NCBI RefSeq assembly: GCF_023336935.1
Contig: NZ_JAMBLR010000001.1
Coordinates: 248,001-312,000 of the forward strand
Origin: Phascolarctobacterium sp. ET69
GTDB lineage: Bacteria; Bacillota; Negativicutes; Acidaminococcales; Acidaminococcaceae
Reading direction: 5' to 3'
DNA length: 64,000 nt
Below the pieces are notes generated by a model that saw only the letters and a list, made by a program, of their open reading frames with translations, did not search any database and was not told the origin of the DNA. This document shows, piece after piece, positions 1 to 64,000 of this stretch (position 1 is its first letter; every line of letters begins with the position of its first letter). The position numbers were made by a program, and so were the translations under genes.

Positions 1-705
1 ACGCAAAAAGCAGAGGCACAGATTGCGGCGCTTCCGGAAGTAAAAGTTTTGCGTATGGACCAGGATTCCACGCTGCGCAAATTTGCACATGAAGAAATTT
101 TAAACGCTTTTTCAAGCGGCAGGTATAATGTGCTGATTGGTACGCAGATGGTTGCCAAAGGGCACGACATACCCAATGTTACGCTTGTCGGCGTGCTTTC
201 GGCAGATTCCATGCTGAACATGCCGGATTTCCGTGCTTACGAAAGAGCGTTTTCGCTGCTTACACAGGCCGCAGGGCGTGCTGGGCGCGGCGATAAGCCG
301 GGGCATGTAATTTTGCAGGTGTACGATGCGGATAACCGGACTGTCCATCTTGCGGCGGCACAGGATTACGATACCTTTGCGGAAGAAGAACTGCTGCGGC
401 GTAAGGAACTTAACTATCCGCCTTATGCGGCGTTTTTAAAGATAACCGTATGGGATAAAAAGGAAGAACGCGCCAACGGAACGGCTAAGGAAATAGCTGA
501 TTTTCTGGAGCGGCAGGCAAAAAATACGGATGCGGAAGTATTCGGCCCGTTTGCCGGCATTATTGGCAAGGTGCGCGATTTATACCGAGTTAACGTGCTG
601 GTAAAAAGCACACAGATAAATATATTTAAAACAGCATTATGGCAGTCGCCGTACCGTGACATGAAAAATGTTTATTTTGACGTTGACCCGTTTAATGTGC
701 TGTAA
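1..705 (+). CDS. priA: Primosomal protein N' (PriA helicase), C-terminal part
   Basis: The reading frame is open from base 1, so this is the last 234 residues of a gene that begins upstream. PriA is the 3'-5' DNA helicase that reloads the replisome at stalled forks. Visible are helicase motif V (QMVAKGHDIPNVTL, with the LSAD that follows) and motif VI (QAAGRAGRG). After them comes the PriA-type C-terminal domain with the NYPPYAAF stretch. The zinc-binding Cys cluster and Walker motifs would lie upstream of the window. The gene ends just before a promoter for def, and priA-def-fmt is the usual Firmicute order. Confidence 0.95.
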   Translation, partial: TQKAEAQIAALPEVKVLRMDQDSTLRKFAHEEILNAFSSGRYNVLIGTQMVAKGHDIPNVTLVGVLSADSMLNMPDFRAYERAFSLLTQAAGRAGRGDKPGHVILQVYDADNRTVHLAAAQDYDTFAEEELLRRKELNYPPYAAFLKITVWDKKEERANGTAKEIADFLERQAKNTDAEVFGPFAGIIGKVRDLYRVNVLVKSTQINIFKTALWQSPYRDMKNVYFDVDPFNVL

Positions 706-707
706 AA

Positions 708-737
708 TTGCCTGTATAACATTTTTTGTGATATAAT
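708..737 (+). promoter_or_regulatory. Sigma-A type promoter for def-fmt
   Basis: TTGCCT (708-713), an 18-base spacer and a perfect TATAAT (732-737) stand 33 bases before the def start. The -35 begins right after the priA stop. It is predicted from the sequence pattern only. Confidence 0.6.
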
Positions 738-770
738 AATTATTATGAGAGCGAATTTTAGGAGGATAAT

Positions 771-1241
771 GTGAGTAAATTAAAAATACTTGTTGCCGGA
801 GACCCTGTGCTGCGCCAGAAAGCACAGGAAGTTGAACGCATGGATAAAAAAACTCTGCGTCTTTTGGACGATATGGCAGAAACCATGTATGCCGCTAACG
901 GTGTCGGGCTTGCGGCGCCGCAGATTGGCGTTTTAAAACGCATTGTTGTTATTGACGTCGGTGAAGGGCTGATTGAGCTTATTAACCCTGTTATTACTTA
1001 CCGTGAAGGTTCTGCCGTTGGACCAGAAGGCTGTCTCTCCGTGCCTGATTACGAAGGCGAAGTGGAACGTGCGGAAATTGTGCATTGCGAATATTATGAC
1101 CGTAAAGGGCGTAAAATACTTATTAAGGCAGACGGGCTTCTGGCAGTTTGCATTCAGCACGAACTCGACCATTTGGACGGAGTGCTGTTTATAGACAAGG
1201 CTAAAGTGCTGATGCCGAAGGATTTTGACGGGGAGCAGTAA
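771..1241 (+). CDS. def: Peptide deformylase
   Basis: A 156-residue metallohydrolase that removes the formyl group from the N-terminal methionine of nascent proteins. All three signature motifs are present: GVGLAAPQIG, EGCLS (metal-binding Cys) and HELDH (two metal-binding His and the catalytic Glu). The start is GTG at 771, set by GGAGG at 761-765, since no in-frame ATG fits better. The stop overlaps the fmt start by one base (TAATG), so the deformylase and formyltransferase are translationally coupled. Length is normal for type 1 deformylases. Confidence 0.96.
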   Translation: MSKLKILVAGDPVLRQKAQEVERMDKKTLRLLDDMAETMYAANGVGLAAPQIGVLKRIVVIDVGEGLIELINPVITYREGSAVGPEGCLSVPDYEGEVERAEIVHCEYYDRKGRKILIKADGLLAVCIQHELDHLDGVLFIDKAKVLMPKDFDGEQ

Positions 1242-2176
1242 TGATGCGTATTGTATTTATGGGAACCCCTGATTTTGCCGTTGCCAGTTTAAAGGCACTG
1301 GCAGAGCAGGGTACAGATGAAATAGTTGGTGTATTTACACAGCCTGACAGGCCCAAAGGACGCGGGCAGAAAATGCTTATGACGCCGGTAAAAGAATATG
1401 CGCTTGAACGTGGTTACGAAGTTTACCAGCCTCAGCGCGTAAAAACGCCGGAAGTTATTGAACTTTTACGCGGCCTTGCGCCTGACTTAATTGTAGTAGC
1501 TGCCTTTGGCCAGTTTTTGCCGAAAGAAATTCTGGAAATGCCGAAGTACGGCTGTATAAACGTGCATGCTTCGCTTTTGCCTAAATACCGCGGGGCTGCA
1601 CCGATACATTATGTAATTTTAAACGGCGAAACCAAAAGCGGCGTAACAATTATGCAGATGGATATCGGTATGGATACCGGCGATATGCTTGCAAAAGCGG
1701 AAGTTGAAATTACGCCGGAAATGACCATGGGTGAACTGCATGACAGTTTAAGGGAAATTGGCGGCAAACTGCTGCTTGAAACCGTTGAAAAAATAAAACG
1801 CGGCGAAATTACGCCCGTTAAGCAAAATGATGCTGAAGCAACTTACGCGCATTTGCTTACGCGAGATATGGAAGCCATTGACTGGAACCTGCCTGCGGCG
1901 GAGATTCATAATAAAATACGTGCCTTTAATCCTGCGCCGGGTGCGTTTACGAATTTGCCCGGCGGCAAAAAACTTAAAATATGGCGTGCGGAAGTTGCCA
2001 GTGGCAGCGGCAGCAAAGCAGGTGAAGTTACCGAAGTTTTAAAGAACGGGTTTAAAGTTGCCTGCGGCAGCGGCGTTCTTCTTGTTACCGAAGTACAGCC
2101 GGAATCGAAAAAACGTATGCCTGCTGCGGTGTTCTGCAATGGCCGCGGCATTAATAAAGGTGATATTTTAGGTTGA
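1241..2176 (+). CDS. fmt: Methionyl-tRNA formyltransferase
   Basis: A 311-residue enzyme that formylates initiator Met-tRNA using 10-formyltetrahydrofolate. The N-terminal formyltransferase fold begins with IVFMGTPDFAV. The active-site stretch HASLLPKYRGAAPIH carries the expected His, and the Asp of MDTGDML follows. The last 100 or so residues form the tRNA-binding C-terminal barrel. Two consecutive ATGs (1241 and 1244) are possible starts; 1241 overlaps the def stop. It pairs functionally with def. Confidence 0.96.
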   Translation: MMRIVFMGTPDFAVASLKALAEQGTDEIVGVFTQPDRPKGRGQKMLMTPVKEYALERGYEVYQPQRVKTPEVIELLRGLAPDLIVVAAFGQFLPKEILEMPKYGCINVHASLLPKYRGAAPIHYVILNGETKSGVTIMQMDIGMDTGDMLAKAEVEITPEMTMGELHDSLREIGGKLLLETVEKIKRGEITPVKQNDAEATYAHLLTRDMEAIDWNLPAAEIHNKIRAFNPAPGAFTNLPGGKKLKIWRAEVASGSGSKAGEVTEVLKNGFKVACGSGVLLVTEVQPESKKRMPAAVFCNGRGINKGDILG

Positions 2177-2189
2177 GGTAAGTAAAGCA

Positions 2190-2984
2190 ATGGAAAGTGT
2201 TTTGAAACCGAAAAAACGCATATTTGTTTCGCTGACATTGGCCAGTGCTTTTTTGGGAGCGGTTTTTATTTACTTATGCTGGCGCGTGGCCTTGCCGGGG
2301 CTTGCACAAATCAGTTCCACACTGCCGGTGCTTTTTGGCAGCGTTGGCATTGTGGTTGCAATAGCACTTTTGGCAGCTGTCAGCGCCATTGTGCTTGCAA
2401 TTTTAGGCTTTCCAATCATCAAAACATTTTATTTTTGGGCATGGAAGGCCGTTAATATGCTGTTTCCCTTTGCCGTTGGGCTGGGACGCATTTTTAACAT
2501 ACCTCGCCAGAGAATAGAACAGTCTTTTATTGAAGTAAGCAATCATCTGGTACGCCAGCATAAAATAAAAGTGCCGGCTTCAAGAATTATGATTTTAACG
2601 CCGCACTGCATTCAGCTTGATACCTGCGCCCATAAAATTACGCGCAATATCGAAAACTGCCGTCAGTGCGGACGCTGCTGTGTCGGCGGAATGCTTGGGC
2701 TGGCACATAAATACGGAATTCACATGGGCGTGGCAACAGGCGGCACTTTGGCAAGGCAGATGGTAAAAGAAATTCGCCCGAAAGCAATAATTGCCGTTGC
2801 CTGCGAGCGCGATTTAACCAGCGGCATACAGGATGTTTTTCCGCTGCCGGTTATAGGCGTTTTAAACGAAAGGCCGTTTGGCCCATGTTTTAATACACGG
2901 GTTGATATTAAGAAAGTAGAAGCAGCTATTTTAGACTTTTTAGATACAGAGGAAGCAGATGACAGAAAAAAGACAGGCAAATAA
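2190..2984 (+). CDS. DUF116 membrane-anchored Cys-rich protein
   Basis: A 264-residue protein of the DUF116 family, whose function is not established. Two hydrophobic segments near residues 10-32 and 45-75 suggest membrane anchoring. The remainder is probably cytoplasmic and has a dense cysteine cluster around residues 146-170 (CAHKI, then ENCRQCGRCCVGG), which could bind a metal or an iron-sulfur cluster. Late in the protein, residues ACERDL and the GPCFNTRVD motif fit the family. Its 3' end overlaps rsmB by 26 bases, so it belongs to the fmt-rsmB-rlmN operon. The link to translation is inferred from position only. Confidence 0.85.
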   Translation: MESVLKPKKRIFVSLTLASAFLGAVFIYLCWRVALPGLAQISSTLPVLFGSVGIVVAIALLAAVSAIVLAILGFPIIKTFYFWAWKAVNMLFPFAVGLGRIFNIPRQRIEQSFIEVSNHLVRQHKIKVPASRIMILTPHCIQLDTCAHKITRNIENCRQCGRCCVGGMLGLAHKYGIHMGVATGGTLARQMVKEIRPKAIIAVACERDLTSGIQDVFPLPVIGVLNERPFGPCFNTRVDIKKVEAAILDFLDTEEADDRKKTGK

Positions 2985-4332
2985 AAAAATAAAAAAAGAT
3001 ACTGCAAGGCAGATTGCGCTAGAAGTAATTTGTGCCGTTATTGATGGCGGCGCTTATGCCAATATTGCCCTTAACAAAACCCTGCGCACGAAAAAAACAG
3101 ACGACAGGGACCGCAGGTTCATTACGGAGCTGGTCTATGGTACCATAAAAGCAAAAGGTACTTTGGACTGGCTTTTGTCGCAGTTATCGGCAAGGCCTCT
3201 GGCAAAAATTGACAAGGTAATTTTAAATATTTTGCGCATGGGGCTCTATCAGATTTTTTATCTTGATAAAGTACCGGCTTCGGCAGCATGCAATGAAAGT
3301 ACGGAACTTGCCAAGGCCGCAAGCCATGCCGGTGCGGCAAAATTCGTAAATGGCATTCTGCGTTCTGCCGTGCGCGGCAGGGAAGCAGGAACTTTGCTGT
3401 TTCCTGATAAATCTGCCGATGCAGCTTTAAACCTTGCCTTAACAAAACTGCATCCGCTGTGGCTTGTTAAGCACTGGTTAAAGCAGTTTGGCGAAGAAGA
3501 AACAGGAAAATTACTGGATTACAATAATTTGCCGCCTGTTTTAAGCCTGCGAACCAATACGCTTAAAACAACACGCAGCAATCTTTTGGAAGTTTTAAAA
3601 GAAGCTGGTTTTGAAGCAGCTCCTTCCAAATGGTGCGAGGAAGGCATAATCTGCACCAAAACCGCAGGGCTTAATGCTTTAATGGAAAAAGCACCTGGTG
3701 CTTTTTATATGCAGGATGAAAGCTCCATGCTTGTTGCGCATGCAGTATGCCCGCAGCCGGGGATGACAGTGCTTGATTTGTGCGCTGCGCCGGGCGGAAA
3801 AACAACTCACCTTGCTCAGCTTATGCAAAATAAGGGCAGAATTTATGCCTGCGACATTCATCCGCATAAAATGGAGTTAATTAAAGAAAATGCCGTAAGG
3901 CTTGGCATAGATATTATAGAACCCGTACTGATGGATGCTTCTGTATTTAAACCGGAATGGGCAGGCGCTGCGGATTGTGTCCTTGTGGATGCGCCTTGCA
4001 GCGGTTTTGGCGTATTAAGGCGCAGGGCAGAAGCACGCTGGCGCAAAAGCAAAAAAGATTTGAAAGTATTTCCGCCGCTGCAAAAAGCCATTCTGCAAAA
4101 TACAGCACGTTACGTAAAACCAGGCGGAAGGCTTGTTTACAGTACCTGTACTTTGGAGCAGGCAGAAAATAACCTGCTTGTCAGTGAGTTTTTAAATGCC
4201 AATACGGAATTTGAATATGCCGGGTTCAGGCATCCGCTGACCGGTGAAACAATTAATGAGCTGCAGCTTCTGCCGCAGCGTGATAATGTTGACGGCTTTT
4301 ATATCTGCGTAATGCGCCGCAAGGAGCTGTGA
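2959..4332 (+). CDS. rsmB: 16S rRNA (cytosine-967-C5)-methyltransferase
   Basis: A 457-residue RsmB/Sun protein. The N-terminal 140 residues are a NusB-like RNA-binding domain. The C-terminal part is a SAM-dependent methyltransferase with the SAM site DLCAAPGGKT, motif IV DAPCSGFGVLRR and motif VI YSTCTLEQAENN. The PCSG and TCT cysteines are the pair used for release and catalysis in m5C enzymes. It methylates C967 of 16S rRNA. The start inside the DUF116 gene is supported because the NusB-like domain begins shortly after it. Confidence 0.95.
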   Translation: MTEKRQANKKIKKDTARQIALEVICAVIDGGAYANIALNKTLRTKKTDDRDRRFITELVYGTIKAKGTLDWLLSQLSARPLAKIDKVILNILRMGLYQIFYLDKVPASAACNESTELAKAASHAGAAKFVNGILRSAVRGREAGTLLFPDKSADAALNLALTKLHPLWLVKHWLKQFGEEETGKLLDYNNLPPVLSLRTNTLKTTRSNLLEVLKEAGFEAAPSKWCEEGIICTKTAGLNALMEKAPGAFYMQDESSMLVAHAVCPQPGMTVLDLCAAPGGKTTHLAQLMQNKGRIYACDIHPHKMELIKENAVRLGIDIIEPVLMDASVFKPEWAGAADCVLVDAPCSGFGVLRRRAEARWRKSKKDLKVFPPLQKAILQNTARYVKPGGRLVYSTCTLEQAENNLLVSEFLNANTEFEYAGFRHPLTGETINELQLLPQRDNVDGFYICVMRRKEL

Positions 4333-4334
4333 TT

Positions 4335-5378
4335 ATGAAAAAAGAAATTTTTGGCTTAACGCCGGAAGAATTGCAGCAGGAGTTTGTGGCAGCAGGGTTG
4401 AAAAAATTCCGTGCTTCGCAGGTTTACCAGTGGCTTTATAAAAAATGTGTTTTTAAATTTGAGGAGATGCACAATCTCTCCAAGGCAGATATTACCGTTT
4501 TAAATGAAAAATTTACGGTTATGCCTGCCAATATAAACATTTTAACGCGATGGAAATCGTCGGACGGGCTTACGGAAAAGCTGCTGCTTGAATTGCAGGA
4601 CGGTAATTCTTTGGAAACTGTTTTAATGCACCACGATTACGGTTACAGCGTTTGCGTGTCGAGCCAGGTTGGTTGTGCCATGGCCTGTGCTTTCTGCGCC
4701 AGCGGTTTAAACGGCTGCGTGCGTAATTTAACGAGTGCGGAAATTATCATGCAGGTTTATTTGTTTAACTCTATGATAGCTCCGCAGCAGGTAAGCCGCG
4801 TTGTAGTAATGGGCAGCGGCGAGCCGATGCTTAACTACGATGAGGTTACGGGTGCTTTAAAATTCCTGCACCGTGAGGATACGGCTTTTATGAGTTACCG
4901 TAATATGACGGTTTCTACCTGCGGAATTATACCGGGCATTGAACGGCTGGCGGAAGAAAATATACCAATTAATCTTGCTGTTTCGCTGCATGCCGTAAAA
5001 GATGATGTGCGTACTCAGCTGATGCCTGTTAATAAAGGCTTTCCGTTTCCTTCCGTTATTGCCGCCGCCGAAAAATACGCGCGCGCAAGCGGCAGGCAGG
5101 TAACTTATGAATATATTTTAATAAAAGATAAAAATGACAGCCCGGAGGATGCGCAGCTTTTAAGTAATTATTTAAAATTTAAGCACGCATCGGTAAATTT
5201 AATTCCGGCCAATCCGGTACCGGAAAAAGGTTTTGAACGCCCTCCGGCAAAACGTATTGAAGGATTTTTAAGAATTTTACAGAAAAATAAAATTAATGCC
5301 ACCATCCGCAAGGAGATGGGCAAAGATATTAATGCAGCCTGCGGACAGCTGCGGGCGAAGTTTAACGATAACAAGTGA
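4335..5378 (+). CDS. rlmN: Dual-specificity 23S rRNA/tRNA adenine-C2 methyltransferase RlmN
   Basis: A 347-residue radical SAM enzyme that methylates C2 of A2503 in 23S rRNA and A37 of some tRNAs. The radical SAM cluster motif is CAMACAFC (CxxxCxxC). The C-terminal NAACGQL carries the cysteine that forms the covalent intermediate. An ATG at 4335 is chosen over an upstream GTG at 4329 because AAGGAG at 4321-4326 sits 8 bases before it. The rsmB stop lies between them, so the two rRNA methyltransferases are tightly coupled. Confidence 0.96.
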   Translation: MKKEIFGLTPEELQQEFVAAGLKKFRASQVYQWLYKKCVFKFEEMHNLSKADITVLNEKFTVMPANINILTRWKSSDGLTEKLLLELQDGNSLETVLMHHDYGYSVCVSSQVGCAMACAFCASGLNGCVRNLTSAEIIMQVYLFNSMIAPQQVSRVVVMGSGEPMLNYDEVTGALKFLHREDTAFMSYRNMTVSTCGIIPGIERLAEENIPINLAVSLHAVKDDVRTQLMPVNKGFPFPSVIAAAEKYARASGRQVTYEYILIKDKNDSPEDAQLLSNYLKFKHASVNLIPANPVPEKGFERPPAKRIEGFLRILQKNKINATIRKEMGKDINAACGQLRAKFNDNK

Positions 5379-5397
5379 TTTATTCAGGGGGCGCTGT

Positions 5398-6126
5398 ATG
5401 ATAGCGGTCAGTAAAACAAATACCGGCCTTGTGCGTACTGTTAATGAGGATGCCTTATTAACGGACGGACCGGAACTGTTTGCCATCGCTGATGGCATGG
5501 GCGGTTATGCCGGCGGTGAAATTGCCAGCGTAGAAACAATTAAAGTTTTAAAAGAAGAAAAAAAGAATTTTGCCGGGCTTACCGGAGAAGCTCTGTGTAC
5601 GGCTTTAAAAGAAGCTGCTTCCAAAGCTAACAGTCATCTGCGCAGCCTGGTATGCAAAATGCCTGATTACGAAGGCATGGGTACAACTCTGGTTGCCGTG
5701 TATCTGGCAAAGGACAAAAAGGCCTATGCTTTAAATATTGGCGACAGCCGCCTCTATTTATGGCGCAATGGCCTGCTTAAGCAGATAACTCAGGACCATT
5801 CTTATGTGGCTGAACTTTTAAGCAAGGGAGATATAACAACTGATGAAGCACGCCGCCACCCGCAGCGCAATGTAATTTTAAGGGCTGTCGGTGCGGATGA
5901 AGGGCTTGATTCAGACGTTTTCAGCTTTGAAACAGAGCCGGGCGACAGACTGCTTTTGTGCAGCGACGGCCTTTCGGATATGGCTGCCGATGATGAAATT
6001 GCTGCCGTTTTGAAGGAAGAAAATACGGAAAAAGCGGCGGATGCTTTAATTGAACTTGCGCTTAATAATGGCGGGCGCGATAATGTTTCGGTTATTTTGA
6101 TAGACTTTTGTGCGGAGGAGATATAA
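5398..6126 (+). CDS. stp: PP2C-family serine/threonine phosphatase
   Basis: A 242-residue metal-dependent phosphatase (Stp/PrpC). The metal-binding and catalytic motifs are in order: NEDALL, DGMGGYAGGE, GDSRLYL, CSDGLSD and GGRDNVSVI. The start is the ATG at 5398, preceded by CAGGGGG; a longer frame upstream has no family similarity. It normally dephosphorylates the kinase and targets of the adjacent PrkC, which begins immediately after its stop. The pair controls cell-wall and growth-phase signalling in Firmicutes. Confidence 0.95.
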   Translation: MIAVSKTNTGLVRTVNEDALLTDGPELFAIADGMGGYAGGEIASVETIKVLKEEKKNFAGLTGEALCTALKEAASKANSHLRSLVCKMPDYEGMGTTLVAVYLAKDKKAYALNIGDSRLYLWRNGLLKQITQDHSYVAELLSKGDITTDEARRHPQRNVILRAVGADEGLDSDVFSFETEPGDRLLLCSDGLSDMAADDEIAAVLKEENTEKAADALIELALNNGGRDNVSVILIDFCAEEI

Positions 6127-8043
6127 ATGAACAACGGAACAATTTTAAAACAACGTTATAAAATCCTGCGTCACATTGGTTCAGGCGGAATGGCCGAAGT
6201 TTATCTGGCGGAAGATTTGCTGCTTAACAGGCAGGTAGCCATAAAAATACTGCGCGATCAGTTTAATGACGACAAAACGCTTCTTAACCAGTTTAAGCAT
6301 GAGGCACAGTCTGCTGCACGGCTTTCCAGCCCTTCTATCATAAATATTTTTGATGTTTGCGAAGAAGAAGGCAAGTCTTTTATAGTTATGGAATATGTGG
6401 AAGGCAAAACCTTAAAAGACCTGCTGGAAGAAAAAGGAAGGCTTTCGCCTTATAAGGCTGTTTGCATTGCCGAAGATATTGCAGCGGGATTAAGCCATGC
6501 GCACAGGCGCAATATTATTCACTGCGATATTAAGCCGCACAATATTTTAATAACAGAAAACATGCATCCCAAAATTGCTGATTTTGGCATTGCCAGAATG
6601 ATAAGCAATATGACGATGGTGTATACTAATTCGGTAATTGGCTCGGTGCATTATTTATCTCCGGAGCAGGCAAGCGGAAAGCCCGTAACTGCCCAGAGCG
6701 ATATTTATTCCTTGGGTATTGTGCTTTACGAAATGCTTACTGGTCATGTGCCGTTTGACGGCAATACGGCAGTTGCCGTAGCCATGATGCATGTTGAAAA
6801 AACGCCGCCGCCGCTCAGTACTTACGTTGAAGGGCTGCCGGTATGTTTGCAGCATGTGATAGATAAAGCGCTTGCCAAAGATTTAACCAAGCGTTACGCC
6901 AGTGCGGAAGAAATGCGCCAGGACTTAAATTCCATTAAAAATAAAATGGAGAAAAACGGCGAAGCGGAGGATTACACCGAAGCAGACAGCTTTGCTGACG
7001 AAGTTAATGAAAAATCTGCACTGGTGACAGATGAAACGGAAGTTCCGGAAGAAACCATTGTAATGACAGTTCCTGCCGCTCCTGCAAAACCGAAAGCTAA
7101 AAAAAGCTGGCTGCAAAAAATGAAAGAAACCCAGCTTACACGGCATCAGCAAATTATGCTTGCAGCTGTGGTAGTGGTTTTATCGGCAGTATTTCTGCTT
7201 ATAGGCAACGTGTTCAGCCGTGAAACTGTAAAAGTGCCGGATGTAACTGGCAAAACTGTTGTTGAAGCGCAGCAGATACTGGAAAATGCAGGTTTCAGCA
7301 TAACCCTGAAAGAAGCCTACGACGACAAAGTAACACCGGGGCTTGTGCTTGAGCAGGACCCTGTCGGAAATGAAATGCGCAAGGAAGGCAGCGCCGTTTA
7401 TTTAACTGTGAGCAAAGGCATTGAAATGGTGGAAGTGCCAAACCTTGCAGGTAAAAATCTTGCCGACGCACGCAAGATGATAGAACGCAAAAAACTTGCG
7501 CTTGGCAAAGTAGAAACCGTTTTCCGCGAAGACGGCAGCGGGCTTGTTATTGAACAAACCCCTAAAGCTAACGAAAAAATACGCCATGGCGAAAAAGTAA
7601 ATCTTGTAATTTCCGAAAAACCGAAAGAAGTTACCATTCCTTCCGTAGTTGGCAAAGCATCAGGCGAAGCCATGACGGCGCTTGAAAAACTCGGTTTTAA
7701 AAATATTACCGCACAAAGCGTGGGCAGCAAAAAAGTTGCCGGTACTGTTTTGAGCATTACGCCTAAAGAAGGCAGCAAAGTTTTGAACAGTACTGATGTT
7801 GTGCTGCGTGTTTCTGACGGCGTCGGTACGGCATCTCAGAATAAATATGCCGAATTTGTAGTGCCTGACGGAGCGAAAAAACAAAAAGTAAAAATTGTTG
7901 TGGTTGACGACGACGGCGAAAAAGTAGTTTACGAAGGTACCAAGCGTGAAGGCGTGCGCATACGCCAGAAAGTTGAAGTAAGCGGCAGTGCCGTGGCCAG
8001 ATTCTACTGTGACAATAAACTTATAGAGGAGAAACAGCTTTGA
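6127..8043 (+). CDS. prkC: PASTA-domain serine/threonine protein kinase
   Basis: A 638-residue membrane kinase. The kinase domain (1-270) has the glycine loop GSGGMAEVYLA, catalytic Lys40, DFGIA and SPEQASG. A variable linker follows, then one transmembrane helix near 343-362 (AAVVVVLSAVFLLIGNVF). Three extracellular PASTA repeats cover roughly 371-437, 438-505 and 506-572, then a short C-terminal domain. PASTA repeats sense muropeptides or lipid II. The catalytic loop reads HCDIKPHN (132-139), with Cys in place of the usual Arg before the catalytic Asp. GGAGGAGA lies just before the start. It is coupled to stp upstream and rsgA downstream. Confidence 0.95.
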   Translation: MNNGTILKQRYKILRHIGSGGMAEVYLAEDLLLNRQVAIKILRDQFNDDKTLLNQFKHEAQSAARLSSPSIINIFDVCEEEGKSFIVMEYVEGKTLKDLLEEKGRLSPYKAVCIAEDIAAGLSHAHRRNIIHCDIKPHNILITENMHPKIADFGIARMISNMTMVYTNSVIGSVHYLSPEQASGKPVTAQSDIYSLGIVLYEMLTGHVPFDGNTAVAVAMMHVEKTPPPLSTYVEGLPVCLQHVIDKALAKDLTKRYASAEEMRQDLNSIKNKMEKNGEAEDYTEADSFADEVNEKSALVTDETEVPEETIVMTVPAAPAKPKAKKSWLQKMKETQLTRHQQIMLAAVVVVLSAVFLLIGNVFSRETVKVPDVTGKTVVEAQQILENAGFSITLKEAYDDKVTPGLVLEQDPVGNEMRKEGSAVYLTVSKGIEMVEVPNLAGKNLADARKMIERKKLALGKVETVFREDGSGLVIEQTPKANEKIRHGEKVNLVISEKPKEVTIPSVVGKASGEAMTALEKLGFKNITAQSVGSKKVAGTVLSITPKEGSKVLNSTDVVLRVSDGVGTASQNKYAEFVVPDGAKKQKVKIVVVDDDGEKVVYEGTKREGVRIRQKVEVSGSAVARFYCDNKLIEEKQL

Positions 8044-8924
8044 CAGCAGGCCGCATTATAAAAAATTTTAACGGGTATTATTATGTGGAAACGCCTGATA
8101 AAGAAATTGTTACCTGTAAAATAAAGGGTAAAATGAAACAGGTGCGTTTTTCCGCCGTTACGGGAGATATGGTTGAGTTTGAGAAAAATCCTGACGGCGA
8201 AAGCATGATTAAAACCATTTTGCCGCGCCGCAATTTTATGGAACGGCCGGCAATGGCTAACCTTGACTGCATTGTAATTGCTTTTGCCTGCGCAGACCCG
8301 GATTTCAGCTACCTGCTGGCAGATAAAATGCTGGCGTTTGCCGAACGTGCTGGTATTGAAGCTGTTTTATGCCTTAATAAAACAGACCTTGTAAGTGAAG
8401 CGCAGCTTGAAGAAATTGCCGGAGTTTATCGTAAGGCAGGCTATACTGTTTTTACTGTGTCAACTTTTAACGGAACAGGGCTTGAAGCACTGAAAGAATA
8501 TTTAAACGGTAAAATCAGCGCATTTGCCGGGCCTTCCGGTGTCGGTAAATCATCCATGCTTAATGCCTTGCAGCCCGGCATAGCATTGCAGACAGGCAAG
8601 GTAAGTGAAAAAATCGGGCGCGGGCGGCATACAACTCGTTATGCCCAGCTTCTGCCTTTTAACGGCGGCTATCTTGCCGATACACCCGGTTTTGGCAATT
8701 TGCTGGCCGAAAATATCGACGCGCGCGAGCTTTATAAGTATTTCCGTGAATTTAAGCATTTTGAGCACGGCTGCAAATTTGTTCCGTGCACGCATACGCA
8801 TGAACCGGTCTGCGGCGTAAAAAATGCGGTAGAAGAAGGTAAAATTGCCGCAAGCCGTTATGAATCTTATCTTGCAATTTTAGACGAAATAAAATTACTG
8901 AAAGAAAAGAGTGGTAAAAGATGA
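8040..8924 (+). CDS. rsgA: Ribosome small-subunit GTPase RsgA
   Basis: A 294-residue circularly permuted GTPase that helps mature the 30S subunit. An OB-fold occupies the first 70 residues. The GTPase motifs then come in permuted order: NKTD (G4), GPSGVGKSS (G1), DTPG (G3). A zinc-binding tail follows with the [14 protein letters not shown] pattern. The start is TTG at 8040, overlapping the prkC stop by four bases, with AGAGGAG about 10 bases upstream. No in-frame ATG would keep the OB-fold intact. It lies in the common stp-prkC-rsgA-rpe order. Confidence 0.95.
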
Positions 8925-9565
8925 TTAAAATAGCACCATCTATCTTATCTGCTGATTTTGCCTTTTTGGCGGACGAAATTAAAAAAATCGAAAAAGCCGG
9001 TGCAGATTGGGTTCATATCGACGTTATGGACGGCAACTTTGTGCCTAACCTTACTTTTGGTGCTCCTGTTGTAACCAAAATCCGTAAGGTAACGGATATG
9101 TTTTTTGACTGCCACTTAATGGTAGAACACCCTGAAACATATATTGATGATTTTGCCAAAGCAGGTGCGGATATGATTGTTGTTCATGCAGAAGCAACCA
9201 AACATTTGCACCGCTGCCTGCAATATATTGAAAGCAAGGGCGTAAAGGCCGGTGTGGCACTTAACCCTGCAACACCGCTCTGCATGGTGCAGGAGGTTTT
9301 GGGCGATGCCGATATGGTGCTTTTAATGACGGTAAACCCCGGCTTTGGCGGGCAGAAATTTATAGAAAGCGTTGTGCCAAAAATTGCAGCACTGCGTAAG
9401 ATGATTGACGAAAAAGGCCTGGCCTGCGATATACAGGTTGACGGCGGCATTAATTCCGAAACCAGCAAAATTGTACGCGAAGCCGGTGCCAATATTCTTG
9501 TTGCAGGCAGCTACGTGTACGGTGCGGAAGATACTGCCGCAGCAATTGCAAGCTTGAAAGCATAA
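8921..9565 (+). CDS. rpe: Ribulose-phosphate 3-epimerase
   Basis: A 214-residue TIM-barrel enzyme that interconverts ribulose-5-phosphate and xylulose-5-phosphate in the pentose phosphate pathway. Family motifs are [25 protein letters not shown] (metal-binding His and catalytic Asp), [12 protein letters not shown] and the phosphate-binding VDGGIN. The start overlaps the rsgA stop as ATGA. Length is typical. Confidence 0.96.
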
Positions 9566-9610
9566 AATATTTTAAATTCAGATATATTCAGATTAGAGGA
9601 GGAATAAAGA

Positions 9611-10069
9611 ATGCTCGAAGCAGGAATGAAAGCGCCTGATTTTACTTTAGAAGATAAAGACGGCAATTTGGTATCGCTGCACGACTTTGCAGGCAAAAAA
9701 GTAGTTGTATATTTTTACCCGAAAGATTCTACGCCGGGCTGTACTCGCCAGGCCTGCGCTTTCCGCAATAATTACGGCGAATATAAAAATCTTGGCGTGG
9801 AAGTTATCGGCATCAGCAAAGACAGCGTAAAATCGCACAGCAATTTTGCAGCCAAACAGGAACTGCCTTTTATTTTGTTAAGCGACCCGGAACGTAAAGC
9901 CATTGAGGCTTTCGGCGTATGGCAGGAAAAGAAAATGTACGGCAAAGTAAGCATGGGCGTTGTGCGCAGCACTTTTGTAATTGATGAAAACGGTGTTGTT
10001 GAAAAAGTTTATCCGAAAGCAAAGCCCGATACCAATGCCGAAGAAATTCTGGCATATTTAAAAGGCTGA
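9611..10069 (+). CDS. bcp: Thioredoxin-dependent peroxiredoxin, Bcp/PrxQ type
   Basis: A 152-residue thiol peroxidase that reduces hydrogen peroxide and organic peroxides. The active-site stretch STPGCTRQACAF holds the peroxidatic Cys and, five residues later, a resolving Cys, as in PrxQ/Bcp. The conserved Arg sits in VVRSTFVID. GAGGAGGAA immediately precedes the ATG. It may be read with the upstream operon or separately; I see no strong promoter in the 45-base gap. Confidence 0.94.
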   Translation: MLEAGMKAPDFTLEDKDGNLVSLHDFAGKKVVVYFYPKDSTPGCTRQACAFRNNYGEYKNLGVEVIGISKDSVKSHSNFAAKQELPFILLSDPERKAIEAFGVWQEKKMYGKVSMGVVRSTFVIDENGVVEKVYPKAKPDTNAEEILAYLKG

Positions 10070-10105
10070 TTTGTTAATTTTAATGTTTAAAATGATACAA
10101 ATAAC

Positions 10106-10134
10106 TTGTCTTTAAAGGCATATAATGGTATAAT
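10106..10134 (+). promoter_or_regulatory. Promoter of the rimP-nusA-infB operon
   Basis: TTGTCT (10106-10111), a 17-base spacer and a perfect TATAAT (10129-10134) precede the rimP leader. A second TATAAT at 10121 is too close to this -35. It is predicted by pattern only. Confidence 0.65.
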
Positions 10135-10161
10135 ATATTAAGAAAAATTATGACTTCTTTT

Positions 10162-10190
10162 GAGAGAGTGGGTATTTTACCCGCTCTTTC
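10162..10190 (+). promoter_or_regulatory. Hairpin in the rimP leader
   Basis: GAGAGAGTGGGTA (10162-10174) pairs with TACCCGCTCTTTC (10178-10190), with G-U pairs tolerated, around a 3-base loop. It begins about 20 bases after the expected transcription start and is not followed by a clear T-run, so it is not an ordinary terminator. It may stabilise the transcript or be an autoregulatory site. Its function is not shown by the sequence. Confidence 0.5.
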
Positions 10191-10225
10191 CTCTTATTAG
10201 GGTTAAGAAAAAGCGGAGGTGAATT

Positions 10226-10702
10226 ATGCAGAGTGCAGAGATTGAAAAACTGGTAAGCGGCATGGCCGAAGAAATTTTGCAGGGAACAGATATTTCGCTG
10301 GTTGATGTTGAATATGTGCGTGAAAAAGATTGGTATCTGCGTATTTATATTGATAAACCGGGCGGCATCGAGATTGATGACTGCCAGATGGTAAGTGAAA
10401 AGCTGACGGAAATTTTGGACGCGCGTGACCCTATCAGGGATAAATATTATCTGGAAGTTTCTTCACCGGGTATTGACCGTCCGCTTAAAAAAGACAAGGA
10501 TTTTGAAAGTTTCTACGGTAAAAAAGTGGATATTAAATTTTTTGCGCCTTGGGAAAAGAACAAAGAAATAGTTGCAGTTCTGACAGCGCATGATGAAAAT
10601 ACCATCAGCGCCAAACCTGTTCTTAAAGGACGCGAAAGCAAGAATCCGGTTGTATTTGAAAGAAAAACGATTGCCATGATCAGGCCGCACATAGATTTTT
10701 AA
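10226..10702 (+). CDS. rimP: Ribosome maturation factor RimP
   Basis: A 158-residue factor for 30S assembly, formerly YlxS. The family pattern is visible: SLVDVEYVRE, LRIYIDKPGG, the DDC of the central helix, YYLEVSSPGIDRPL and a C-terminal SH3-like barrel. GCGGAGGTG sits upstream of the ATG. It is the first gene of the nusA-infB operon. Normal length. Confidence 0.95.
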   Translation: MQSAEIEKLVSGMAEEILQGTDISLVDVEYVREKDWYLRIYIDKPGGIEIDDCQMVSEKLTEILDARDPIRDKYYLEVSSPGIDRPLKKDKDFESFYGKKVDIKFFAPWEKNKEIVAVLTAHDENTISAKPVLKGRESKNPVVFERKTIAMIRPHIDF

Positions 10703-10723
10703 GGTTTAGGGGGAGTAAGAAAA

Positions 10724-11809
10724 GTGAACGCAGATTTTATTATGGCCGTGCAGGAATTAGGCAAGGAAAAAGGTATTGAGCCTTCTATTTTGTTTGAAGC
10801 TGTTGAAGAAGCATTGGTAACTGCTTATAAAAAGAATTTTGGCAGCAATCAGAATGTACGTGTTGATTTAAACAGAACCAGCGGCGAGCTGCATGTATAT
10901 GCACAAAAGCATGTTGTTGAAACCGCTGAAGACAGTGCTAATGAAATTACTTTGGAAGATGCACGTAAAATTGACCCGCGCTATGAACTTGACGATATTG
11001 TGGAAATCGAAGTAACGCCGAAAAACTTTGGCCGCATTGCCGCACAGAATGCAAAACAGGTTGTTGTTCAGCGTATCCGCGAAGCAGAGCGCGGCATGGT
11101 GTTTGAAAAATATTATAACCGCGAAAACGACATTGTTACCGGCGTTATTCAGCGTATGGAAAACAGAAATGTTTACATTGATTTGGGCAAAGCAGAGGCT
11201 GTTTTAACGGTTGGCGAGCAGATTCCCGGTGAAATTTACGAATACCATGACAGAATGAAAACCTATATTTTAGAGGTACGCAAAACAAGCAAGGGCCCGC
11301 AGATTATGGTTTCCAGAACTCATCCCGGCCTTTTGAAACGTTTGTTTGAACTGGAAGTACCGGAAATTCATGACGGTTTGGTGGAAATTAAATCTGTTGC
11401 ACGCGAACCGGGCATGCGCTCTAAAATTGCAGTTTACACCAAAGATGAAAACATTGACCCGGTAGGCGCCTGTGTAGGCCAGAAAGGCATGCGCGTACAG
11501 GCTATTGTAAACGAGCTGCGCGGCGAAAAGATTGATATTGTAAAATACAGCGATGACCCCGCTCAGTATGTTGCCAACGCATTATCTCCTGCCAAGGTTG
11601 TAAGCACCGAGATTTTGGAAAGTGAAAAAATCTGCCGTGTAGTTGTGCCCGATTACCAGCTTTCTCTTGCTATTGGCAAAGAAGGGCAGAATGCACGCCT
11701 GGCAGCAAAGCTTACCGGCTGGAAAATTGATATAAAGAGCGAAACCCAGAGCAAGGAAGAGCCTTTTGAAAGCGCTGGGGGTGAAGCTGATGAAACAGCA
11801 GAAGATTAA
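10724..11809 (+). CDS. nusA: Transcription termination/antitermination factor NusA
   Basis: A 361-residue RNA polymerase-binding factor that controls pausing, intrinsic termination and rRNA antitermination. It has an N-terminal RNAP-binding domain (1-125), an S1 domain (about 135-200) and two KH domains, the latter marked by [12 protein letters not shown] and [14 protein letters not shown]. The acidic tail is short and the E. coli-type C-terminal repeats are absent, as in other Firmicutes. The start is GTG at 10724 after GGGGAG. The 3' end overlaps ylxR by 20 bases. Confidence 0.96.
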
Positions 11810-12068
11810 AAAAGTGCCGCAGCGCAAATGTGTCGGCTGTGGTGAAATGAAAGATAAAAAGTCACTGCTGCGTATTGTACGTTCTCCGGAAGGTGAAATA
11901 TCGCTTGATTTAACAGGCAAAAAATCCGGGCGCGGAGCTTATGTCTGCCGCAGCCGGGAATGCATAAAAAAAGCCGTTAAGGAAAAACGCCTGGAACGTG
12001 CTTTGGAAAAACCCGTAACGGAAGAAGTTTATGCAAAACTGCTGGAGGATTTGCCAGATGGACAATAG
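11790..12068 (+). CDS. ylxR: YlxR family RNA-binding protein
   Basis: A 92-residue YlxR/RnpM-type protein. The family signature is clear: [10 protein letters not shown] near the N terminus, then [12 protein letters not shown] and the basic [11 protein letters not shown] helix. Proteins of this family bind RNA, and some have been reported to associate with RNase P. The ATG at 11790 is chosen, with GGGGGTG about 8 bases before it. The gene lies partly inside nusA, and its own end overlaps the next gene. Confidence 0.92.
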
Positions 12069-12363
12069 ACAGGTAGCTTTTGCATTGGGGCTGGCGCAAA
12101 AGGCAGGTAAAGTTGCAGCGGGTGATTTTGCGGTACGCAGCGCTTTAAACGGCGGCAAGGCAAAACTGATGCTGATTGCTTCTGATGCGGCAGAAACATC
12201 CCGTAAGGAACTGGAATACCTTGCAAAGTCGGCCGGTGTTAATATTATTACAGGGCCTTCGCGTGCGGAAATAGGTTCGGCTATAGGTAAATCCCCGCGT
12301 ACGGCCGTTGTAATTACGGATAATAATTTTGCAGCAATGATACAGAAAAAGTGCCACGATTAA
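12058..12363 (+). CDS. ylxQ: L7Ae-family ribosomal protein YlxQ
   Basis: A 101-residue L7Ae/L30e-fold protein, expected to bind kink-turn RNA and associate with the ribosome. It has ALGLAQKAGKVAAGDF at the N terminus, then LMLIASDAAE and a central TGPSRAEIGSAIGKS stretch typical of YlxQ. The ATG at 12058 is preferred to one at 12031, because GGAGG at 12043-12047 precedes it and the family begins near this residue. The start lies within the end of ylxR. Confidence 0.9.
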   Translation: MDNRQVAFALGLAQKAGKVAAGDFAVRSALNGGKAKLMLIASDAAETSRKELEYLAKSAGVNIITGPSRAEIGSAIGKSPRTAVVITDNNFAAMIQKKCHD

Positions 12364-12379
12364 GTTTGGAGGTGGATGA

Positions 12380-14932
12380 ATGGGTAAGCATAGAATATAT
12401 GAAATAGCTAAAGAATTGGGAAAAAGCAACCAGGAAGTAATTGATGTACTGGCAAAAAATAACATTCAGGTTAAAAGTTTGAGTACGGTGGATGACGCTG
12501 CCAAAGAAATGGTAGTGCGCGCATTTGCCAAAAAGCCGGTTCAGCCGGAGAAAAAGCCTGCGCCTCAGCAGCAAAAAGCACAAAACAATGCTCCGAAGGC
12601 AGTGCCGGCAAAAAATGACGCTAATAAAGCCAGTGCCCAGAAACAGGTTAAAGTACAGGTACAGAATCAGCCTAAACCGGTTGAAAAAAATAAACTCCAG
12701 CAGGATAACAGGCCGAAAAATGCCGGTAATAAACCTGCTCCTGCGCATAACGAACAGCGCAATCAAAATCAGGTTAAAAACAATAATAACCAGAATAACC
12801 AAAACCATAAAAAGAACAATCAGCCGATGCAGCAGCATGGCAAGGGTAATTTGCAGCAGGGCCAGCAGGGCAAAAACAATAAGCAGAACCGTCCTCAGCG
12901 CCCGCAGGGAGGTATTTTTATCGGACCGAAAGGACAGCAGTCCGGGCAGGGTTCCCAGCAGAACCGCAGTGCCGCAGGACAGCAGCAAAGCCGTTTTGAA
13001 AACCAGAACCGCGGCAGCCAGCAGGGCGGCAAACAGCAGTTTAACAAAAAACGTAATGAAAAACCGCAGATTAAAGGCCAGTATGCAAGCCGCGACAGCC
13101 GCAACATGCACAGCCGCGACCATATGATGAAAAAACGCCCCGGCAGCAGCAAACCTCAGCAGCCGGCAGTACAGGCACCGGTTGTAAGGCCGTCACGTGT
13201 TGAAGTTGGCGAAAGCATTAACGTTAAAGACTTTGCAAATCTCATTAAACGCGAAGTTAATGAAGTTATCAAAGCCTTGTTTATGCTTGGCGTAATGGTT
13301 ACCATTAATCAGGATATTGATTTTGAAACAGCAGAGCTTGTAGGCACGGAATTTGATGTGGAAGTAGTTCCGCTGCCGCCGGAGGAAGACCCGACCGAAA
13401 TTCCGGAAGTTGAAGATGACCCGGCAAAACGTGTGCCGCGCCCACCTGTAATTACGGTTATGGGCCATGTTGACCACGGTAAAACCTCATTGCTTGACGC
13501 TATCCGCAAATCCAATGTAACAAGCCGCGAAGCAGGCGGTATTACCCAGCACATTGGTGCTTATCAGGTTAACTATCAGGGCAAAAAGATTGTATTCCTT
13601 GATACCCCGGGCCACGAAGCATTTACGGCAATGCGTGCCCGCGGGGCGCAGGTAACCGACGTTGCGATTTTGGTTGTAGCTGCCGATGACGGTGTTATGC
13701 CGCAGACTATTGAAGCTATTAACCATGCCAAAGCAGCCAAGGTTCCTATCATTGTAGCCATTAATAAAATGGACCGCCCGGGAGCTAACCCCGACCATGT
13801 TAAACAGCAGCTTGCAGAACATGAACTCATTCCTGAAGACTGGGGCGGCGATACCATTATGGTTCCGGTTTCCGCACATCAGAAAACCGGTATTCCTGAA
13901 CTTCTGGAAATGATTCTTCTCGTTGCGGAAATGCAGGAATTAAAAGCAAACCCGAACCTTCCTGCACACGGTACCATTATCGAAGCGCAGCTTGATAAAG
14001 GCCGCGGACCTGTGGCAACCGTTTTGGTTCAGCGCGGTACTTTAAGCATCGGCGATACGATTATTGCAGGTACAGCTTACGGCAAAGTACGTGCAATGAT
14101 TAATGACCGCGGCGAAAAAGTTAAAAAAGCGCTGCCTTCAACACCGGTTGAAGTGCTTGGCCTGAACGAAGTGCCGATGGCTGGCGATATTTTGGACAGC
14201 ACTGACGAAAAAACCGCCAGAAGCGTTGCCGAAAAACGCCTTGCAAAACGCCGCAGCGAAGAAATGCAGCAAAACGCCAAAGTATCACTGGATGATATTT
14301 TCCAGCGTATTCAGGAAGGCGAGCTGAAAGAACTGAATATTGTTGTTAAAGCTGATGTTCAGGGCACGATTGAAGCACTTAAATCGTCGCTTTCCAATAT
14401 TAAAAATGACGAAGTAAAAGTAGTAGTAGTTCATTCCGGCGTTGGTTCCATTACCGAATCCGACGTAATGCTGGCATCTGCTGCCAATGCGCTTATCATT
14501 GGCTTTAATGTCCGCCCGGATGCGAATGCCCGCAAGGCTGCCGAAACCGAAAAGGTTGACGTACGCACTTACAGGGTAATTTATGATGCGATTAACGACG
14601 TTGAAGCAGCCATTAAAGGCATGCTCGCGCCGAAATTTAAAGAAGTTATTCAGGGGCGCGTGGAAGTACGCCAGCTGATTACAATTTCCAAACTGCTTAT
14701 TGCAGGCTGCTATGTACTGGAAGGCAAAGTTACCAATTCTTCCAAAGTACGTGTAGTACGCGACGGTATTGTAGTACATGAAGGCGAAATTGATTCCCTG
14801 CGCAGATTTAAAGATGACGTTAAAGAAGTTGTGGCAGGCTTTGAATGTGGCATAACACTTGATAAATTCCGCGATATTAAAGAAGGGGATATTTTTGAAG
14901 TTTATTCCATGGAAGAAGTTGCCGTTGACTAA
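12380..14932 (+). CDS. infB: Translation initiation factor IF-2
   Basis: An 850-residue GTPase that places initiator fMet-tRNA on the ribosome. The order is: an IF2_N domain (1-52), a long low-complexity Gln/Asn/Lys/Gly-rich stretch (about 53-265), a second IF2_N-like domain (about 272-335), then the GTPase core with GHVDHGKT (G1), DTPGHEAF (G3) and NKMD (G4), and the domains that bind fMet-tRNA. GGAGGTGG precedes the ATG. The low-complexity region is unusually rich in Gln and Asn. Long open frames on the opposite strand here are compositional shadows. Confidence 0.97.
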
Positions 14933-14944
14933 TAGGTACTTGTT

Positions 14945-15304
14945 ATGGCAAGATTAAGAGTTGAAAAATTACAGGAAGCAATTAAGCAGGAACTCAGCAA
15001 AATTTTGCTGCAGGATATTAAAGACCCGCGCATTAAATTTGTTACCGTAACCGGCGTTGAACTGACCGACGATATAAGCCAGGCCAAAGTTTATGTAAGC
15101 CTGTACGGAACGGAAAAAGACCAGGAAGAAGCATGGCAGGGGCTTAATAAAGCCGTGGGCTACATGCGTACGGAAATTGCCAAAAGAATCAGGCTGCGTT
15201 TTGCACCGGCACTGATTTTTGCCAAGGATACTTCCATGGAATACAGCGCGCATATTGAAGAACTGCTGAGAAAAATTAAACAAGAGGAAACCCCGCATGA
15301 GTAA
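14945..15304 (+). CDS. rbfA: 30S ribosome-binding factor RbfA
   Basis: A 119-residue KH-fold factor that binds the 30S subunit near the 5' helix of 16S rRNA and helps its maturation, particularly in the cold. Family features are KILLQDIKDPRIKFVTVT, the AKVYVSLYG strand and RIRLRFAPALIFAKDTS near the end. It starts 13 bases after infB and overlaps nrnA by eight bases. Confidence 0.95.
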   Translation: MARLRVEKLQEAIKQELSKILLQDIKDPRIKFVTVTGVELTDDISQAKVYVSLYGTEKDQEEAWQGLNKAVGYMRTEIAKRIRLRFAPALIFAKDTSMEYSAHIEELLRKIKQEETPHE

Positions 15305-16247
15305 AAATTGTACGCTTGAAGAAATTGCCGGGCTGCTTTTAAAAAACGAAAGTTTTGTATTGTGCCCGCATGTTAGCCCTGACGGTGATGCTTTGGGGTC
15401 AACGCTGGCGCTGAAAATGGCACTGGAAAAAGCCGGCAAGCAAGTTACAGTTATGGTAGATGATGATGTGCCCAAGGCATTTGGCTTTTTGCCGCAGCTT
15501 GACAGTTTTGTAAAACCGGATGTAAATAATCCTGTTGCTGCAGACCTTTTGGTTGTGCTTGATGCAAGTTCACTGGACAGAATCGGCAAAGTTGCACAGG
15601 CTGTTAAGTATAATGCCATGGTTAATATTGACCACCATATTTCCAACACGCAGTATGCTGATTATTTATACCTTAATACGGAAGCCGCAGCTACCGGCGA
15701 AATTTTGTGCGCACTGGTGGAAAAGCTGGATGTTACGCCGGATAAAGATTTGGCAACCTGCCTTTATACGGCTATTTATACGGACTGCGGTTCTTTCCGC
15801 TTTGCCAATACAACGCCGGCAACCATGCGTGCGGCAGCAAAACTGTTGGAATATGGCGCACGCCCGAATGAAATTTCGGACGCGCTCGGAACGCATACCA
15901 GAGCCAATATAGAAATGCTTGGCAAGGTACTGCAAACCTTAAGCTTTTATAATGACGGTGCGGTAAGCACTATTGAAATTAACAGCGATTTATACGATAA
16001 AGAAGTTAACACCGACAATTTTATTTCGTTTGCGCGTTATATTGAAGGTGTTGATGTAGCAGTATTGTTTAAAGCTGTGGAACCGTCTGTTACGCGTGTA
16101 AGCATGCGTTCACAAAAAACTGACGTGGCTGAAATAGCGCTTTCCTTCGGAGGCGGCGGCCATATCAGGGCTGCCGGCTGCACGGTTGAACTGCCTTTGG
16201 CAGAAGCCAGGCAAAAAGTGCTTGAAGCTATCGGTAAAGCCTTATGA
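15297..16247 (+). CDS. nrnA: DHH-family nanoRNase/pAp phosphatase NrnA
   Basis: A 316-residue DHH/DHHA1 phosphoesterase. NrnA degrades very short RNA oligonucleotides and 3'-phosphoadenosine-5'-phosphate. Metal-binding motifs are CPHVSPDGDALGS, the VLDAS strand and NIDHHISN (the DHH itself). The C-terminal DHHA1 domain ends in SFGGGGHIRAAGCTV. It lies between rbfA and truB, its usual place in Firmicutes. The start overlaps rbfA and the stop overlaps truB (ATGA). Confidence 0.93.
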   Translation: MSKNCTLEEIAGLLLKNESFVLCPHVSPDGDALGSTLALKMALEKAGKQVTVMVDDDVPKAFGFLPQLDSFVKPDVNNPVAADLLVVLDASSLDRIGKVAQAVKYNAMVNIDHHISNTQYADYLYLNTEAAATGEILCALVEKLDVTPDKDLATCLYTAIYTDCGSFRFANTTPATMRAAAKLLEYGARPNEISDALGTHTRANIEMLGKVLQTLSFYNDGAVSTIEINSDLYDKEVNTDNFISFARYIEGVDVAVLFKAVEPSVTRVSMRSQKTDVAEIALSFGGGGHIRAAGCTVELPLAEARQKVLEAIGKAL

Positions 16248-17128
16248 CGGACGGAATTATTAATGTATTAAAGCCCTGCGGCATGACAAGCCATGATGTT
16301 ATCGGCTTTTTGCGCAGGGTGCTGAACACTAAAAAAATCGGGCATTCCGGCACGCTTGACCCTGATGCTGCCGGGGTGCTGTCTGTTTTTGCTGGTTCGG
16401 CAACGCGCCTTTTGGAATACGCTGCGGAGGACCGCAAAAGTTACCGCGCCGAAATTACCTTCGGTGTAAAAACCGATACCGGTGATGACAGCGGAACAGT
16501 TACAGAACGCAGCAGCCTGCCTGCATGCAGCAAAGAAGATTTTTCGGCGCTGCTGGCAGAATTTACCGGCAGGCAGAAACAGCTGCCGCCAATGTATTCG
16601 GCCTTAAAACTTAACGGGCAGCCTCTTTACAAGCTGGCACGCAAGGGTATAAGCGTTGAAAGGCAGGAGCGCGAAATTTTTATTTACCGTTTGCAGCTGC
16701 TTTCTTTTTCTCAGCAAAAAGCCTTGCTTGATGTTGAATGTTCCAAAGGTACATACATCAGAACGCTTTTGGAAGATATATGCGCAAAACTTGGCGTTTG
16801 CGGCACAATGAGTTTTTTGCTGCGTACTTCGGCAGGCGGATTTAAAATAGAAGATGCCGTTACTTTGCAGGAACTGGAAAACGGCGGTGAAAAATATCTG
16901 CTGCCTGAAGAAACAGCTGTTATGCATTTGCAGGAGCTTGTTTTAACGGACAGGCAGGCCTGGCGCATTACGCAGGGCGTAGCAACCAGCATGGCAGAAG
17001 CTGCTGACGGCCTTTACAGGCTGAAAGGGCGCAGCGGAGAGTTTTTCGGTATCGGCAAAGCCTCCGGCGGAATAGTGAAAGGCGTAAAAATACTGCATCA
17101 CGCAGAAAAACCACAGGAACTTATTTGA
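16244..17128 (+). CDS. truB: tRNA pseudouridine-55 synthase
   Basis: A 294-residue enzyme that makes pseudouridine 55 in the T-arm of tRNAs. The signature HSGTLDPDAAGVL carries the catalytic Asp, and LPPMYSALK follows. A conserved YIRTLLEDI stretch lies midway, and the C-terminal 60 residues form a small PUA-like RNA-binding domain. The start shares four bases with the nrnA stop. Confidence 0.96.
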   Translation: MTDGIINVLKPCGMTSHDVIGFLRRVLNTKKIGHSGTLDPDAAGVLSVFAGSATRLLEYAAEDRKSYRAEITFGVKTDTGDDSGTVTERSSLPACSKEDFSALLAEFTGRQKQLPPMYSALKLNGQPLYKLARKGISVERQEREIFIYRLQLLSFSQQKALLDVECSKGTYIRTLLEDICAKLGVCGTMSFLLRTSAGGFKIEDAVTLQELENGGEKYLLPEETAVMHLQELVLTDRQAWRITQGVATSMAEAADGLYRLKGRSGEFFGIGKASGGIVKGVKILHHAEKPQELI

Positions 17129-17136
17129 GGTTGTTC

Positions 17137-18087
17137 ATGGAAATAATTACATCTCTGGATGCTGAATTAAAAAATAAATATCCTGCAACGGTTATTGCAC
17201 TCGGCACGTTCGACGGCCTGCATCTTGGTCATACTGATGTAATAAATACGGCCAGAGATTACGCAGAACGAAACAGGCTTAAGCTGGCAGTTTTTACCTT
17301 CAGCAACCATCCGCTGGCATTAATCCGTCCCGATTTGGTTCCGGTAAGAATTATTTCTGCGGAAGAAAAAATAAAACTTCTTGAAAGTTTTGGCGTGGAT
17401 TATTTAATTAATATACCGTTTACGGAAGATTTTGCCGCCTTGTCGCCGGATGAATTCTTGGATAGGCTGGCCTGCTTTAATTACCGCTGTTTGGTAGTTG
17501 GTGAGAATTTTACTTACGGATTTTTGGGCAGCGGCAAAACGGAAACACTGGAACGCAGCGGCAGAAAAAACGGCTTTGATGTTATTGTAAGGCCGCTTGT
17601 AAAAATGAACGGAAACGTTGTCAGCAGCACCGGCATCCGTAACCTTATACAGGCAGGGCATATAGAATATGCTAACCGTATGCTGGGGCGTGCTTATGCT
17701 ATTACCGGCAAAATTGTGCATGGCGAGCAGCGCGGACGCAAACTTGGTTTCCCGACTGCCAATATTGAACTTCTGCACGGCGAAATGGCTGTGCCTGCGC
17801 CGGGCGTATATGCGGTAACGGCTTCTATCGAAGGCAGCATTTACGAAGGCATGGGCAATATAGGCAATAACCCGACTTTTAACGACGTTGAACACGCAAG
17901 GCTGGAGGTTAATTTATTTAACTGCAGCGGAGATTTATACGGAAAAACAATGTCGGTACAGTTTTATAAATATATCCGGGCCGAAAAGAAGTTCAGCGGA
18001 GTGGAAGAACTTTGCCGGCAGATTGAAGAAGACAAAAAAGCAATAAAAACTTACTTTTTAAATAAAAAACAGTTGCCTGATACATAA
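17137..18087 (+). CDS. ribF: Bifunctional riboflavin kinase/FAD synthetase
   Basis: A 316-residue enzyme that converts riboflavin to FMN and then FAD. The N-terminal nucleotidyltransferase has ALGTFDGLHLGHTDVI and SSTGIRNLI. The C-terminal flavokinase has RGRKLGFPTANIEL and the VNLFNCSGDLYG segment. The ATG at 17137, with GAGG six bases upstream, is preferred to a TTG at 17125 that overlaps the truB stop. The end of the gene contains the -35 of the rpsO promoter. Confidence 0.95.
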   Translation: MEIITSLDAELKNKYPATVIALGTFDGLHLGHTDVINTARDYAERNRLKLAVFTFSNHPLALIRPDLVPVRIISAEEKIKLLESFGVDYLINIPFTEDFAALSPDEFLDRLACFNYRCLVVGENFTYGFLGSGKTETLERSGRKNGFDVIVRPLVKMNGNVVSSTGIRNLIQAGHIEYANRMLGRAYAITGKIVHGEQRGRKLGFPTANIELLHGEMAVPAPGVYAVTASIEGSIYEGMGNIGNNPTFNDVEHARLEVNLFNCSGDLYGKTMSVQFYKYIRAEKKFSGVEELCRQIEEDKKAIKTYFLNKKQLPDT

Positions 18088-18101
18088 AACTGTGATATAC
18101 T
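18073..18101 (+). promoter_or_regulatory. Promoter of rpsO
   Basis: TTGCCT (18073-18078), inside the end of ribF, is followed by a 17-base spacer and TATACT (18096-18101). It would let rpsO be transcribed apart from the long upstream operon. It is predicted by pattern. Confidence 0.65.
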
Positions 18102-18120
18102 TTTATAGTATTATTTTGAA

Positions 18121-18163
18121 CCATTGCTTGGAGATACGCTGCTCCGGCGGTTTCTATGCACTG
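18121..18163 (+). promoter_or_regulatory. rpsO leader stem-loop, candidate S15 autoregulatory site
   Basis: Nested pairing can be drawn. CCATTGC (18121-18127) pairs with GCACTGG (18158-18164) with one mismatch, an inner stem rich in G-U pairs follows, and CGCTG (18137-18141) pairs with CGGCG (18145-18149) around loop CTC. Ribosomal protein S15 is known to repress its own mRNA through structured leaders in several bacteria, so this is the likely role. It ends about 28 bases before the rpsO start. Confidence 0.5.
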
Positions 18164-18191
18164 GCGATTACAGAAAAATGGAGGAATTACA

Positions 18192-18458
18192 ATGTTAACA
18201 CCTGAAAGAAAACAAGAAATTATTCTTGCAAATGCAAGACACGAAGGCGATACCGGTTCTCCGGAAGTACAAATCGCAGTATTGACTGAACGCATTAAAT
18301 ATCTTACCGAACATCTGAAAGAACACAAAAAAGACCATCATTCCCGCCGTGGCCTGCTCAAAATGGTAGGTCAGCGCCGTGGTTTATTAAATTATCTTAT
18401 GGCTAAGGATATCGAGCGTTATCGTGCAATCCTTGCAAAGCTCGGCCTGCGTAAATAA
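18192..18458 (+). CDS. rpsO: 30S ribosomal protein S15
   Basis: An 88-residue primary 16S rRNA-binding protein of the small-subunit platform. The diagnostic stretch is [16 protein letters not shown], followed by [11 protein letters not shown] and [10 protein letters not shown]. The ATG at 18192 is set by GGAGGAATT immediately upstream; an in-frame ATG at 18156 belongs to the leader. A strong intrinsic terminator follows. Confidence 0.97.
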
Positions 18459-18471
18459 TTGGCAAATAAAG

Positions 18472-18500
18472 GCCTGCTTCATTGCGAAGCAGGCTTTTTT
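18472..18500 (+). terminator. Intrinsic terminator after rpsO
   Basis: GCCTGCTTC (18472-18480) pairs perfectly with GAAGCAGGC (18486-18494) around a 5-base loop, followed by six T. It closes the rimP-rpsO operon. Confidence 0.93.
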
Positions 18501-18520
18501 ACCAGATACAGAAGATTTTA

Positions 18521-18549
18521 TTGTAACGCAAGTTGTGTTATGATAAAAT
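18521..18549 (+). promoter_or_regulatory. Promoter of secG
   Basis: TTGTAA (18521-18526), a 17-base spacer and TAAAAT (18544-18549), 33 bases upstream of the secG start. The match is moderate. Confidence 0.5.
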
Positions 18550-18582
18550 AAAAGGGTAATTTAGTTATAGGAGGAAGCCAAG

Positions 18583-18807
18583 TTGATTACAGCGTTAAGT
18601 GTATTGGACGTTATTGTCAGCATAGCATTAATTGGCTCTGTGCTTATGCAGTCCGGCAAGGGTTCTGGCCTGTCTGACGCTTTTGGCGGCGGTGGCGGTT
18701 ATTTTGGTAAAGGCAATGATATGGACACAATGATGGCTAAAGCTACCATTGTTTTGGGCATTTTGTTTGCCGTTATTACACTTGTAATTGCCAAATTAAG
18801 CATGTAA
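18583..18807 (+). CDS. secG: Preprotein translocase subunit SecG
   Basis: A 74-residue membrane protein of the SecYEG channel. Two hydrophobic helices (about 3-22 and 52-72) flank the hallmark Gly-rich loop SGKGSGLSDAFGGGGGYFG. The start is TTG at 18583 after a perfect AGGAGGAAG; no upstream ATG is in frame. It is alone between a promoter and a terminator. Confidence 0.94.
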   Translation: MITALSVLDVIVSIALIGSVLMQSGKGSGLSDAFGGGGGYFGKGNDMDTMMAKATIVLGILFAVITLVIAKLSM

Positions 18808-18843
18808 TTTTATTTTTATAAAATAATAAGCAAAGCTTTTGTA

Positions 18844-18877
18844 AAATCCTGCATCCTTTCAGATGTAGGATTTTTTT
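18844..18877 (+). terminator. Intrinsic terminator after secG
   Basis: AAATCCTGCATC (18844-18855) pairs with GATGTAGGATTT (18862-18873) with one G-U pair, followed by a T-run to 18877. Confidence 0.9.
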
Positions 18878-18882
18878 GTATA

Positions 18883-18891
18883 TGCTATAAT
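18883..18891 (+). promoter_or_regulatory. Extended -10 promoter of the esterase-rnr-smpB operon
   Basis: TGCTATAAT is an extended -10 element (TG, one base, perfect TATAAT at 18886-18891). No good -35 is visible; its place is taken by the terminator stem, which suits an extended -10 promoter. Confidence 0.5.
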
Positions 18892-18919
18892 AGATATGTA
18901 TATATCAGGAGGTTTAAAC

Positions 18920-19654
18920 GTGGCTAAACTTGGCGCAAAACCGTTCTTTTTTAAGGGCGGCAGCGAAGGCGTGCTTTTAATACATGGTTATACCGGCGCA
19001 CCGGGAGAAATGCGCCTGCTGGGTGAATTTTTGCACAGCAGGGGTTATACTGTGCTTGGCGTTTTGCTGCCCGGGCATTGTGAACCGGCATCCGTTCTGG
19101 CAAAAAAGACTTTTGCCGACTGGTATGACGAAGTTAAGCGCGGGTTTATGCGTTTAAAAACCATTTGCAGCAAAGTTTATATTGCCGGGCTTTCTATGGG
19201 CGGGCTGTTAACTTTAAAAGCCGCGGCAGAACTTGCTCCTGATAAAATTGTGGTTATGGCAGCGCCCATATATGTTTTTGACAAAAGACAGATTCTGCTT
19301 CCGTTTTTGCATTTCTTAATCCGTTATGTAAAAAAACATCAGCGTGAATTTGATGTTCCGGAAGAATATTGCGTACACAGCGAGGTAATGCCGACAAAGC
19401 CGCTTTTAAGCATGTTTAAATTTATAAAAAAATGTAAAACCGGCTTTTTAAAGAACATTACTGTTCCGTGCCTTGTTATGCAGAGTAAAATAGAACATAC
19501 CGTACGCTGGCAGAGTGCGCAGTTTATTTATGATAATATCGCATCAGAAAAGAAAAAATTAATATGGTTTGAGCATTGCGGCCATATTTTAACTTTAGAT
19601 AAAGAAAGGGAAGCAGTATTTAATGAAGTACTTGCTTTTTTTAAGGAAAGATAA
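18920..19654 (+). CDS. Alpha/beta-hydrolase carboxylesterase (Est30 type)
   Basis: A 244-residue serine hydrolase similar to the Est30 carboxylesterases of bacilli. The oxyanion-hole segment is LLIHGYTGAPGE, the nucleophile elbow is GLSMGG (GxSxG), and the catalytic His is in FEHCGHILTLD near the C terminus. The natural substrate is unknown. The start is GTG at 18920, eight bases after AGGAGG (18908-18912 region); an earlier ATG at 18896 overlaps the promoter. It leads an operon with a thioesterase, rnr and smpB. Confidence 0.87.
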   Translation: MAKLGAKPFFFKGGSEGVLLIHGYTGAPGEMRLLGEFLHSRGYTVLGVLLPGHCEPASVLAKKTFADWYDEVKRGFMRLKTICSKVYIAGLSMGGLLTLKAAAELAPDKIVVMAAPIYVFDKRQILLPFLHFLIRYVKKHQREFDVPEEYCVHSEVMPTKPLLSMFKFIKKCKTGFLKNITVPCLVMQSKIEHTVRWQSAQFIYDNIASEKKKLIWFEHCGHILTLDKEREAVFNEVLAFFKER

Positions 19655-20053
19655 ATGTTTGAAGACAAGGAATATCCAATGTGTTTTGCCTGCGGCAAAA
19701 AGAACCCTATCGGTTTGAAAATGACTTTTAAAATGGATGAAAAAGAATGTGTATCTTATTTTACCCCGAAGGAAGAACATCAAAGCTATAACGGCATGAT
19801 GCACGGGGGGTTAATAAGCGTTTTGCTTGATGAAATTATGGGGCACTATTTGTTTTGTATGGAAGGCAAACCTGCTTACACGGCAAAAATGGAGCTGCGT
19901 TACCGCCAGCCTTTAAAAATAGGTGAGGAGGTTAAGTGCGTGGGAACGCGCGTTAAGCAGAAAGGCCGTTTGGTTGAAATGCATGGCGAAATTATAACAA
20001 AAAAAGGTGTTGTGGCGGCAGAAGCTACTGCCAAGATGATGCTGGAGGATTAA
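19655..20053 (+). CDS. PaaI-family hotdog-fold thioesterase
   Basis: A 132-residue hotdog-fold protein, most likely an acyl-CoA thioesterase. The catalytic-helix signature is MHGGLISVLLDEIMGHY, preceded by the CFACGKKNPIGL cap often seen in this family. It begins directly after the esterase stop and ends two bases before rnr. The acyl substrate cannot be told from the sequence. Confidence 0.85.
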   Translation: MFEDKEYPMCFACGKKNPIGLKMTFKMDEKECVSYFTPKEEHQSYNGMMHGGLISVLLDEIMGHYLFCMEGKPAYTAKMELRYRQPLKIGEEVKCVGTRVKQKGRLVEMHGEIITKKGVVAAEATAKMMLED

Positions 20054-20054
20054 A

Positions 20055-22394
20055 ATGAAAAAAGGAAAAGAACAGATTTTGGAGTTTATGAGGCGCAGCA
20101 GTTATGCGCCGTTGACTGCCGAAGATTTAATTGAAGAAATACCCATAACAGGCAATTTAAACAATTTTTGGCAGGATTTAAAAGAATTGCAGGAAAACGG
20201 AGAAATTATAAAGACCCGTTTCGGTACATTCGGCTTACCGGAACGTATGGGGCTTGTAGTTGGGCGCTTTCAGCTTACAAGCAAGGGCTTTGGCTTTGTT
20301 ATTCCCGATAACAAAGGTGAGCGGCCTGATGTGTTTATTCCGCCGCGCCTGCTTAACGGAGCCATGAATAACGACCGTGTTATGGCGCGCGTAGAAAAGG
20401 GCGGAGGCAACAAAAATAAGCCCGAAGGCGAAATTATCCGCATTATTACCCATGCAAACAATAAAATTGTCGGCACTTTTAAAGCCAGCCGCGATTACGG
20501 CTTTGTAGTTCCGGATGATAAACGCATAGGGCAGGATGTATATGTTTTAAAACGCAATTTTGGCGAAGCCAAAAACAACCAGAAGGTTGTTGTAGAAATT
20601 ACGGAGTGGGCTCCGGACAGCCGCCGCAATATCGAAGGAAAAATTGTGGAAGTGCTTGGCAATACAGGCGATGTAGGCATGGAGCTTTTGTCGCTGATAA
20701 AGCAGTATGATTTGCCGCTGGAATTTCCGGAACAGGTTATTGGAGCCTCCAAACGCGTGCCGAAAACCATTAAAGCCGCAGAACTGGAAGGCAGGCACGA
20801 TTTGCGTGACAGATTAATTGTTACCATTGACGGCGACGATGCCAAAGACCTTGACGATGCCGTATATGTAGAGCCGCAGGAAAACGGCGACTTTACGCTG
20901 GGCGTTTATATTGCGGATGTAAGCTATTACGTACACGAAAATACTATTTTGGACCGCGAAGCACAGGAGCGCGGCACCAGTGTTTACCTTGTAGACAGAG
21001 TGCTGCCGATGCTGCCGGAACGCCTTTCCAACGGTATTTGCAGCCTTAACGCAGGAGAAGACAGGCTGGTAATGTGCTGCGAAATGCTGATAGATAAAAA
21101 AGGCCGCATTAAAAGCTACGATATTTTCCCCGGCGTTATTAACGTGCGTTACCGTTTAAGCTACCGCATTGTGCGTGAAATTTTGGTCAATAAAAATGCC
21201 GAATTAACGGAAAAATATAAAGACGCGCTGCCGATGCTGGAAGAAATGGAGAAACTGTGCGTTATTCTGCACAAAAAACGCGTAACGCGCGGCGCAATAG
21301 ATTTTGACCTGCCGGAACAGAAAGTAATTCTGGACGAACAGGGCAGGCCTTTGAAAATAGTACAGCGTGAGCATGGGCTTGCCGAATCAATCATTGAGGA
21401 GTTTATGCTGGCAGCCAACGAAACGGTTGCGCGCCATATGGCCCTGCAAAAATGGCCTTTTGTTTACCGCGTGCATGATAAGCCCAATGAAGAAAAAATG
21501 CGCGATTTATCGCTGTTACTAAGCCGTTTTAATGTAAAGATGCCGGTGGCGGCAGATATTAAGCCGCTGGCGCTTCAAAAAGCGTTAATCGCCATGGAAG
21601 GCCGCCCGGAAGAACGCATGGTTTCCACGGTTGCACTGCGCTCTTTAAAACAGGCCGTTTACCAAACGGATAATATCGGGCATTTTGGCCTTGCTGCGGA
21701 ATATTACACGCATTTTACATCGCCAATACGCCGCTATCCGGATTTGATTGTACACCGCTTGCTGCATAAATGGCTGGCTGACCCATACATGAAAGAAAAA
21801 ACAAAGGACGAATATATTAACAAGCTTGACCATATTGCCGAACATTCATCAATACGCGAGCGCACAGCTGCCGAAGCTGAACGTGCAACCGTCGATTTGA
21901 AAAAGGCTGAATATATGGCAGGGCATATCGGCGAAGAATATGACGGCATAATATCTGGCGTTACTGCCTTTGGCATGTTTGTTGAGCTGGAAAACGGCGT
22001 GGAAGGCCTTGTGCATATTTCCAGCCTGCTGGATGATTATTACGAATTTATTGAAGAAAATTATGCTTTGATGGGTACTCATACGCGCAAATGCTACCGC
22101 TTGGGCGACCCGGTGCGCATTGAGGTTTTTCAGGTTAATATTGCCGAACGCAATATAGATTTTATACTTGCCGGTGAAGATGAAAGCGTACGCGAACGCA
22201 TTAAAATGCAGCTTGCCGAACAGCGTAAATCCGTAAGTTACCGCAGCGATGTGCCTGATAAAAAAGGCAAAAAGAAAAAGGGCGGTAAGGATAAATTTGC
22301 CAAACGCGGCAAGGGCGGCATTGGCGGCAATAAATATTTAAAAGACAGTAAGAACAAGCACGGCAAAAGAAAGAAAAAACAGAGGAATAAATAG
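20055..22394 (+). CDS. rnr: Ribonuclease R
   Basis: A 779-residue 3'-5' exoribonuclease that degrades structured RNA and partners SmpB/tmRNA in removing stalled mRNAs. Two cold-shock-like domains (about 70-230) precede the RNB catalytic domain with [15 protein letters not shown], whose Asp residues bind magnesium. An S1 domain follows ([17 protein letters not shown]). The last 60 residues are a very Lys/Gly-rich basic tail. GGAGG precedes the ATG. Its operon with smpB and closeness to ssrA match its trans-translation role. Confidence 0.96.
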
Positions 22395-22858
22395 TGGAAA
22401 AGAAAATAAAAATTGTTGCAGAAAACAGAAAAGCGCGCCATGATTTTACTATTCACGAAACTTACGAGGCAGGCATTGCCTTGACGGGTACGGAAGTAAA
22501 ATCGCTGCGCGCGGGCAAAGCCAACATGAAGGACAGCTATGCCCAGATAACAAAAAGTGCGGAAGTAATTGTCTGCAATTTGCATATCAGCCCTTATGAC
22601 CAGGGCAACCGGTTTAACCACGAGCCGCTGCGCGACCGTAAACTTTTGCTGCATAAGGCAGAAATCCGCCGCCTTATCGGTAAAGTAAAAGAAAAAGGCT
22701 ATACGCTGGTGCCTTTAAAAATGTATTTTTCGCATGGGCTGATTAAAATAGAAATTGCCCTTGCCACCGGTAAAAAACTGTATGACAAGCGCCAGGATAT
22801 GGCAAAGCGCGATGCCAAACGCGAAGTGGAACGCGCCTTGAAGGAGCGGAACAGGTAG
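22394..22858 (+). CDS. smpB: SsrA-binding protein SmpB
   Basis: A 154-residue protein that binds tmRNA and brings it to stalled ribosomes. Family motifs: [40 protein letters not shown] and the C-terminal basic tail [19 protein letters not shown]. The start is GTG at 22394, sharing one base with the rnr stop. The tmRNA gene lies about 600 bases downstream on the other strand. Confidence 0.97.
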
Positions 22859-22890
22859 CAGTAAAATTTAAATAAAGGAGCTGGTCTACT

Positions 22891-23325
22891 ATGAAAAAAT
22901 TTTTAATGTTAGTATTTGCCGCCGTGCTTGCGGTATCTGCCGTATGCTTTGCAGAAGCGCCCAAGGCAGCTGAAGGCACTCAAACGGTGCAAACGCAAAC
23001 TGCCGCAGCTTATAAAACGCTTACGCCGCAGCAGGCAAAGCAGCGCATGGAACAGAATGATAAAATTGTTGTTCTGGATGTGCGCACGCAGGAAGAATTT
23101 GCAGCAGGGCATATTCCAGGTGCAGTTTTGCTGCCGGTTGATTTAATTGAAGCTAAATCCGAAGAAGTTGCCAAAGTTCTTCCGGATAAAGATGCCGAAA
23201 TTTTGGTTTACTGCCGCAGTGGTAAACGCGCACACCGTGCATCGCAGGCATTGGCAGACATGGGCTATACAAATATTGAACATATCGGCGGCATTATGGA
23301 CTGGCCGTATGAAATAGTAAAATAA
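22891..23325 (+). CDS. Secreted rhodanese-like protein
   Basis: A 144-residue protein with a cleavable signal peptide (MKKFLMLVFAAVLAVSAVCF, cleavage probably after AEA) and one rhodanese domain. The active-site loop is CRSGKR with its Cys, preceded by the VLDVRTQEEFAAGHIPGA stretch. It should act outside the cytoplasmic membrane as a sulfurtransferase or sulfur carrier, but the substrate is unknown. AAAGGAG precedes the ATG. A shared hairpin terminator follows. Confidence 0.9.
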   Translation: MKKFLMLVFAAVLAVSAVCFAEAPKAAEGTQTVQTQTAAAYKTLTPQQAKQRMEQNDKIVVLDVRTQEEFAAGHIPGAVLLPVDLIEAKSEEVAKVLPDKDAEILVYCRSGKRAHRASQALADMGYTNIEHIGGIMDWPYEIVK

Positions 23326-23336
23326 ATAATACAAAT

Positions 23337-23374
23337 AAAAAAGTGCCTATACTAATTAAAAGTGTAGGCACTTT
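23337..23374 (-). terminator. Terminator of ssrA (partly bidirectional)
   Basis: AAGTGCCTATACT (23341-23353) pairs with AGTGTAGGCACTT (23361-23373) with one G-U pair. On the minus strand the stem is followed by six T (complement of 23337-23342), as expected for a terminator of the tmRNA gene. On the plus strand the T-run is weaker, but it may still end the rhodanese transcript. The 90 bases between it and the tmRNA 3' end hold nothing else I recognise. Confidence 0.8.
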
Positions 23375-23464
23375 ACTTATAATATTACAACATCATTCAA
23401 ATGTAGTGTTTTACATAAAATAGTTCTTGGTATTCTGCATTTGATTAATGTATATCCGTAAGAG

Positions 23465-23809
23465 TGGTGGAGATGAGGGGAGTCGAACCCCTGTCCGAAA
23501 ATATTGCAATATGACTTTCTCCGAGCGCAGGCGTCATTTTATTATTCGCTTCCGTGCCGCCTGACGGCGGGCTGCCCGGTTGCTATCCCAAAAGGTTTCC
23601 CTTAAAGGCTCAGGGAAAAGCCCTTAAAGTATCCTGCTGTTGGCGTCCAGAGCATTTCCGCAGGAAAGAAACGCAAGGACGTAGCATTAAGCTGCTAAAG
23701 CGTAATCGTTTTTAGCGTTTATTTTTAAACGTCCGCCGTTTAACGTGCTGACGGAAACACGGCTCGCTTATCATACCACACCTATCCCCGTCGAAACCAG
23801 TACATCCCC
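23465..23809 (-). ncRNA. ssrA: Transfer-messenger RNA (tmRNA)
   Basis: The RNA, about 345 bases, tags and rescues proteins on stalled ribosomes. Its 5' end GGGGATG (23803-23809 complement) pairs with CATCTCC before the encoded 3' CCA (ending at 23465). The start continues as GTACTGGTTTCGACGGGG, the usual tmRNA 5' signature. The 3' end is a T-arm with GGGGTTCGACTCCCC. The tag frame lies at 23687-23716: the likely resume codon is GCT, giving AKNDYALAA before TAA, so the full tag with the charged Ala is AAKNDYALAA. It sits beside smpB. Confidence 0.96.
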
Positions 23810-23833
23810 GTGATAAGTGTAATTTATTAAAAT

Positions 23834-23863
23834 ATTATAGCATATCTGTTACAAAATGTACAA
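23834..23863 (-). promoter_or_regulatory. Promoter of ssrA
   Basis: On the minus strand, TTGTAC (23858-23863), an 18-base spacer and TATAAT (23834-23839) preceded by TGC, giving an extended -10. The start of transcription would be about 20 bases before the mature 5' end, consistent with RNase P processing. Confidence 0.7.
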
Positions 23864-23909
23864 CTAAAATTATAAAATAATCTTTCATTAAAACAATTTG
23901 CCCTTTGCC

Positions 23910-23938
23910 TTTCATTTTTATATGCAGAAGTGTATAAT
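23910..23938 (+). promoter_or_regulatory. Possible promoter of the larA cluster
   Basis: A perfect TATAAT (23933-23938) lies 38 bases before the first larA-like gene. The best -35 at 17-base spacing is a weak TTTCAT (23910-23915), so an activator or other control is possible. Confidence 0.4.
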
Positions 23939-23976
23939 ATAATCATATAACTACTATTAAAAAAGGAGAATGAACA

Positions 23977-25275
23977 ATGAAGGAATACACTCTCCCGTAT
24001 GGCAGCGGCTGCCAGAAGGTAATGCTGCCGGAAGAACATATATTGTACGACATTCATGGCAATAAGGCGTCCGTTGCCGGTGATATTAAAGAGGCTACGC
24101 TTAATGCGCTGCGCAGCCCGGTTGAGAGCGCTCCGCTGAAGGACGTTGTGCAAAAAGGCGATAAGGTTGCCGTTATTGTAAGCGATATTACGCGCCTTGT
24201 GCGTACTGCCGATTTTCTGCCTGTTGTTATTGATGAAATTAATGCAGGCGGCGTGCCTGATGAAGATATCACCATTGTTGTTGCAACAGGTACGCACCGT
24301 GCCCATACGACGGAAGAAGATGTGCTGGTTTGCGGGCAGGAAATTGTAAACCGCATTAAAATTCATCAGCATGACTGCCGCAATAACGCAGAACTGGTTG
24401 ACCTTGGCGTTACCAGCCGCGGCACACCAATTTTAATTGATAAAACCGTGGCAGAAGCCGATAAAATTATTATTACTGGCGCCGTGTCGCTGCACCCGAT
24501 GGCAGGCTTTGGCGGCGGACGCAAAGCTGTTATGCCGGGCGTAAGCGGCCACGCTACCATTATGCACAACCATGCTATGGCACTGGCAGATGAAGTTGGT
24601 GCAGGCTGCAATCCGCTGTGCGAAACCGGCGTTTTGGAAAATAACCCGCTGCACGAGGATATGACGGAAGTATGTGCAAAAATTAATCCTGCGTTTTTGG
24701 TAAACATGGTGTTCAGCCCCGAAGGCGACCTGCATGAAGTTGTTGCCGGGCACTGGTATAAAGCATGGGAAAAAGGCTGCCATGACCTTTTGGCAATGGC
24801 TGGCGTGCATATTAAAGAGCAGGCAGATGTCGTTATCGCTTCGGCAGGCGGCAGCCCGAAAGATATAAACCTGTACCAGAGCTGCAAAGCCCATATGAAC
24901 GCTGTTTTTGCGGTAAAACCCGGCGGCTATTTAATTTTAACGCTGGATTGCCCCGATATTAAAGAACCTGCTATTTTTACAGACTGGTTCTCCAAATCCG
25001 ATATTCTCAGCTTTGAAAAAGAAGTACGTGCCGATTTTTCCATTCCGGCATTTGTGGCGTTTAAAACAAGATGCATTGTAAATTCGCTGCATACTTATCT
25101 TGTAACAAGGCCGGAAAACTTTGAATTTGTACGTGCTACCGGGCAGATTCCCGTGGCTTCGCTTGAAGAAGCGTGGAATATGGTGCAGGCTGACCTTGCT
25201 GAAAAAAATAAAAAAGACTATACAATTACCGTTATGGGGCATGCCTCGGCAACGCTCCCTATTTTGGACAAGTGA
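23977..25275 (+). CDS. larA: LarA-like nickel-pincer racemase/epimerase, copy 1
   Basis: A 432-residue LarA family (DUF2088) protein. Characterised members racemise or epimerise 2-hydroxy acids such as lactate, using a nickel-pincer cofactor covalently attached to a lysine. The expected residues can be seen: SDITR, His in GTHRAHT, His in VSLHPMAG, the cofactor-binding Lys in GGGRKAVMPG, and His in MHNHAM. The active site thus looks complete. It is the first of three tandem paralogues. The cofactor genes larB, larC and larE are not in the window. Substrate cannot be assigned. Confidence 0.87.
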   Translation: MKEYTLPYGSGCQKVMLPEEHILYDIHGNKASVAGDIKEATLNALRSPVESAPLKDVVQKGDKVAVIVSDITRLVRTADFLPVVIDEINAGGVPDEDITIVVATGTHRAHTTEEDVLVCGQEIVNRIKIHQHDCRNNAELVDLGVTSRGTPILIDKTVAEADKIIITGAVSLHPMAGFGGGRKAVMPGVSGHATIMHNHAMALADEVGAGCNPLCETGVLENNPLHEDMTEVCAKINPAFLVNMVFSPEGDLHEVVAGHWYKAWEKGCHDLLAMAGVHIKEQADVVIASAGGSPKDINLYQSCKAHMNAVFAVKPGGYLILTLDCPDIKEPAIFTDWFSKSDILSFEKEVRADFSIPAFVAFKTRCIVNSLHTYLVTRPENFEFVRATGQIPVASLEEAWNMVQADLAEKNKKDYTITVMGHASATLPILDK

Positions 25276-25281
25276 GGAAGC

Positions 25282-26571
25282 ATGAAGGAATATAAGCTGA
25301 AATACGGCAAAGGCGAGCAAAGCGTAATGCTTGATGAAAGCAAAGTTTTGCAGATTATCGACGCCGTGCCGGGTGAAAAAATAACCGATTTAAAAAAGGC
25401 TGTGCTGGATGCCGTCCGCAATCCTGTCGGTTCTGCGCCGCTGCGCGAAGTAGTAAAGCAGGGCGATAAGGTAGTAATTCTGGTAAGCGACATAACGCGC
25501 GCGTGGACGAGAACGAGCGAGTATCTGCCTATTGTAGTGGAAGAACTTAACAACAGCGGCATACCGGATGCGGATATTTCCGTTATTGTTGCGGCAGGAA
25601 CGCACAGGGCCAATACAGACGAAGAAAAGAAAATTATTGTTGGCGAAGATTTGTATAACCGCTTGAAAATTTATGACCATGATGCTTACGATATGGATAA
25701 AAACGTGTATCTTGGCACAACAAGGCGCGGTACGCCGGTGTACCTTGACAAGCGCGCCGTTGAGGCAGACAAGGTAATTTTAACAGGCGGAATTACACCG
25801 CATTTGTTTGCCGGTTTCGGCGGCGGGCGCAAAAGCGTGCTGCCTGGCATTGCAGCTGCCGAAACAATTAACCATAACCATGTTATGGCATTAAGCGATA
25901 CGATTGGCGGCGGCATAAACCCGGATACCTGCCTTGCCAAAACATGGGATAACCGCGTAAGCGACGATATGTGCGATGCGACGGCGCTTTTGAATCCCTG
26001 TTTTCTGGTAAATGCCATTATGGATGCTGACGGCGATTTTTACGCTGTTGCTGCCGGCCACTGGCATGAAGCATGGCTGGAAGGCACACGCATTGTAACT
26101 AAACAGCAGGGCGTAAAAGCCAAAGCCAAGGCTGATATTGCAATCAGCAGCGGCGGCGGTTTTCCGCGTGACATGAACCTTTATCAGGGAATGAAGGCTT
26201 ATGTGCCTGCGGCTATGGCGTTAAAAGAAGGCGGCGTTATTATTGCGGTGCTGGAATGTGAGGATATTGCCGAACCGCCGGTATTTTTCAACTGCTTCCA
26301 TTATGACGATTTGAAACAGATGGAGCAGGATGTGCGTGACGGTTTCAGCATTCCATTTTATGTAGCCTTTTATACCTGCTGCCTTGCAGAACGTTTTACC
26401 ATAATTTTGGTAACCAGGCCGGAAAACTTTGAAAAAGCACGCAAAACGCGCGCCGTACCGGTAGCAACCTTGCAGGAAGCAATGGCAATGGCTGAAAAAA
26501 TTGTCGGCAGGGAAGATTATACCGTCAATATTATTCCGCACGGCATGGCAACCATTCCGTTTTTTGATTAA
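25282..26571 (+). CDS. LarA-like nickel-pincer racemase/epimerase, copy 2
   Basis: A 429-residue paralogue beginning seven bases after the stop of copy 1, with GAGGAAG before the ATG. The catalytic pattern is retained: SDITR, GTHRANT, ITPHLFAG, GGGRKSVLPG and INHNHVM. It differs from its neighbours around the substrate loops, for example ARAWTRTSEYL, where the others read RLVRT/RLVHT. I infer a different 2-hydroxy acid substrate. It could instead be redundant with its neighbours; the sequence does not decide. Confidence 0.85.
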   Translation: MKEYKLKYGKGEQSVMLDESKVLQIIDAVPGEKITDLKKAVLDAVRNPVGSAPLREVVKQGDKVVILVSDITRAWTRTSEYLPIVVEELNNSGIPDADISVIVAAGTHRANTDEEKKIIVGEDLYNRLKIYDHDAYDMDKNVYLGTTRRGTPVYLDKRAVEADKVILTGGITPHLFAGFGGGRKSVLPGIAAAETINHNHVMALSDTIGGGINPDTCLAKTWDNRVSDDMCDATALLNPCFLVNAIMDADGDFYAVAAGHWHEAWLEGTRIVTKQQGVKAKAKADIAISSGGGFPRDMNLYQGMKAYVPAAMALKEGGVIIAVLECEDIAEPPVFFNCFHYDDLKQMEQDVRDGFSIPFYVAFYTCCLAERFTIILVTRPENFEKARKTRAVPVATLQEAMAMAEKIVGREDYTVNIIPHGMATIPFFD

Positions 26572-26622
26572 TGTTTGCAAATTTTTTAATATAAATGCTT
26601 TTTAGGGGAAAGGAAGATGATT

Positions 26623-27924
26623 ATGGCATTAAAAAATTTTAAATTTGGTTTTGGTGATGGCTTTCAGGAAGTTGCATTGCCGGAAGAACACATTTTGCAG
26701 GTAATTGAAGGCAACGAAAGCGAAAAAATTACTGATGTAAAAGCAGCAGTTTTAAAAGCAATGCGCGAGCCTATTAACAGCAAGCCTTTGCAGCAGTGCG
26801 TTAACAAGGGCGAAAAAGTGGCAATTGTAGTCAGTGATATTACCCGCCTTGTTCATACCGACCAAATCCTTATTCATATTGTTAACGAACTTAATCTTGC
26901 AGGCATTCCCGATGAAGATATCAGCATCGTGGTTGCGCAGGGCACGCACCGTCCGCAAACACATGAAGAAGATGTAATTGTCTGCGGGCAGGAAGTAGTA
27001 GACCGCATTAAAATTTATCAGCACAGCAGCAAAGAATCTGTATGCGTGCATGTAGGCGATACTCCGCGCGGCGTGCCTGTATGGATTGACAAGCATGTAA
27101 CCGACGCCGATAAAGTAATTTTAACCGGCGGTATTACCGTACATCTGCTTGCAGGTTACGGCGGCGGCCGCAAAAGCATTCTTCCGGGCGTTGCCAGTGA
27201 AGAAACCATTCAAAAACACCATTCTCTGGCACTTGCCGATGAATTTGGCGGCGGCGTGTATCCCGGCGTTTGCACTGCTAATATCGAAGGCAACCGTTTC
27301 CACGAAGAACTTTGTGCTGCCTGCGAATTTATCAACCCGTGCTTTTTGGTAAACAACGTGCTTGATAATGACGGTGATTTTGCCAAAATAGTTGGCGGCC
27401 ACTGGTATGATGCATGGCTGGAAGGCACTAAAGAAGTATTAAAAATTCAGGGCGTTAAAGCCAAAGGAAAAGCAGATGTGGTAATTGCTTCTCCGGGCGG
27501 TTTCCCGAAAGACATTAACCTGTATCAGGGCAGCAAAACTTATGATACCTCCGCACTTGCACTTAAAAAAGGCGGCATTTTAATTGCTGCGCTTGAAGCA
27601 CGTGAAATTAATGACCCGCCTGCATATATGGAAAGCTTCCGCTTTGATAATTTAACGGATATGGAAAAAGCCTTGCGTGAAGAATTTTCCATTCCTTTCT
27701 ATGTTGCTTTTGTACTGGCAAGCCTGTGCCACGAAAATACGGTTTACCTTGTAACCAAACCCGAAAACTTTGAAGCTGCAAGAAAAACAGGGCAGATTCC
27801 GGTTACAACCATTGAAGAAGCATGGCAGCTGGCACAGGAAAAATTAAAAGCCGAAGGCAAAACCGATTACACCATTAATGTAATGCAGCATGCGGCCAAC
27901 ACCGTGCCTATGATTGAAGAATAA
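26623..27924 (+). CDS. LarA-like nickel-pincer racemase/epimerase, copy 3
   Basis: A 433-residue third paralogue. The ATG at 26623 is chosen over one at 26617, because GGGGAAAGGAAG ends six bases before it. Catalytic residues appear intact: SDITR, GTHRPQT, ITVHLLAG, GGGRKSILPG and KHHSLAL, the last differing from the NHNH or MHNH of the other copies. It is followed by an intrinsic terminator, so the three genes form one unit. Function is known for the family; the specific substrate is unknown. Confidence 0.85.
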   Translation: MALKNFKFGFGDGFQEVALPEEHILQVIEGNESEKITDVKAAVLKAMREPINSKPLQQCVNKGEKVAIVVSDITRLVHTDQILIHIVNELNLAGIPDEDISIVVAQGTHRPQTHEEDVIVCGQEVVDRIKIYQHSSKESVCVHVGDTPRGVPVWIDKHVTDADKVILTGGITVHLLAGYGGGRKSILPGVASEETIQKHHSLALADEFGGGVYPGVCTANIEGNRFHEELCAACEFINPCFLVNNVLDNDGDFAKIVGGHWYDAWLEGTKEVLKIQGVKAKGKADVVIASPGGFPKDINLYQGSKTYDTSALALKKGGILIAALEAREINDPPAYMESFRFDNLTDMEKALREEFSIPFYVAFVLASLCHENTVYLVTKPENFEAARKTGQIPVTTIEEAWQLAQEKLKAEGKTDYTINVMQHAANTVPMIEE

Positions 27925-27966
27925 AACATATATCATTTACAAAATTTAGTTACAAAACTTAGTTAC

Positions 27967-28005
27967 AAAACCGTCGTACAAATGTGTATGGCGGTTTTTG
28001 TTTTA
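27967..28005 (+). terminator. Terminator of the larA cluster
   Basis: AAAACCGTCGTAC (27967-27979) pairs with GTATGGCGGTTTT (27986-27998), with G-U pairs, followed by TGTTTT. Just upstream, the 12-base TAGTTACAAAAC occurs twice in a row. Confidence 0.85.
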
Positions 28006-28011
28006 TAATTT

Positions 28012-28061
28012 TCAAAATAAAAAATTCCTAATGCAAGCCTTAAAAACTTACATTAGGAATT
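28012..28061 (-). terminator. Terminator of feoAB
   Basis: AATTCCTAATGCAAG (28023-28037) pairs with CTTACATTAGGAATT (28047-28061) with one mismatch. On the minus strand the stem is followed by a T-rich run. It lies 15 bases past the feoB stop. Confidence 0.88.
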
Positions 28062-28075
28062 GACAGTTATTATAA

Positions 28076-30091
28076 TCAGTTAAAACCGAGCATCAAACCA
28101 ATATGGTAAACTGTAAAGGCTGCCAGCCAGGCAACGCATATTTCGTAAGCCATAATGGCAATAGTGGCAATGCCGGAGTTCATTTCACGCTTTATTGCAG
28201 CAAGCGCTGCCACGCAGGGTGGATAGAGCAGGGCAAAGGTTAAAAAGCTGAGCGCCGTAAGCGGGGAGAAAAGGTTCTGCAATGCGCTGCCGGTAAGCTC
28301 ATCGCCGCTGCCGGTAAGAACGGAAAGCGTGCTTATAACAACTTCTTTGGCCGTAATGCCGGTAATTAATGCCGTTGCCGCACGCCAGTCGCCAAAGCCA
28401 AGCGGAGCAAACACAGGCGCTATAAAAGAACCGATTTGTGCAAGCATGCTGTTGGCGGGGTTTTCTACCATGTAAAAGCGTGTGTCAAAACTTTGCAGCA
28501 GCCAGATAACAATGCTTGCAAGGAAGATAATGGTAAAAGCCCTGTGCAGGAAGTCTTTGGCTTTGCTCCACATGTGCAGGCCTATGCTTCTTGCGGTAGG
28601 CAGGCGGTAAGCAGGAAGTTCCATTACAAACGGAACAGGCTGGCCGTTAAATACAAAGGCTTTTAAAAGCAGGCCAGATAAAATAGCAATTAAAATGCCT
28701 GTCAGGTACAGGTACATCATTACCTGTGCACGGTTTTCTGCAAAGAAAGCCGCGATAAAAACGCCGTAAACCGGAAGTTTGGCGCTGCACGACATGAAAG
28801 GCGTTAAAATAATTGTTATTTTGCGGTCGCGCTCACTGGCAAGAGTGCGTGTTGCCATAATTGCAGGTACGCTGCAGCCAAAGCCGATAAGCATCGGTAC
28901 AAAAGATGAACCGGAAAGCCCGATTTTACGAAGCAGCATATCCATTACAAAGGCAATGCGCGCCATATAACCTGTATCTTCCAAAAGAGAAAGGAAGAAG
29001 AAAAGCGTTACGATAGTTGGCAAAAAGGAAAGCACGCTGCCAACGCCGGTAAATACGCCGTCGATAATAAGCGAGTGAATAGGCGCGCTGACGTTGGCTG
29101 CTGTTAAACCTGCATCAGCCGCATCTGTTACGGCGGCAATGCCAAGCTCCAGCAAATTGCTTAATTTTGCGCCTATAACGTCAAAGGTAAGCCAGAACAC
29201 CGTAAACATTGTTAAAAGGAAAATAGGTATGGCCAGGTATTTATTTGTTAAATAGCGGTCCATTTTTACAGAACGCTTCTGGGCAACGCTTTCATCTGGC
29301 TTATGCACGGTCTGGCTGCACAGTTCTTCAATATAGGTGTAGCGCATGTCTGCCAAAGCGGCTTCTTTATCCGTATCTGCTGCGGATTCAAGCTCTGTAA
29401 CAAAGTGGCCTATAATATCCTGTTCGTTTTCCGTTAATTCCAGTTCTTTGGTTAACAGATCATCGCCTTCAATGAGTTTTGTTGCCGAAAAACGCAGCGG
29501 CAAGCCTTTTTTGCGTACTTTAGGTTCAATTAAATGGGCGATGGAATGAATTGCCACATGCGCCGGGCCGGAACAAAAGTCAAGGCGCTCAGGCAGCTGA
29601 TGAGCTTCAGCGGCGTTTTTGGCGCGGCGGATAAGTTCATCAACACCCGCACCTGAATTGGCCGTTATTGGAATTACCGGTATGGTGAGCTTTTTCTCAA
29701 GCGTTTTAATATCAATACTGCCGCCGCTTGCCTGCAATTCGTCCATCATATTAAGGGCAATTACCATTGGCGTATTAAGCTCTATAAGCTGCAGTGATAA
29801 ATACAGGCTGCGTTCAATATTGGTAGCATCAAGAACGTTTACAATAACATCCGGCTTGTTGCGCAAAAGCAAATCGCGTGTAACAATTTCCTCGGAGGTA
29901 TAAGGCGAAAGGGAATAAATACCGGGAAGGTCAATAACGGTAATGTCCTTATCTTTCAGCAAAATGCCTTCCTTTTTCTGTACCGTTACGCCGGGAAAAT
30001 TGCCAACATGCTGGTTGCTGCCGGTAAGATAGTTAAAAAGCGTGCTTTTGCCGCAGTTCTGGTTTCCTACAAGTGCAAATGTAAGTTTCAT
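28076..30091 (-). CDS. feoB: Ferrous iron transporter FeoB
   Basis: A 671-residue inner-membrane Fe(II) transporter. The N-terminal G domain has GNQNCGKST (G1), DLPGIYSL (G3) and NMMDE (G4). A regulatory helical domain follows. The C-terminal half (from about 285) is a polytopic membrane region with the two gate-type segments, including the FVPMLIGFGCSVPAIMATR stretch with its conserved Cys. It is shorter than the E. coli protein but normal for Firmicutes. The start overlaps the feoA stop by four bases. Confidence 0.96.
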   Translation of the reverse strand: MKLTFALVGNQNCGKSTLFNYLTGSNQHVGNFPGVTVQKKEGILLKDKDITVIDLPGIYSLSPYTSEEIVTRDLLLRNKPDVIVNVLDATNIERSLYLSLQLIELNTPMVIALNMMDELQASGGSIDIKTLEKKLTIPVIPITANSGAGVDELIRRAKNAAEAHQLPERLDFCSGPAHVAIHSIAHLIEPKVRKKGLPLRFSATKLIEGDDLLTKELELTENEQDIIGHFVTELESAADTDKEAALADMRYTYIEELCSQTVHKPDESVAQKRSVKMDRYLTNKYLAIPIFLLTMFTVFWLTFDVIGAKLSNLLELGIAAVTDAADAGLTAANVSAPIHSLIIDGVFTGVGSVLSFLPTIVTLFFFLSLLEDTGYMARIAFVMDMLLRKIGLSGSSFVPMLIGFGCSVPAIMATRTLASERDRKITIILTPFMSCSAKLPVYGVFIAAFFAENRAQVMMYLYLTGILIAILSGLLLKAFVFNGQPVPFVMELPAYRLPTARSIGLHMWSKAKDFLHRAFTIIFLASIVIWLLQSFDTRFYMVENPANSMLAQIGSFIAPVFAPLGFGDWRAATALITGITAKEVVISTLSVLTGSGDELTGSALQNLFSPLTALSFLTFALLYPPCVAALAAIKREMNSGIATIAIMAYEICVAWLAAFTVYHIGLMLGFN

Positions 30092-30327
30092 GCTTCCTCC
30101 GGCTGCACGGTAATTTTTTTAGCGTCATCCAGCCTCAGGGTCAGCTCGTAGCCGCGCAGAAAAATTTCAATAGGGTCGCCTAAAGGCGCTCTTTTACGCA
30201 CCATAACCCTTGTTTTGGGGGTCAGCCCCATATCTAAAAAGCGGCGTCGCAAAATGCCTTCACCGCCAACTGTAATAATCGTGGCCTTTTGCCCGATAGC
30301 CAGATTATTTAAAGTAATAGCTTCCAT
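30088..30327 (-). CDS. feoA: Ferrous iron transport accessory protein FeoA
   Basis: A 79-residue SH3-like protein that acts with FeoB. Family features are the LNNLAIGQKATI opening, RRRFLDMGLTPKT and the MVRKRAPLGDPIEIFLRGYELTLR stretch split by a conserved Gly-Asp-Pro. The ATG at 30327 is preferred to longer frames because GGAGAAAATTAA precedes it. It leads the feoAB operon, divergent from the Fur/PerR gene. Confidence 0.94.
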   Translation of the reverse strand: MEAITLNNLAIGQKATIITVGGEGILRRRFLDMGLTPKTRVMVRKRAPLGDPIEIFLRGYELTLRLDDAKKITVQPEEA

Positions 30328-30370
30328 ATTTAATTTTCTCCTTTGATTACTTATGACTAACTGCAAATTT

Positions 30371-30399
30371 ATTATATCACTACCAAAACTCATTAGCAA
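30371..30399 (-). promoter_or_regulatory. Promoter of feoAB
   Basis: On the minus strand, TTGCTA (30394-30399), a 17-base spacer and perfect TATAAT (30371-30376). No convincing 19-base Fur box overlaps it. Confidence 0.65.
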
Positions 30400-30555
30400 T
30401 CAAATAAAAGTTTTTAAAATTTTTAAATAACTAAAACTGATAAACGAAAAACATTATTTATTAAAAACACACGTGAATGATAAGCAGGCGCTTACTGAAA
30501 AATGCTGTAATTTTAAAGGAAAAAACGCTCATACGTGAAAAAATAGTAAACTTGC

Positions 30556-30591
30556 TTGACAAGATTTCTTTTGGGTATATAATTGTAATTG
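30556..30591 (+). promoter_or_regulatory. Promoter and possible PerR/Fur box of the regulator gene
   Basis: TTGACA (30556-30561), a 16-base spacer and TATAAT (30578-30583) make the best sigma-A match of the window. ATATAATTGTAATTG (30577-30591) covers the -10 and partly resembles the 15-base PerR box (TTATAATNATTATAA), matching at about 10 positions. Autoregulation is an inference. Confidence 0.6.
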
Positions 30592-30622
30592 AGAATAAGT
30601 TTTGTTAGAAGGGAGAGGCAGA

Positions 30623-31024
30623 ATGAAACGTAATACTATTCAAAGACAGCTTGTTATTGCTGCAGTACGCTTCCTGGCGGACCATCCCACGGCTGACGAG
30701 GTTTATGAACGCATAACCATGGAATATCCCGATATCAGTAAGGGAACGGTGTACCGCAACCTTAACTCGCTTGTGGAAAGCGGGCTTTTAAACAAGGTTT
30801 CCGTACCCAGCGGCGCAGACAGGTTTGACCATATGCTTACTAAGCATTACCACATTAAATGTTCCCATTGCGGGAAATTTATGAATGTAGAGAATATGGA
30901 TTACATGGAAGACCTTGACGAAAAGGTCGCCGCAGTAACCGGCTTCAAAATGCAGAGCCATGATATTGTCTTTAATGGATTGTGCCCCGATTGCCAGAAG
31001 CTTGAGGCAAAAGAAGCACAATAA
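30623..31024 (+). CDS. Fur-family metalloregulator, PerR-like
   Basis: A 133-residue Fur superfamily repressor. A winged-helix DNA-binding domain includes HPTADEVYERI and GTVYRNLNSLVESGLL. The dimerisation domain has the metal-sensing HYHIKCSHCGKF, and the structural zinc cysteines are CSHC and CPDC. The start is the ATG at 30623 after GGGAGAGG. Position directly before rubrerythrin suggests a PerR-type peroxide sensor; the adjacent feoAB would equally suit Fur. The two cannot be separated safely by sequence alone. Confidence 0.9.
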   Translation: MKRNTIQRQLVIAAVRFLADHPTADEVYERITMEYPDISKGTVYRNLNSLVESGLLNKVSVPSGADRFDHMLTKHYHIKCSHCGKFMNVENMDYMEDLDEKVAAVTGFKMQSHDIVFNGLCPDCQKLEAKEAQ

Positions 31025-31067
31025 GTGCAGCAGCACAAATAAAATTTATTTTATGGAGGTATGAACA

Positions 31068-31622
31068 ATGGAATTTAAAGGAAGCAGAACTGAAGCAAAT
31101 TTGCAGGCAGCATTTGCCGGTGAATCTCAGGCAAGAAACAAATATACCTATTATGCAGGTATTGCAAAAAAAGAAGGCTACAACCAGATTGCCAATATTT
31201 TTGAAGAAACCGCAGGCAACGAAAAAGAACATGCTAAAATCTGGTTTAAACTTTTAACCAGCGGCGGCGTAGCACACAGCAGCCTGCCCGATACTTTAAC
31301 CAACCTTAAAGACGCAGCAGCAGGCGAAAACTATGAATGGACCGAAATGTATGCCGAATTTGCCAAAGTAGCAAAAGAAGAAGGCTTTGATTATATTGCC
31401 ATGCTGTTTGAAGAAGTTGGCAAAATTGAAAAAGAACACGAAGAACGCTACAATGCACTGGTTGCCAACATTGAAAATGACCGTGTATTTAAACGCGAAG
31501 AAAAACAGGTTTGGATTTGCGGCAACTGCGGCCATATTGTAATTGCTGAAAAAGCTCCGGAAGTTTGCCCTGTTTGCGACCATCCGAAAGCATATTTTGA
31601 ACTGCGCAAAGTAAACTACTAA
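31068..31622 (+). CDS. rbr: Rubrerythrin
   Basis: A 184-residue non-haem iron peroxidase of anaerobes, which reduces hydrogen peroxide. The N-terminal four-helix diiron domain holds the Glu/His ligands ([35 protein letters not shown]). A C-terminal rubredoxin domain carries CGNCG and CPVCDHP. GGAGGT precedes the ATG. Cotranscription with the PerR-like regulator upstream is likely, as the gap is only 43 bases. Confidence 0.96.
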
Positions 31623-31644
31623 TATCTAAACGGTAAATAACCAG

Positions 31645-31676
31645 TCCCCGGTGGGAAAATCCTGCCGGGGATTTTT
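31645..31676 (+). terminator. Intrinsic terminator after rubrerythrin
   Basis: TCCCCGGT (31645-31652) pairs with GCCGGGGA (31664-31671), the loop holding a further short GGA/TCC pairing, followed by five T. Confidence 0.9.
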
Positions 31677-31697
31677 GTATTCTTTTAAAAACTTAAC

Positions 31698-31726
31698 TTG
31701 CAAAGTGTTTTTTATAATGCTATGAT
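31698..31726 (+). promoter_or_regulatory. Promoter of fosX
   Basis: TTGCAA (31698-31703), a 17-base spacer and TATGAT (31721-31726), 29 bases before the fosX start. Confidence 0.55.
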
Positions 31727-31754
31727 GAAAATGATTTGTTTAAGGAGGCAGTTT

Positions 31755-32174
31755 ATGCAAATAAGCCATATTACTTTTATTGTACACGATATTGAACGTA
31801 CAACAGTTATGTTGCAGCAGCTGCTTAATGGCAAAATTATTTACGACAGCGGTAAGAACACTTTTTCGCTGTCGCAGGAAAGATTTTTTGATATTGATGG
31901 TTTGTGGCTGGTGATTATGCAGGGTGAATCTTTAAAGGAAACAACCTATAACCACATAGCTTTTAAAATTGATGAAAAGGAATATGATGAATATAAAAAA
32001 CGTATTGAAACTCTTGGCTTAACCTTTAGGGAAGGGCGCAGCCGTATAGAGGGAGAAGGGCGTTCTTTATATTTTTATGATTATGACAATCATCTTTTTG
32101 AACTGCATACAGGTACGTTGTCAGAGCGTTTAAAAAGTTATGATGAATATAATAAACAGCACGGAAGGGTATAA
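31755..32174 (+). CDS. fosX: Fosfomycin resistance hydrolase FosX
   Basis: A 139-residue metalloenzyme of the glyoxalase fold. FosX opens the epoxide of fosfomycin with water, using manganese. The metal ligands can be seen: His in ISHITFIVHD, His in YNHIAFKI and Glu in HLFELHTGTL. The segments EGEGRSLYFYDYDNHLFELH and GTLSERLKSY closely match the Listeria-type FosX pattern as I recall it, rather than FosA or FosB. The ATG at 31755 is set by AAGGAGG. It implies intrinsic fosfomycin tolerance, if expressed. Confidence 0.88.
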   Translation: MQISHITFIVHDIERTTVMLQQLLNGKIIYDSGKNTFSLSQERFFDIDGLWLVIMQGESLKETTYNHIAFKIDEKEYDEYKKRIETLGLTFREGRSRIEGEGRSLYFYDYDNHLFELHTGTLSERLKSYDEYNKQHGRV

Positions 32175-32176
32175 AA

Positions 32177-32581
32177 ATGATTTTAATTGCTTGCGTTGAT
32201 GATAATTTAGGCATGTTGTTCAATTCACGCCGCCAGAGCATGGACAGGATTTTGCGTGCGCGGCTGCTGAAGCTTTGCGGCACGCATAAACTGTGGATGA
32301 ACGCATACAGCCGCGGACAGTTTGATAAGACTGCTGAAGGCATAACCGTTGACGAGGATTTTATGGCAAAAGCAGGCAGTGATGATTATTGTTTTGCCGA
32401 AAACATCAGCGTTAAGCCGTATGAAAAAGAAGTGCAGAAAATTATTTTGTACAGGTGGAACCGCGTTTACCCGGCGGATTTATATTTTGACATTGATTTA
32501 AAAAACTGGCATCTTAAAGAGAGCAATGATTTTGCCGGTTCATCCCACGATAAAATTACGGAGGAAGTTTACGTAAAATGA
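32177..32581 (+). CDS. Conserved hypothetical protein (RNase Z-like label in some genomes)
   Basis: A 134-residue protein that I recognise only as a conserved anaerobe family. It opens MILIACVDDNLGMLFNSRRQ, where the DD and RRQSMDR segments are probably family-wide. Proteins of this type are sometimes labelled ribonuclease Z, but it lacks the HxHxDH motif and is far too short for that fold, so I do not accept the name. No signal peptide or membrane helix. It begins three bases after fosX and overlaps the nuclease gene by four bases, suggesting cotranscription. Confidence 0.75.
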   Translation: MILIACVDDNLGMLFNSRRQSMDRILRARLLKLCGTHKLWMNAYSRGQFDKTAEGITVDEDFMAKAGSDDYCFAENISVKPYEKEVQKIILYRWNRVYPADLYFDIDLKNWHLKESNDFAGSSHDKITEEVYVK

Positions 32582-33507
32582 GAAAAATATTTGCTGTAAT
32601 TTGTTCTTTAATATTGGCTGTAAGCCTTGTTTTAAGCGGCTGCGGGCAAAAAGGCAGCAATGCCGCCGCACCGGCAGGCAGTTCCGTTAACGCCGCCGGT
32701 ATTGCTTCTGCACCTGCGTACAGCGGCAAGCCCTTTATTGCAATTAACGGCAATAAACCAAATTTTACCGAGGCTGATTTAACCGAGAAATCATTTGAAA
32801 AATACAGCCCGCTGGATAGTTTAAAACGCTGCGGCACGGCGTTTGCCAATGTATCAAAAGAAACTATGCCTAAAGAAAAGCGCGGCAGTATTGGCCAGGT
32901 TAAGCCGAGCGGCTGGCAGACGGCAAAATACGATTTTGTCGACGGCAAGTATCTTTATAACCGCTGCCATTTAATCGGCTATCAGCTTACGGCTGAAAAT
33001 GCAAACGAACGCAATTTAATAACCGGAACGCGCTATATGAATGTGGACGGCATGCTGCCGTTTGAAAATATGGTGGCCGACTATATTAAAGAAACAGGCA
33101 ACCACGTTTTATACCGTGTAACGCCGGTGTTTAACGGCAATAACCTTGTGGCCTCAGGCGTACAGATGGAGGCAATGTCCGTAGAGGATAAGGGTGCAGG
33201 CATAAGCTTTAATGTTTTCTGTTATAATGTACAGCCGGGCGTGGAAATTAATTATGCAGACGGCAAAAGCAAACTGGCAGAAGGCCAGCAAACGGCAAAA
33301 ACTGCCGGCAATAAGCCAAAAGTATGCCCAACTGCCGATGATTATGCAGTACAAAGCTATGTGTTAAATAACGGCAGCAAAAAATTCCATAAACCTGATT
33401 GCAGCGGCGCAGAAAAAATAAGCGCTAAAAATAAGGAAAACTTTAAAGGGCGGCGTGCCGAATTAATCAGCAAAGGCTACAGCCCATGCGGAATTTGCAA
33501 GCCTTAA
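32578..33507 (+). CDS. Secreted lipoprotein DNA/RNA non-specific endonuclease
   Basis: A 309-residue protein with a lipoprotein signal (LVLSGCGQ, lipidation at the Cys). The nuclease domain (about 50-225) resembles the EndA/NucA streptodornase type: YNRCHLIGYQL with the catalytic His, then ERNLITGTRYMN with the metal-binding Asn region. After a short linker, the last 50 residues form a small domain with KKFHKPDCS and SPCGICKP, resembling a metal-binding module seen at the ends of such nucleases. It probably degrades nucleic acid at the cell surface. It overlaps the preceding gene by four bases (ATGA). Confidence 0.85.
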   Translation: MRKIFAVICSLILAVSLVLSGCGQKGSNAAAPAGSSVNAAGIASAPAYSGKPFIAINGNKPNFTEADLTEKSFEKYSPLDSLKRCGTAFANVSKETMPKEKRGSIGQVKPSGWQTAKYDFVDGKYLYNRCHLIGYQLTAENANERNLITGTRYMNVDGMLPFENMVADYIKETGNHVLYRVTPVFNGNNLVASGVQMEAMSVEDKGAGISFNVFCYNVQPGVEINYADGKSKLAEGQQTAKTAGNKPKVCPTADDYAVQSYVLNNGSKKFHKPDCSGAEKISAKNKENFKGRRAELISKGYSPCGICKP

Positions 33508-33521
33508 CCGGAGGTTAATTA

Positions 33522-34685
33522 ATGGGATTAGTAGATGATTATTTATCGGCCTATAAAGTAGGCAAAAAAGAGCAGATGGCTGCGCGCATGGCCTTTTTTA
33601 TCAGCGGGTTTGCGGTTGCCACCTGGGCTCCAATGATACCGGCAGTTAAAGATAAATTGCAAATTGGCGCCGATGTATTAGGCATGCTGTTATTAAGCAT
33701 CGGCATCAGTGCGTTTATTTTTATGCCGCTGGCAGGCATGTTAAGCCGCAGTTACGGCTGCAAAAAAGTTTTGCGCACAGCTATCGCCGTTATGGCAGCG
33801 GATTTGATAATTTTATCGCTGCTTGGCAATATTTGGGGCTTTTTGGTTTTTCTTGCGGTTTTTGGCGCAGCAATGGGCTGCATAGATGTTAATATGAACC
33901 TTAATGCCGTTATTGTAGAAAATGCTTCTAAAAAGCGTATGATGAGCGGCATGCACGCTTTATGGAGCGTTGGCTGCTTTGCCGGTGCAGGTTTATTCAG
34001 CCTTTTGGCCAAAGCAGGGCTTGGCATAACAGTTATCGCCGCCATACACAGCCTTATAGTAATGGTGTTTACAGTAATTTACAGCCGCCACTTTTTAAAC
34101 TTTAAAGGTGCTGGCAACGAAAAACCAATCGCTGTTCCCAAAGGCATAGTAGTGTTTTTCGGCGTGCTAGCGTGCATAACATTTTTGGGCGAAGGTGCAG
34201 TTATGGACTGGAGCGGCGTTTTGCTTACAGAAGTAAAAAATACCGAGCTTTCGCTTGCAGGCGTAGGCTATGCCGTTTTTTCGGTAGCAATGCTGTGTAT
34301 GCGCCTTTTGGGCGATAAAATAGTAGCCGTGCTTGGCGAAGAAGAAACATTGGTTTTTGGCAGTATTATCGGCGCCATTGGCTTTTTAAGCGTTATCTTT
34401 TTGGAAAACTTTTATGCCATTCAGCTGGGGTTTGTACTTATGGGATTAGGGCTAGCCAACATAGTGCCCACAATTTATTCGCTTACAAAATACCAGAAAG
34501 TTATGCCCATTAACGCAGCTGTGACGGCAATAACCAGCATGGGTTATACCGGCGTAATTTTAGGGCCGGCAGTTTTAGGTTTTGTTGCACACGGTTTCGG
34601 CATAACGCAGGTATTTTACCTGCTTGCAGTTTTGCTTGCCGCTCAGGGCGTGGCCGTTAAATATTACTTTGCCAAAATGGGTTAG
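33522..34685 (+). CDS. Major facilitator superfamily transporter
   Basis: A 387-residue polytopic membrane protein with about 12 predicted helices and the MFS loop 2-3 pattern (GMLSRSYGCKKVLR). Its overall style, with GMHALWSVGCFAGA in the fifth helix region, resembles the YbjJ-like MFS branch, whose substrates are not established. The start at 33522 has GGAGG before it. It lies 14 bases after the nuclease gene and could be cotranscribed with it. Substrate unknown. Confidence 0.85.
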   Translation: MGLVDDYLSAYKVGKKEQMAARMAFFISGFAVATWAPMIPAVKDKLQIGADVLGMLLLSIGISAFIFMPLAGMLSRSYGCKKVLRTAIAVMAADLIILSLLGNIWGFLVFLAVFGAAMGCIDVNMNLNAVIVENASKKRMMSGMHALWSVGCFAGAGLFSLLAKAGLGITVIAAIHSLIVMVFTVIYSRHFLNFKGAGNEKPIAVPKGIVVFFGVLACITFLGEGAVMDWSGVLLTEVKNTELSLAGVGYAVFSVAMLCMRLLGDKIVAVLGEEETLVFGSIIGAIGFLSVIFLENFYAIQLGFVLMGLGLANIVPTIYSLTKYQKVMPINAAVTAITSMGYTGVILGPAVLGFVAHGFGITQVFYLLAVLLAAQGVAVKYYFAKMG

Positions 34686-34689
34686 AACA

Positions 34690-34718
34690 TTGTTTAAAAC
34701 TTTAAAGTTTAGTATAAT
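34690..34718 (+). promoter_or_regulatory. Promoter of a short leader transcript
   Basis: TTGTTT (34690-34695), a 17-base spacer and a perfect TATAAT (34713-34718), just after the MFS stop. Transcription from about 34725 would reach the terminator at 34853-34899 after roughly 175 bases. Confidence 0.65.
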
Positions 34719-34727
34719 TAAATAAAG

Positions 34728-34825
34728 TATAACCGGGAGCGGCAAAGATTATGGGCTGTGTAATCATCAGACAGGCAATCAGGCAGGCGAAGCGGCGTTA
34801 TAACTTAAGGCCGGCACTTTGTTAT
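34728..34825 (+). ncRNA. Candidate structured leader RNA
   Basis: Between the promoter at 34690 and the terminator at 34853 there is a closed pairing. ATAACCGG (34728-34736 region) can pair with CCGG (34812-34815) and GTTAT (34821-34825), with CACTTT bulged between. Inside, GATTA/TAATC (34747-34768 region) forms a hairpin. I do not recognise it as any riboswitch class I know. It may be the aptamer part of an unknown leader, a small RNA, or only the mRNA of the 41-codon ORF it overlaps. Confidence 0.35.
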
Positions 34826-34876
34826 GTAATAAATATTAACAATAAAATTAACGGACGCTTTGCTGTTTACGCTTAA
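34751..34876 (+). CDS. Putative 41-residue small protein or leader peptide
   Basis: A 41-codon frame begins at ATG 34751, with GGGAG 11 bases upstream, a rather long spacing. The product is basic and starts MGCVIIRQAIRQAKRRYNLR. Its stop codon (34874-34876) falls in the loop of the terminator hairpin at 34853-34899. A ribosome translating to the stop would melt the 5' arm of that stem, which is the geometry of translation-controlled attenuation. The ORF may equally be accidental. No known family is recognised. Confidence 0.35.
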   Translation: MGCVIIRQAIRQAKRRYNLRPALCYVININNKINGRFAVYA

Positions 34877-34899
34877 CGCAGACAGCAGGGCGTCCTTTT
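34853..34899 (+). terminator. Intrinsic terminator/attenuator before the SUFU gene
   Basis: GGACGCTTTGCTGT (34853-34866) pairs along all 14 bases with ACAGCAGGGCGTCC (34882-34895), two pairs being G-U, followed by TTTTG and TATTTT. It stands 38 bases before the SUFU gene start, so the downstream cluster needs readthrough or its own promoter. Confidence 0.88.
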
Positions 34900-34936
34900 G
34901 TATTTTGGCGCAGGCTGTTTGAAAGGGGAAGGCTTT

Positions 34937-36847
34937 ATGAACGATTTACTTAAAAAGATTGTGGAGTGGAATGAAGCAAATGAATATCAAAAATGTGTTG
35001 ATGCCATTGAAGCCATACCGGAAGAAGAACGCGGCTATGAACTGACCGTGCTTTTGGGCAGGGCTTACAGCAATTTGGGAGTGTTTGGCGATAATAATTC
35101 CAAAGCAAACGAGGACGGCGTGGATATATTTTTGCTGGAAAAAGCCGTAAATATTTTTGAAAGCGTGCGCCTGCAAGGGCTGGATGACTGGTATTGGAAT
35201 TGCCGTATGGCTTACGCTCTGTGGATGACATCCGGGCGCGAGCTGGAAGCACTGGCCTATGCACGCAAATGGCAGCAGTTAAAGCCTGATGACGAAGACG
35301 CGGCAAATTTAATTAAAACCATCGAAGAATATATTGAAGAAAATTACCGCGAACCGGAAGTTTACAGTTTTGAAGAAATGCAGAGCGTTGGAAACCATAT
35401 TGAAAAATATTTCGGCAAGTACGGCCGCGTAATGCATGAATTGGCATCGCCTGATATTCACGTGGATATTTATGTTATCCCGCCACGGGCGGAACATGAA
35501 TATTATACGCTGGTAACCTGCGGCATGGGTGCGCATAAAATGGAAGTGCCTGATGAGCTGAAAAACGAACAATTGGAACGTGCCGAACTTTTAATTAACC
35601 TGCCGGCCGGTTGGCAGCTTGACGAAGAATCACTAAAGGACGAAAAGTGGTACTGGCCTATACGATTTTTGAAATTTATGGCGCGCAGCCCTGTTAATAA
35701 CGGAATGTATTATGACTGGGGCTCAACGCTTGAATTTGACGATATTACCAGCTTTGATGAGAGTACAAAGCTGTGTTCGGCTGTTGTTTTAAGCCCCGGT
35801 GTTTTTGGCGAAGTAAGTTATGCCTGCACGCTTCCAAATGGCGATGCAGTAAATTTTTATCAGGCAATACCGCTTTATAAAGAAGAACTTGATTATAAAG
35901 TGGAAAACGGGATGGATAAATTATTGCAAAAATGCCCGGATGAAATTTTGGAAGTCATCAATCCCAACCGTTTAAACGCTGTTACTGATGCAGAAATATT
36001 AAATTATGATGACCGCGAAATGGACTGTGCCGCAGAGCATTTAAAACTGATACAGGAACATAATCTTTCGGTTGATGAACTGGCAGTATACAGCCATATG
36101 GCGGCATACCTGCGCTGGTGCATAAACCATAATTTAATGGGCGACGTTTTTTTACAGCAGCACGGTGACGTGGCTATAAATGTAAAAAGCGGCAGCCTTA
36201 ATGATTTGCGTGCTTTTGTGCGTGATGAACTTGGCGGCAGGCTTATGATAATTGATTACAACTATAAAGGGGTATGCTTTGCCAACTGGTACAACACCGG
36301 CAACCGCAGCATGCCCTACGCCTTTATTAAAGATTTAAAAGCATACGCAAGAGAATATTTTAAAGGGCAAATGCCTTGCGCAGAAGAAGCGGCATACCTG
36401 CTTTTGCCCTGGGGTGACGAATATTGCCGGGCTGTTGAAAAAATTATTGAAGGACGTTTTGCCGAATGGCAAAAACTGTGCGGAGAAGAAAATGCTGTGC
36501 AGCCGTTTATTGATGAAAGCAATTTTAAAGAACTGCTGCCAGACTGGCAGGGAGCACGGCATTGCCGCATAAGTAAACGGATTATAAAAGACGGCTGTAC
36601 GGTAGGCTTTTGCTGCCGGGAGGAACCTGACAGCGATGATACAGGCTGGGACAGCGGCTGGTACTTTGAAGCTGGCGACGAGGATGAAGTTTATGCCGGT
36701 GAAGATGCAGAGTATGGCATTTACGATTTAAATACTATCTGCAATTTGTATCCGGAGCTTTTGCCTTTGTTAAACAGCCCTTATGGTACTGCTTTTGAGC
36801 GCAATAAAAAGGGCAGACTGGTACAGATAAAGGACGAAGAGGAATAA
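34937..36847 (+). CDS. TPR-SUFU-DUF2185 multidomain immunity-like protein
   Basis: A 636-residue cytoplasmic protein. Residues 1-135 look like TPR-type helical repeats (LGRAYSNLG, CRMAYALWMTSGRELEAL). About 150-320 is a SUFU (suppressor of fused) domain, with DIHVDIYVIPP, YYTLVTCGMG, LLINLPAGW and FMARSPV. The middle (330-540) has an AAYLRWCINHNL segment of unassigned type. About 545-630 matches DUF2185 (Imm33), with GWDSGWYFEAGDEDE and the LLPLLNSPYGTAFER ending. Bacterial SUFU and DUF2185 domains are known as immunity modules of polymorphic toxins. No toxin lies next to it. The ATG at 34937 is set by AAAGGGGAAGG. Confidence 0.8.
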   Translation: MNDLLKKIVEWNEANEYQKCVDAIEAIPEEERGYELTVLLGRAYSNLGVFGDNNSKANEDGVDIFLLEKAVNIFESVRLQGLDDWYWNCRMAYALWMTSGRELEALAYARKWQQLKPDDEDAANLIKTIEEYIEENYREPEVYSFEEMQSVGNHIEKYFGKYGRVMHELASPDIHVDIYVIPPRAEHEYYTLVTCGMGAHKMEVPDELKNEQLERAELLINLPAGWQLDEESLKDEKWYWPIRFLKFMARSPVNNGMYYDWGSTLEFDDITSFDESTKLCSAVVLSPGVFGEVSYACTLPNGDAVNFYQAIPLYKEELDYKVENGMDKLLQKCPDEILEVINPNRLNAVTDAEILNYDDREMDCAAEHLKLIQEHNLSVDELAVYSHMAAYLRWCINHNLMGDVFLQQHGDVAINVKSGSLNDLRAFVRDELGGRLMIIDYNYKGVCFANWYNTGNRSMPYAFIKDLKAYAREYFKGQMPCAEEAAYLLLPWGDEYCRAVEKIIEGRFAEWQKLCGEENAVQPFIDESNFKELLPDWQGARHCRISKRIIKDGCTVGFCCREEPDSDDTGWDSGWYFEAGDEDEVYAGEDAEYGIYDLNTICNLYPELLPLLNSPYGTAFERNKKGRLVQIKDEEE

Positions 36848-36848
36848 A

Positions 36849-37067
36849 ATGGATAAGGCTTTGACGGATTTTATAACCGAATACCGTGATTACATAACAC
36901 TTTTTACAGGCATTGTGCTTGTTGTTGGAGCAGTAAAAAACTGGAACTGGCTGTGTAACCCGGTCGGTAAGCCGGACGCACAGCTTTTAAGCCGCGGCAT
37001 GTACCGGCTTATCTTTGGCGCGCTTGGTTTAATACTTATTGTTTGCAGCTTAACGCTGATGTTTTAA
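36849..37067 (+). CDS. Imm17-like two-helix membrane protein
   Basis: A 72-residue protein with hydrophobic segments at about 15-30 and 50-71. Between them lies the loop KNWNWLCNPVGKPDAQL. The pattern GMYRLIFGALGLILI near the end resembles the Imm17 immunity family. It begins one base after the SUFU gene stop, so it is translationally linked. The family assignment is by recall of pattern and moderate. Confidence 0.65.
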   Translation: MDKALTDFITEYRDYITLFTGIVLVVGAVKNWNWLCNPVGKPDAQLLSRGMYRLIFGALGLILIVCSLTLMF

Positions 37068-37081
37068 AAGGAGGTCTTTTT

Positions 37082-37828
37082 ATGGAACCTACTAAAGAAT
37101 GGCTTGCTTTATATGAAAAAGTAAAAGAAAAAACTAAAAGTGCGGTAGATTTTAATAAGTATTTTGAGGAAAAAGAAATTGCCGGAATGGCTTTGGATGT
37201 TATGAATATTGGTTTATGCGATTTGCCAAGCGGCAAAGTAATAGTTGCCGACCCTTTGGTTTACCTTGATAAAAATTGTACTCCGTATTTAGTGCAGGCT
37301 CCTGCCGGAAGTTATCAAACGGAAGTTTGCGTTGTTAAACAGCATGATGGTGATTGCGCGCGTTATGCTGCTGTGCGCCTGCGTTTTAACCAAAACCGCG
37401 CTGTAAAATTTTATGAGGCGCTTATTGGCAGTGAAGATTTGGAAAACTTTGAAGAAGGAGAATATTTTGGCTTTAATGTAGATGCCGGTTTGGGATGTAT
37501 CTGCGATGCCGGAATAAATAAAATTATTGCCGAATGGCAGGAAAAATGGGAAAAGGAAAATCCTGACGGCGAGATTTATAACGATTATTTTTATGGTTTT
37601 TTTAAAGAAAGTTACAAACAAAATCCGCAGTATCAGCGTGATGGCGGAGACTGGATTAACTGGCAGGTTCCCGGTACGGATTATCACGTTCCGTTTCTTC
37701 AATCTGGCTTTGGCGACGGAACATACCCGGTTTACTGGGGATTTGATGAAAACGGCAAGGTTTGCCAGCTGATAGTGCAGTTTATTGATATAGAACTTGC
37801 TTACAATGATGAAGATGAGGAGGAATAG
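37082..37828 (+). CDS. DUF4241 protein
   Basis: A 248-residue soluble protein. The segments LPSGKVIVADPLVYL, QAPAGSYQTEVCVV and RYAAVRLRF are those of DUF4241, a family found beside SUFU/SUKH-type immunity genes. The start is the ATG at 37082 after AAAAGGAGG, with the frame beginning 15 bases after the preceding stop. There is no signal peptide. Biochemical role unknown; an immunity-like role is inferred from the neighbours. Confidence 0.75.
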   Translation: MEPTKEWLALYEKVKEKTKSAVDFNKYFEEKEIAGMALDVMNIGLCDLPSGKVIVADPLVYLDKNCTPYLVQAPAGSYQTEVCVVKQHDGDCARYAAVRLRFNQNRAVKFYEALIGSEDLENFEEGEYFGFNVDAGLGCICDAGINKIIAEWQEKWEKENPDGEIYNDYFYGFFKESYKQNPQYQRDGGDWINWQVPGTDYHVPFLQSGFGDGTYPVYWGFDENGKVCQLIVQFIDIELAYNDEDEEE

Positions 37829-37830
37829 CT

Positions 37831-38910
37831 ATGAATATGGAACAAATGCAGGCGGCAAAAGCAGCAATGGCAGAATGGCTGGCGCACCCGCAGGAGCTTG
37901 GGCACGAACCGGCAGAAATTGAATGTGCCGGCACTTTTGAGCTGCATGAAATGACTTATTATTTGTTTAAATACCGTGCCGAAGCAGGCGGCGCGTGGCT
38001 GCTTGGCGTATGCGGCGGTTATGAAGGCGATGGGCTCGAACATTGCGGGCATGTGTTCAGCGAAATGGAAGAATATGACCCCGCAACAGCCGAAGAAAAA
38101 GCTGCGGCAATGGTAGAAATGGTGCGCACTTATTGGATGGAACAGGCTAAAGAGATTGAAGCACGCAAAAACAGGGCAGGCAGTTTTGCAGGCTTTGTGC
38201 TGATGGCAGAAAATAAATGGGATAAAGGTCAGCTCATCCGCAATTTAAAAGAAGAATGGGGCATTGAAGTCGTTGAAGACAGCGACGAAAAACGGGAAGA
38301 CGCTTTGGTATTTGATGTTGGCAATATGATTGCCGCTGTAAGTTTGATGCCTGCGCCGATACCTAACGGCGAAGCGGAAGCCAATGCTGCAAACAACTAT
38401 ATGTGGCCGGAAGCTGTGGAAGCAGCCAAAGCGCATAAAGCGCACATTATGGTGGCAATTATCGGCAAAGAAGAAAACCTACTGGAACGTGGCAAACTGT
38501 TTACCAAAATTTTGGCTTGCTGCTGCGCTCAGCCCGGCGCTTTGGGCGTGTATACCAGCGGCGTAGTGTTTGCGCCGTGGTTTTATGCTAAATTTGCCAA
38601 CATTATGAAAGAAGGCGGCCTGCCGGTTTACAACTGGATTTGGATAGGGCTGTACCGCAGTGAAAAAGGCATTTGCGGCTATACCTATGGCATGGTGGAA
38701 TTCGGCAAGGACGAAATGGAAGTTTTGGATGCCGATGCCGACCCCAACGATTTGCGTGACTTTATCTACAGCTTAGCAGGCTATGTGCTGGAGTATGATG
38801 TAACCCTTAACAACGGTGAAACTATCGGCTTCAGCGCCGAGGACAAACACGCCATAACTTACAGTGAAGGCGTTGCTTTGCCGGGCATGACGCTGAAAAT
38901 TGAATATTAA
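37831..38910 (+). CDS. Two-domain protein with C-terminal DUF4261
   Basis: A 359-residue soluble protein. The first 110 residues form an acidic domain with CAGTFELHEM, WLLGVCGGYEGD and EHCGHVFSEM. From about 118 the DUF4261 pattern follows: ALVFDVGNMIAAVSLMPAPIP, NYMWPEA, KAHIMVAI and a TYGMVEFGKDEMEV stretch. DUF4261 has no established function and commonly appears with SUFU and DUF4241 genes. GAGGAGGAAT precedes the ATG. It starts three bases after the DUF4241 gene. Confidence 0.75.
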   Translation: MNMEQMQAAKAAMAEWLAHPQELGHEPAEIECAGTFELHEMTYYLFKYRAEAGGAWLLGVCGGYEGDGLEHCGHVFSEMEEYDPATAEEKAAAMVEMVRTYWMEQAKEIEARKNRAGSFAGFVLMAENKWDKGQLIRNLKEEWGIEVVEDSDEKREDALVFDVGNMIAAVSLMPAPIPNGEAEANAANNYMWPEAVEAAKAHKAHIMVAIIGKEENLLERGKLFTKILACCCAQPGALGVYTSGVVFAPWFYAKFANIMKEGGLPVYNWIWIGLYRSEKGICGYTYGMVEFGKDEMEVLDADADPNDLRDFIYSLAGYVLEYDVTLNNGETIGFSAEDKHAITYSEGVALPGMTLKIEY

Positions 38911-38923
38911 GGGAGGAATTGTT

Positions 38924-39250
38924 ATGAAAAAGTTTAATCCCGATTATGTACTGCTTGAAGAAATGTATCAGGACGAATATTACCCTGATTTTTTAGTTGA
39001 TAAAGTAAAAGCGGAAATAACAAAAGTGATAGAACTTTTGGAAAGCGGCGAAAGCGATGTTGAAATTATCCAAGGCAAACTTGATGAAATAACATGTGCC
39101 ATTAATGATTTGCAGGAAGAATTTTGGGACAATGACAGCGAAATTGAAACCGTTGCAAGAGATTGTATAGGCGAAACGATATATTACATTTTAAACTGGT
39201 TTGATGTACCTATTGATGAAGAAGAAGCCATCCGCGAACGCGATTGGTAA
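38924..39250 (+). CDS. DUF5713-like protein
   Basis: A 108-residue acidic helical protein: MYQDEYYPDFLVDKVKAEI, then INDLQEEFWDNDSEIETVAR and the ending EEEAIRERDW, which fit DUF5713 as I recall it. The start is the ATG at 38924 after GGGAGG. Its position in the row of immunity-like genes suggests the same role; no biochemistry is known to me. Confidence 0.65.
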   Translation: MKKFNPDYVLLEEMYQDEYYPDFLVDKVKAEITKVIELLESGESDVEIIQGKLDEITCAINDLQEEFWDNDSEIETVARDCIGETIYYILNWFDVPIDEEEAIRERDW

Positions 39251-39264
39251 GAAAGGAGTAAATT

Positions 39265-39675
39265 ATGAGCTATGATTTGATGGTTTTTGAAATAACCAAA
39301 GCACCAAAAACTAAAAAAGAATTTATGGCATGGTACGATAAAATAACGGAATGGGAAGAAGAGCACGATTATGAAACAGTCAGCGTAACTTCGCCCGCTT
39401 TGCAAAACTGGTTTATGGAAATGAAAGAAACCTTCCCGCCGATGAACGGCGAGTTTGCGCCTGACGACGAGGCGATTAAAAATGATGAAGATTTGGAAAG
39501 CCGTTTAACGGATTACAGCATAAGCTATGACTCTGTTTACGCTGCTTTTAGTTGGTCTCTTGCCGAAGAAGCATACGAAACAATGCGCAGGCTTGCGCAA
39601 AAACACGGCGTTGGCTTTTTTGATGCCAGCGGCGACGGCGATATTATTTTGCCGGACGGTATGATGATAGAGTAA
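39265..39675 (+). CDS. Conserved hypothetical protein of immunity-gene neighbourhoods
   Basis: A 136-residue protein opening MSYDLMVFEITKAPKTKKEF. It has paired Trp-containing segments (FMAWYDKITEWEEEHDYE) and the FPPMNGEFAPDD motif. I recall similar MSYDLMVF proteins scattered in many bacteria near immunity-type genes, without a settled name or function. GAAAGGAG precedes the ATG. Last gene of the tightly packed series that starts at 34937. Confidence 0.7.
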   Translation: MSYDLMVFEITKAPKTKKEFMAWYDKITEWEEEHDYETVSVTSPALQNWFMEMKETFPPMNGEFAPDDEAIKNDEDLESRLTDYSISYDSVYAAFSWSLAEEAYETMRRLAQKHGVGFFDASGDGDIILPDGMMIE

Positions 39676-39702
39676 TGTTCATGGTTTTTATGTGAATGAT
39701 AA

Positions 39703-40562
39703 ATGAAAGAAAATGATTTTATGTTAAAAATAATTTTTATGACATTACTTTTGTGCTTTAGTTTGATAAATTATGATTTCTCTTATGTTAATGCTGCCGA
39801 AAATAAAAATGTACAATATTCTGCAACAACGATTTTAAATACTAAAATATTTTCTAATGATGAATTTGGGATAACATTAGAAATCCCCGAAGAATTTGAA
39901 AAGGTTAAAAGAGATTTAAAAGAGGGAGAACTTTTATTGGCTAAAAGTAATTTTGATGCGTCATTATTAAGCATAGACGCTTTCAAAATGAATGGTCTTT
40001 ATTATGTATTTGATAATGAAGAAGGAGAAAATCAGAAGAAAGAAGATATTTTAAAACAATTTTCTGATTTAGCTAAAAAAGAACGTGTTAATAAAGATGA
40101 AAAAATTTTAGAAAATAGCATTATAAATATTAACGATCAAAAAGTGTTTCATTTTGTATATGCAAAGAAAGTACCTTATAAAAATAAGTTTATAACATAT
40201 ATTGAGGTAATACTTTTATGACAGGAGTCATTTTAGAAAAGTTGGGTGATAATCCTAAGCATTCGTATTATCCAAATTCATTAACTAATTTAAATTCAGA
40301 AGAAAAACAGATAATTTTAGAAAATCTTATGTTAGAATCGAAAGACATAAGTAAATATGCGAAAAATGTTAAAATATCCTTTATTGAAGTAAATAAAATG
40401 GATTCTGTTCTATTAGAATTTGATGATTCAACAAGTCATTCTTTAAGTTATATATTTATAAAAGATGGTAATTATATAGCTTTTGATTATATTTATAATG
40501 CTGCAAGCGAAAAAGAAGTAAGACCTTTAGTTGAAAAATCTGTTCAAAGTATTAAGTTATAA
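39703..40562 (+). pseudogene. AT-rich exported protein gene, apparently split by a frameshift
   Basis: The first frame (39703-40221) encodes a signal peptide (MLKIIFMTLLLCFSL, if started at 39721) and a domain with EFGITLEIPEEFEKVKR, ending YIEVILL. A second frame (40218-40562) continues with 114 residues. Adding one G in the GAGG run at about 40205-40208 would fuse them as YIEGNTFMTGVILEKLG, which reads as a natural continuation. The whole stretch is visibly more AT-rich than its neighbours and its codon use is different, hinting at recent acquisition. The alternative is two real genes overlapping as ATGA. Function unknown. Confidence 0.6.
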
Positions 40563-40607
40563 TACTATATAAGCAACGATTTATATTTTTAAAAAGGATG
40601 ATTTATT

Positions 40608-40961
40608 ATGACTAATGAATTAAGAACTTACCTTACTGAACAGGTTAACGCTTTAAAAAACGCACCTTCCTGCTGTGCAGAAGCCAAAGCAGTTTGCGCT
40701 GAATGGCTGGAAGCAGCCGGTACTGATAAAGAAGCAGAAATGACCAAAAAGCTTATTGCCGAAGTTGAAGCGGACATTATGCCTGTTGACGGTTTAATTG
40801 CTTTTGCAGGCAGCGAAACAGGCGTTAAAGTTTTTGGCGAAGAAATGGCTAAAAACGTACTTGCCCATGCCGAAGAAATTAAAAAGAACGGCGCAAAATT
40901 CTGCGATTGCCCGGCCTGCACTGCCTGTGCTGCCATTATCGCCAAAAAAGCTGAACTGTAA
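40608..40961 (+). CDS. Small Cys-rich conserved protein
   Basis: A 117-residue soluble protein with APSCCAEAKAVCAEW near the N terminus and KFCDCPACTACAAII near the C terminus. The seven cysteines suggest metal or redox chemistry. I recall homologues in anaerobic Firmicutes wrongly labelled molecular chaperone Hsp90; it has no GHKL ATPase motif and is far too short. AAAAAGGATG precedes the ATG. It stands alone before a terminator. Confidence 0.75.
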   Translation: MTNELRTYLTEQVNALKNAPSCCAEAKAVCAEWLEAAGTDKEAEMTKKLIAEVEADIMPVDGLIAFAGSETGVKVFGEEMAKNVLAHAEEIKKNGAKFCDCPACTACAAIIAKKAEL

Positions 40962-40980
40962 TTTAACAGCGTAAATAGTA

Positions 40981-41022
40981 AAACAGCACTCCGAAAGTAA
41001 AATTACTTTTGAAGTGCTGTTT
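40981..41022. terminator. Bidirectional hairpin between converging genes
   Basis: AAACAGCACT (40981-40990) pairs perfectly with AGTGCTGTTT (41013-41022), with further inner pairing. The T-runs on both sides are modest. It separates the Cys-rich protein from the converging dehydrogenase gene. Confidence 0.75.
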
Positions 41023-41042
41023 GCGTTTACGTTGGTTTATTT

Positions 41043-41996
41043 TTATTTTACGCTTTCGGCTCTTTCCAAAAAGCCGCGGATAATATCGCAGGATTTGGCG
41101 AATTTTTCTTTTTCGCTTTCGTCAAGTTCTACTTCTAAAATTTGTTCAAGGCCGTTTTTGCCGATAACGCAGGGCACGCCTGCGGCAACATCTTTTTGCC
41201 CGTATTCACCGTTAAGTGCTGTGGAGCAGGGCCAGATGAGTTTCTGGTCATGGAAAATTGCTTTTATGAGCATTACGGCAACATTGGCAATGCCAAATTC
41301 GGTGCAGCCCTTGCCGTCAACTTCAATATCACCGGCGCGTTTAACCTGTTCCTGCAAATCATCAAGGTTAAGTGCGGCAAGCCTTGGGGTATTTTCTCGC
41401 ATCTGCAAAAACGGAGTGCCGTTAATAAATATGCGCGACCACACAATAAAGCTGCTGTTGCCGTGTTCGCCCATGCACATTGCCTGAATGGAGCGGCGGC
41501 TGTAACCGGTAGCGGCAGAAAGCACGCGCAGCAGGCGATAGGTTTCCAGGCTGGTGCCGGTGCAGAAGCAGCGGTTTGTCTGCCAGTTCATCTGGCGGCG
41601 GATGTATTCACAGATAATATCGGCAGGGTTGGAAATACTAATCATAATACCTTTAAAATCAACCTGTTTTAAATGGCCGATTACTTCGTTTGCCATGCGG
41701 ATGGTATCGTCGAACATGTCAAGGCGTGTTTCGCCGGGTTTGCGGCTGCGCCCAAACGCAACAACCATAATATCGGCATCGTTAAGTTCCTCGTATTCAC
41801 CGGCGCGTATAACGGCGTCATGTCCGCATAAAGCTCCGCTTACGCAGTCGTCAAGGTCCAATGCCTGTGCGGCTGCTTTTTCTTTTAAAATATCAATTAA
41901 AACAATGTCATCGGCTTCGCCGGATTGAATAAGGCCCAGTGCTACATGAGAGCCTACATGCCCGGCACCGATAATGACAACCTTTCTTGTTTTCAT
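41043..41996 (-). CDS. Lactate/malate dehydrogenase family 2-hydroxyacid dehydrogenase
   Basis: A 317-residue NAD-dependent enzyme. The Rossmann motif is IIGAGHVGSHVA with Asp35 (LID) expected to favour NAD. The catalytic His is in GEHGNSS, and the substrate Arg pair is in KPGETR and TYRLLR. The residue before KPGE is Arg85 (GRSRKPGE); lactate dehydrogenases have Gln here, while malate dehydrogenases have Arg. The rest (ETRLD, GTSLET) is LDH-like. I therefore call it an LDH/MDH-family enzyme and would not fix the substrate as lactate. Confidence 0.85.
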   Translation of the reverse strand: MKTRKVVIIGAGHVGSHVALGLIQSGEADDIVLIDILKEKAAAQALDLDDCVSGALCGHDAVIRAGEYEELNDADIMVVAFGRSRKPGETRLDMFDDTIRMANEVIGHLKQVDFKGIMISISNPADIICEYIRRQMNWQTNRCFCTGTSLETYRLLRVLSAATGYSRRSIQAMCMGEHGNSSFIVWSRIFINGTPFLQMRENTPRLAALNLDDLQEQVKRAGDIEVDGKGCTEFGIANVAVMLIKAIFHDQKLIWPCSTALNGEYGQKDVAAGVPCVIGKNGLEQILEVELDESEKEKFAKSCDIIRGFLERAESVK

Positions 41997-42041
41997 ATAC
42001 TATACCTTCTTTTTACGTATTACAGCGTCAGCTGCATTTAC

Positions 42042-42070
42042 ATAATACTATAAATTTTTAAAAAGTGAAA
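42042..42070 (-). promoter_or_regulatory. Promoter of the dehydrogenase gene
   Basis: On the minus strand TTTCAC (42065-42070), a 17-base spacer and TATTAT (42042-42047). Moderate match. Confidence 0.45.
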
Positions 42071-42129
42071 GTTAATTATTATTTTGCCAGATTCAAACCG
42101 TGGACGCGGCGCTTTATGTTTCAGATATT

Positions 42130-42172
42130 ACAATTAGCTGCTAAAATAAGCAGCAAAGGAAATTTTAATTGT
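42130..42172. other. Nested inverted repeat in an intergenic gap
   Basis: ACAATTA (42130-42136) pairs with TAATTGT (42166-42172), and inside it GCTGCT (42137-42142) pairs with AGCAGC (42149-42154) around AAAATA. It lies between two divergent promoters in a 265-base gap with no gene. It could be an operator or an RNA structure; no family is recognised. Confidence 0.35.
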
Positions 42173-42191
42173 AAATTGTTTGTAAGGTTTA

Positions 42192-42221
42192 TTGCTTATT
42201 ATTGTTATGTTTTTGTATAAT
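42192..42221 (+). promoter_or_regulatory. Promoter of the Asp/Arg/Trp repeat protein
   Basis: TTGCTT (42192-42197), an 18-base spacer and perfect TATAAT (42216-42221), 40 bases before the start codon. Confidence 0.6.
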
Positions 42222-42261
42222 TATTATAGATGGTATATTGTTTAATTTTAAGGAGTGAGGG

Positions 42262-42774
42262 ATGATGAAAAAGGTATTGTGTACATTATTGATGGCAGCA
42301 TTTATCAGCCCGTTATGGGCAGCGGAAACGGAAGCTGCTCCTGAACAAAAATTAATGCCTGCTATTACCGCAGATACGGGCGGCAATGAGCTTGGCGTTG
42401 TAAACGATATTCTGCGCGCGGCAAGCGGCAAGGACAGCCCTTTTGACCATGATAACGGCAGAGGCAATGACGATAAATGGCGTCACGATAATGGACGCCG
42501 CGGCAATTACAAAAAAGACCGTGACAGATGGGAACGTGAAGAACGCCGTGACAGGCATGACGATGACCGCTGGGAAGACGACGATGATGACAGATGGGAC
42601 GACGACCGTTGGGATGATGACGATGATGACAGGTGGGACGACGACCGCTGGGAAGACGACGATGATGACAGGTGGGACGATGACCGCTGGGAAGATGACG
42701 ACGACAGGTGGGATGACGACCGTTGGGAACACGATGACGATGACAGATGGGATGATGACCGCTACGAAGATTAA
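42262..42774 (+). CDS. Exported Asp/Arg/Trp repeat protein
   Basis: A 170-residue protein with a signal peptide (MMKKVLCTLLMAAFISPLWA, cleaved near AA-E). A non-repetitive segment follows to about 60, then a hydrophilic tail. From residue 106 to the end the sequence is five units of 12-13 residues, DDDDDRWDDDRWE or close variants. The tail is extremely acidic but carries a regular Arg-Trp pair. I do not know a matching family. It could bind metal, polycation or cell surface. Single gene with its own promoter and terminator; AGGAG is six bases before the first ATG. Confidence 0.8.
   Translation: MMKKVLCTLLMAAFISPLWAAETEAAPEQKLMPAITADTGGNELGVVNDILRAASGKDSPFDHDNGRGNDDKWRHDNGRRGNYKKDRDRWEREERRDRHDDDRWEDDDDDRWDDDRWDDDDDDRWDDDRWEDDDDDRWDDDRWEDDDDRWDDDRWEHDDDDRWDDDRYED
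42577..42771 (+). repeat. Tandem repeat of about 39 bases within the exported protein
   Basis: Five adjacent units of 39, 39, 39, 36 and 39 bases encode DDDDDRWDDDRW(D/E)-type blocks. Each unit is itself two shorter D-rich/RW subunits. Units differ mainly at synonymous positions and at the last residue, so they are not freshly duplicated. Unit lengths are multiples of three, which keeps several frames open on both strands. Confidence 0.85.
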
Positions 42775-42790
42775 TTAAAATATGAAAAGA

Positions 42791-42832
42791 AAAACTCCTG
42801 CCCGGCAGTTAAGTTTGCCAAACAGGAGTTTT
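42791..42832. terminator. Bidirectional terminator
   Basis: AAAACTCCTG (42791-42800) pairs with CAGGAGTTTT (42823-42832), with inner GGCAG/TTGCC-type pairing. T-rich flanks occur on both strands, so it can end both the repeat gene and the converging glycerate kinase gene. Confidence 0.88.
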
Positions 42833-42840
42833 ATTTTGTT

Positions 42841-43971
42841 TTAGCGCATATGCTTCATAAAATACATAATATTGTCGATTGTCAGCCGCAGATCATCTTT
42901 CGCTCTTAATTTAATCTGCTCATAGGGGAGGGCAACGCGGTTAATGCTGAAAATTCCGGTAACGCCTTCCTCATAGGCTTTTTGAATATCGCTGCCGATA
43001 TCGCCGACAACGGCAATAAGCGGTACGGATGATTTTTTAGCGCGGCGTGCAACGCCAATAACTACTTTACCGCGCAGGGACTGGGTATCAATTTTGCCTT
43101 CGCCTGAAATAATAAGGTCTGCACCTTCAAGCAGGTTATTAAAATGAACGGTATCAAGCACCGTTTCTATGCCCGGCTGTAAAGTGCTGTTAAAAAATGC
43201 CGCCATACCGCCGCCCATGCCGCCTGCTGCGCCTGAGCCCGGCAGGTTCAGCACATCTTTATCCAAATCGCGTTTAATGATTTCGGACATGTGATAAAGA
43301 CCTGCATCAAGCATTTTTATACAACCTTCGTCAGCGCCCTTTTGCGGACCGAAAACAGCTGAAGCCCCATGCGGCCCGCAGAGCGGGTTATCAATATCGC
43401 ACATGGTAACAATAGGAACTTCGCGCAGAAGTGGATTAATGCCGCTTGCGTCGATAGCGGCAATATCCTTTAAGGTTTCACCGACAGGGACAAAACTTTC
43501 ATTTTTACTGTTGATAAAGCGTACGCCCAGAGCTGCTGCCGCACCGCAGCCGCCTTCGTTGGTTGCGCTGCCGCCAAGGCCTACAATAAGTTTTTTGCAT
43601 TTGTTGCGCAAAGCGTCATCGATAAGCTGGCCTACGCCGTAAGTGGTGGTTTTTTCTGCGCGGCGGTTTTCGCCTACCAGAGGCAGCCCTGCAGCTGCTG
43701 CCATTTCAATTACAGCAGTGCCATCGGGTAAAATTCCGTAAAAAGAATTTATTTCGCGGCCGTAAGGGTCCTGTGCTTTAACGCTTACTTTTTCGCCGCC
43801 CAGTGCTTCCAAAAAGGCGTCAACGCTTCCTTCGCCGCCGTCAGCAACCGGAATGCTTACAACTTCTGCTTCCGGATAGTGATGGTGTATGCTTTCTTCC
43901 ATAATGGAGCAGATTTCCATGGAAGACATCGTGCCTTTAAAAGAATCGGGTATTAAAAGGATTTTTTTCAT
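42841..43971 (-). CDS. glxK: Glycerate kinase
   Basis: A 376-residue GlxK/GarK-family kinase that phosphorylates D-glycerate, feeding it into glycolysis; whether the 2- or 3-phosphate is formed depends on subfamily. Features: IPDSFKGTMSS at the start, VADGGEGSVDAFL, GLGGSATNEGGCGAAAALG and the DLIISGEGKIDTQSL loop. It starts 15 bases after the GntP-type permease gene, so import and phosphorylation of an organic acid are coupled. Confidence 0.92.
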   Translation of the reverse strand: MKKILLIPDSFKGTMSSMEICSIMEESIHHHYPEAEVVSIPVADGGEGSVDAFLEALGGEKVSVKAQDPYGREINSFYGILPDGTAVIEMAAAAGLPLVGENRRAEKTTTYGVGQLIDDALRNKCKKLIVGLGGSATNEGGCGAAAALGVRFINSKNESFVPVGETLKDIAAIDASGINPLLREVPIVTMCDIDNPLCGPHGASAVFGPQKGADEGCIKMLDAGLYHMSEIIKRDLDKDVLNLPGSGAAGGMGGGMAAFFNSTLQPGIETVLDTVHFNNLLEGADLIISGEGKIDTQSLRGKVVIGVARRAKKSSVPLIAVVGDIGSDIQKAYEEGVTGIFSINRVALPYEQIKLRAKDDLRLTIDNIMYFMKHMR

Positions 43972-43986
43972 AAATTACTCCTTAAA

Positions 43987-45372
43987 TCAGCAGAACAGGG
44001 ACAAGAGCCAGATGCCAAGCATGGAAGATACGCCAAGCACCAAAGTGCAGACGGTCTGGGTTTTGTAGCCCTGGTCAGGAGTCATTTCGCCGAAGTTGGT
44101 AACAACCCAGAAGTAAGAGTCATTAGCGTGCGATACTACCATAGCGCCTGCGCCGATTGCCATAACGGTAAGGGTGGTAAGCATCGGGGTATCAAGGCCG
44201 AGTACGCCCAGGAGCGGTGCAACAATGCCTGCGGTTGTTGTAAGGGCAACGGTGGAAGAACCCTGAGCCGTTTTAAGAATTGCAGAAAGAAGGAACGGGA
44301 AGAAAATACCGATAGTTTCCAAAATGCCTGCGTTGGCGGTAATGTACTGTACCATACCGGAAACAGCAATAACTTTGCCGAGTACGCCGCCGGCAGCGGT
44401 TACAAACAAAATAGGGCCGGAAACTTTTAAGGTTTCATTGGTAAGTTCGTAAAATTCACCGGTTTTGCCGGAGCTGATAAGCTGGGCAACAGCAAAGATA
44501 ACGCCTACTGCCAGTGCAATTACAGGTGTGCCGAGGAAAACACATACATCGGCGAAGAAGCCGGTCCATTTAGCCATGTTGGAAATGGAACCCAAAGCCA
44601 TTAACAAAATAGGAATGATAATAGGAGCGAGGGACATGAACGCGCCCGGAATATTTTTGTGGGAAGCCATAATTTCTTCATAAGTTTTTACAACTTCGCC
44701 GTCGTTAATGTCTTCCGGAGTTTTAACTTTCGGGCCGATATATTTGACGAAAGCATAGCCTGCAATAAGCGGGAAAATGGAAACTACCATGCCCATGCCG
44801 ATAACCAGCAGCAGATTATTGCCAATGCCCAAAGTATTTGCCGCAGCAATAGGGCCCGGTGTAGGGGGAATAAATACATGGGAGATGTAAAGGCCGGCGC
44901 TTAAAGCTACCGACATGCCAACGCTTGGCGCAAGAGTACGTTTAACCAGCGCTTTGCGGATAGGGTTCAAAATTACAAAACCGGAATCGCAGAATACAGG
45001 AATGGAAACAACCCAGCCCATAAGTTCAATGGCGAGTTCCGGGTTCTTTTTGCCAACCAGTTTAATAATAAGGTCTGCCAGTTTAAAGGCTGCACCGGTA
45101 ATTTCCAAAATGCCGCCGATAAGGGCGCCTAAAATAATAACGATACCGATACTTGTAAATGTGCCGGAGAAACCGGAACCGATAACAGTGGCAATGCCCT
45201 GAACCGTTTTGCCGTCAACTTTGGTGTCCACCAGAGGAATACCGGCAACGAGGCCAAGAACAAGAGATACGGTCATAATAGACAAAAACGGATGAATCTT
45301 GTACTTGGAGATAGCGACAATCATGACGATGATAGCGATAACAAACGCTATCATTAAACCTAAACCTGACAT
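43987..45372 (-). CDS. GntP-family gluconate/glycerate permease
   Basis: A 461-residue polytopic membrane protein of the GntP family (sugar acid:proton symporters). Family marks include VSIPVFCDSGFVIL in the middle of the protein, FIPPTPGPIAAA and the AVVSHANDSYFWV-like ending (MVVSHANDSYFWVV). The adjacent glycerate kinase makes glycerate a likely substrate, though gluconate or similar acids cannot be excluded. It is the first gene of the pair; GGGGGAA lies before the ATG. Confidence 0.9.
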   Translation of the reverse strand: MSGLGLMIAFVIAIIVMIVAISKYKIHPFLSIMTVSLVLGLVAGIPLVDTKVDGKTVQGIATVIGSGFSGTFTSIGIVIILGALIGGILEITGAAFKLADLIIKLVGKKNPELAIELMGWVVSIPVFCDSGFVILNPIRKALVKRTLAPSVGMSVALSAGLYISHVFIPPTPGPIAAANTLGIGNNLLLVIGMGMVVSIFPLIAGYAFVKYIGPKVKTPEDINDGEVVKTYEEIMASHKNIPGAFMSLAPIIIPILLMALGSISNMAKWTGFFADVCVFLGTPVIALAVGVIFAVAQLISSGKTGEFYELTNETLKVSGPILFVTAAGGVLGKVIAVSGMVQYITANAGILETIGIFFPFLLSAILKTAQGSSTVALTTTAGIVAPLLGVLGLDTPMLTTLTVMAIGAGAMVVSHANDSYFWVVTNFGEMTPDQGYKTQTVCTLVLGVSSMLGIWLLSLFC

Positions 45373-45419
45373 AATAAAAATTCCCCCTTAATTTAATAGG
45401 TATTTTAAAATTCTTATAT

Positions 45420-45448
45420 AGAATACTACATTTTTAAGAAAATGTAAA
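45420..45448 (-). promoter_or_regulatory. Promoter of the gntP-glxK operon
   Basis: On the minus strand, TTTACA (45443-45448), a 17-base spacer and TATTCT (45420-45425). The region from -35 to -10 overlaps a perfect dyad. Confidence 0.5.
45427..45446. promoter_or_regulatory. Perfect 8-base dyad over the gntP promoter, candidate operator
   Basis: TACATTTT (45427-45434), spacer TAAG and AAAATGTA (45439-45446) form a perfect inverted repeat between the -35 and -10 of the gntP promoter. This is where a repressor would block transcription. No T-run follows on either strand in a terminator arrangement. The regulator is not in the window or not recognised. Confidence 0.5.
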
Positions 45449-45516
45449 TTATTCTTAACAAAATTTAACATAAAGTTAACGTTAAAACTTTAAATAGCGT
45501 ATACTATTATAAGTTT

Positions 45517-45544
45517 TTGGATAAGGCAGTTTTTGTGGTAAAAT
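45517..45544 (+). promoter_or_regulatory. Promoter of addBA
   Basis: TTGGAT (45517-45522), a 16-base spacer and TAAAAT (45539-45544), preceded by TGG as an extended -10, 27 bases before addB. Confidence 0.5.
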
Positions 45545-45571
45545 ATAAGAAAAACTATCGGAGAAATATTT

Positions 45572-48500
45572 ATGAATAAACTTTACTATGTCCCCTTGGG
45601 GTGCAGTGTCAGAGGATATTTTATTAATGAAATAGCAGAGAATGGCTGGGAAAATTCGCTTTTGGTTCTGCCCAGCGGCGTGCTGCAAAGCCGTGCTTTT
45701 AAAGAGGGAGCAGTTCGCGTAAAAAATTTTGACGATGTTGCAACCGGTCTGCTTAACGCTAACGGCTATGCAGGTTTACAGCGCATTTCACGCCGCACGC
45801 AGGAGCTTATTGTCGAAGAAATTCTGCAAAAATATGCCCACGATAATAAACTTGATTATTTTAACATTCTGGTTGAAAAGAAAGGCTTTGTTAAAGCGGT
45901 CACATCGCTTATTGGGCAGTTATCGCGCAGCGGCGCCAAAATGGAAGAAATTTACGAAGCGCTTAACGGATGGGACAGGCCGGGAAAACTTGGGCTTAAA
46001 GACCGCGAAATTGCCGCCGTTTATACGGCTTACCGCCAGAAATTAAAAAAAGAAGACTGGTTTGACGTTGAAGGCTTGTACCGCCTTGCTGTTTATGTGC
46101 TGCAAAAAGATAACCCTGTTGTTCCGTGGGAAAATTTATATTTCAGCGAGTTTTACCGTTTTGACGGATTGCAGATAGAACTGCTGCGCGAACTGAAAAA
46201 ACATTGCAATATAAATGTTGGCTTAATGTATGACCCCAAGCGCCCGGAAATTTTTGCGGCAACAGAACATGCCTTTGCCGATTTAAGCCATTTTTTGGAT
46301 ATGGAAAAATTATTGCCGGAACTGCCTGAACGCGAAAGCAGTTTGAAAATATTGGCGGAGTATCTTGGTGAAGAAAGCAGTGCCGTATATTCCGGCGGCA
46401 TAAAGCTGCTGGAGGCTACAAGCCGTGAGCAGGAAATACGTACGGTGCTGCGCAGCGTTAAAAAGCTTTTGCAGAAGGGTATAAAAAGCAGTGAAATTAT
46501 TATTTTGCTGAGGGATTTTTCGTTTTATGCAGGTTTGCGCAATTTAAGTGATGAATATGGCATTCCCGTTTCTTTGCCGCTGACGGCAAAACTGAATAAT
46601 GAGCCTTTAACGGAGTTTATGTATCTGCTTGTTAAAACCGCCGCTTATTCTGCACCTGCCGCTGCGGTTAGCAATTTATGCACGCTTATGGGCTGTCAGG
46701 CAGTAAAAATGCTGTTTGAATTTGACACGGAGCTGCTTTTGCGTTTGAAAACAGAAAAACTCTATCAATCGGCAGACAGTTTTGTTGCTGACGACATGGA
46801 AGTGTTAAAAGATGAAGAACAGCAGGAATTAAACCGTTTGCTGGATTTAATAAAAACCGTTCCCGAAAATGCCTGCATCAGTGAATATTGCACGGCGGCA
46901 GATAATATTCTGGAAAAGCTGGACATTGCTTCCAAGTTTGGCAGCGCCTATAAAAACGGCAGTGCCGGTTATGACGCAATAAAGAATTATATTCTTGCTG
47001 CAGATAAATTAAAAGATATTTTATCGCTCCTGCAAAGTGACTACGCCGCCGGAGGCATGCTTAACAAAAAAATAACGGCGCAGGATTTTGCCGATATTTT
47101 ATATGAAGCGGTACAAGGGGTTGAGCTTGTTCTGCAAAAAGGCGATATGAACGGCGTGCTTATTACAGAGGCTGCTAATATACAGGGCGTTTATTATCCT
47201 TATGTTTTTCTGCTTGGCGTGCGCGAAGGTGAATTCCCGTCAGTAAAAACAGAAAACTGGATTTATAACGATTATGAGCGTGCGGCAATGGAAGCGCTTG
47301 GTATAGATTTGCCTGGTACTATTGCCGGTTTAAACGAGGATAAATACTTTTTTGCCGCTGCGGCAGCAGCAGCCCTGCAAAGCCTTACCGTAAGCTGGTA
47401 CAGTGATGATTCCGGCGGCGCATCCGCATATGTGGAAATGCTGCAAAATACTTTTGCGGATAATTCTCTTGAAGTAGAAAAATGCGCGCCGGTTAATATT
47501 GACGCTTCCTTGTCGGACAATGAGCTGCTTGAAAATCTTGCTTTTGCAAACAGAAATAATAAACTGCTTGCAGAAGCTGTTGAGAACTGGGCTGAACGCA
47601 GCAGCATTGAATATATAAGAGAAAGCTGTTTTAACCGTTACAGCGGCATACTGAAAAACAGAGAGCTGCTGTCTGAACTCCCACGGAAAATTGGCAGCAG
47701 CTTCAGTGCTTCAAGGCTTGAAACTTATGCGGATTGCCCGTTTAAATTTATGGTAAGTTATTTGTGGCGGCAGGAAGAATATGCCGAAATGGATGAAGGT
47801 ATAAATGCTGCGGACGAAGGAAGCCTTATGCACGCCGCAGCTGCACAGTTTATAGGCTTGTATTTAAATAAAAGCCTTGCAGAGTATCCGCTGGAAACTT
47901 TATGTGAAGAAATGCGGCGCATTTTTGATGCTTTAAGCAGGGAATACGAACAAAGCGGCAAATTGAAAGACACCGTATTTTTAACTTATCAGAAAGAAAA
48001 TATTTTAAAACGTCTGCTAAAATTTGTTAAAGCAGAATACAATTATGCAAAAGCATGGTACGCATATAAGCCTTTAAATGTGGAAATGTCTTTTGGACCG
48101 GGCACATCGCTGCCGCTTAATTTAAGTGATGAAGACGGAGCGGTTTATAATTTTAAAGGGCGTATTGACCGCATTGACGCTGACGGCGAAAGAATATTTG
48201 TTACCGATTACAAGCGCAGCAAAATACCGGACCCCAAAGATATAAAGGATGGTTTGGATTTGCAGATGCCGCTTTATTTACTGGCAGCTGAACAACTGAC
48301 AAAAGATAAAACGGTTTTGGGCGGCGATTATTTTTCTTTTAAAAGTTCCGAACGTGATAAAGGAATAGTTTTTGACGCTAAGAATAAGCCGCCGTTCTTT
48401 ACAGCAAAATCCGTAGGTGAATGGGATAGTTTTGTTGAAGAAACAAAGCAGTTTATTACCGGTTACATAAAAGCCATGCGCAGCGGCAATTTTAAGCCGT

Positions 48501-48595
48501 CTGCAAAAAGAATATGCTCAAATTATTGCCCGGCACGTGAAATTTGCAGGCGTTTCAACGAAAAAAACAACGGAGGTGCAGACGGAGATGTTTAA
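45572..48595 (+). CDS. addB: ATP-dependent helicase/nuclease subunit B
   Basis: A 1007-residue partner of AddA in double-strand break resection, equivalent to RecBCD. The C-terminal nuclease has RIDRIDADGERIFVTDYKRS with the expected Asp and Lys. Four cysteines form the iron-sulfur site: YADCPF and then CSNYCPAREIC. The N terminus (YYVPLGCSVRGYF) lacks the GxxGxGK(S/T) Walker A motif seen in Bacillus AddB, so this subunit probably does not hydrolyse ATP there. The gene overlaps addA by eight bases. Confidence 0.93.
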   Translation: MNKLYYVPLGCSVRGYFINEIAENGWENSLLVLPSGVLQSRAFKEGAVRVKNFDDVATGLLNANGYAGLQRISRRTQELIVEEILQKYAHDNKLDYFNILVEKKGFVKAVTSLIGQLSRSGAKMEEIYEALNGWDRPGKLGLKDREIAAVYTAYRQKLKKEDWFDVEGLYRLAVYVLQKDNPVVPWENLYFSEFYRFDGLQIELLRELKKHCNINVGLMYDPKRPEIFAATEHAFADLSHFLDMEKLLPELPERESSLKILAEYLGEESSAVYSGGIKLLEATSREQEIRTVLRSVKKLLQKGIKSSEIIILLRDFSFYAGLRNLSDEYGIPVSLPLTAKLNNEPLTEFMYLLVKTAAYSAPAAAVSNLCTLMGCQAVKMLFEFDTELLLRLKTEKLYQSADSFVADDMEVLKDEEQQELNRLLDLIKTVPENACISEYCTAADNILEKLDIASKFGSAYKNGSAGYDAIKNYILAADKLKDILSLLQSDYAAGGMLNKKITAQDFADILYEAVQGVELVLQKGDMNGVLITEAANIQGVYYPYVFLLGVREGEFPSVKTENWIYNDYERAAMEALGIDLPGTIAGLNEDKYFFAAAAAAALQSLTVSWYSDDSGGASAYVEMLQNTFADNSLEVEKCAPVNIDASLSDNELLENLAFANRNNKLLAEAVENWAERSSIEYIRESCFNRYSGILKNRELLSELPRKIGSSFSASRLETYADCPFKFMVSYLWRQEEYAEMDEGINAADEGSLMHAAAAQFIGLYLNKSLAEYPLETLCEEMRRIFDALSREYEQSGKLKDTVFLTYQKENILKRLLKFVKAEYNYAKAWYAYKPLNVEMSFGPGTSLPLNLSDEDGAVYNFKGRIDRIDADGERIFVTDYKRSKIPDPKDIKDGLDLQMPLYLLAAEQLTKDKTVLGGDYFSFKSSERDKGIVFDAKNKPPFFTAKSVGEWDSFVEETKQFITGYIKAMRSGNFKPSAKRICSNYCPAREICRRFNEKNNGGADGDV

Positions 48596-51500
48596 TTTTA
48601 CAGAAAATCAGGCAGCGGCCATTAATACTCTTAACTGCAACGTCTCCGTATCTGCCGGTGCGGGCAGCGGCAAAACAAGAGTGCTCGTTGAGCGTTTCAT
48701 CAATATTCTTGCCCAGGGCATAAAAAATCCGCAGCAGGCTGTGCAGCCAAAAGAAATACTGGCAATAACTTTTACGCGCAAAGCTGCGGCAGAAATGAAG
48801 GAACGCATACGCAAACGCCTGTATGAACTTGAAAAAGAAGATGCCGTAAATAAAGAGTTCTGGCATAACCACAGGCAGCATTTTGACCAGGCCCGTATCA
48901 GCACAATTCATGGTTTCTGCAACGGCATATTAAAAGAAAACCCGGTAGAAACAGGGCTGGACCCTTCTTTTAATGTTGCGGAAGAAAATGATATGCAGGA
49001 ATTTTTGGAAGCTAATATCACTGGTTTTATAAAAAAAGCGATTGCAGAAAATGATATCGGTATGGAAGAACTTATCCGCAATTACGGAATTGACGGCGTT
49101 AAAGAACAGCTGCTCAGCATTTATGGCATTGCGGATGAGGTTTTGAAACTTGAAAATCCGGCAGAGCCGTATAAAAAAAGTGCGGATTGTGCGCCGGAAT
49201 TGCAGGCAGAGCTTACTGCACTTGTTGATGAGCTTATTGCAGGTATGGACAGTGTTGTCAAGAAAACAACCAAGCAGTATCCTAAATTGCAGAATTTAAA
49301 GGAAAACCGGCATTTGGTTATTGAGGCAATTCAGAAATATGAAACTGAAGAAAGCCGGACGGTATTTGATAAATATATTGGCGTGCTTACCATGCAAGCT
49401 AAAGATAAAGCAGTTGTTGCCGAAGCTAGAGAAACACTGAAAAAACTATACCAGGCTGCCATTGATGCCCGTGCAGCAGAACTGGTTACCGTATGGCATA
49501 ATGTTTTGCGCAGCTGCCGTAAATTTGTGCTGGCAAAGCAGGAAGAACTTAATTTAATCGGTTTTGATGATTTGGAAAGCCTTGCCTTGAAGCTTTTGCA
49601 CGATTCACAGGAAATACGGCATAAATACCAGCAGAATTTTAAATACATAATGGTTGATGAATTTCAGGATACCAATGAGAGCCAGCGCGAGATTATATAC
49701 CTTTTATGCGGCGACGATAAGGACAGCCTGAACGGCAATAAGCTGTTCGTTGTTGGCGACCCCAAGCAATCAATTTACCGTTTCCGCGGTGCCGATGTTA
49801 ATGTTTTTGCACGTGTGCGCAGAGATATTGCCGCTAAAAAAGGTAAAAACATTGTTCTGGATGACAATTTCCGCACGGTGGATAAAATTCTTGATTTCTG
49901 TAATGCAACCTTCCCGGATTTGTTGGGGCTTGACGAAACGCAGGATGTGTTTTTTGAAGCGCTGCGGGCCAACCGTTCAGGCACGCTTTTGCCGGAACTT
50001 ATTGTAATAAACCATGATGAGCAGACGGCGCAGATGGATGCACGCGAAGCGGAAGCCGCATTTATTGCGCAGAAAATAAAAACCCTGCATGATGAAGAAG
50101 GCGTTTTATACAGCGATATTGTTATTTTGCTGCGTGCCATGACAAAGGTTGATTATTACGAAAATGCACTGAACTGCTGCGGAATACCTTGCAATGTTGT
50201 TGACGGCAAAGGTTTTTATGGAAGACAGGAAATCATTGATTTTATCAATTTGCTGACAGTTTGTGCCGACAGCAGGCGTAATTTGGAGCTGGCAGGTGTT
50301 TTGCGTTCGCCATATTTTGCAGTTGATGACGAAACGCTTACTGCTTTGTTCTTTGAATTACAGGATAATGCAAATAAATATGAAAGTTTATGGCAGGTTC
50401 TGCAAAACGGAACATATCCGGAATATTTAGCCGAAACGGAAAAAAGCAAATTAAACTGTTGCAGCGGCGTTTTAAAACAAATTTATGATGCTTCCATGTC
50501 ATTGCCGCTTACGGATTTATTCAGCTTTATCGAACAGATTATTAATCTTAATGCTGTTACTGCCGCACAGCCTAGTGGAGAAGAAAAAAACGCCAATTTA
50601 AAAAAGTTATTTGCTCTTGCCGCTGAATTTTGCCTGCACAGGCAGGGTGGGCTGCGTGAATACCTTGATAACATAAAACGTCTGCGTGCGCTTAATGCGC
50701 GTGAAGCGGCAGCTGTTGCCGGTAATGCACAGGAAGCCGTAAAAATTATGACTATCCATAAATCAAAAGGGCTTGAGTTTCCAACCGTTATTTTGCCGGC
50801 ACTTGATACAGGTGTTGGCGGCGGCAGCACACAAATAAATTTTAATAAAAACACAGGGCTTGGCATTAAAGTTGATGTTAACGGAAACTTGCAGGAAAGC
50901 AGTGTTTTTAAAGAAATAAAAGCCTTAAACAGTGAACTTGACAAGGCAGAAAAGGAACGCCAGTTTTATGTGGCGGCAACGCGTGCAAAAGACAGGCTGA
51001 TTTTATCAGGCGTTACAAAAACCAAAGGTGATAAAGGCACATGGTTTAAAAATCTGAAAAATATATTAAGCGGCTATGAAGGCATGATTTTTACCGATGT
51101 TGACGCGGCGGAAATATTACCACAGGAAATGCAGGCGGAAGAAGATACCAGAAGTTTTATCGTGGAAGATGTAATTGCCAATACTCTGCCGCTGCCGGAA
51201 TACGGAAAAGCCTGGCAGCAGAGTTTTTCGGCTTCATCTTTACAGCAGTATAATATCTGCCAGCGCAGTTTTTATTACCATTATATTTTGCAAATGCCGC
51301 CTGTTGAGCCTCAGCTGAACGGTGAAAACGCAATTGATGCCAGAACTTTTGGTACTTTGGTGCATGAAGCACTGGAAAAATATGCCGGTAATGTAAAAAA
51401 AGCCTTAATGCAGGCTGCTTATGATAAGAATTTACAGAATTATGACCTTGGCGAAGCAGAAAAAATGCTGGAAAAATATCTGCAAAGCAATTTATATCCG

Positions 51501-51917
51501 GGCTTGGAGGCTAAACAGCTGCACGAAACCGGCTTTACGCTGCCGGTACTTGCAAAATACGGCATAAATGCGCAGTGCTACGGTTTTATAGATAACATTA
51601 TTTATAATTCTGACGGCAGTTTAAGCATTATTGATTATAAAACAGGGCATGTTCCTGATGCGCTACCCAAAGGATATAAATATCAGCTGGCCTTATATAA
51701 GCTGGCGGCAGAAAAAATGTTTAACCTGCCTGTTAAAAGTGCGGAGCTGCACTTTCTGCGCGGTTGTGTAAGTTTTGAACTTCCGGCAGACTTTAACCCG
51801 GAAGAAATTGCCGCCGAACTGCAAAGCATTTTTGCCAAAACAGATGGGCTGGAATTTACATGCAGCACAGCTTATTGCCACAGCTGCCCGTATGCGTATT
51901 TCTGCAAAAAAATTTAA
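48588..51917 (+). CDS. addA: ATP-dependent helicase/nuclease subunit A
   Basis: A 1109-residue UvrD-like helicase fused to a RecB-type nuclease. Motifs: NQAAAINT (Q motif), SAGAGSGKT (Walker A), TFTRKAAAEMKERI (Ia), VDEFQDTN (Walker B), GDPKQSIYRFRGAD (III), TIHKSKGLEFP (V) and YVAATRAKDRL (VI). The C-terminal nuclease has the SIIDYKTG motif. The ATG at 48588 is chosen because the helicase begins within a few residues; GGAGG and GGAG lie just before it, inside addB. It loads RecA after degrading to a Chi site. Confidence 0.95.
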   Translation: MFNFTENQAAAINTLNCNVSVSAGAGSGKTRVLVERFINILAQGIKNPQQAVQPKEILAITFTRKAAAEMKERIRKRLYELEKEDAVNKEFWHNHRQHFDQARISTIHGFCNGILKENPVETGLDPSFNVAEENDMQEFLEANITGFIKKAIAENDIGMEELIRNYGIDGVKEQLLSIYGIADEVLKLENPAEPYKKSADCAPELQAELTALVDELIAGMDSVVKKTTKQYPKLQNLKENRHLVIEAIQKYETEESRTVFDKYIGVLTMQAKDKAVVAEARETLKKLYQAAIDARAAELVTVWHNVLRSCRKFVLAKQEELNLIGFDDLESLALKLLHDSQEIRHKYQQNFKYIMVDEFQDTNESQREIIYLLCGDDKDSLNGNKLFVVGDPKQSIYRFRGADVNVFARVRRDIAAKKGKNIVLDDNFRTVDKILDFCNATFPDLLGLDETQDVFFEALRANRSGTLLPELIVINHDEQTAQMDAREAEAAFIAQKIKTLHDEEGVLYSDIVILLRAMTKVDYYENALNCCGIPCNVVDGKGFYGRQEIIDFINLLTVCADSRRNLELAGVLRSPYFAVDDETLTALFFELQDNANKYESLWQVLQNGTYPEYLAETEKSKLNCCSGVLKQIYDASMSLPLTDLFSFIEQIINLNAVTAAQPSGEEKNANLKKLFALAAEFCLHRQGGLREYLDNIKRLRALNAREAAAVAGNAQEAVKIMTIHKSKGLEFPTVILPALDTGVGGGSTQINFNKNTGLGIKVDVNGNLQESSVFKEIKALNSELDKAEKERQFYVAATRAKDRLILSGVTKTKGDKGTWFKNLKNILSGYEGMIFTDVDAAEILPQEMQAEEDTRSFIVEDVIANTLPLPEYGKAWQQSFSASSLQQYNICQRSFYYHYILQMPPVEPQLNGENAIDARTFGTLVHEALEKYAGNVKKALMQAAYDKNLQNYDLGEAEKMLEKYLQSNLYPGLEAKQLHETGFTLPVLAKYGINAQCYGFIDNIIYNSDGSLSIIDYKTGHVPDALPKGYKYQLALYKLAAEKMFNLPVKSAELHFLRGCVSFELPADFNPEEIAAELQSIFAKTDGLEFTCSTAYCHSCPYAYFCKKI

Positions 51918-51992
51918 GGCGGGCGCGCATATAGTAAAATTTGCTTTAGTATAGTATAATGTATACAAAAAAGAATAAGAGGTGTTTACATA

Positions 51993-52937
51993 ATGAAAAC
52001 AAAAATTACCGAACTTTTAGGCATTAAATATCCTGTTATCCAGGGCGGCATGGCGTGGACTTCCGATGCTAACCTTGCAGCAGCTGTTTCCAATGCTGGC
52101 GGCGCAGGCATTATTGCTACCGGCGGCCGTACCACCGAATGGACCAAAGCAGAAATTCAAAAATGCAAAACCTTAACCGATAAACCTTTTGGCGTAAACT
52201 TAATGCTGATGGCACCGAATGTTAACGAAATTATTGAAGTTGTATGCGAAGAAAGAGTTGCTTTTGTAACTCTCGGCGCAGGCAACCCGGTTCCTCATAT
52301 TGAAAAACTGCACAGTGCAGGCATTAAGGTTATTCCGGTTGTGCCGAACGTAAAACTTGCAAAACGCGTGGAAGCAGCAGGCGTAGACGCAATGGTTATT
52401 GAAGGCATGGAAGGCGGCGGACATATCGGCCAGCAGACCACCATGGCGCTGATGACCAACGTACTGCCTCTGGTTAAAAACGTACCTGTTCTGGTTGCAG
52501 GCGGTATTGCCGACGGCCGCGGCATTGCAGCAGCACTTTTAATGGGTGCAGACGGTGTACAGATGGGCTCCCGTTTTATTCTTACCACCGAATGCCCGAC
52601 TCATCCGCGTGCTAAACAGGCAATTATTGATGCTACCGACACCGATTCAGCTGTTACCGGCTTCAGCCGCAACAACGCAGTACGCTGTCTGAAAAACGAA
52701 TTTACCAAAGAATATCTTGCAAAAGAAGTTGCAGGCGCTCCGCAGCAGGAGCTTAACGATTTTGCAACCGGCACCAACCGTATGGGCGCAGTAGACGGCG
52801 ACATTGAACATGGCGCAGTGCTTGTAGGCCAGAGCCTGAACGCTCTTAACGAAATTCTGCCCTGCAAGGAAGTTATGGAAAAACTGATTGCCGAAGCAAG
52901 AGAAACCCTTGCCAACGCTAAAAATATTGAACTGTAA
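51993..52937 (+). CDS. fabK: FMN-dependent enoyl-ACP reductase FabK (NMO family)
   Basis: A 314-residue FMN TIM-barrel protein of the FabK/nitronate monooxygenase group. The opening PVIQGGMAWTSDANLAAAVS, the EGMEGGGHIG catalytic loop and GGIADGRGIAAAL with GADGVQMGSRF fit FabK, the last step of fatty acid elongation. Nitronate monooxygenase is the main alternative; the GHIG His and lack of the extra NMO insertion favour FabK. It follows addA but has AT-rich promoter-like sequence upstream and its own terminator. A fabH/acpP cluster is not present here. Confidence 0.82.
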   Translation: MKTKITELLGIKYPVIQGGMAWTSDANLAAAVSNAGGAGIIATGGRTTEWTKAEIQKCKTLTDKPFGVNLMLMAPNVNEIIEVVCEERVAFVTLGAGNPVPHIEKLHSAGIKVIPVVPNVKLAKRVEAAGVDAMVIEGMEGGGHIGQQTTMALMTNVLPLVKNVPVLVAGGIADGRGIAAALLMGADGVQMGSRFILTTECPTHPRAKQAIIDATDTDSAVTGFSRNNAVRCLKNEFTKEYLAKEVAGAPQQELNDFATGTNRMGAVDGDIEHGAVLVGQSLNALNEILPCKEVMEKLIAEARETLANAKNIEL

Positions 52938-52952
52938 TTGTAATTAAGTGAG

Positions 52953-52990
52953 AAAAACGCATTACACTTTTTAAAGTGTAATGCGTTTTT
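52953..52990. terminator. Bidirectional terminator between fabK and the ABC transporter
   Basis: AAAAACGCATTACACTTT (52953-52970) and AAAGTGTAATGCGTTTTT (52973-52990) form a perfect 18-base dyad with a two-base centre. The A/T ends give T-runs on both strands. Confidence 0.92.
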
Positions 52991-52993
52991 TAG

Positions 52994-54595
52994 CTATTCT
53001 TCAAAATCAGAAGTTTTTACCAAACCTTTGTCCAAAAGGAAACTGCGTGCTACTTCGGCGCGGTCGCGGCCTTTTTCTACAACTTCATAGTTAAGGCTTT
53101 GCATTGTGCTGTCATTAATAGCGTTGTCCAAAACTTTAAGAGCTTCAATAAGTTCCGGATATTCTTCTGCGGTTTCGCCGTTTATAAACGGGCACATATA
53201 GTAGGGCGGGAAAAAGTTTTTGTCATCTTCCAGCAATACCAAATCATATTTCTGCAAAAGCCCGTCCGTGGAAAACGCCGTAATAACATCAACATTATTA
53301 CTGGTAATGGCAGTATACATAAGCGTTCCGCTGAAATTATTGACAGATTTGAATTTTATGCCGTAAGTTTTTTCAATACCGGGCAAACCGTCTTCACGTG
53401 CCGCAAATTCAGGCGAGCATCCGAAACGCAGGTTGTGGCTTACACGGGTTAAATCCGTTACCGTTTTTAAATGGTATTTTTCGGCAGTTTCTTTGGTAAC
53501 TGCCAATACATATGTGTTATTAAAACCTAAACTGCCGAGCAGTTCAATGTTGTGGTCGCGCCGCATCTGCTTTTCAACCATATCATACATTTCTTCCGGC
53601 GTAAAACCGGGGCGCAGTTTATTTTTTAATATAGTGCTGTAACCTGTGCCGGTATATTCAGGGTACAAATCAATTTCACCGCTGCGCAGTGCTTCAAAGG
53701 CAATCATTGTGCCGCCAAGCGCAAGGCGCCGCTCAACCTTGATATCGGTTTTGGCTTCAATTAAATCAGCAAGCATATTGCCGATAATCACGCTTTCGGT
53801 TGCATCCTTGGAGCCGATGCGGATATCCGGACGGTTTACAAGTTCGCGCCCGAGCAAAAATCCGCCGCTGATAAGAATGATGCATGCGGCAACGGCCAGA
53901 GTTTTTTTGCGCTGGCTTTTAATTTGCTCAATAGTTTTGGTTGACATTTTTTTGGAAGCGGGCTGTAATGAAACAGGCGTAACTGCTGTTTCGATTTTGC
54001 TCATCACAAAATCCATTAAAAGCGCAAGGCAGCAGGCAGGTATTGCACCGGCCAGAATCATGGCGGAATTATCGGTTTGGATACCGCTTAAAACAAGCGT
54101 GCCAAGCCCTCCGGCGCCTATGTAGGCGGCTATTGTCATCAGCCCTACAGCGTTAACGCTTGAAATGCGTATACCGGCCATAATTACCGGCAGCGACAGG
54201 GGCAGGCGCACTTTAAATAAAATCTGCATGTCTGTCATGCCGATACCTTTTGCTGCTTCCAAAGTTTCGGAACTGATGTTGCGCAGCCCTGTACAGGTAT
54301 TTTTTAAAATCGGCAATAGTGAATAAAGCACAACCATGGATACGGCGGTAATAGAGCCGATACCCATATAAGGAACGAGAAAACCTAGGAGTGCAAGGCT
54401 CGGTAATGCCTGGGCAAGATTGGCAAACCCCATAACCGGCTTCATAATTTTATCGCGCCCGGAGATATAAACGCCGAGCGGTATGCCAAGGCAAACAGCT
54501 ATTGACACAGAAAGCAAAGTAAGCTGTATATGCCCTAAAAGCAGTTCAAAAATATATTGGTGCTGTTCAAGCAGAAAGGTGAGAAAAGCAGTCAT
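52994..54595 (-). CDS. Osmoprotectant ABC transporter, fused permease and substrate-binding protein
   Basis: A 533-residue OpuB/OpuC-type protein. The N-terminal 220 residues are the permease, with about six membrane helices and the EAA-like loop ETLEAAKGIGMTDMQILFKV. A single helix near 235-250 leads to the substrate-binding domain outside the membrane (IRIGSKDATESVIIGNML, IDLYPEYTGTGYSTIL). Substrates of the family include glycine betaine, carnitine and choline. Fusing permease and binding protein is common in this group. It overlaps the ATPase gene by four bases. Confidence 0.92.
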   Translation of the reverse strand: MTAFLTFLLEQHQYIFELLLGHIQLTLLSVSIAVCLGIPLGVYISGRDKIMKPVMGFANLAQALPSLALLGFLVPYMGIGSITAVSMVVLYSLLPILKNTCTGLRNISSETLEAAKGIGMTDMQILFKVRLPLSLPVIMAGIRISSVNAVGLMTIAAYIGAGGLGTLVLSGIQTDNSAMILAGAIPACCLALLMDFVMSKIETAVTPVSLQPASKKMSTKTIEQIKSQRKKTLAVAACIILISGGFLLGRELVNRPDIRIGSKDATESVIIGNMLADLIEAKTDIKVERRLALGGTMIAFEALRSGEIDLYPEYTGTGYSTILKNKLRPGFTPEEMYDMVEKQMRRDHNIELLGSLGFNNTYVLAVTKETAEKYHLKTVTDLTRVSHNLRFGCSPEFAAREDGLPGIEKTYGIKFKSVNNFSGTLMYTAITSNNVDVITAFSTDGLLQKYDLVLLEDDKNFFPPYYMCPFINGETAEEYPELIEALKVLDNAINDSTMQSLNYEVVEKGRDRAEVARSFLLDKGLVKTSDFEE

Positions 54596-55722
54596 GCTCC
54601 GGCACCTCCTTTAACACCAATAAACTGGTGGCTCATTGTTGTTACAAGGCTTGAGTTTGTTATAAGCCCTGCAAGCCGGTTATCTCTGTCTGTAACGGGA
54701 ATATTTGAGATATTAAGCCCGTTGATTTTTTCTAAAAGGGAAACTATATTTTCTTCCGTATCGGCGGTTACACGTGCGGGAGTCATAACTGTTTCGACCG
54801 GCAGGCTTTTGTCGGCCGAATTCAGAATGCTTCTGGCACGTACAATTCCGAGCAGGTGATTATCTTCATCAATGACGATAAGGCTGTCGACCTTATCAAT
54901 ACGCATTTTTTCAAGCCCTTTAAACATTGGTACATAAGGGTATGTTGTTTTGGGCGAGGTTATCATAATATCTTTGGCGCATATTAACTGCGGGCTGCTC
55001 CAGATACGTTTGCTGCCAACAAATTCACTTACAAAACCGTGGGCAGGATTTTTAAGGATGTTTTCCGGTGTATCGTACTGCAGAATGCGCCCGCCTTGTA
55101 AAATGCAGATGCGGTCTGCAATTTTTACGGCTTCGTCCATATCGTGCGTAACAAAAACTATTGTTTTATGCAGCTTTGACTGCAAACTTACGAGTTCGTC
55201 CTGCAGCTGGCTGCGGGTAAGAGGGTCCAGCGCAGAAAACGGCTCGTCCATTAAAATAATATCGGGGTTCATGGCAAAAGCGCGGGCAACGCCTACACGC
55301 TGCTGCTGTCCGCCGCTTAAATGATTGGGGTAGCGGTCTAAAAATTCTTCGGGTAAACCGACCGTTTCCATTAATTTTACTGTACGGTCAACAATTTCGG
55401 AAACCGGCATTTTGGCAAGCCGGGGAATTATTTCGATATTTTCCCGTACTGTCATGTGTATAAATAAGCCTGTCTGCTGAATAACGTAACCAATATTGCG
55501 GCGTAGTTCGATAGGGTCTTGTGCTTCAATATCGGTACCGTTAATTTTAATCTGGCCATCACTTGGTTCGATAAGGCGGTTAATCATTTTTAAAATAGTT
55601 GTTTTGCCGCAGCCGGAGGGGCCTATTAAAACAACCAGTTCGCCTTTGTTTATTTCCAGATTGATGTTTTCAATAACATTGTGTTCTTTATAAGCCTTGC
55701 TTACATTGATGAATTGAATCAT
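54592..55722 (-). CDS. Osmoprotectant ABC transporter ATPase with CBS domains
   Basis: A 376-residue ATPase, first gene of the opuC-like pair. Walker A is GPSGCGKTT, the signature is LSGGQQQR and Walker B is ILMDEPFSALDP. The last 120 residues are two CBS domains (VDSLIVIDEDNHLLGIV and NISNIPVTDRDNRLAGLI), which in OpuA-type transporters sense ionic strength or nucleotides. Together the two genes make an osmotic-stress importer. A short ORF with its own ribosome site lies upstream. Confidence 0.93.
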   Translation of the reverse strand: MIQFINVSKAYKEHNVIENINLEINKGELVVLIGPSGCGKTTILKMINRLIEPSDGQIKINGTDIEAQDPIELRRNIGYVIQQTGLFIHMTVRENIEIIPRLAKMPVSEIVDRTVKLMETVGLPEEFLDRYPNHLSGGQQQRVGVARAFAMNPDIILMDEPFSALDPLTRSQLQDELVSLQSKLHKTIVFVTHDMDEAVKIADRICILQGGRILQYDTPENILKNPAHGFVSEFVGSKRIWSSPQLICAKDIMITSPKTTYPYVPMFKGLEKMRIDKVDSLIVIDEDNHLLGIVRARSILNSADKSLPVETVMTPARVTADTEENIVSLLEKINGLNISNIPVTDRDNRLAGLITNSSLVTTMSHQFIGVKGGAGA

Positions 55723-55746
55723 GAGGTCACTTCCTTTTTTGTTTTT

Positions 55747-55788
55747 CTAAGTTTTGAAATTTTGAATGGCTTTTAAACATACATCCAT
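55747..55788 (-). CDS. 13-codon upstream ORF of the opuC-like operon
   Basis: On the minus strand a consensus AGGAGG (55797-55802) stands eight bases before ATG at 55788. The frame encodes MDVCLKAIQNFKT and stops at 55747, 24 bases before the ATPase ATG. Strength and spacing of the ribosome site make translation likely. It might be a leader peptide controlling the transporter, or an entry site that supplies ribosomes to it. No promoter for the operon was clear to me in the AT-rich sequence beyond. Confidence 0.5.
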   Translation of the reverse strand: MDVCLKAIQNFKT

Positions 55789-55957
55789 AATATCAGCCTC
55801 CTCTCTATAAAAAATAGATAACAATTTATAATTCGTGATAATTTATAAAAAATCCTGTTTTGTTTTATTAACTAAAAAATTAAATTTTTGTAAAAACACA
55901 AAATCTTTTAACGTTTTCAGAAAACAGTACATAATTAATGAAAATGCTTTAAAAAAT

Positions 55958-55987
55958 TTGACTTCCAATGCCCGGAAGTGTTACAAT
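55958..55987 (+). promoter_or_regulatory. Promoter of the pyr operon
   Basis: TTGACT (55958-55963), an 18-base spacer and TACAAT (55982-55987). The spacer contains a dyad, ACTTCC (55961-55966) and GGAAGT (55974-55979), which may be a repressor site or chance. The rest of the 440-base gap between opuC-like ATPase and pyrB (55803-55957) is AT-rich without other recognisable content. Confidence 0.6.
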
Positions 55988-56005
55988 AATAACAACATAA
56001 AACTT

Positions 56006-56100
56006 ACCTTTAAATCGGTCCTGTGAGACTGTAAGGTAGACTTTTAGGTAACTTGTACTACAAGCCTTCCTATCCTCATGGGGACCGGAAGGCTTTTATT
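56006..56100 (+). promoter_or_regulatory. PyrR-type attenuator of the pyr operon
   Basis: ACCTT (56006-56010) pairs with AAGGT (56033-56037), and CGGTC (56016-56020) with GACTG (56027-56031), around the loop CTGTGA. The sequence GGTCCTGTGAGACTG matches the PyrR-binding consensus (UCCNGNGAGRYU). An intrinsic terminator follows: AAGCCTTCC (56062-56070) with GGAAGGCTT (56086-56094) and a T-rich tail. When UMP is plentiful, PyrR should bind and let the terminator form. No pyrR gene is in the window. Confidence 0.85.
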
Positions 56101-56163
56101 TTTATAAGTAAGCGGCTTTAGCCCGCAAGTTATGCTTAAATTAACAAACAGGAGGTTTCTGCA

Positions 56164-57120
56164 ATGGCAAAAGCAACAGTTTCTCTCGGCGGCAGGGATA
56201 TACTGGATTTGGATTCGCTTTCCGTTGAGGAATACGAACTCATTCTTAAAACCGCAGCCGAGATGAAAAGAATTATGAAGCGTGATATTAAAAAGGTTCC
56301 TTCGCTGCGTGGCAAATCTATCATCAACTTGTTCTATGAACCAAGTACGAGAACCCGCACTTCTTTTGAACTGGCAGGAAAATATCTTGGCGCTGATGTT
56401 GTAAACATTACTACTTCAAGCTCCAGTGTTGTAAAGGGTGAATGCCTGCGCGACACAATTCTTACCGTACAGTCCATGGCTTGTGATGCTATTGTAATGC
56501 GCCATCCTATCGAAGGTGCCGCAGCCTATGCTGCCGATGTTTCCAAAGCTGTCATCATCAACGCTGGTGACGGTGCCCATGCACATCCTTCTCAGGGACT
56601 GCTTGATATGTTTACCATCCGCGAGCAGGGCAAAGATTTTAAAGGCCTTAAAATGGCAATTGTCGGCGATATTTTATACAGCCGTGTTGCACGCACCAAC
56701 ATTGCTGCCTGGACGAAACTGGGCGCGGAAGTGCATGTTGCAGGCCCGATGACTTTAATTCCGCACGATATTGAAGCACTTGGTGTAAAAGTACATAAAC
56801 GTGTTGAAGATGCTATTGAAGGCGCTGATGTTATCGACATTCTGCGTATTCAGCTTGAACGCCAGCAGAAAGGTTTGTTCCCGTCTGCACGCGAATATGC
56901 AAGAATTTTTGGCATTAACGAAAAACGCCTGGCACTGGCCAAACCTGATGTAACCGTGCTGCATCCGGGCCCGATGAACCGCGGCCTTGAAATTTCCTGG
57001 GATGTTGGTTACTGCGACAACGCCAAAATCAGGGACGAAGTACAAAACGGTGTTGCCGTGCGTATGGCATTGCTGTTCTTAACGCTGACAGGAGGGAAAC
57101 AAATTGAAAACATTAATTAA
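56164..57120 (+). CDS. pyrB: Aspartate carbamoyltransferase catalytic subunit
   Basis: A 318-residue enzyme joining carbamoyl phosphate to aspartate, first committed step of UMP synthesis. The carbamoyl-phosphate site is YEPSTRTRTSFE; HPSQGLLDMFTI and HPGPMNRG are the other hallmarks. AACAGGAGG precedes the ATG. No pyrI regulatory subunit follows, so feedback control is probably through the attenuator. It overlaps pyrC by 17 bases. Confidence 0.97.
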   Translation: MAKATVSLGGRDILDLDSLSVEEYELILKTAAEMKRIMKRDIKKVPSLRGKSIINLFYEPSTRTRTSFELAGKYLGADVVNITTSSSSVVKGECLRDTILTVQSMACDAIVMRHPIEGAAAYAADVSKAVIINAGDGAHAHPSQGLLDMFTIREQGKDFKGLKMAIVGDILYSRVARTNIAAWTKLGAEVHVAGPMTLIPHDIEALGVKVHKRVEDAIEGADVIDILRIQLERQQKGLFPSAREYARIFGINEKRLALAKPDVTVLHPGPMNRGLEISWDVGYCDNAKIRDEVQNGVAVRMALLFLTLTGGKQIENIN

Positions 57121-58396
57121 AAACGGACGTGTGGTTGACCCTTCGCAAAATCTTGATGCAGTAATGGACGTGCTTATTGAAGACGGCGTTGTTGCTGCAA
57201 TTGATAAAAATATCGAAGCAGCTGCCGATGAAGTTTATGATGCTTCCGGCCTTGTGGTTGCTCCTGGGCTTGTTGATGTACATACGCATCTGCGTGAGCC
57301 GGGCCTTGAAGCAAAAGAAGATATTGTTACCGGCACCATGGCAGCAGCAGCAGGCGGCGTAACAACCATTGCCTGCATGCCTAACACCAAACCGGTTGTA
57401 GATAACAGCATTATCGTCAGCGGCATTAAAGAACGCGCTGCCCGCGAAGGTTATGTAAATGTAGAAGTTATCGGCGCCATCAGCAAGGGCGAACAGGGCA
57501 AGGAACTGGCAGAACTTGGTGATATGGCAGAAAAAGGTGCTATGGCTTTCAGCGACGATGGCCATTATGTAGAAAGCAGCCGCCTGTTTTTACTGGCTGC
57601 AAGATATGTAAGCGCTTTTGATAAAGTTTTGATTTCCCATTCTATCGAAGAAGAACTTAACCACGAAGGCTATATGCATGAAGGCGCTGTTTCCGCACGC
57701 ATCGGCGTGCCCGGCATTCCGTATATCTCCGAAGATATTGCTGTAGCGCGTGACTGCATTATTTCCGAATATACCGGTGCGCATGTACATATTGCACATG
57801 TTGCTTCCAAAGGCGCGCTTGATATTATCCGCCGCGCCAAGGCAAGGGGAGTAAATGTAACCTGCGAGGTTACCGTTCACCACCTGACTTTAACGGATGA
57901 AGCATGCAGCACATACAGCACGGCTACAAGAGTTTCTCCGCCGCTGCGCAGCATGGACCACGTGGAAGCATGCCGCCAGGCATTGAAAGACGGTACTGCG
58001 GACGCTATCGTTACGGACCACGCTCCGCACGCACCGGAAGAAAAAGACGTTGAGTTCCGTTATGCACCGAACGGTTTTACCGGCCTTGAAACTTCTCTGG
58101 GTGTAATTTTAACCGAACTTTATCATACTGGGCTCTTCACAATTAATGAAATTATTGATAAAATGAGTACAGCGCCTGCGCATATTTTTGCATTAAATGC
58201 TGGAAGTTTAAAAGTTGGCTCTCCGGCAGATGTAACTGTTATCGACCTTAACAAGGAATGGACAGTTGATAATACGAAATTTTATACACGCGGCAACGTA
58301 ACACCTTTCAATGGCAAACATTGCAAAGGCAAAGCCGTTGCCACTATGGTAGCAGGTAAATTTGTTATGAGAGATGGTGTAGTATGCGGCAAATAG
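57104..58396 (+). CDS. pyrC: Dihydroorotase, class I
   Basis: A 430-residue zinc amidohydrolase that closes carbamoyl aspartate to dihydroorotate. The metal-binding DVHTHLREPG is present, along with the further His residues in HSIEEELN and HIAHVASKG and the Asp in IVTDHAPHAP. The start is TTG at 57104 with AGGAGGGAAA upstream, inside pyrB. Length is typical of the class I enzymes of Firmicutes. Confidence 0.96.
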   Translation: MKTLIKNGRVVDPSQNLDAVMDVLIEDGVVAAIDKNIEAAADEVYDASGLVVAPGLVDVHTHLREPGLEAKEDIVTGTMAAAAGGVTTIACMPNTKPVVDNSIIVSGIKERAAREGYVNVEVIGAISKGEQGKELAELGDMAEKGAMAFSDDGHYVESSRLFLLAARYVSAFDKVLISHSIEEELNHEGYMHEGAVSARIGVPGIPYISEDIAVARDCIISEYTGAHVHIAHVASKGALDIIRRAKARGVNVTCEVTVHHLTLTDEACSTYSTATRVSPPLRSMDHVEACRQALKDGTADAIVTDHAPHAPEEKDVEFRYAPNGFTGLETSLGVILTELYHTGLFTINEIIDKMSTAPAHIFALNAGSLKVGSPADVTVIDLNKEWTVDNTKFYTRGNVTPFNGKHCKGKAVATMVAGKFVMRDGVVCGK

Positions 58397-59460
58397 GCAG
58401 AAAGGGTAAACTTGTTTTAAAAGACGGCAGCGTTTACAGAGGTACTTTGTACGGCAAACGCAATGCTGTCGGCGAAGTTGTTTTTACAACGGGCATGAGC
58501 GGTTATCAGGAAACTTTGACTGACCCCTCGTTTTGCGACCAGATTGTTGTAATGACTTATCCTTTGGTAGGCAATTACGGCATCAATAAAGATTTTAACC
58601 AGGGCAGAAGGTGCTTCTTCCAGGGTTATGTTATCAGCGAGCTGTGCGACCATCCGAGCAACTGGAAAAACGAAAAATCTCTGGAAGATTTTCTTGACGA
58701 ACAGGATGTTCCGGTACTGGTTGGCGTAGATACGCGTGCCATTACCAGAAAGCTGAGAAACTACGGCGTTTTGCAGGGCGTTATCGTTCCGGACGAAATG
58801 CCGCAGGAAGAAGTTGACAAACTGCTGGCGCTGCCGGAAGTTCATGATCAGGTCGCCAAAGTTACAACTCCGAGAATTTATACAATGGGCGAAGGCAAAT
58901 ACCATGTAGCTGTTATGGATTACGGCATTAAGCAGAACATCCTTAACTATCTGGCAAGCTTCGGCTGCCGCCTTACCGTGTTCCCGGCGTTTACAAGCGC
59001 GCAGGAAGTTCTTGCTTCCCAACCGGACGGCATTTTCCTTTCCAACGGACCGGGGGACCCGAAGGATTTGACTTCCGTTATCGAAGAAGTTAAAAAATTC
59101 ATCGGCAAACGCCCGATTTTCGGTATCTGCCTCGGCCATCAGCTGATGGCGCTGGCAAATGGTGCCGATACATACAAAATGAAATTCGGCCACCGCGGCA
59201 TTAATCATCCTGTTAAGGATTTGCTTGAACATAAAGTTATGATTACTTCCCAGAATCACGGTTATGCCGTTGATGAAAAATCACTGGAAGGTAAAAATAT
59301 TGAAATTACAAATATTTCGCTGAATGACCATACGATTGAAGGCGTGCGTTATCTTGACCATCCGACCTTTACCGTGCAGTACCATCCGGAAGCAAGCCCG
59401 GGGCCTGGCGGTCACGAATATTTGTTTGAACGTTTTATTAAAATGATGGGAGGCCGCTAA
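58384..59460 (+). CDS. carA: Carbamoyl-phosphate synthase small subunit
   Basis: A 358-residue glutaminase that supplies ammonia to CarB. The C-terminal class I amidotransferase has the nucleophile in GICLGHQ, and the catalytic His/Glu in [10 protein letters not shown]. The N-terminal CarA domain has [15 protein letters not shown]. The ATG at 58384 overlaps the pyrC stop by 13 bases. Located in the pyr operon, so it probably serves pyrimidine synthesis. Confidence 0.96.
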
Positions 59461-59461
59461 T

Positions 59462-62400
59462 ATGCCGAAACTGCAAAATGTAAAAAAAGTACTGGTTATC
59501 GGTTCCGGCCCGATTATTATCGGGCAGGCGGCAGAATTTGACTATTCCGGTACACAGGCCTGCCGCGCATTAAAAGAAGAAGGGCTTGAGGTTGTACTGG
59601 TAAACAGCAACCCGGCTACTATTATGACGGACGTGCATATTGCCGACCGTGTTTATGTTGAACCTGTTAATGTGGAATTTTTGGAAAGCGTTATTAAACG
59701 CGAACGCCCGGATGCTTTGCTGGCAACCCTTGGCGGGCAGGTTGGCCTGAACCTTGCCATTGACCTTGATAAACAGGGTATTTTGCGCGAATATAATGTT
59801 AAACTTCTGGGCACCCAGATTGAAAGCATTAAACGTGCGGAAGACCGTGAACTGTTTAAGGAAACGATGGAAAAAATCAACCAGCCGATTCCGGAAAGCA
59901 CAATTGTTGAAACCGTTTCCGCAGCTAAGGAATTCGCGCGTGAAGTTGGTTATCCGCTTATTGTACGCCCGGCATATACTTTGGGCGGCACCGGCGGCGG
60001 TATTGCCAACAACGACGAAGAACTGGACGATATTGTAAGTAAGGGCCTTTTGTACAGCCTTATCGGCCAGGCCTTGATTGAACGCAGTGTTGCCGGCTGG
60101 AAAGAAATTGAATACGAAGTTCTGCGCGATGCTGACGATAACTGCATTACCGTTTGCTCCATGGAAAACCTTGACCCGGTTGGCGTGCATACGGGCGACT
60201 CCGTTGTTGCCGCACCGGCACAGACTTTGAGCGACCATGAAGTACAGATGCTGCGCCAGGCTTCTATCGACATTGTACGCGAACTCGGCGTACGCGGCGC
60301 CTGCAACGTACAGCTTGCGCTCGACCCGAATTCCTACCGTTATTATGTAATCGAAGTTAACCCGCGTGTAAGCCGTTCTTCGGCGCTTGCTTCCAAGGCA
60401 ACCGGTTATCCCATTGCTAAAGTAGCTACCAAAATTGCCGTTGGCTACACACTGGATGAAATTCAGAATGCCGTTACCCAAAAAACCACGGCATGCTTCG
60501 AGCCTTCGCTGGACTATGTTGTTTTAAAATTCCCGCGCTGGCCGTTTGATAAATTCGTTACCGCAGACCGTACTCTCGGTACGCAGATGAAAGCTACCGG
60601 CGAAGTAATGGCCATTGAAAGAAATCTGGAAGCAGCGCTTTTAAAAGCTGTACGTTCTTTGGAAATCGGTCTTATTCACCTTGAAATGCCGGAACTGAAA
60701 GCATTGAGCGATGAAGAAGTACGCGAGCGTATTCATCTGATTGATGACCAGCGTCTGTTTGTTATTGCCGAAGCATTCCGCCGCGGCGTAACGATTGACG
60801 AAGTACACGATATTACCAAAATCGACAAATGGTTCCTGCAAAAAGTAATGAACATTGTTGAGATGGAAAACCGCATTAAAACCGAACCCATGACGGCAGA
60901 ATTAATGCTTGCCGCCAAGAAAAAAGGCTTTGCGGATGTTACCATTGCAGGCTATATTGGCAAAACATGGCAGGAAGTGCGTGAAATGCGCAAAGGCTGG
61001 GGTATTATTCCGACCTATAAGATGGTTGATACCTGCGCCGCAGAATTTGAAGCTGCAACTCCGTACTATTATTCCACTTATGCGGAAGAAGACGAAGTTG
61101 AAGTAAGCGATAAAAAGAAAGTTGCCGTACTTGGCAGCGGCCCGATCCGTATCGGCCAGGGCGTAGAATTTGACTACTGCTCCGTTCACTCTGTATGGGC
61201 ACTGAAAGAACTCGGCTACGAAACCATTATTATCAATAACAACCCTGAAACCGTTAGTACGGACTTTGATACCAGCGACCGCCTGTATTTTGAGCCGCTG
61301 ACGATTGAGGACGTACTGAACATTCTCGATAAAGAAAAACCGGAAGGCGTTATTGTGCAGTTCGGCGGCCAGACAGCCATTAACCTTGCAGGCCCGCTGG
61401 AAAAAGCAGGCATTAAAATTTTGGGCAGCAGTGTGGAAAGCATTGACCGCGCCGAAGACCGCGAACGTTTTGATGAACTTTTAACTTCCTGCAACATTCC
61501 GCGTCCGAAAGGACATACCGTATTCGACACCGAAGGCGCTCTGAAAGCAGCTGCCGACGTTGGTTACCCGGTAATGGTGCGCCCGTCCTATGTACTCGGC
61601 GGCCGTGCTATGGAAATTGTTTATAACGACGATGAACTGAAATACTACATGACAAACGCCGTTAAGGCTTCGCACGAACATCCGGTACTTGTTGACCACT
61701 ATCTGCAGGGTACGGAAGTTGAAGTTGACGCTATCTGCGACGGCAAGGACGTACTGATTCCCGGCATTATGGAACATATCGAACGCGCAGGCGTACACTC
61801 CGGCGACTCTATTGCCGTATATCCTCCGCGCACGCTGGCAGAATCGGTTATTAAAACTATTATCGATTATACCAACAGAATTTCCATCGGTCTTGAAGTA
61901 CACGGCATGATTAACATTCAGTACATTGTACGCAATAACGAAGTGTTCGTTATTGAAGTTAACCCGCGTTCTTCCCGTACCGTGCCTTTCCTCAGCAAAG
62001 TTACCACCATTCAGATGGTTGATGTTGCAACCAAATGCGCAATGGGGCAGAGCATCCGCGAACAGGGTTACCGCCCGGGCCTGCAGCTCTTCCCGGATTA
62101 CTATGCAGTTAAAGCACCGGTATTCTCCTTCAACAAGATGAGCAATGTTGATATTACCCTTGGGCCTGAAATGAAATCTACCGGTGAAGTAATGGCCATT
62201 GACTACCAGTATTCGCGCGCACTGTATAAAGCCTGCATTGCTGCCGGCATCAATGTGCCGCATGAAGGCGCTATTCTTATTACCGTGGCCGATATGGATA
62301 AAGAAGAAGCCTGCGAAATTGCAGCCGGTTTTGCAGACCTTGGTTATGAAATTGTAGCAACCGGCGGCACCGCGGAATATCTGAACAACCACGGTGTAAA

Positions 62401-62671
62401 AGTAAGGGTTGCAACCAAAGTAAGTGAAGGCAGCCCGAATATTCTTGATGAAATTAAAGAAGGCCATATCAGTATGGTTATCAATACAACCAACCATGGC
62501 CGTGATGCTGAACGCGACGGCTTTAAAATCCGCCGCTCGACGGTTGAGCATGCCATTGCCTGCCTGACATCCCTTGATACGGCACGCGAACTGCAGCATG
62601 TAATGAGCGCTATGCGCCGCCGCCGTGTAGTAAGTATTGTTGCTTTGCAGGACCTTTCCTGGGAGGGCTGA
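59462..62671 (+). CDS. carB: Carbamoyl-phosphate synthase large subunit
   Basis: A 1069-residue enzyme making carbamoyl phosphate from bicarbonate, ammonia and two ATP. The two homologous ATP-grasp halves each open with a similar segment ([20 protein letters not shown] and [20 protein letters not shown]). Conserved strands [20 protein letters not shown] and [19 protein letters not shown] show the catalytic Asn/Glu/Arg. The final 130 residues are the MGS-like allosteric domain (TGGTAEYL). One base after carA. Confidence 0.97.
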
Positions 62672-62674
62672 TAA

Positions 62675-63442
62675 ATGCCTAAGAAAATAGTTGAAGCTAA
62701 AGTTATTGGGCAGCATGTTTTAAACAATTCAACAAAATTAATAGAAGTTTACGCACCGGAACTGGCAGAACTTGCCGTTCCGGGGCAGTTTGTAAACGTG
62801 CAGGTATTTAACTGCACTGCGCCGCTTCTGCGCCGTCCTTTTGGTGTTGCTGCCGTTAATAAAAAAGAAGGCACCATTACCATGATTTACCGCATTATCG
62901 GCGAAGCTACCAAACTGCTGGCAGAATATTGCAGCGGCGATAAATTAAGTATTGTGGGCCCGCTTGGGCGCGGTTTCGATATGAACGCGCAGCATCCGCT
63001 CATTGTCGGCGGCGGCCTTGGCCTTGCACCGCTTTTGTTCCTTGCTTCTGCTTTTGGAAAAGGCAAAGCGGAAATTGTTATGGGCGGGCGCTGTGCCGAC
63101 GAATTGTTCTGGACAAAACTCTATGAAGAATACTGCCCGATAATGCACCTGACTACAGATGACGGAAGCTGCGGCACCAAAGGTACGGTTATGGCCGTAC
63201 TGCCGGAACTTCTTGCCAGCGGCAGATATGACGCGCTGTATGTATGCGGCCCTGTGCCGATGATGAAAGCAGTTGCGGAAGCAGCTGAAAAATACGGCGT
63301 TAAATGCCAGGTTTCACTTGAAAAATACATGGCCTGCGGCCTTGGCGCATGCCTGTCCTGCTCTTGCAGCGGCATTGGCAAACGCCTTAAGGTTTGCACT
63401 GACGGCCCGGTATTCTGGGCTGAGGAGGTGGGAGAATGGTAA
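62675..63442 (+). CDS. pyrK: Dihydroorotate dehydrogenase electron-transfer subunit
   Basis: A 255-residue flavoprotein that passes electrons from dihydroorotate dehydrogenase PyrD (class 1B) to NAD. The FAD-binding half has [11 protein letters not shown]; the NAD-binding half has [15 protein letters not shown] and [12 protein letters not shown] [2Fe-2S] site is at the end ([11 protein letters not shown], with a further Cys in LKVC). It overlaps pyrD by seven bases. Confidence 0.95.
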
Positions 63443-64000
63443 GCGCAAAATTGTATGACGGACGTCTGGCAGTTGACATTGCCGGTTTGAAAATGCAGAC
63501 TCCGGTTACCACCGCTTCCGGTACTTTTGGCTTTGGCCTTGAATTTACCGATTTTCTGGATTTGGAAAAAGTTGGGGCAGTATGCGTAAAAGGCACAACG
63601 CTTTTGCCGCGCGAAGGCAATAAAGGCCAGCGTGCTGTTGAAACACCTTCCGGCATGCTTAACTGCGTAGGTTTGGAAAACCCCGGCAGCGATTACTTTT
63701 TGAATGAAACACTGCCTAAACTGCGTAAATATGATGTGCCAGTAATTGTAAATATTGCGGCTTCTTCTCCCGAAGAATACGGCGAACTTGCTCATAAGCT
63801 TGATGTTGACGGTGTAGATGCGGTAGAAATTAATATTTCCTGCCCGAACGTTAAACAGGGCGGCATTGCTTTCGGTACATGCCCTGACAGTGCTGCTGCC
63901 GTTGTAGAGCAGGTAAAAAAACATTTTACCAAAACAGTTATTGCCAAACTTTCTCCTAACGTAACCAGCATTACGGAAATGGCACTGGCTGTTGAAAATG
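63436..64000 (+). CDS. pyrD: Dihydroorotate dehydrogenase class 1B, catalytic subunit, N-terminal part
   Basis: The frame opens at ATG 63436, overlapping pyrK, and runs off the window, giving 188 residues. The FMN-binding start is [25 protein letters not shown] carries the active-site Cys that marks class 1 enzymes, and PyrK alongside makes it class 1[15 protein letters not shown] is a conserved phosphate-binding part. AGGAGGTGGGAG precedes the start. The remaining third lies past base 64000. Confidence 0.95.

What the first reader, a model, noticed from the sequence alone, without database searches (positions are those of the whole stretch)
34937..39675. Six-gene immunity-like array with no obvious toxin beside it
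Seen: six tightly packed plus-strand genes with short gaps (1-17 bases) and good ribosome sites. Known: SUFU, DUF2185/Imm33 and Imm17 are immunity modules in polymorphic-toxin systems, and DUF4241, DUF4261 and DUF5713 are often neighbours. Inference: this is an orphan immunity or poly-immunity array that protects against rivals' toxins. The first gene fuses TPR, SUFU and DUF2185, so it may neutralise several effectors. A secreted lipoprotein nuclease lies 1.4 kb upstream, but in a separate transcription unit behind an MFS gene, so it is a weak candidate partner.
Basis: partly seen in the sequence, partly recalled or inferred. Interest (0 to 1): 0.7.

Follow-up and report, generated by a model that had tools for sequence, protein, structure and literature searches.

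The report
Orphan toxin-immunity gene array
A gut bacterium of the genus Phascolarctobacterium carries a small operon of six genes that look like antidotes to other bacteria's protein toxins, with no matching toxin beside it, and related antidote collections move between distant gut bacteria.

Summary
Six co-oriented genes (34937-39675, gaps of 1-14 bases) encode SUFU+DUF7832+Imm33, an Imm17-like membrane protein, DUF4241, DUF4261, DUF5713 and a family absent from Pfam. The host genus is Phascolarctobacterium. The array is an accessory insertion: two of six congeners have it, and in four the upstream MFS gene runs straight into the downstream flank. The secreted nuclease upstream is conserved with or without the array, so it is not the partner. 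No RHS repeats were found in the genome, and its one TPS protein looks like an adhesin. Three independent lines make DUF4241 an immunity family: a 60%-identical copy in an rAID-type array (tyrosine recombinase, Imm22, SUKH, intergenic repeats) in Phocaeicola; a copy directly behind an RHS toxin with an HNH-like tip in Nostoc; and copies in polyimmunity islands of gut Clostridia. DUF4261 adjoins an AHH-nuclease RTX toxin locus and Imm11. All five soluble proteins are more acidic than 38 sampled neighbours, which fits nuclease binding. Best reading: a heterogeneous orphan polyimmunity locus, probably biased against nuclease toxins. It is a new member of a known kind; the immunity assignments for DUF4241, DUF4261 and, more weakly, DUF5713 and gene 6 seem undocumented.

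The parts
34690..34718 (+). putative promoter TTGTTT-17-TATAAT at the start of the inserted segment
   Evidence: inspection of the sequence and alignment with L009, where TTGTTG-17-TATAAT is kept; weak, and below the threshold of the consensus scan
34856..34909 (+). terminator-like hairpin plus T-run about 30 bases before gene 1 (attenuator, or displaced MFS terminator)
   Evidence: z-score -7.2; a counterpart in L009 with different bases but an intact stem, z-score -6.4
34937..36847 (+). gene 1, 636 aa: TPR-like N-terminus, SUFU, DUF7832, Imm33
   Evidence: Pfam; same architecture in L009 and in Subdoligranulum
36849..37067 (+). gene 2, 72 aa: Imm17-like, two hydrophobic stretches, WNW motif
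   Evidence: Pfam just under the cut-off; gene 1-gene 2 order kept in Subdoligranulum; hydropathy
37082..37828 (+). gene 3, 248 aa: DUF4241, inferred immunity protein
   Evidence: Pfam; rAID-type array in Phocaeicola; behind an RHS toxin in Nostoc
37831..38910 (+). gene 4, 359 aa: DUF4261, inferred immunity protein
   Evidence: Pfam; domain of giant polyimmunity proteins; next to AHH-RTX and Imm11 genes
38924..39250 (+). gene 5, 108 aa: DUF5713, possible immunity protein
   Evidence: Pfam; recurrent neighbour of DUF4241 in polyimmunity islands
39265..39675 (+). gene 6, 136 aa: family not in Pfam, ferredoxin-like model, possible immunity protein
   Evidence: homologues; integron cassette in two places; model

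Best explanation
The six genes form a heterogeneous orphan polyimmunity locus: one operon of unrelated antidote proteins, kept without toxins, that lets this Phascolarctobacterium survive toxins injected or secreted by neighbouring gut bacteria. Most likely each soluble protein binds one or a few incoming toxin domains in the cytoplasm and blocks the active site, and the small membrane protein (gene 2) acts at the inner membrane. Known partners of the families and the strong acidity of all five soluble proteins suggest that many of the targets are nucleases, particularly of the HNH/AHH (His-Me finger) type. Shown here: gene content, operon-like layout, accessory insertion, absence of a linked toxin, homologues in immunity arrays and beside toxins, acidity. 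Inferred: binding, protection, the range of targets, co-transcription.
For: Domains: SUFU, Imm33 and an Imm17-like protein in one operon with DUF4241, DUF4261 and DUF5713. Accessory: present in 2 of 6 congeners; MFS gene and downstream flank adjoin in the four others. No toxin in the array; RHS in 0 of 13 genomes; the TPS protein is adhesin-like with no immunity gene behind it. DUF4241 copy 60% identical to gene 3 in an rAID-type array with recombinase, two Imm22-type genes, SUKH-1 and intergenic repeats. DUF4241 103 bases behind an RHS protein with an HNH-like tip, followed by a Tdi1 immunity gene and a second DUF4241. DUF4261 two genes from an RTX protein with an AHH nuclease domain in Conchiformibius, and next to Imm11 between type I secretion genes and an RTX gene in R. 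etli. DUF4261, SUFU, DUF7832 and Imm33 fused in giant proteins with Imm68 and SUKH. Genes 1-2, DUF5713, DUF4241 and such a giant in one island ending at an integrase. Genome-level co-occurrence of the DUFs in a Bacillota sample beyond chance: 4 of 6 DUF4241 genomes also have DUF4261, p=2e-5, or 0.009 by genus. Net charge per residue -0.084 to -0.204 against a minimum of -0.051 in 38 neighbours, p=2e-4. Literature: polyimmunity loci defined in PMC3482391; rAID orphan immunity proteins protect, using an acidic patch (PMC12247911).
Against: No function was measured. Most DUF4241, DUF4261 and DUF5713 copies in a Bacillota sample are solitary genes among housekeeping genes, without a toxin; Streptomyces plasmid copies have no recognisable toxin beside them; DUF4241 sits inside the 2-oxoglutarate dehydrogenase operon in Rhizobium. 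Gene 5 and gene 6 have no toxin link at all. No recombinase lies at the window locus. Whether the array is transcribed is unknown.
Confidence: 0.8

Rival explanations
1. The array is the immunity half of a toxin system that this strain still makes: the secreted lipoprotein nuclease upstream, or a toxin elsewhere in the genome, is the partner.
For: An Endonuclea_NS_2 lipoprotein lies 1.4 kb upstream, and the Nostoc RHS tip in front of DUF4241 has a weak hit to the same family. Array and TPS protein are present in the same two congeners.
Against: The nuclease and MFS genes are conserved in all five congeners, four without the array. The TPS protein ends without a toxin-like domain or an immunity gene behind it. 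No RHS repeats in the genome. LXG, WXG100, PAAR and other delivery types were not searched.
Confidence: 0.07
2. The DUF genes are housekeeping or stress proteins that happen to share an operon with one immunity gene; the cluster is a mixed accessory operon and not a defence array.
For: Solitary chromosomal copies without toxins are common; DUF4241 lies in a metabolic operon in Rhizobium.
Against: The same families recur together, and with curated Imm families, in unrelated islands and in an rAID-type array; two have members beside toxin genes; the locus is dispensable in congeners.
Confidence: 0.1
3. The array is an anti-phage or other mobile-element defence.
For: Variable island; gene 6 relatives travel as integron cassettes.
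Against: No PADLOC match beyond one weak chance-level hit; no effector enzyme or nuclease in the array; families tied to toxin immunity.
Confidence: 0.03

Closest known systems
Heterogeneous polyimmunity loci and polyimmunity proteins (Zhang et al. 2012, PMC3482391)
   Same: Tandem co-oriented genes for structurally unrelated immunity domains, short gaps, no toxin in between, content varying between close relatives; a multi-domain fusion of SUFU and Imm33.
   Different: Found here in a Negativicute of the genus Phascolarctobacterium; includes DUF4241, DUF5713 and an unnamed family, none of them named in that paper; no recombinase at this site.
rAID, recombinase-associated acquired interbacterial defence of Bacteroidales (PMC12247911)
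   Same: Orphan immunity genes without effectors in a gut bacterium; a 60%-identical DUF4241 is cargo of an rAID-type array.
   Different: No tyrosine recombinase and no intergenic repeat motif in the window; gene 1 and gene 4 are longer than 300 codons.
Giant Clostridia polyimmunity proteins (type: Clostridium sp. L2-50, PMC3482391)
   Same: Share the SUFU-DUF7832, Imm33, DUF4261 and TPR-like modules with genes 1 and 4.
   Different: There the modules are one 1900-2270 aa chain on a transferred island; here they are separate genes.

Membership tests
Heterogeneous polyimmunity locus | several structurally unrelated immunity families in tandem (extended: four or more) | tested here: met
   SUFU/Imm33, an Imm17-like protein and four further families; two of the four have toxin or array links, the other two are inferred only from neighbours
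Heterogeneous polyimmunity locus | not interrupted by toxin genes | tested here: met
Heterogeneous polyimmunity locus | small gaps, same orientation | tested here: met
   gaps 1-14 bases, all +
Heterogeneous polyimmunity locus | content differs between close relatives | tested here: met
   absent in four congeners, without gene 6 in a fifth
Heterogeneous polyimmunity locus | proteins neutralise toxins | not testable with these tools
   needs expression and toxin assays
rAID | linked tyrosine recombinase | tested here: not met
   none recognised among the window ORFs read
rAID | conserved intergenic sequence motifs | tested here: not met
   only short chance-like repeats inside genes
rAID | co-oriented short genes of about 100-300 codons | tested here: inconclusive
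   three of six fit
Imm17 (gene 2) | two TM helices, WxW and R between them | tested here: met
   WNW at residues 32-34 and R between the two hydrophobic stretches; only the C-terminal stretch passes a simple hydropathy threshold
Imm17 (gene 2) | score over Pfam gathering cut-off | tested here: not met
   23.8 against 25 bits

The most novel reading that the evidence does not exclude
DUF4241, DUF4261, DUF5713 and the gene-6 family are four unrecognised immunity families, and the array as a whole is specialised for nuclease toxins of the HNH/AHH (His-Me finger) kind: a pan-nuclease shield of acidic proteins, with a leader hairpin that may switch it on by antitermination.
Probability: 0.2. Interest if true: 0.65.

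Novelty: new member of a known kind. Interest (0 to 1): 0.42.

Why it matters
It extends orphan toxin immunity, which is experimentally established in gut Bacteroidales, to a gut Negativicute. It gives testable partners for widespread unnamed families: DUF4241 against HNH-type RHS tips, DUF4261 against AHH-type RTX toxins. It also shows that related polyimmunity islands have moved at 90-98% DNA identity between Faecalibacterium, Holdemania, Lachnospiraceae and other gut Bacillota, which suggests that defence against neighbours' toxins is a shared, mobile resource in the gut.

Tried and rejected
Upstream nuclease as partner: rejected by its conservation without the array. TPS protein of the genome as a CdiA-type toxin: rejected, GLUG-rich adhesin-like with no toxin tip. 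NCBIfam, PHROGs and PADLOC gave nothing useful. No PDB sequence relatives. The DUF4241 model was too poor to use (mean pLDDT 46.5). The gene 6 model (79.9, from two sequences) is ferredoxin-like; its best structural matches (Z under 8) are mostly designed proteins and say nothing about function. Viral contigs and phages: no relatives of genes 3-5 in viral contigs, two places for gene 6 in viral contigs and none in phage records. Rfam: nothing. Faster evolution of the array than of its neighbours was looked for and not seen: 65-87% against 65-98% identity. A wider test of DUF4241 in Bacteroidales genomes could not be run.

Full report
Observation. The region holds six tightly packed + strand genes at the stated coordinates, with gaps of 1, 14, 2, 13 and 14 bases. 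Pfam finds SUFU, DUF7832 and Imm33 in gene 1, a sub-threshold Imm17 in gene 2, DUF4241 in gene 3, DUF4261 in gene 4, DUF5713 in gene 5 and nothing in gene 6. Gene 2 carries the WxW motif and the arginine that PMC3482391 gives as the Imm17 signature. Gene 6 has relatives at 27-54% identity in Hymenobacter, Pseudomonas, Ruminococcus, Agrobacterium, Actinomyces and Fusobacterium records.

Host and locus. The closest named relative of gene 1 (73%) lies in an uncultured Phascolarctobacterium. The genome has 1.88 Mb in 11 contigs. Of five other species of the genus, one has the array without gene 6 and four lack it. In those four the MFS gene upstream is followed, directly or after one small secreted-protein gene, by the glycerate kinase that lies downstream in the window. 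So the array is an accessory insertion at a conserved site. Its GC (43.8%) matches the genome (44.5%) and its divergence matches the flanks, so it is not a very recent arrival; gain and loss cannot be told apart with these data. The upstream lipoprotein nuclease is present in all five congeners and is not an obligate partner.

Toxins. RHS repeats were not found in 13 genomes of the family, this one included. One TPS-domain protein (2464 aa) exists in this genome, and one in the array-bearing congener. It follows a two-partner transporter gene, is rich in GLUG-like repeats, ends without a recognisable toxin tip and has no small gene behind it. Other delivery systems were not searched.

What the families do elsewhere. 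In a Phocaeicola record a DUF4241 gene, 60% identical to gene 3, is the sixth gene of an array that begins with a tyrosine recombinase and contains two near-identical Imm22-type genes, a SUKH-1 gene and DUF4265, with repeated motifs between genes. Those are the three features by which PMC12247911 defines rAID, an experimentally supported orphan immunity system. In Nostoc, DUF4241 follows by 103 bases the end of an RHS/YD protein whose tip has an HNH-like motif (weak Endonuclea_NS_2 and HNH matches), and is itself followed by a Tdi1-type immunity gene and a second DUF4241. DUF4261 lies two genes from an RTX protein with an N-terminal AHH nuclease domain in Conchiformibius, in duplicate, and beside an Imm11 gene between type I secretion genes and an RTX gene in Rhizobium etli. 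DUF5713 is a repeated neighbour of DUF4241 in gut Clostridia islands but has no toxin link. Gene 6 relatives are an integron cassette in a Pseudomonas aeruginosa class 1 integron and, judging from attC-like repeats, in an environmental array. PMC3482391 lists HNH, NGO1392-like, DHNNK and AHH nucleases among the partners of SUFU and Imm33.

Islands. Genes 1 and 4 share modules with giant 1900-2270 aa polyimmunity proteins in gut Bacillota (DUF4259, Imm68, Imm33, TPR, SUKH, DUF4261, SUFU, DUF7832, DUF4253). The islands around them are mostly 86-98% identical in DNA over up to 20 kb between hosts of different classes (for example 20.7 kb at 95.6% between CCNA10 and Holdemania filiformis). One copy, on a record labelled Subdoligranulum variabile, holds gene 1-gene 2 in the window's order, DUF5713, DUF4241 and a giant, and ends at an integrase. 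The organism labels of the OY records come from the depositors and were not checked.

Acidity. All five soluble proteins have a net charge per residue of -0.084 to -0.204; the most acidic of 38 other window proteins is at -0.051 (Mann-Whitney p=1.7e-4). Acidic surfaces are used by rAID immunity proteins (PMC12247911) and by many nuclease inhibitors (general knowledge). This supports the guess that nucleases are major targets, but it is indirect.

Counter-evidence. In a sample of about 350 Bacillota genomes the DUF families are rare and mostly solitary among housekeeping genes. They do co-occur in genomes more than chance predicts, but by genus the numbers are small. In Rhizobium sp. DUF4241 is inside the 2-oxoglutarate dehydrogenase operon. 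These cases allow other functions for some members.

Conclusion. The locus meets every tested feature of a heterogeneous polyimmunity locus and fails two of three rAID features. It most probably works as an orphan antidote array. It is a new member of a known kind, with two well-supported and two weaker assignments of unnamed families to immunity. A library search for these DUF names found no paper describing such a role for DUF4241, DUF4261 or DUF5713, going by titles and abstracts.

Noticed in passing
window 34690-34909 and L009 9763-9973: A conserved leader in both array-bearing species: TATAAT-like promoter right after the MFS stop, then a 16-19 bp terminator-like hairpin with different bases but an intact stem, ending about 30-40 bases before gene 1. 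Attenuator, or a displaced MFS terminator.
   Followed up: partly
window 39703-40562: Two small genes behind gene 6 with 23.7% GC against 44% in the genome, no family; absent in the array-bearing congener, where a MarR-like regulator gene stands instead. Probably a separate later insertion.
   Followed up: no
L010-L029, L056: Polyimmunity islands with giant 1900-2270 aa proteins, mostly 86-98% identical in DNA between Faecalibacterium, Holdemania, Anaerotruncus, Lachnospiraceae and others: recent transfer across classes.
   Followed up: partly
L046 6001-6381; L111 6001-6378: Relatives of gene 6 are integron cassettes, one between aac(6')-Ib and blaOXA on a KPC plasmid of Pseudomonas aeruginosa.
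   Followed up: partly
L055 1284-25009: Conchiformibius plasmid with a duplicated unit: relaxase, DUF4261, small gene, AHH-domain gene or AHH-RTX protein.
   Followed up: partly
L119 4407-13517: Two-partner system in the host genome: transporter plus a 2464 aa GLUG-rich TPS protein, present in the two array-bearing congeners and not detected in the four without the array.
   Followed up: partly
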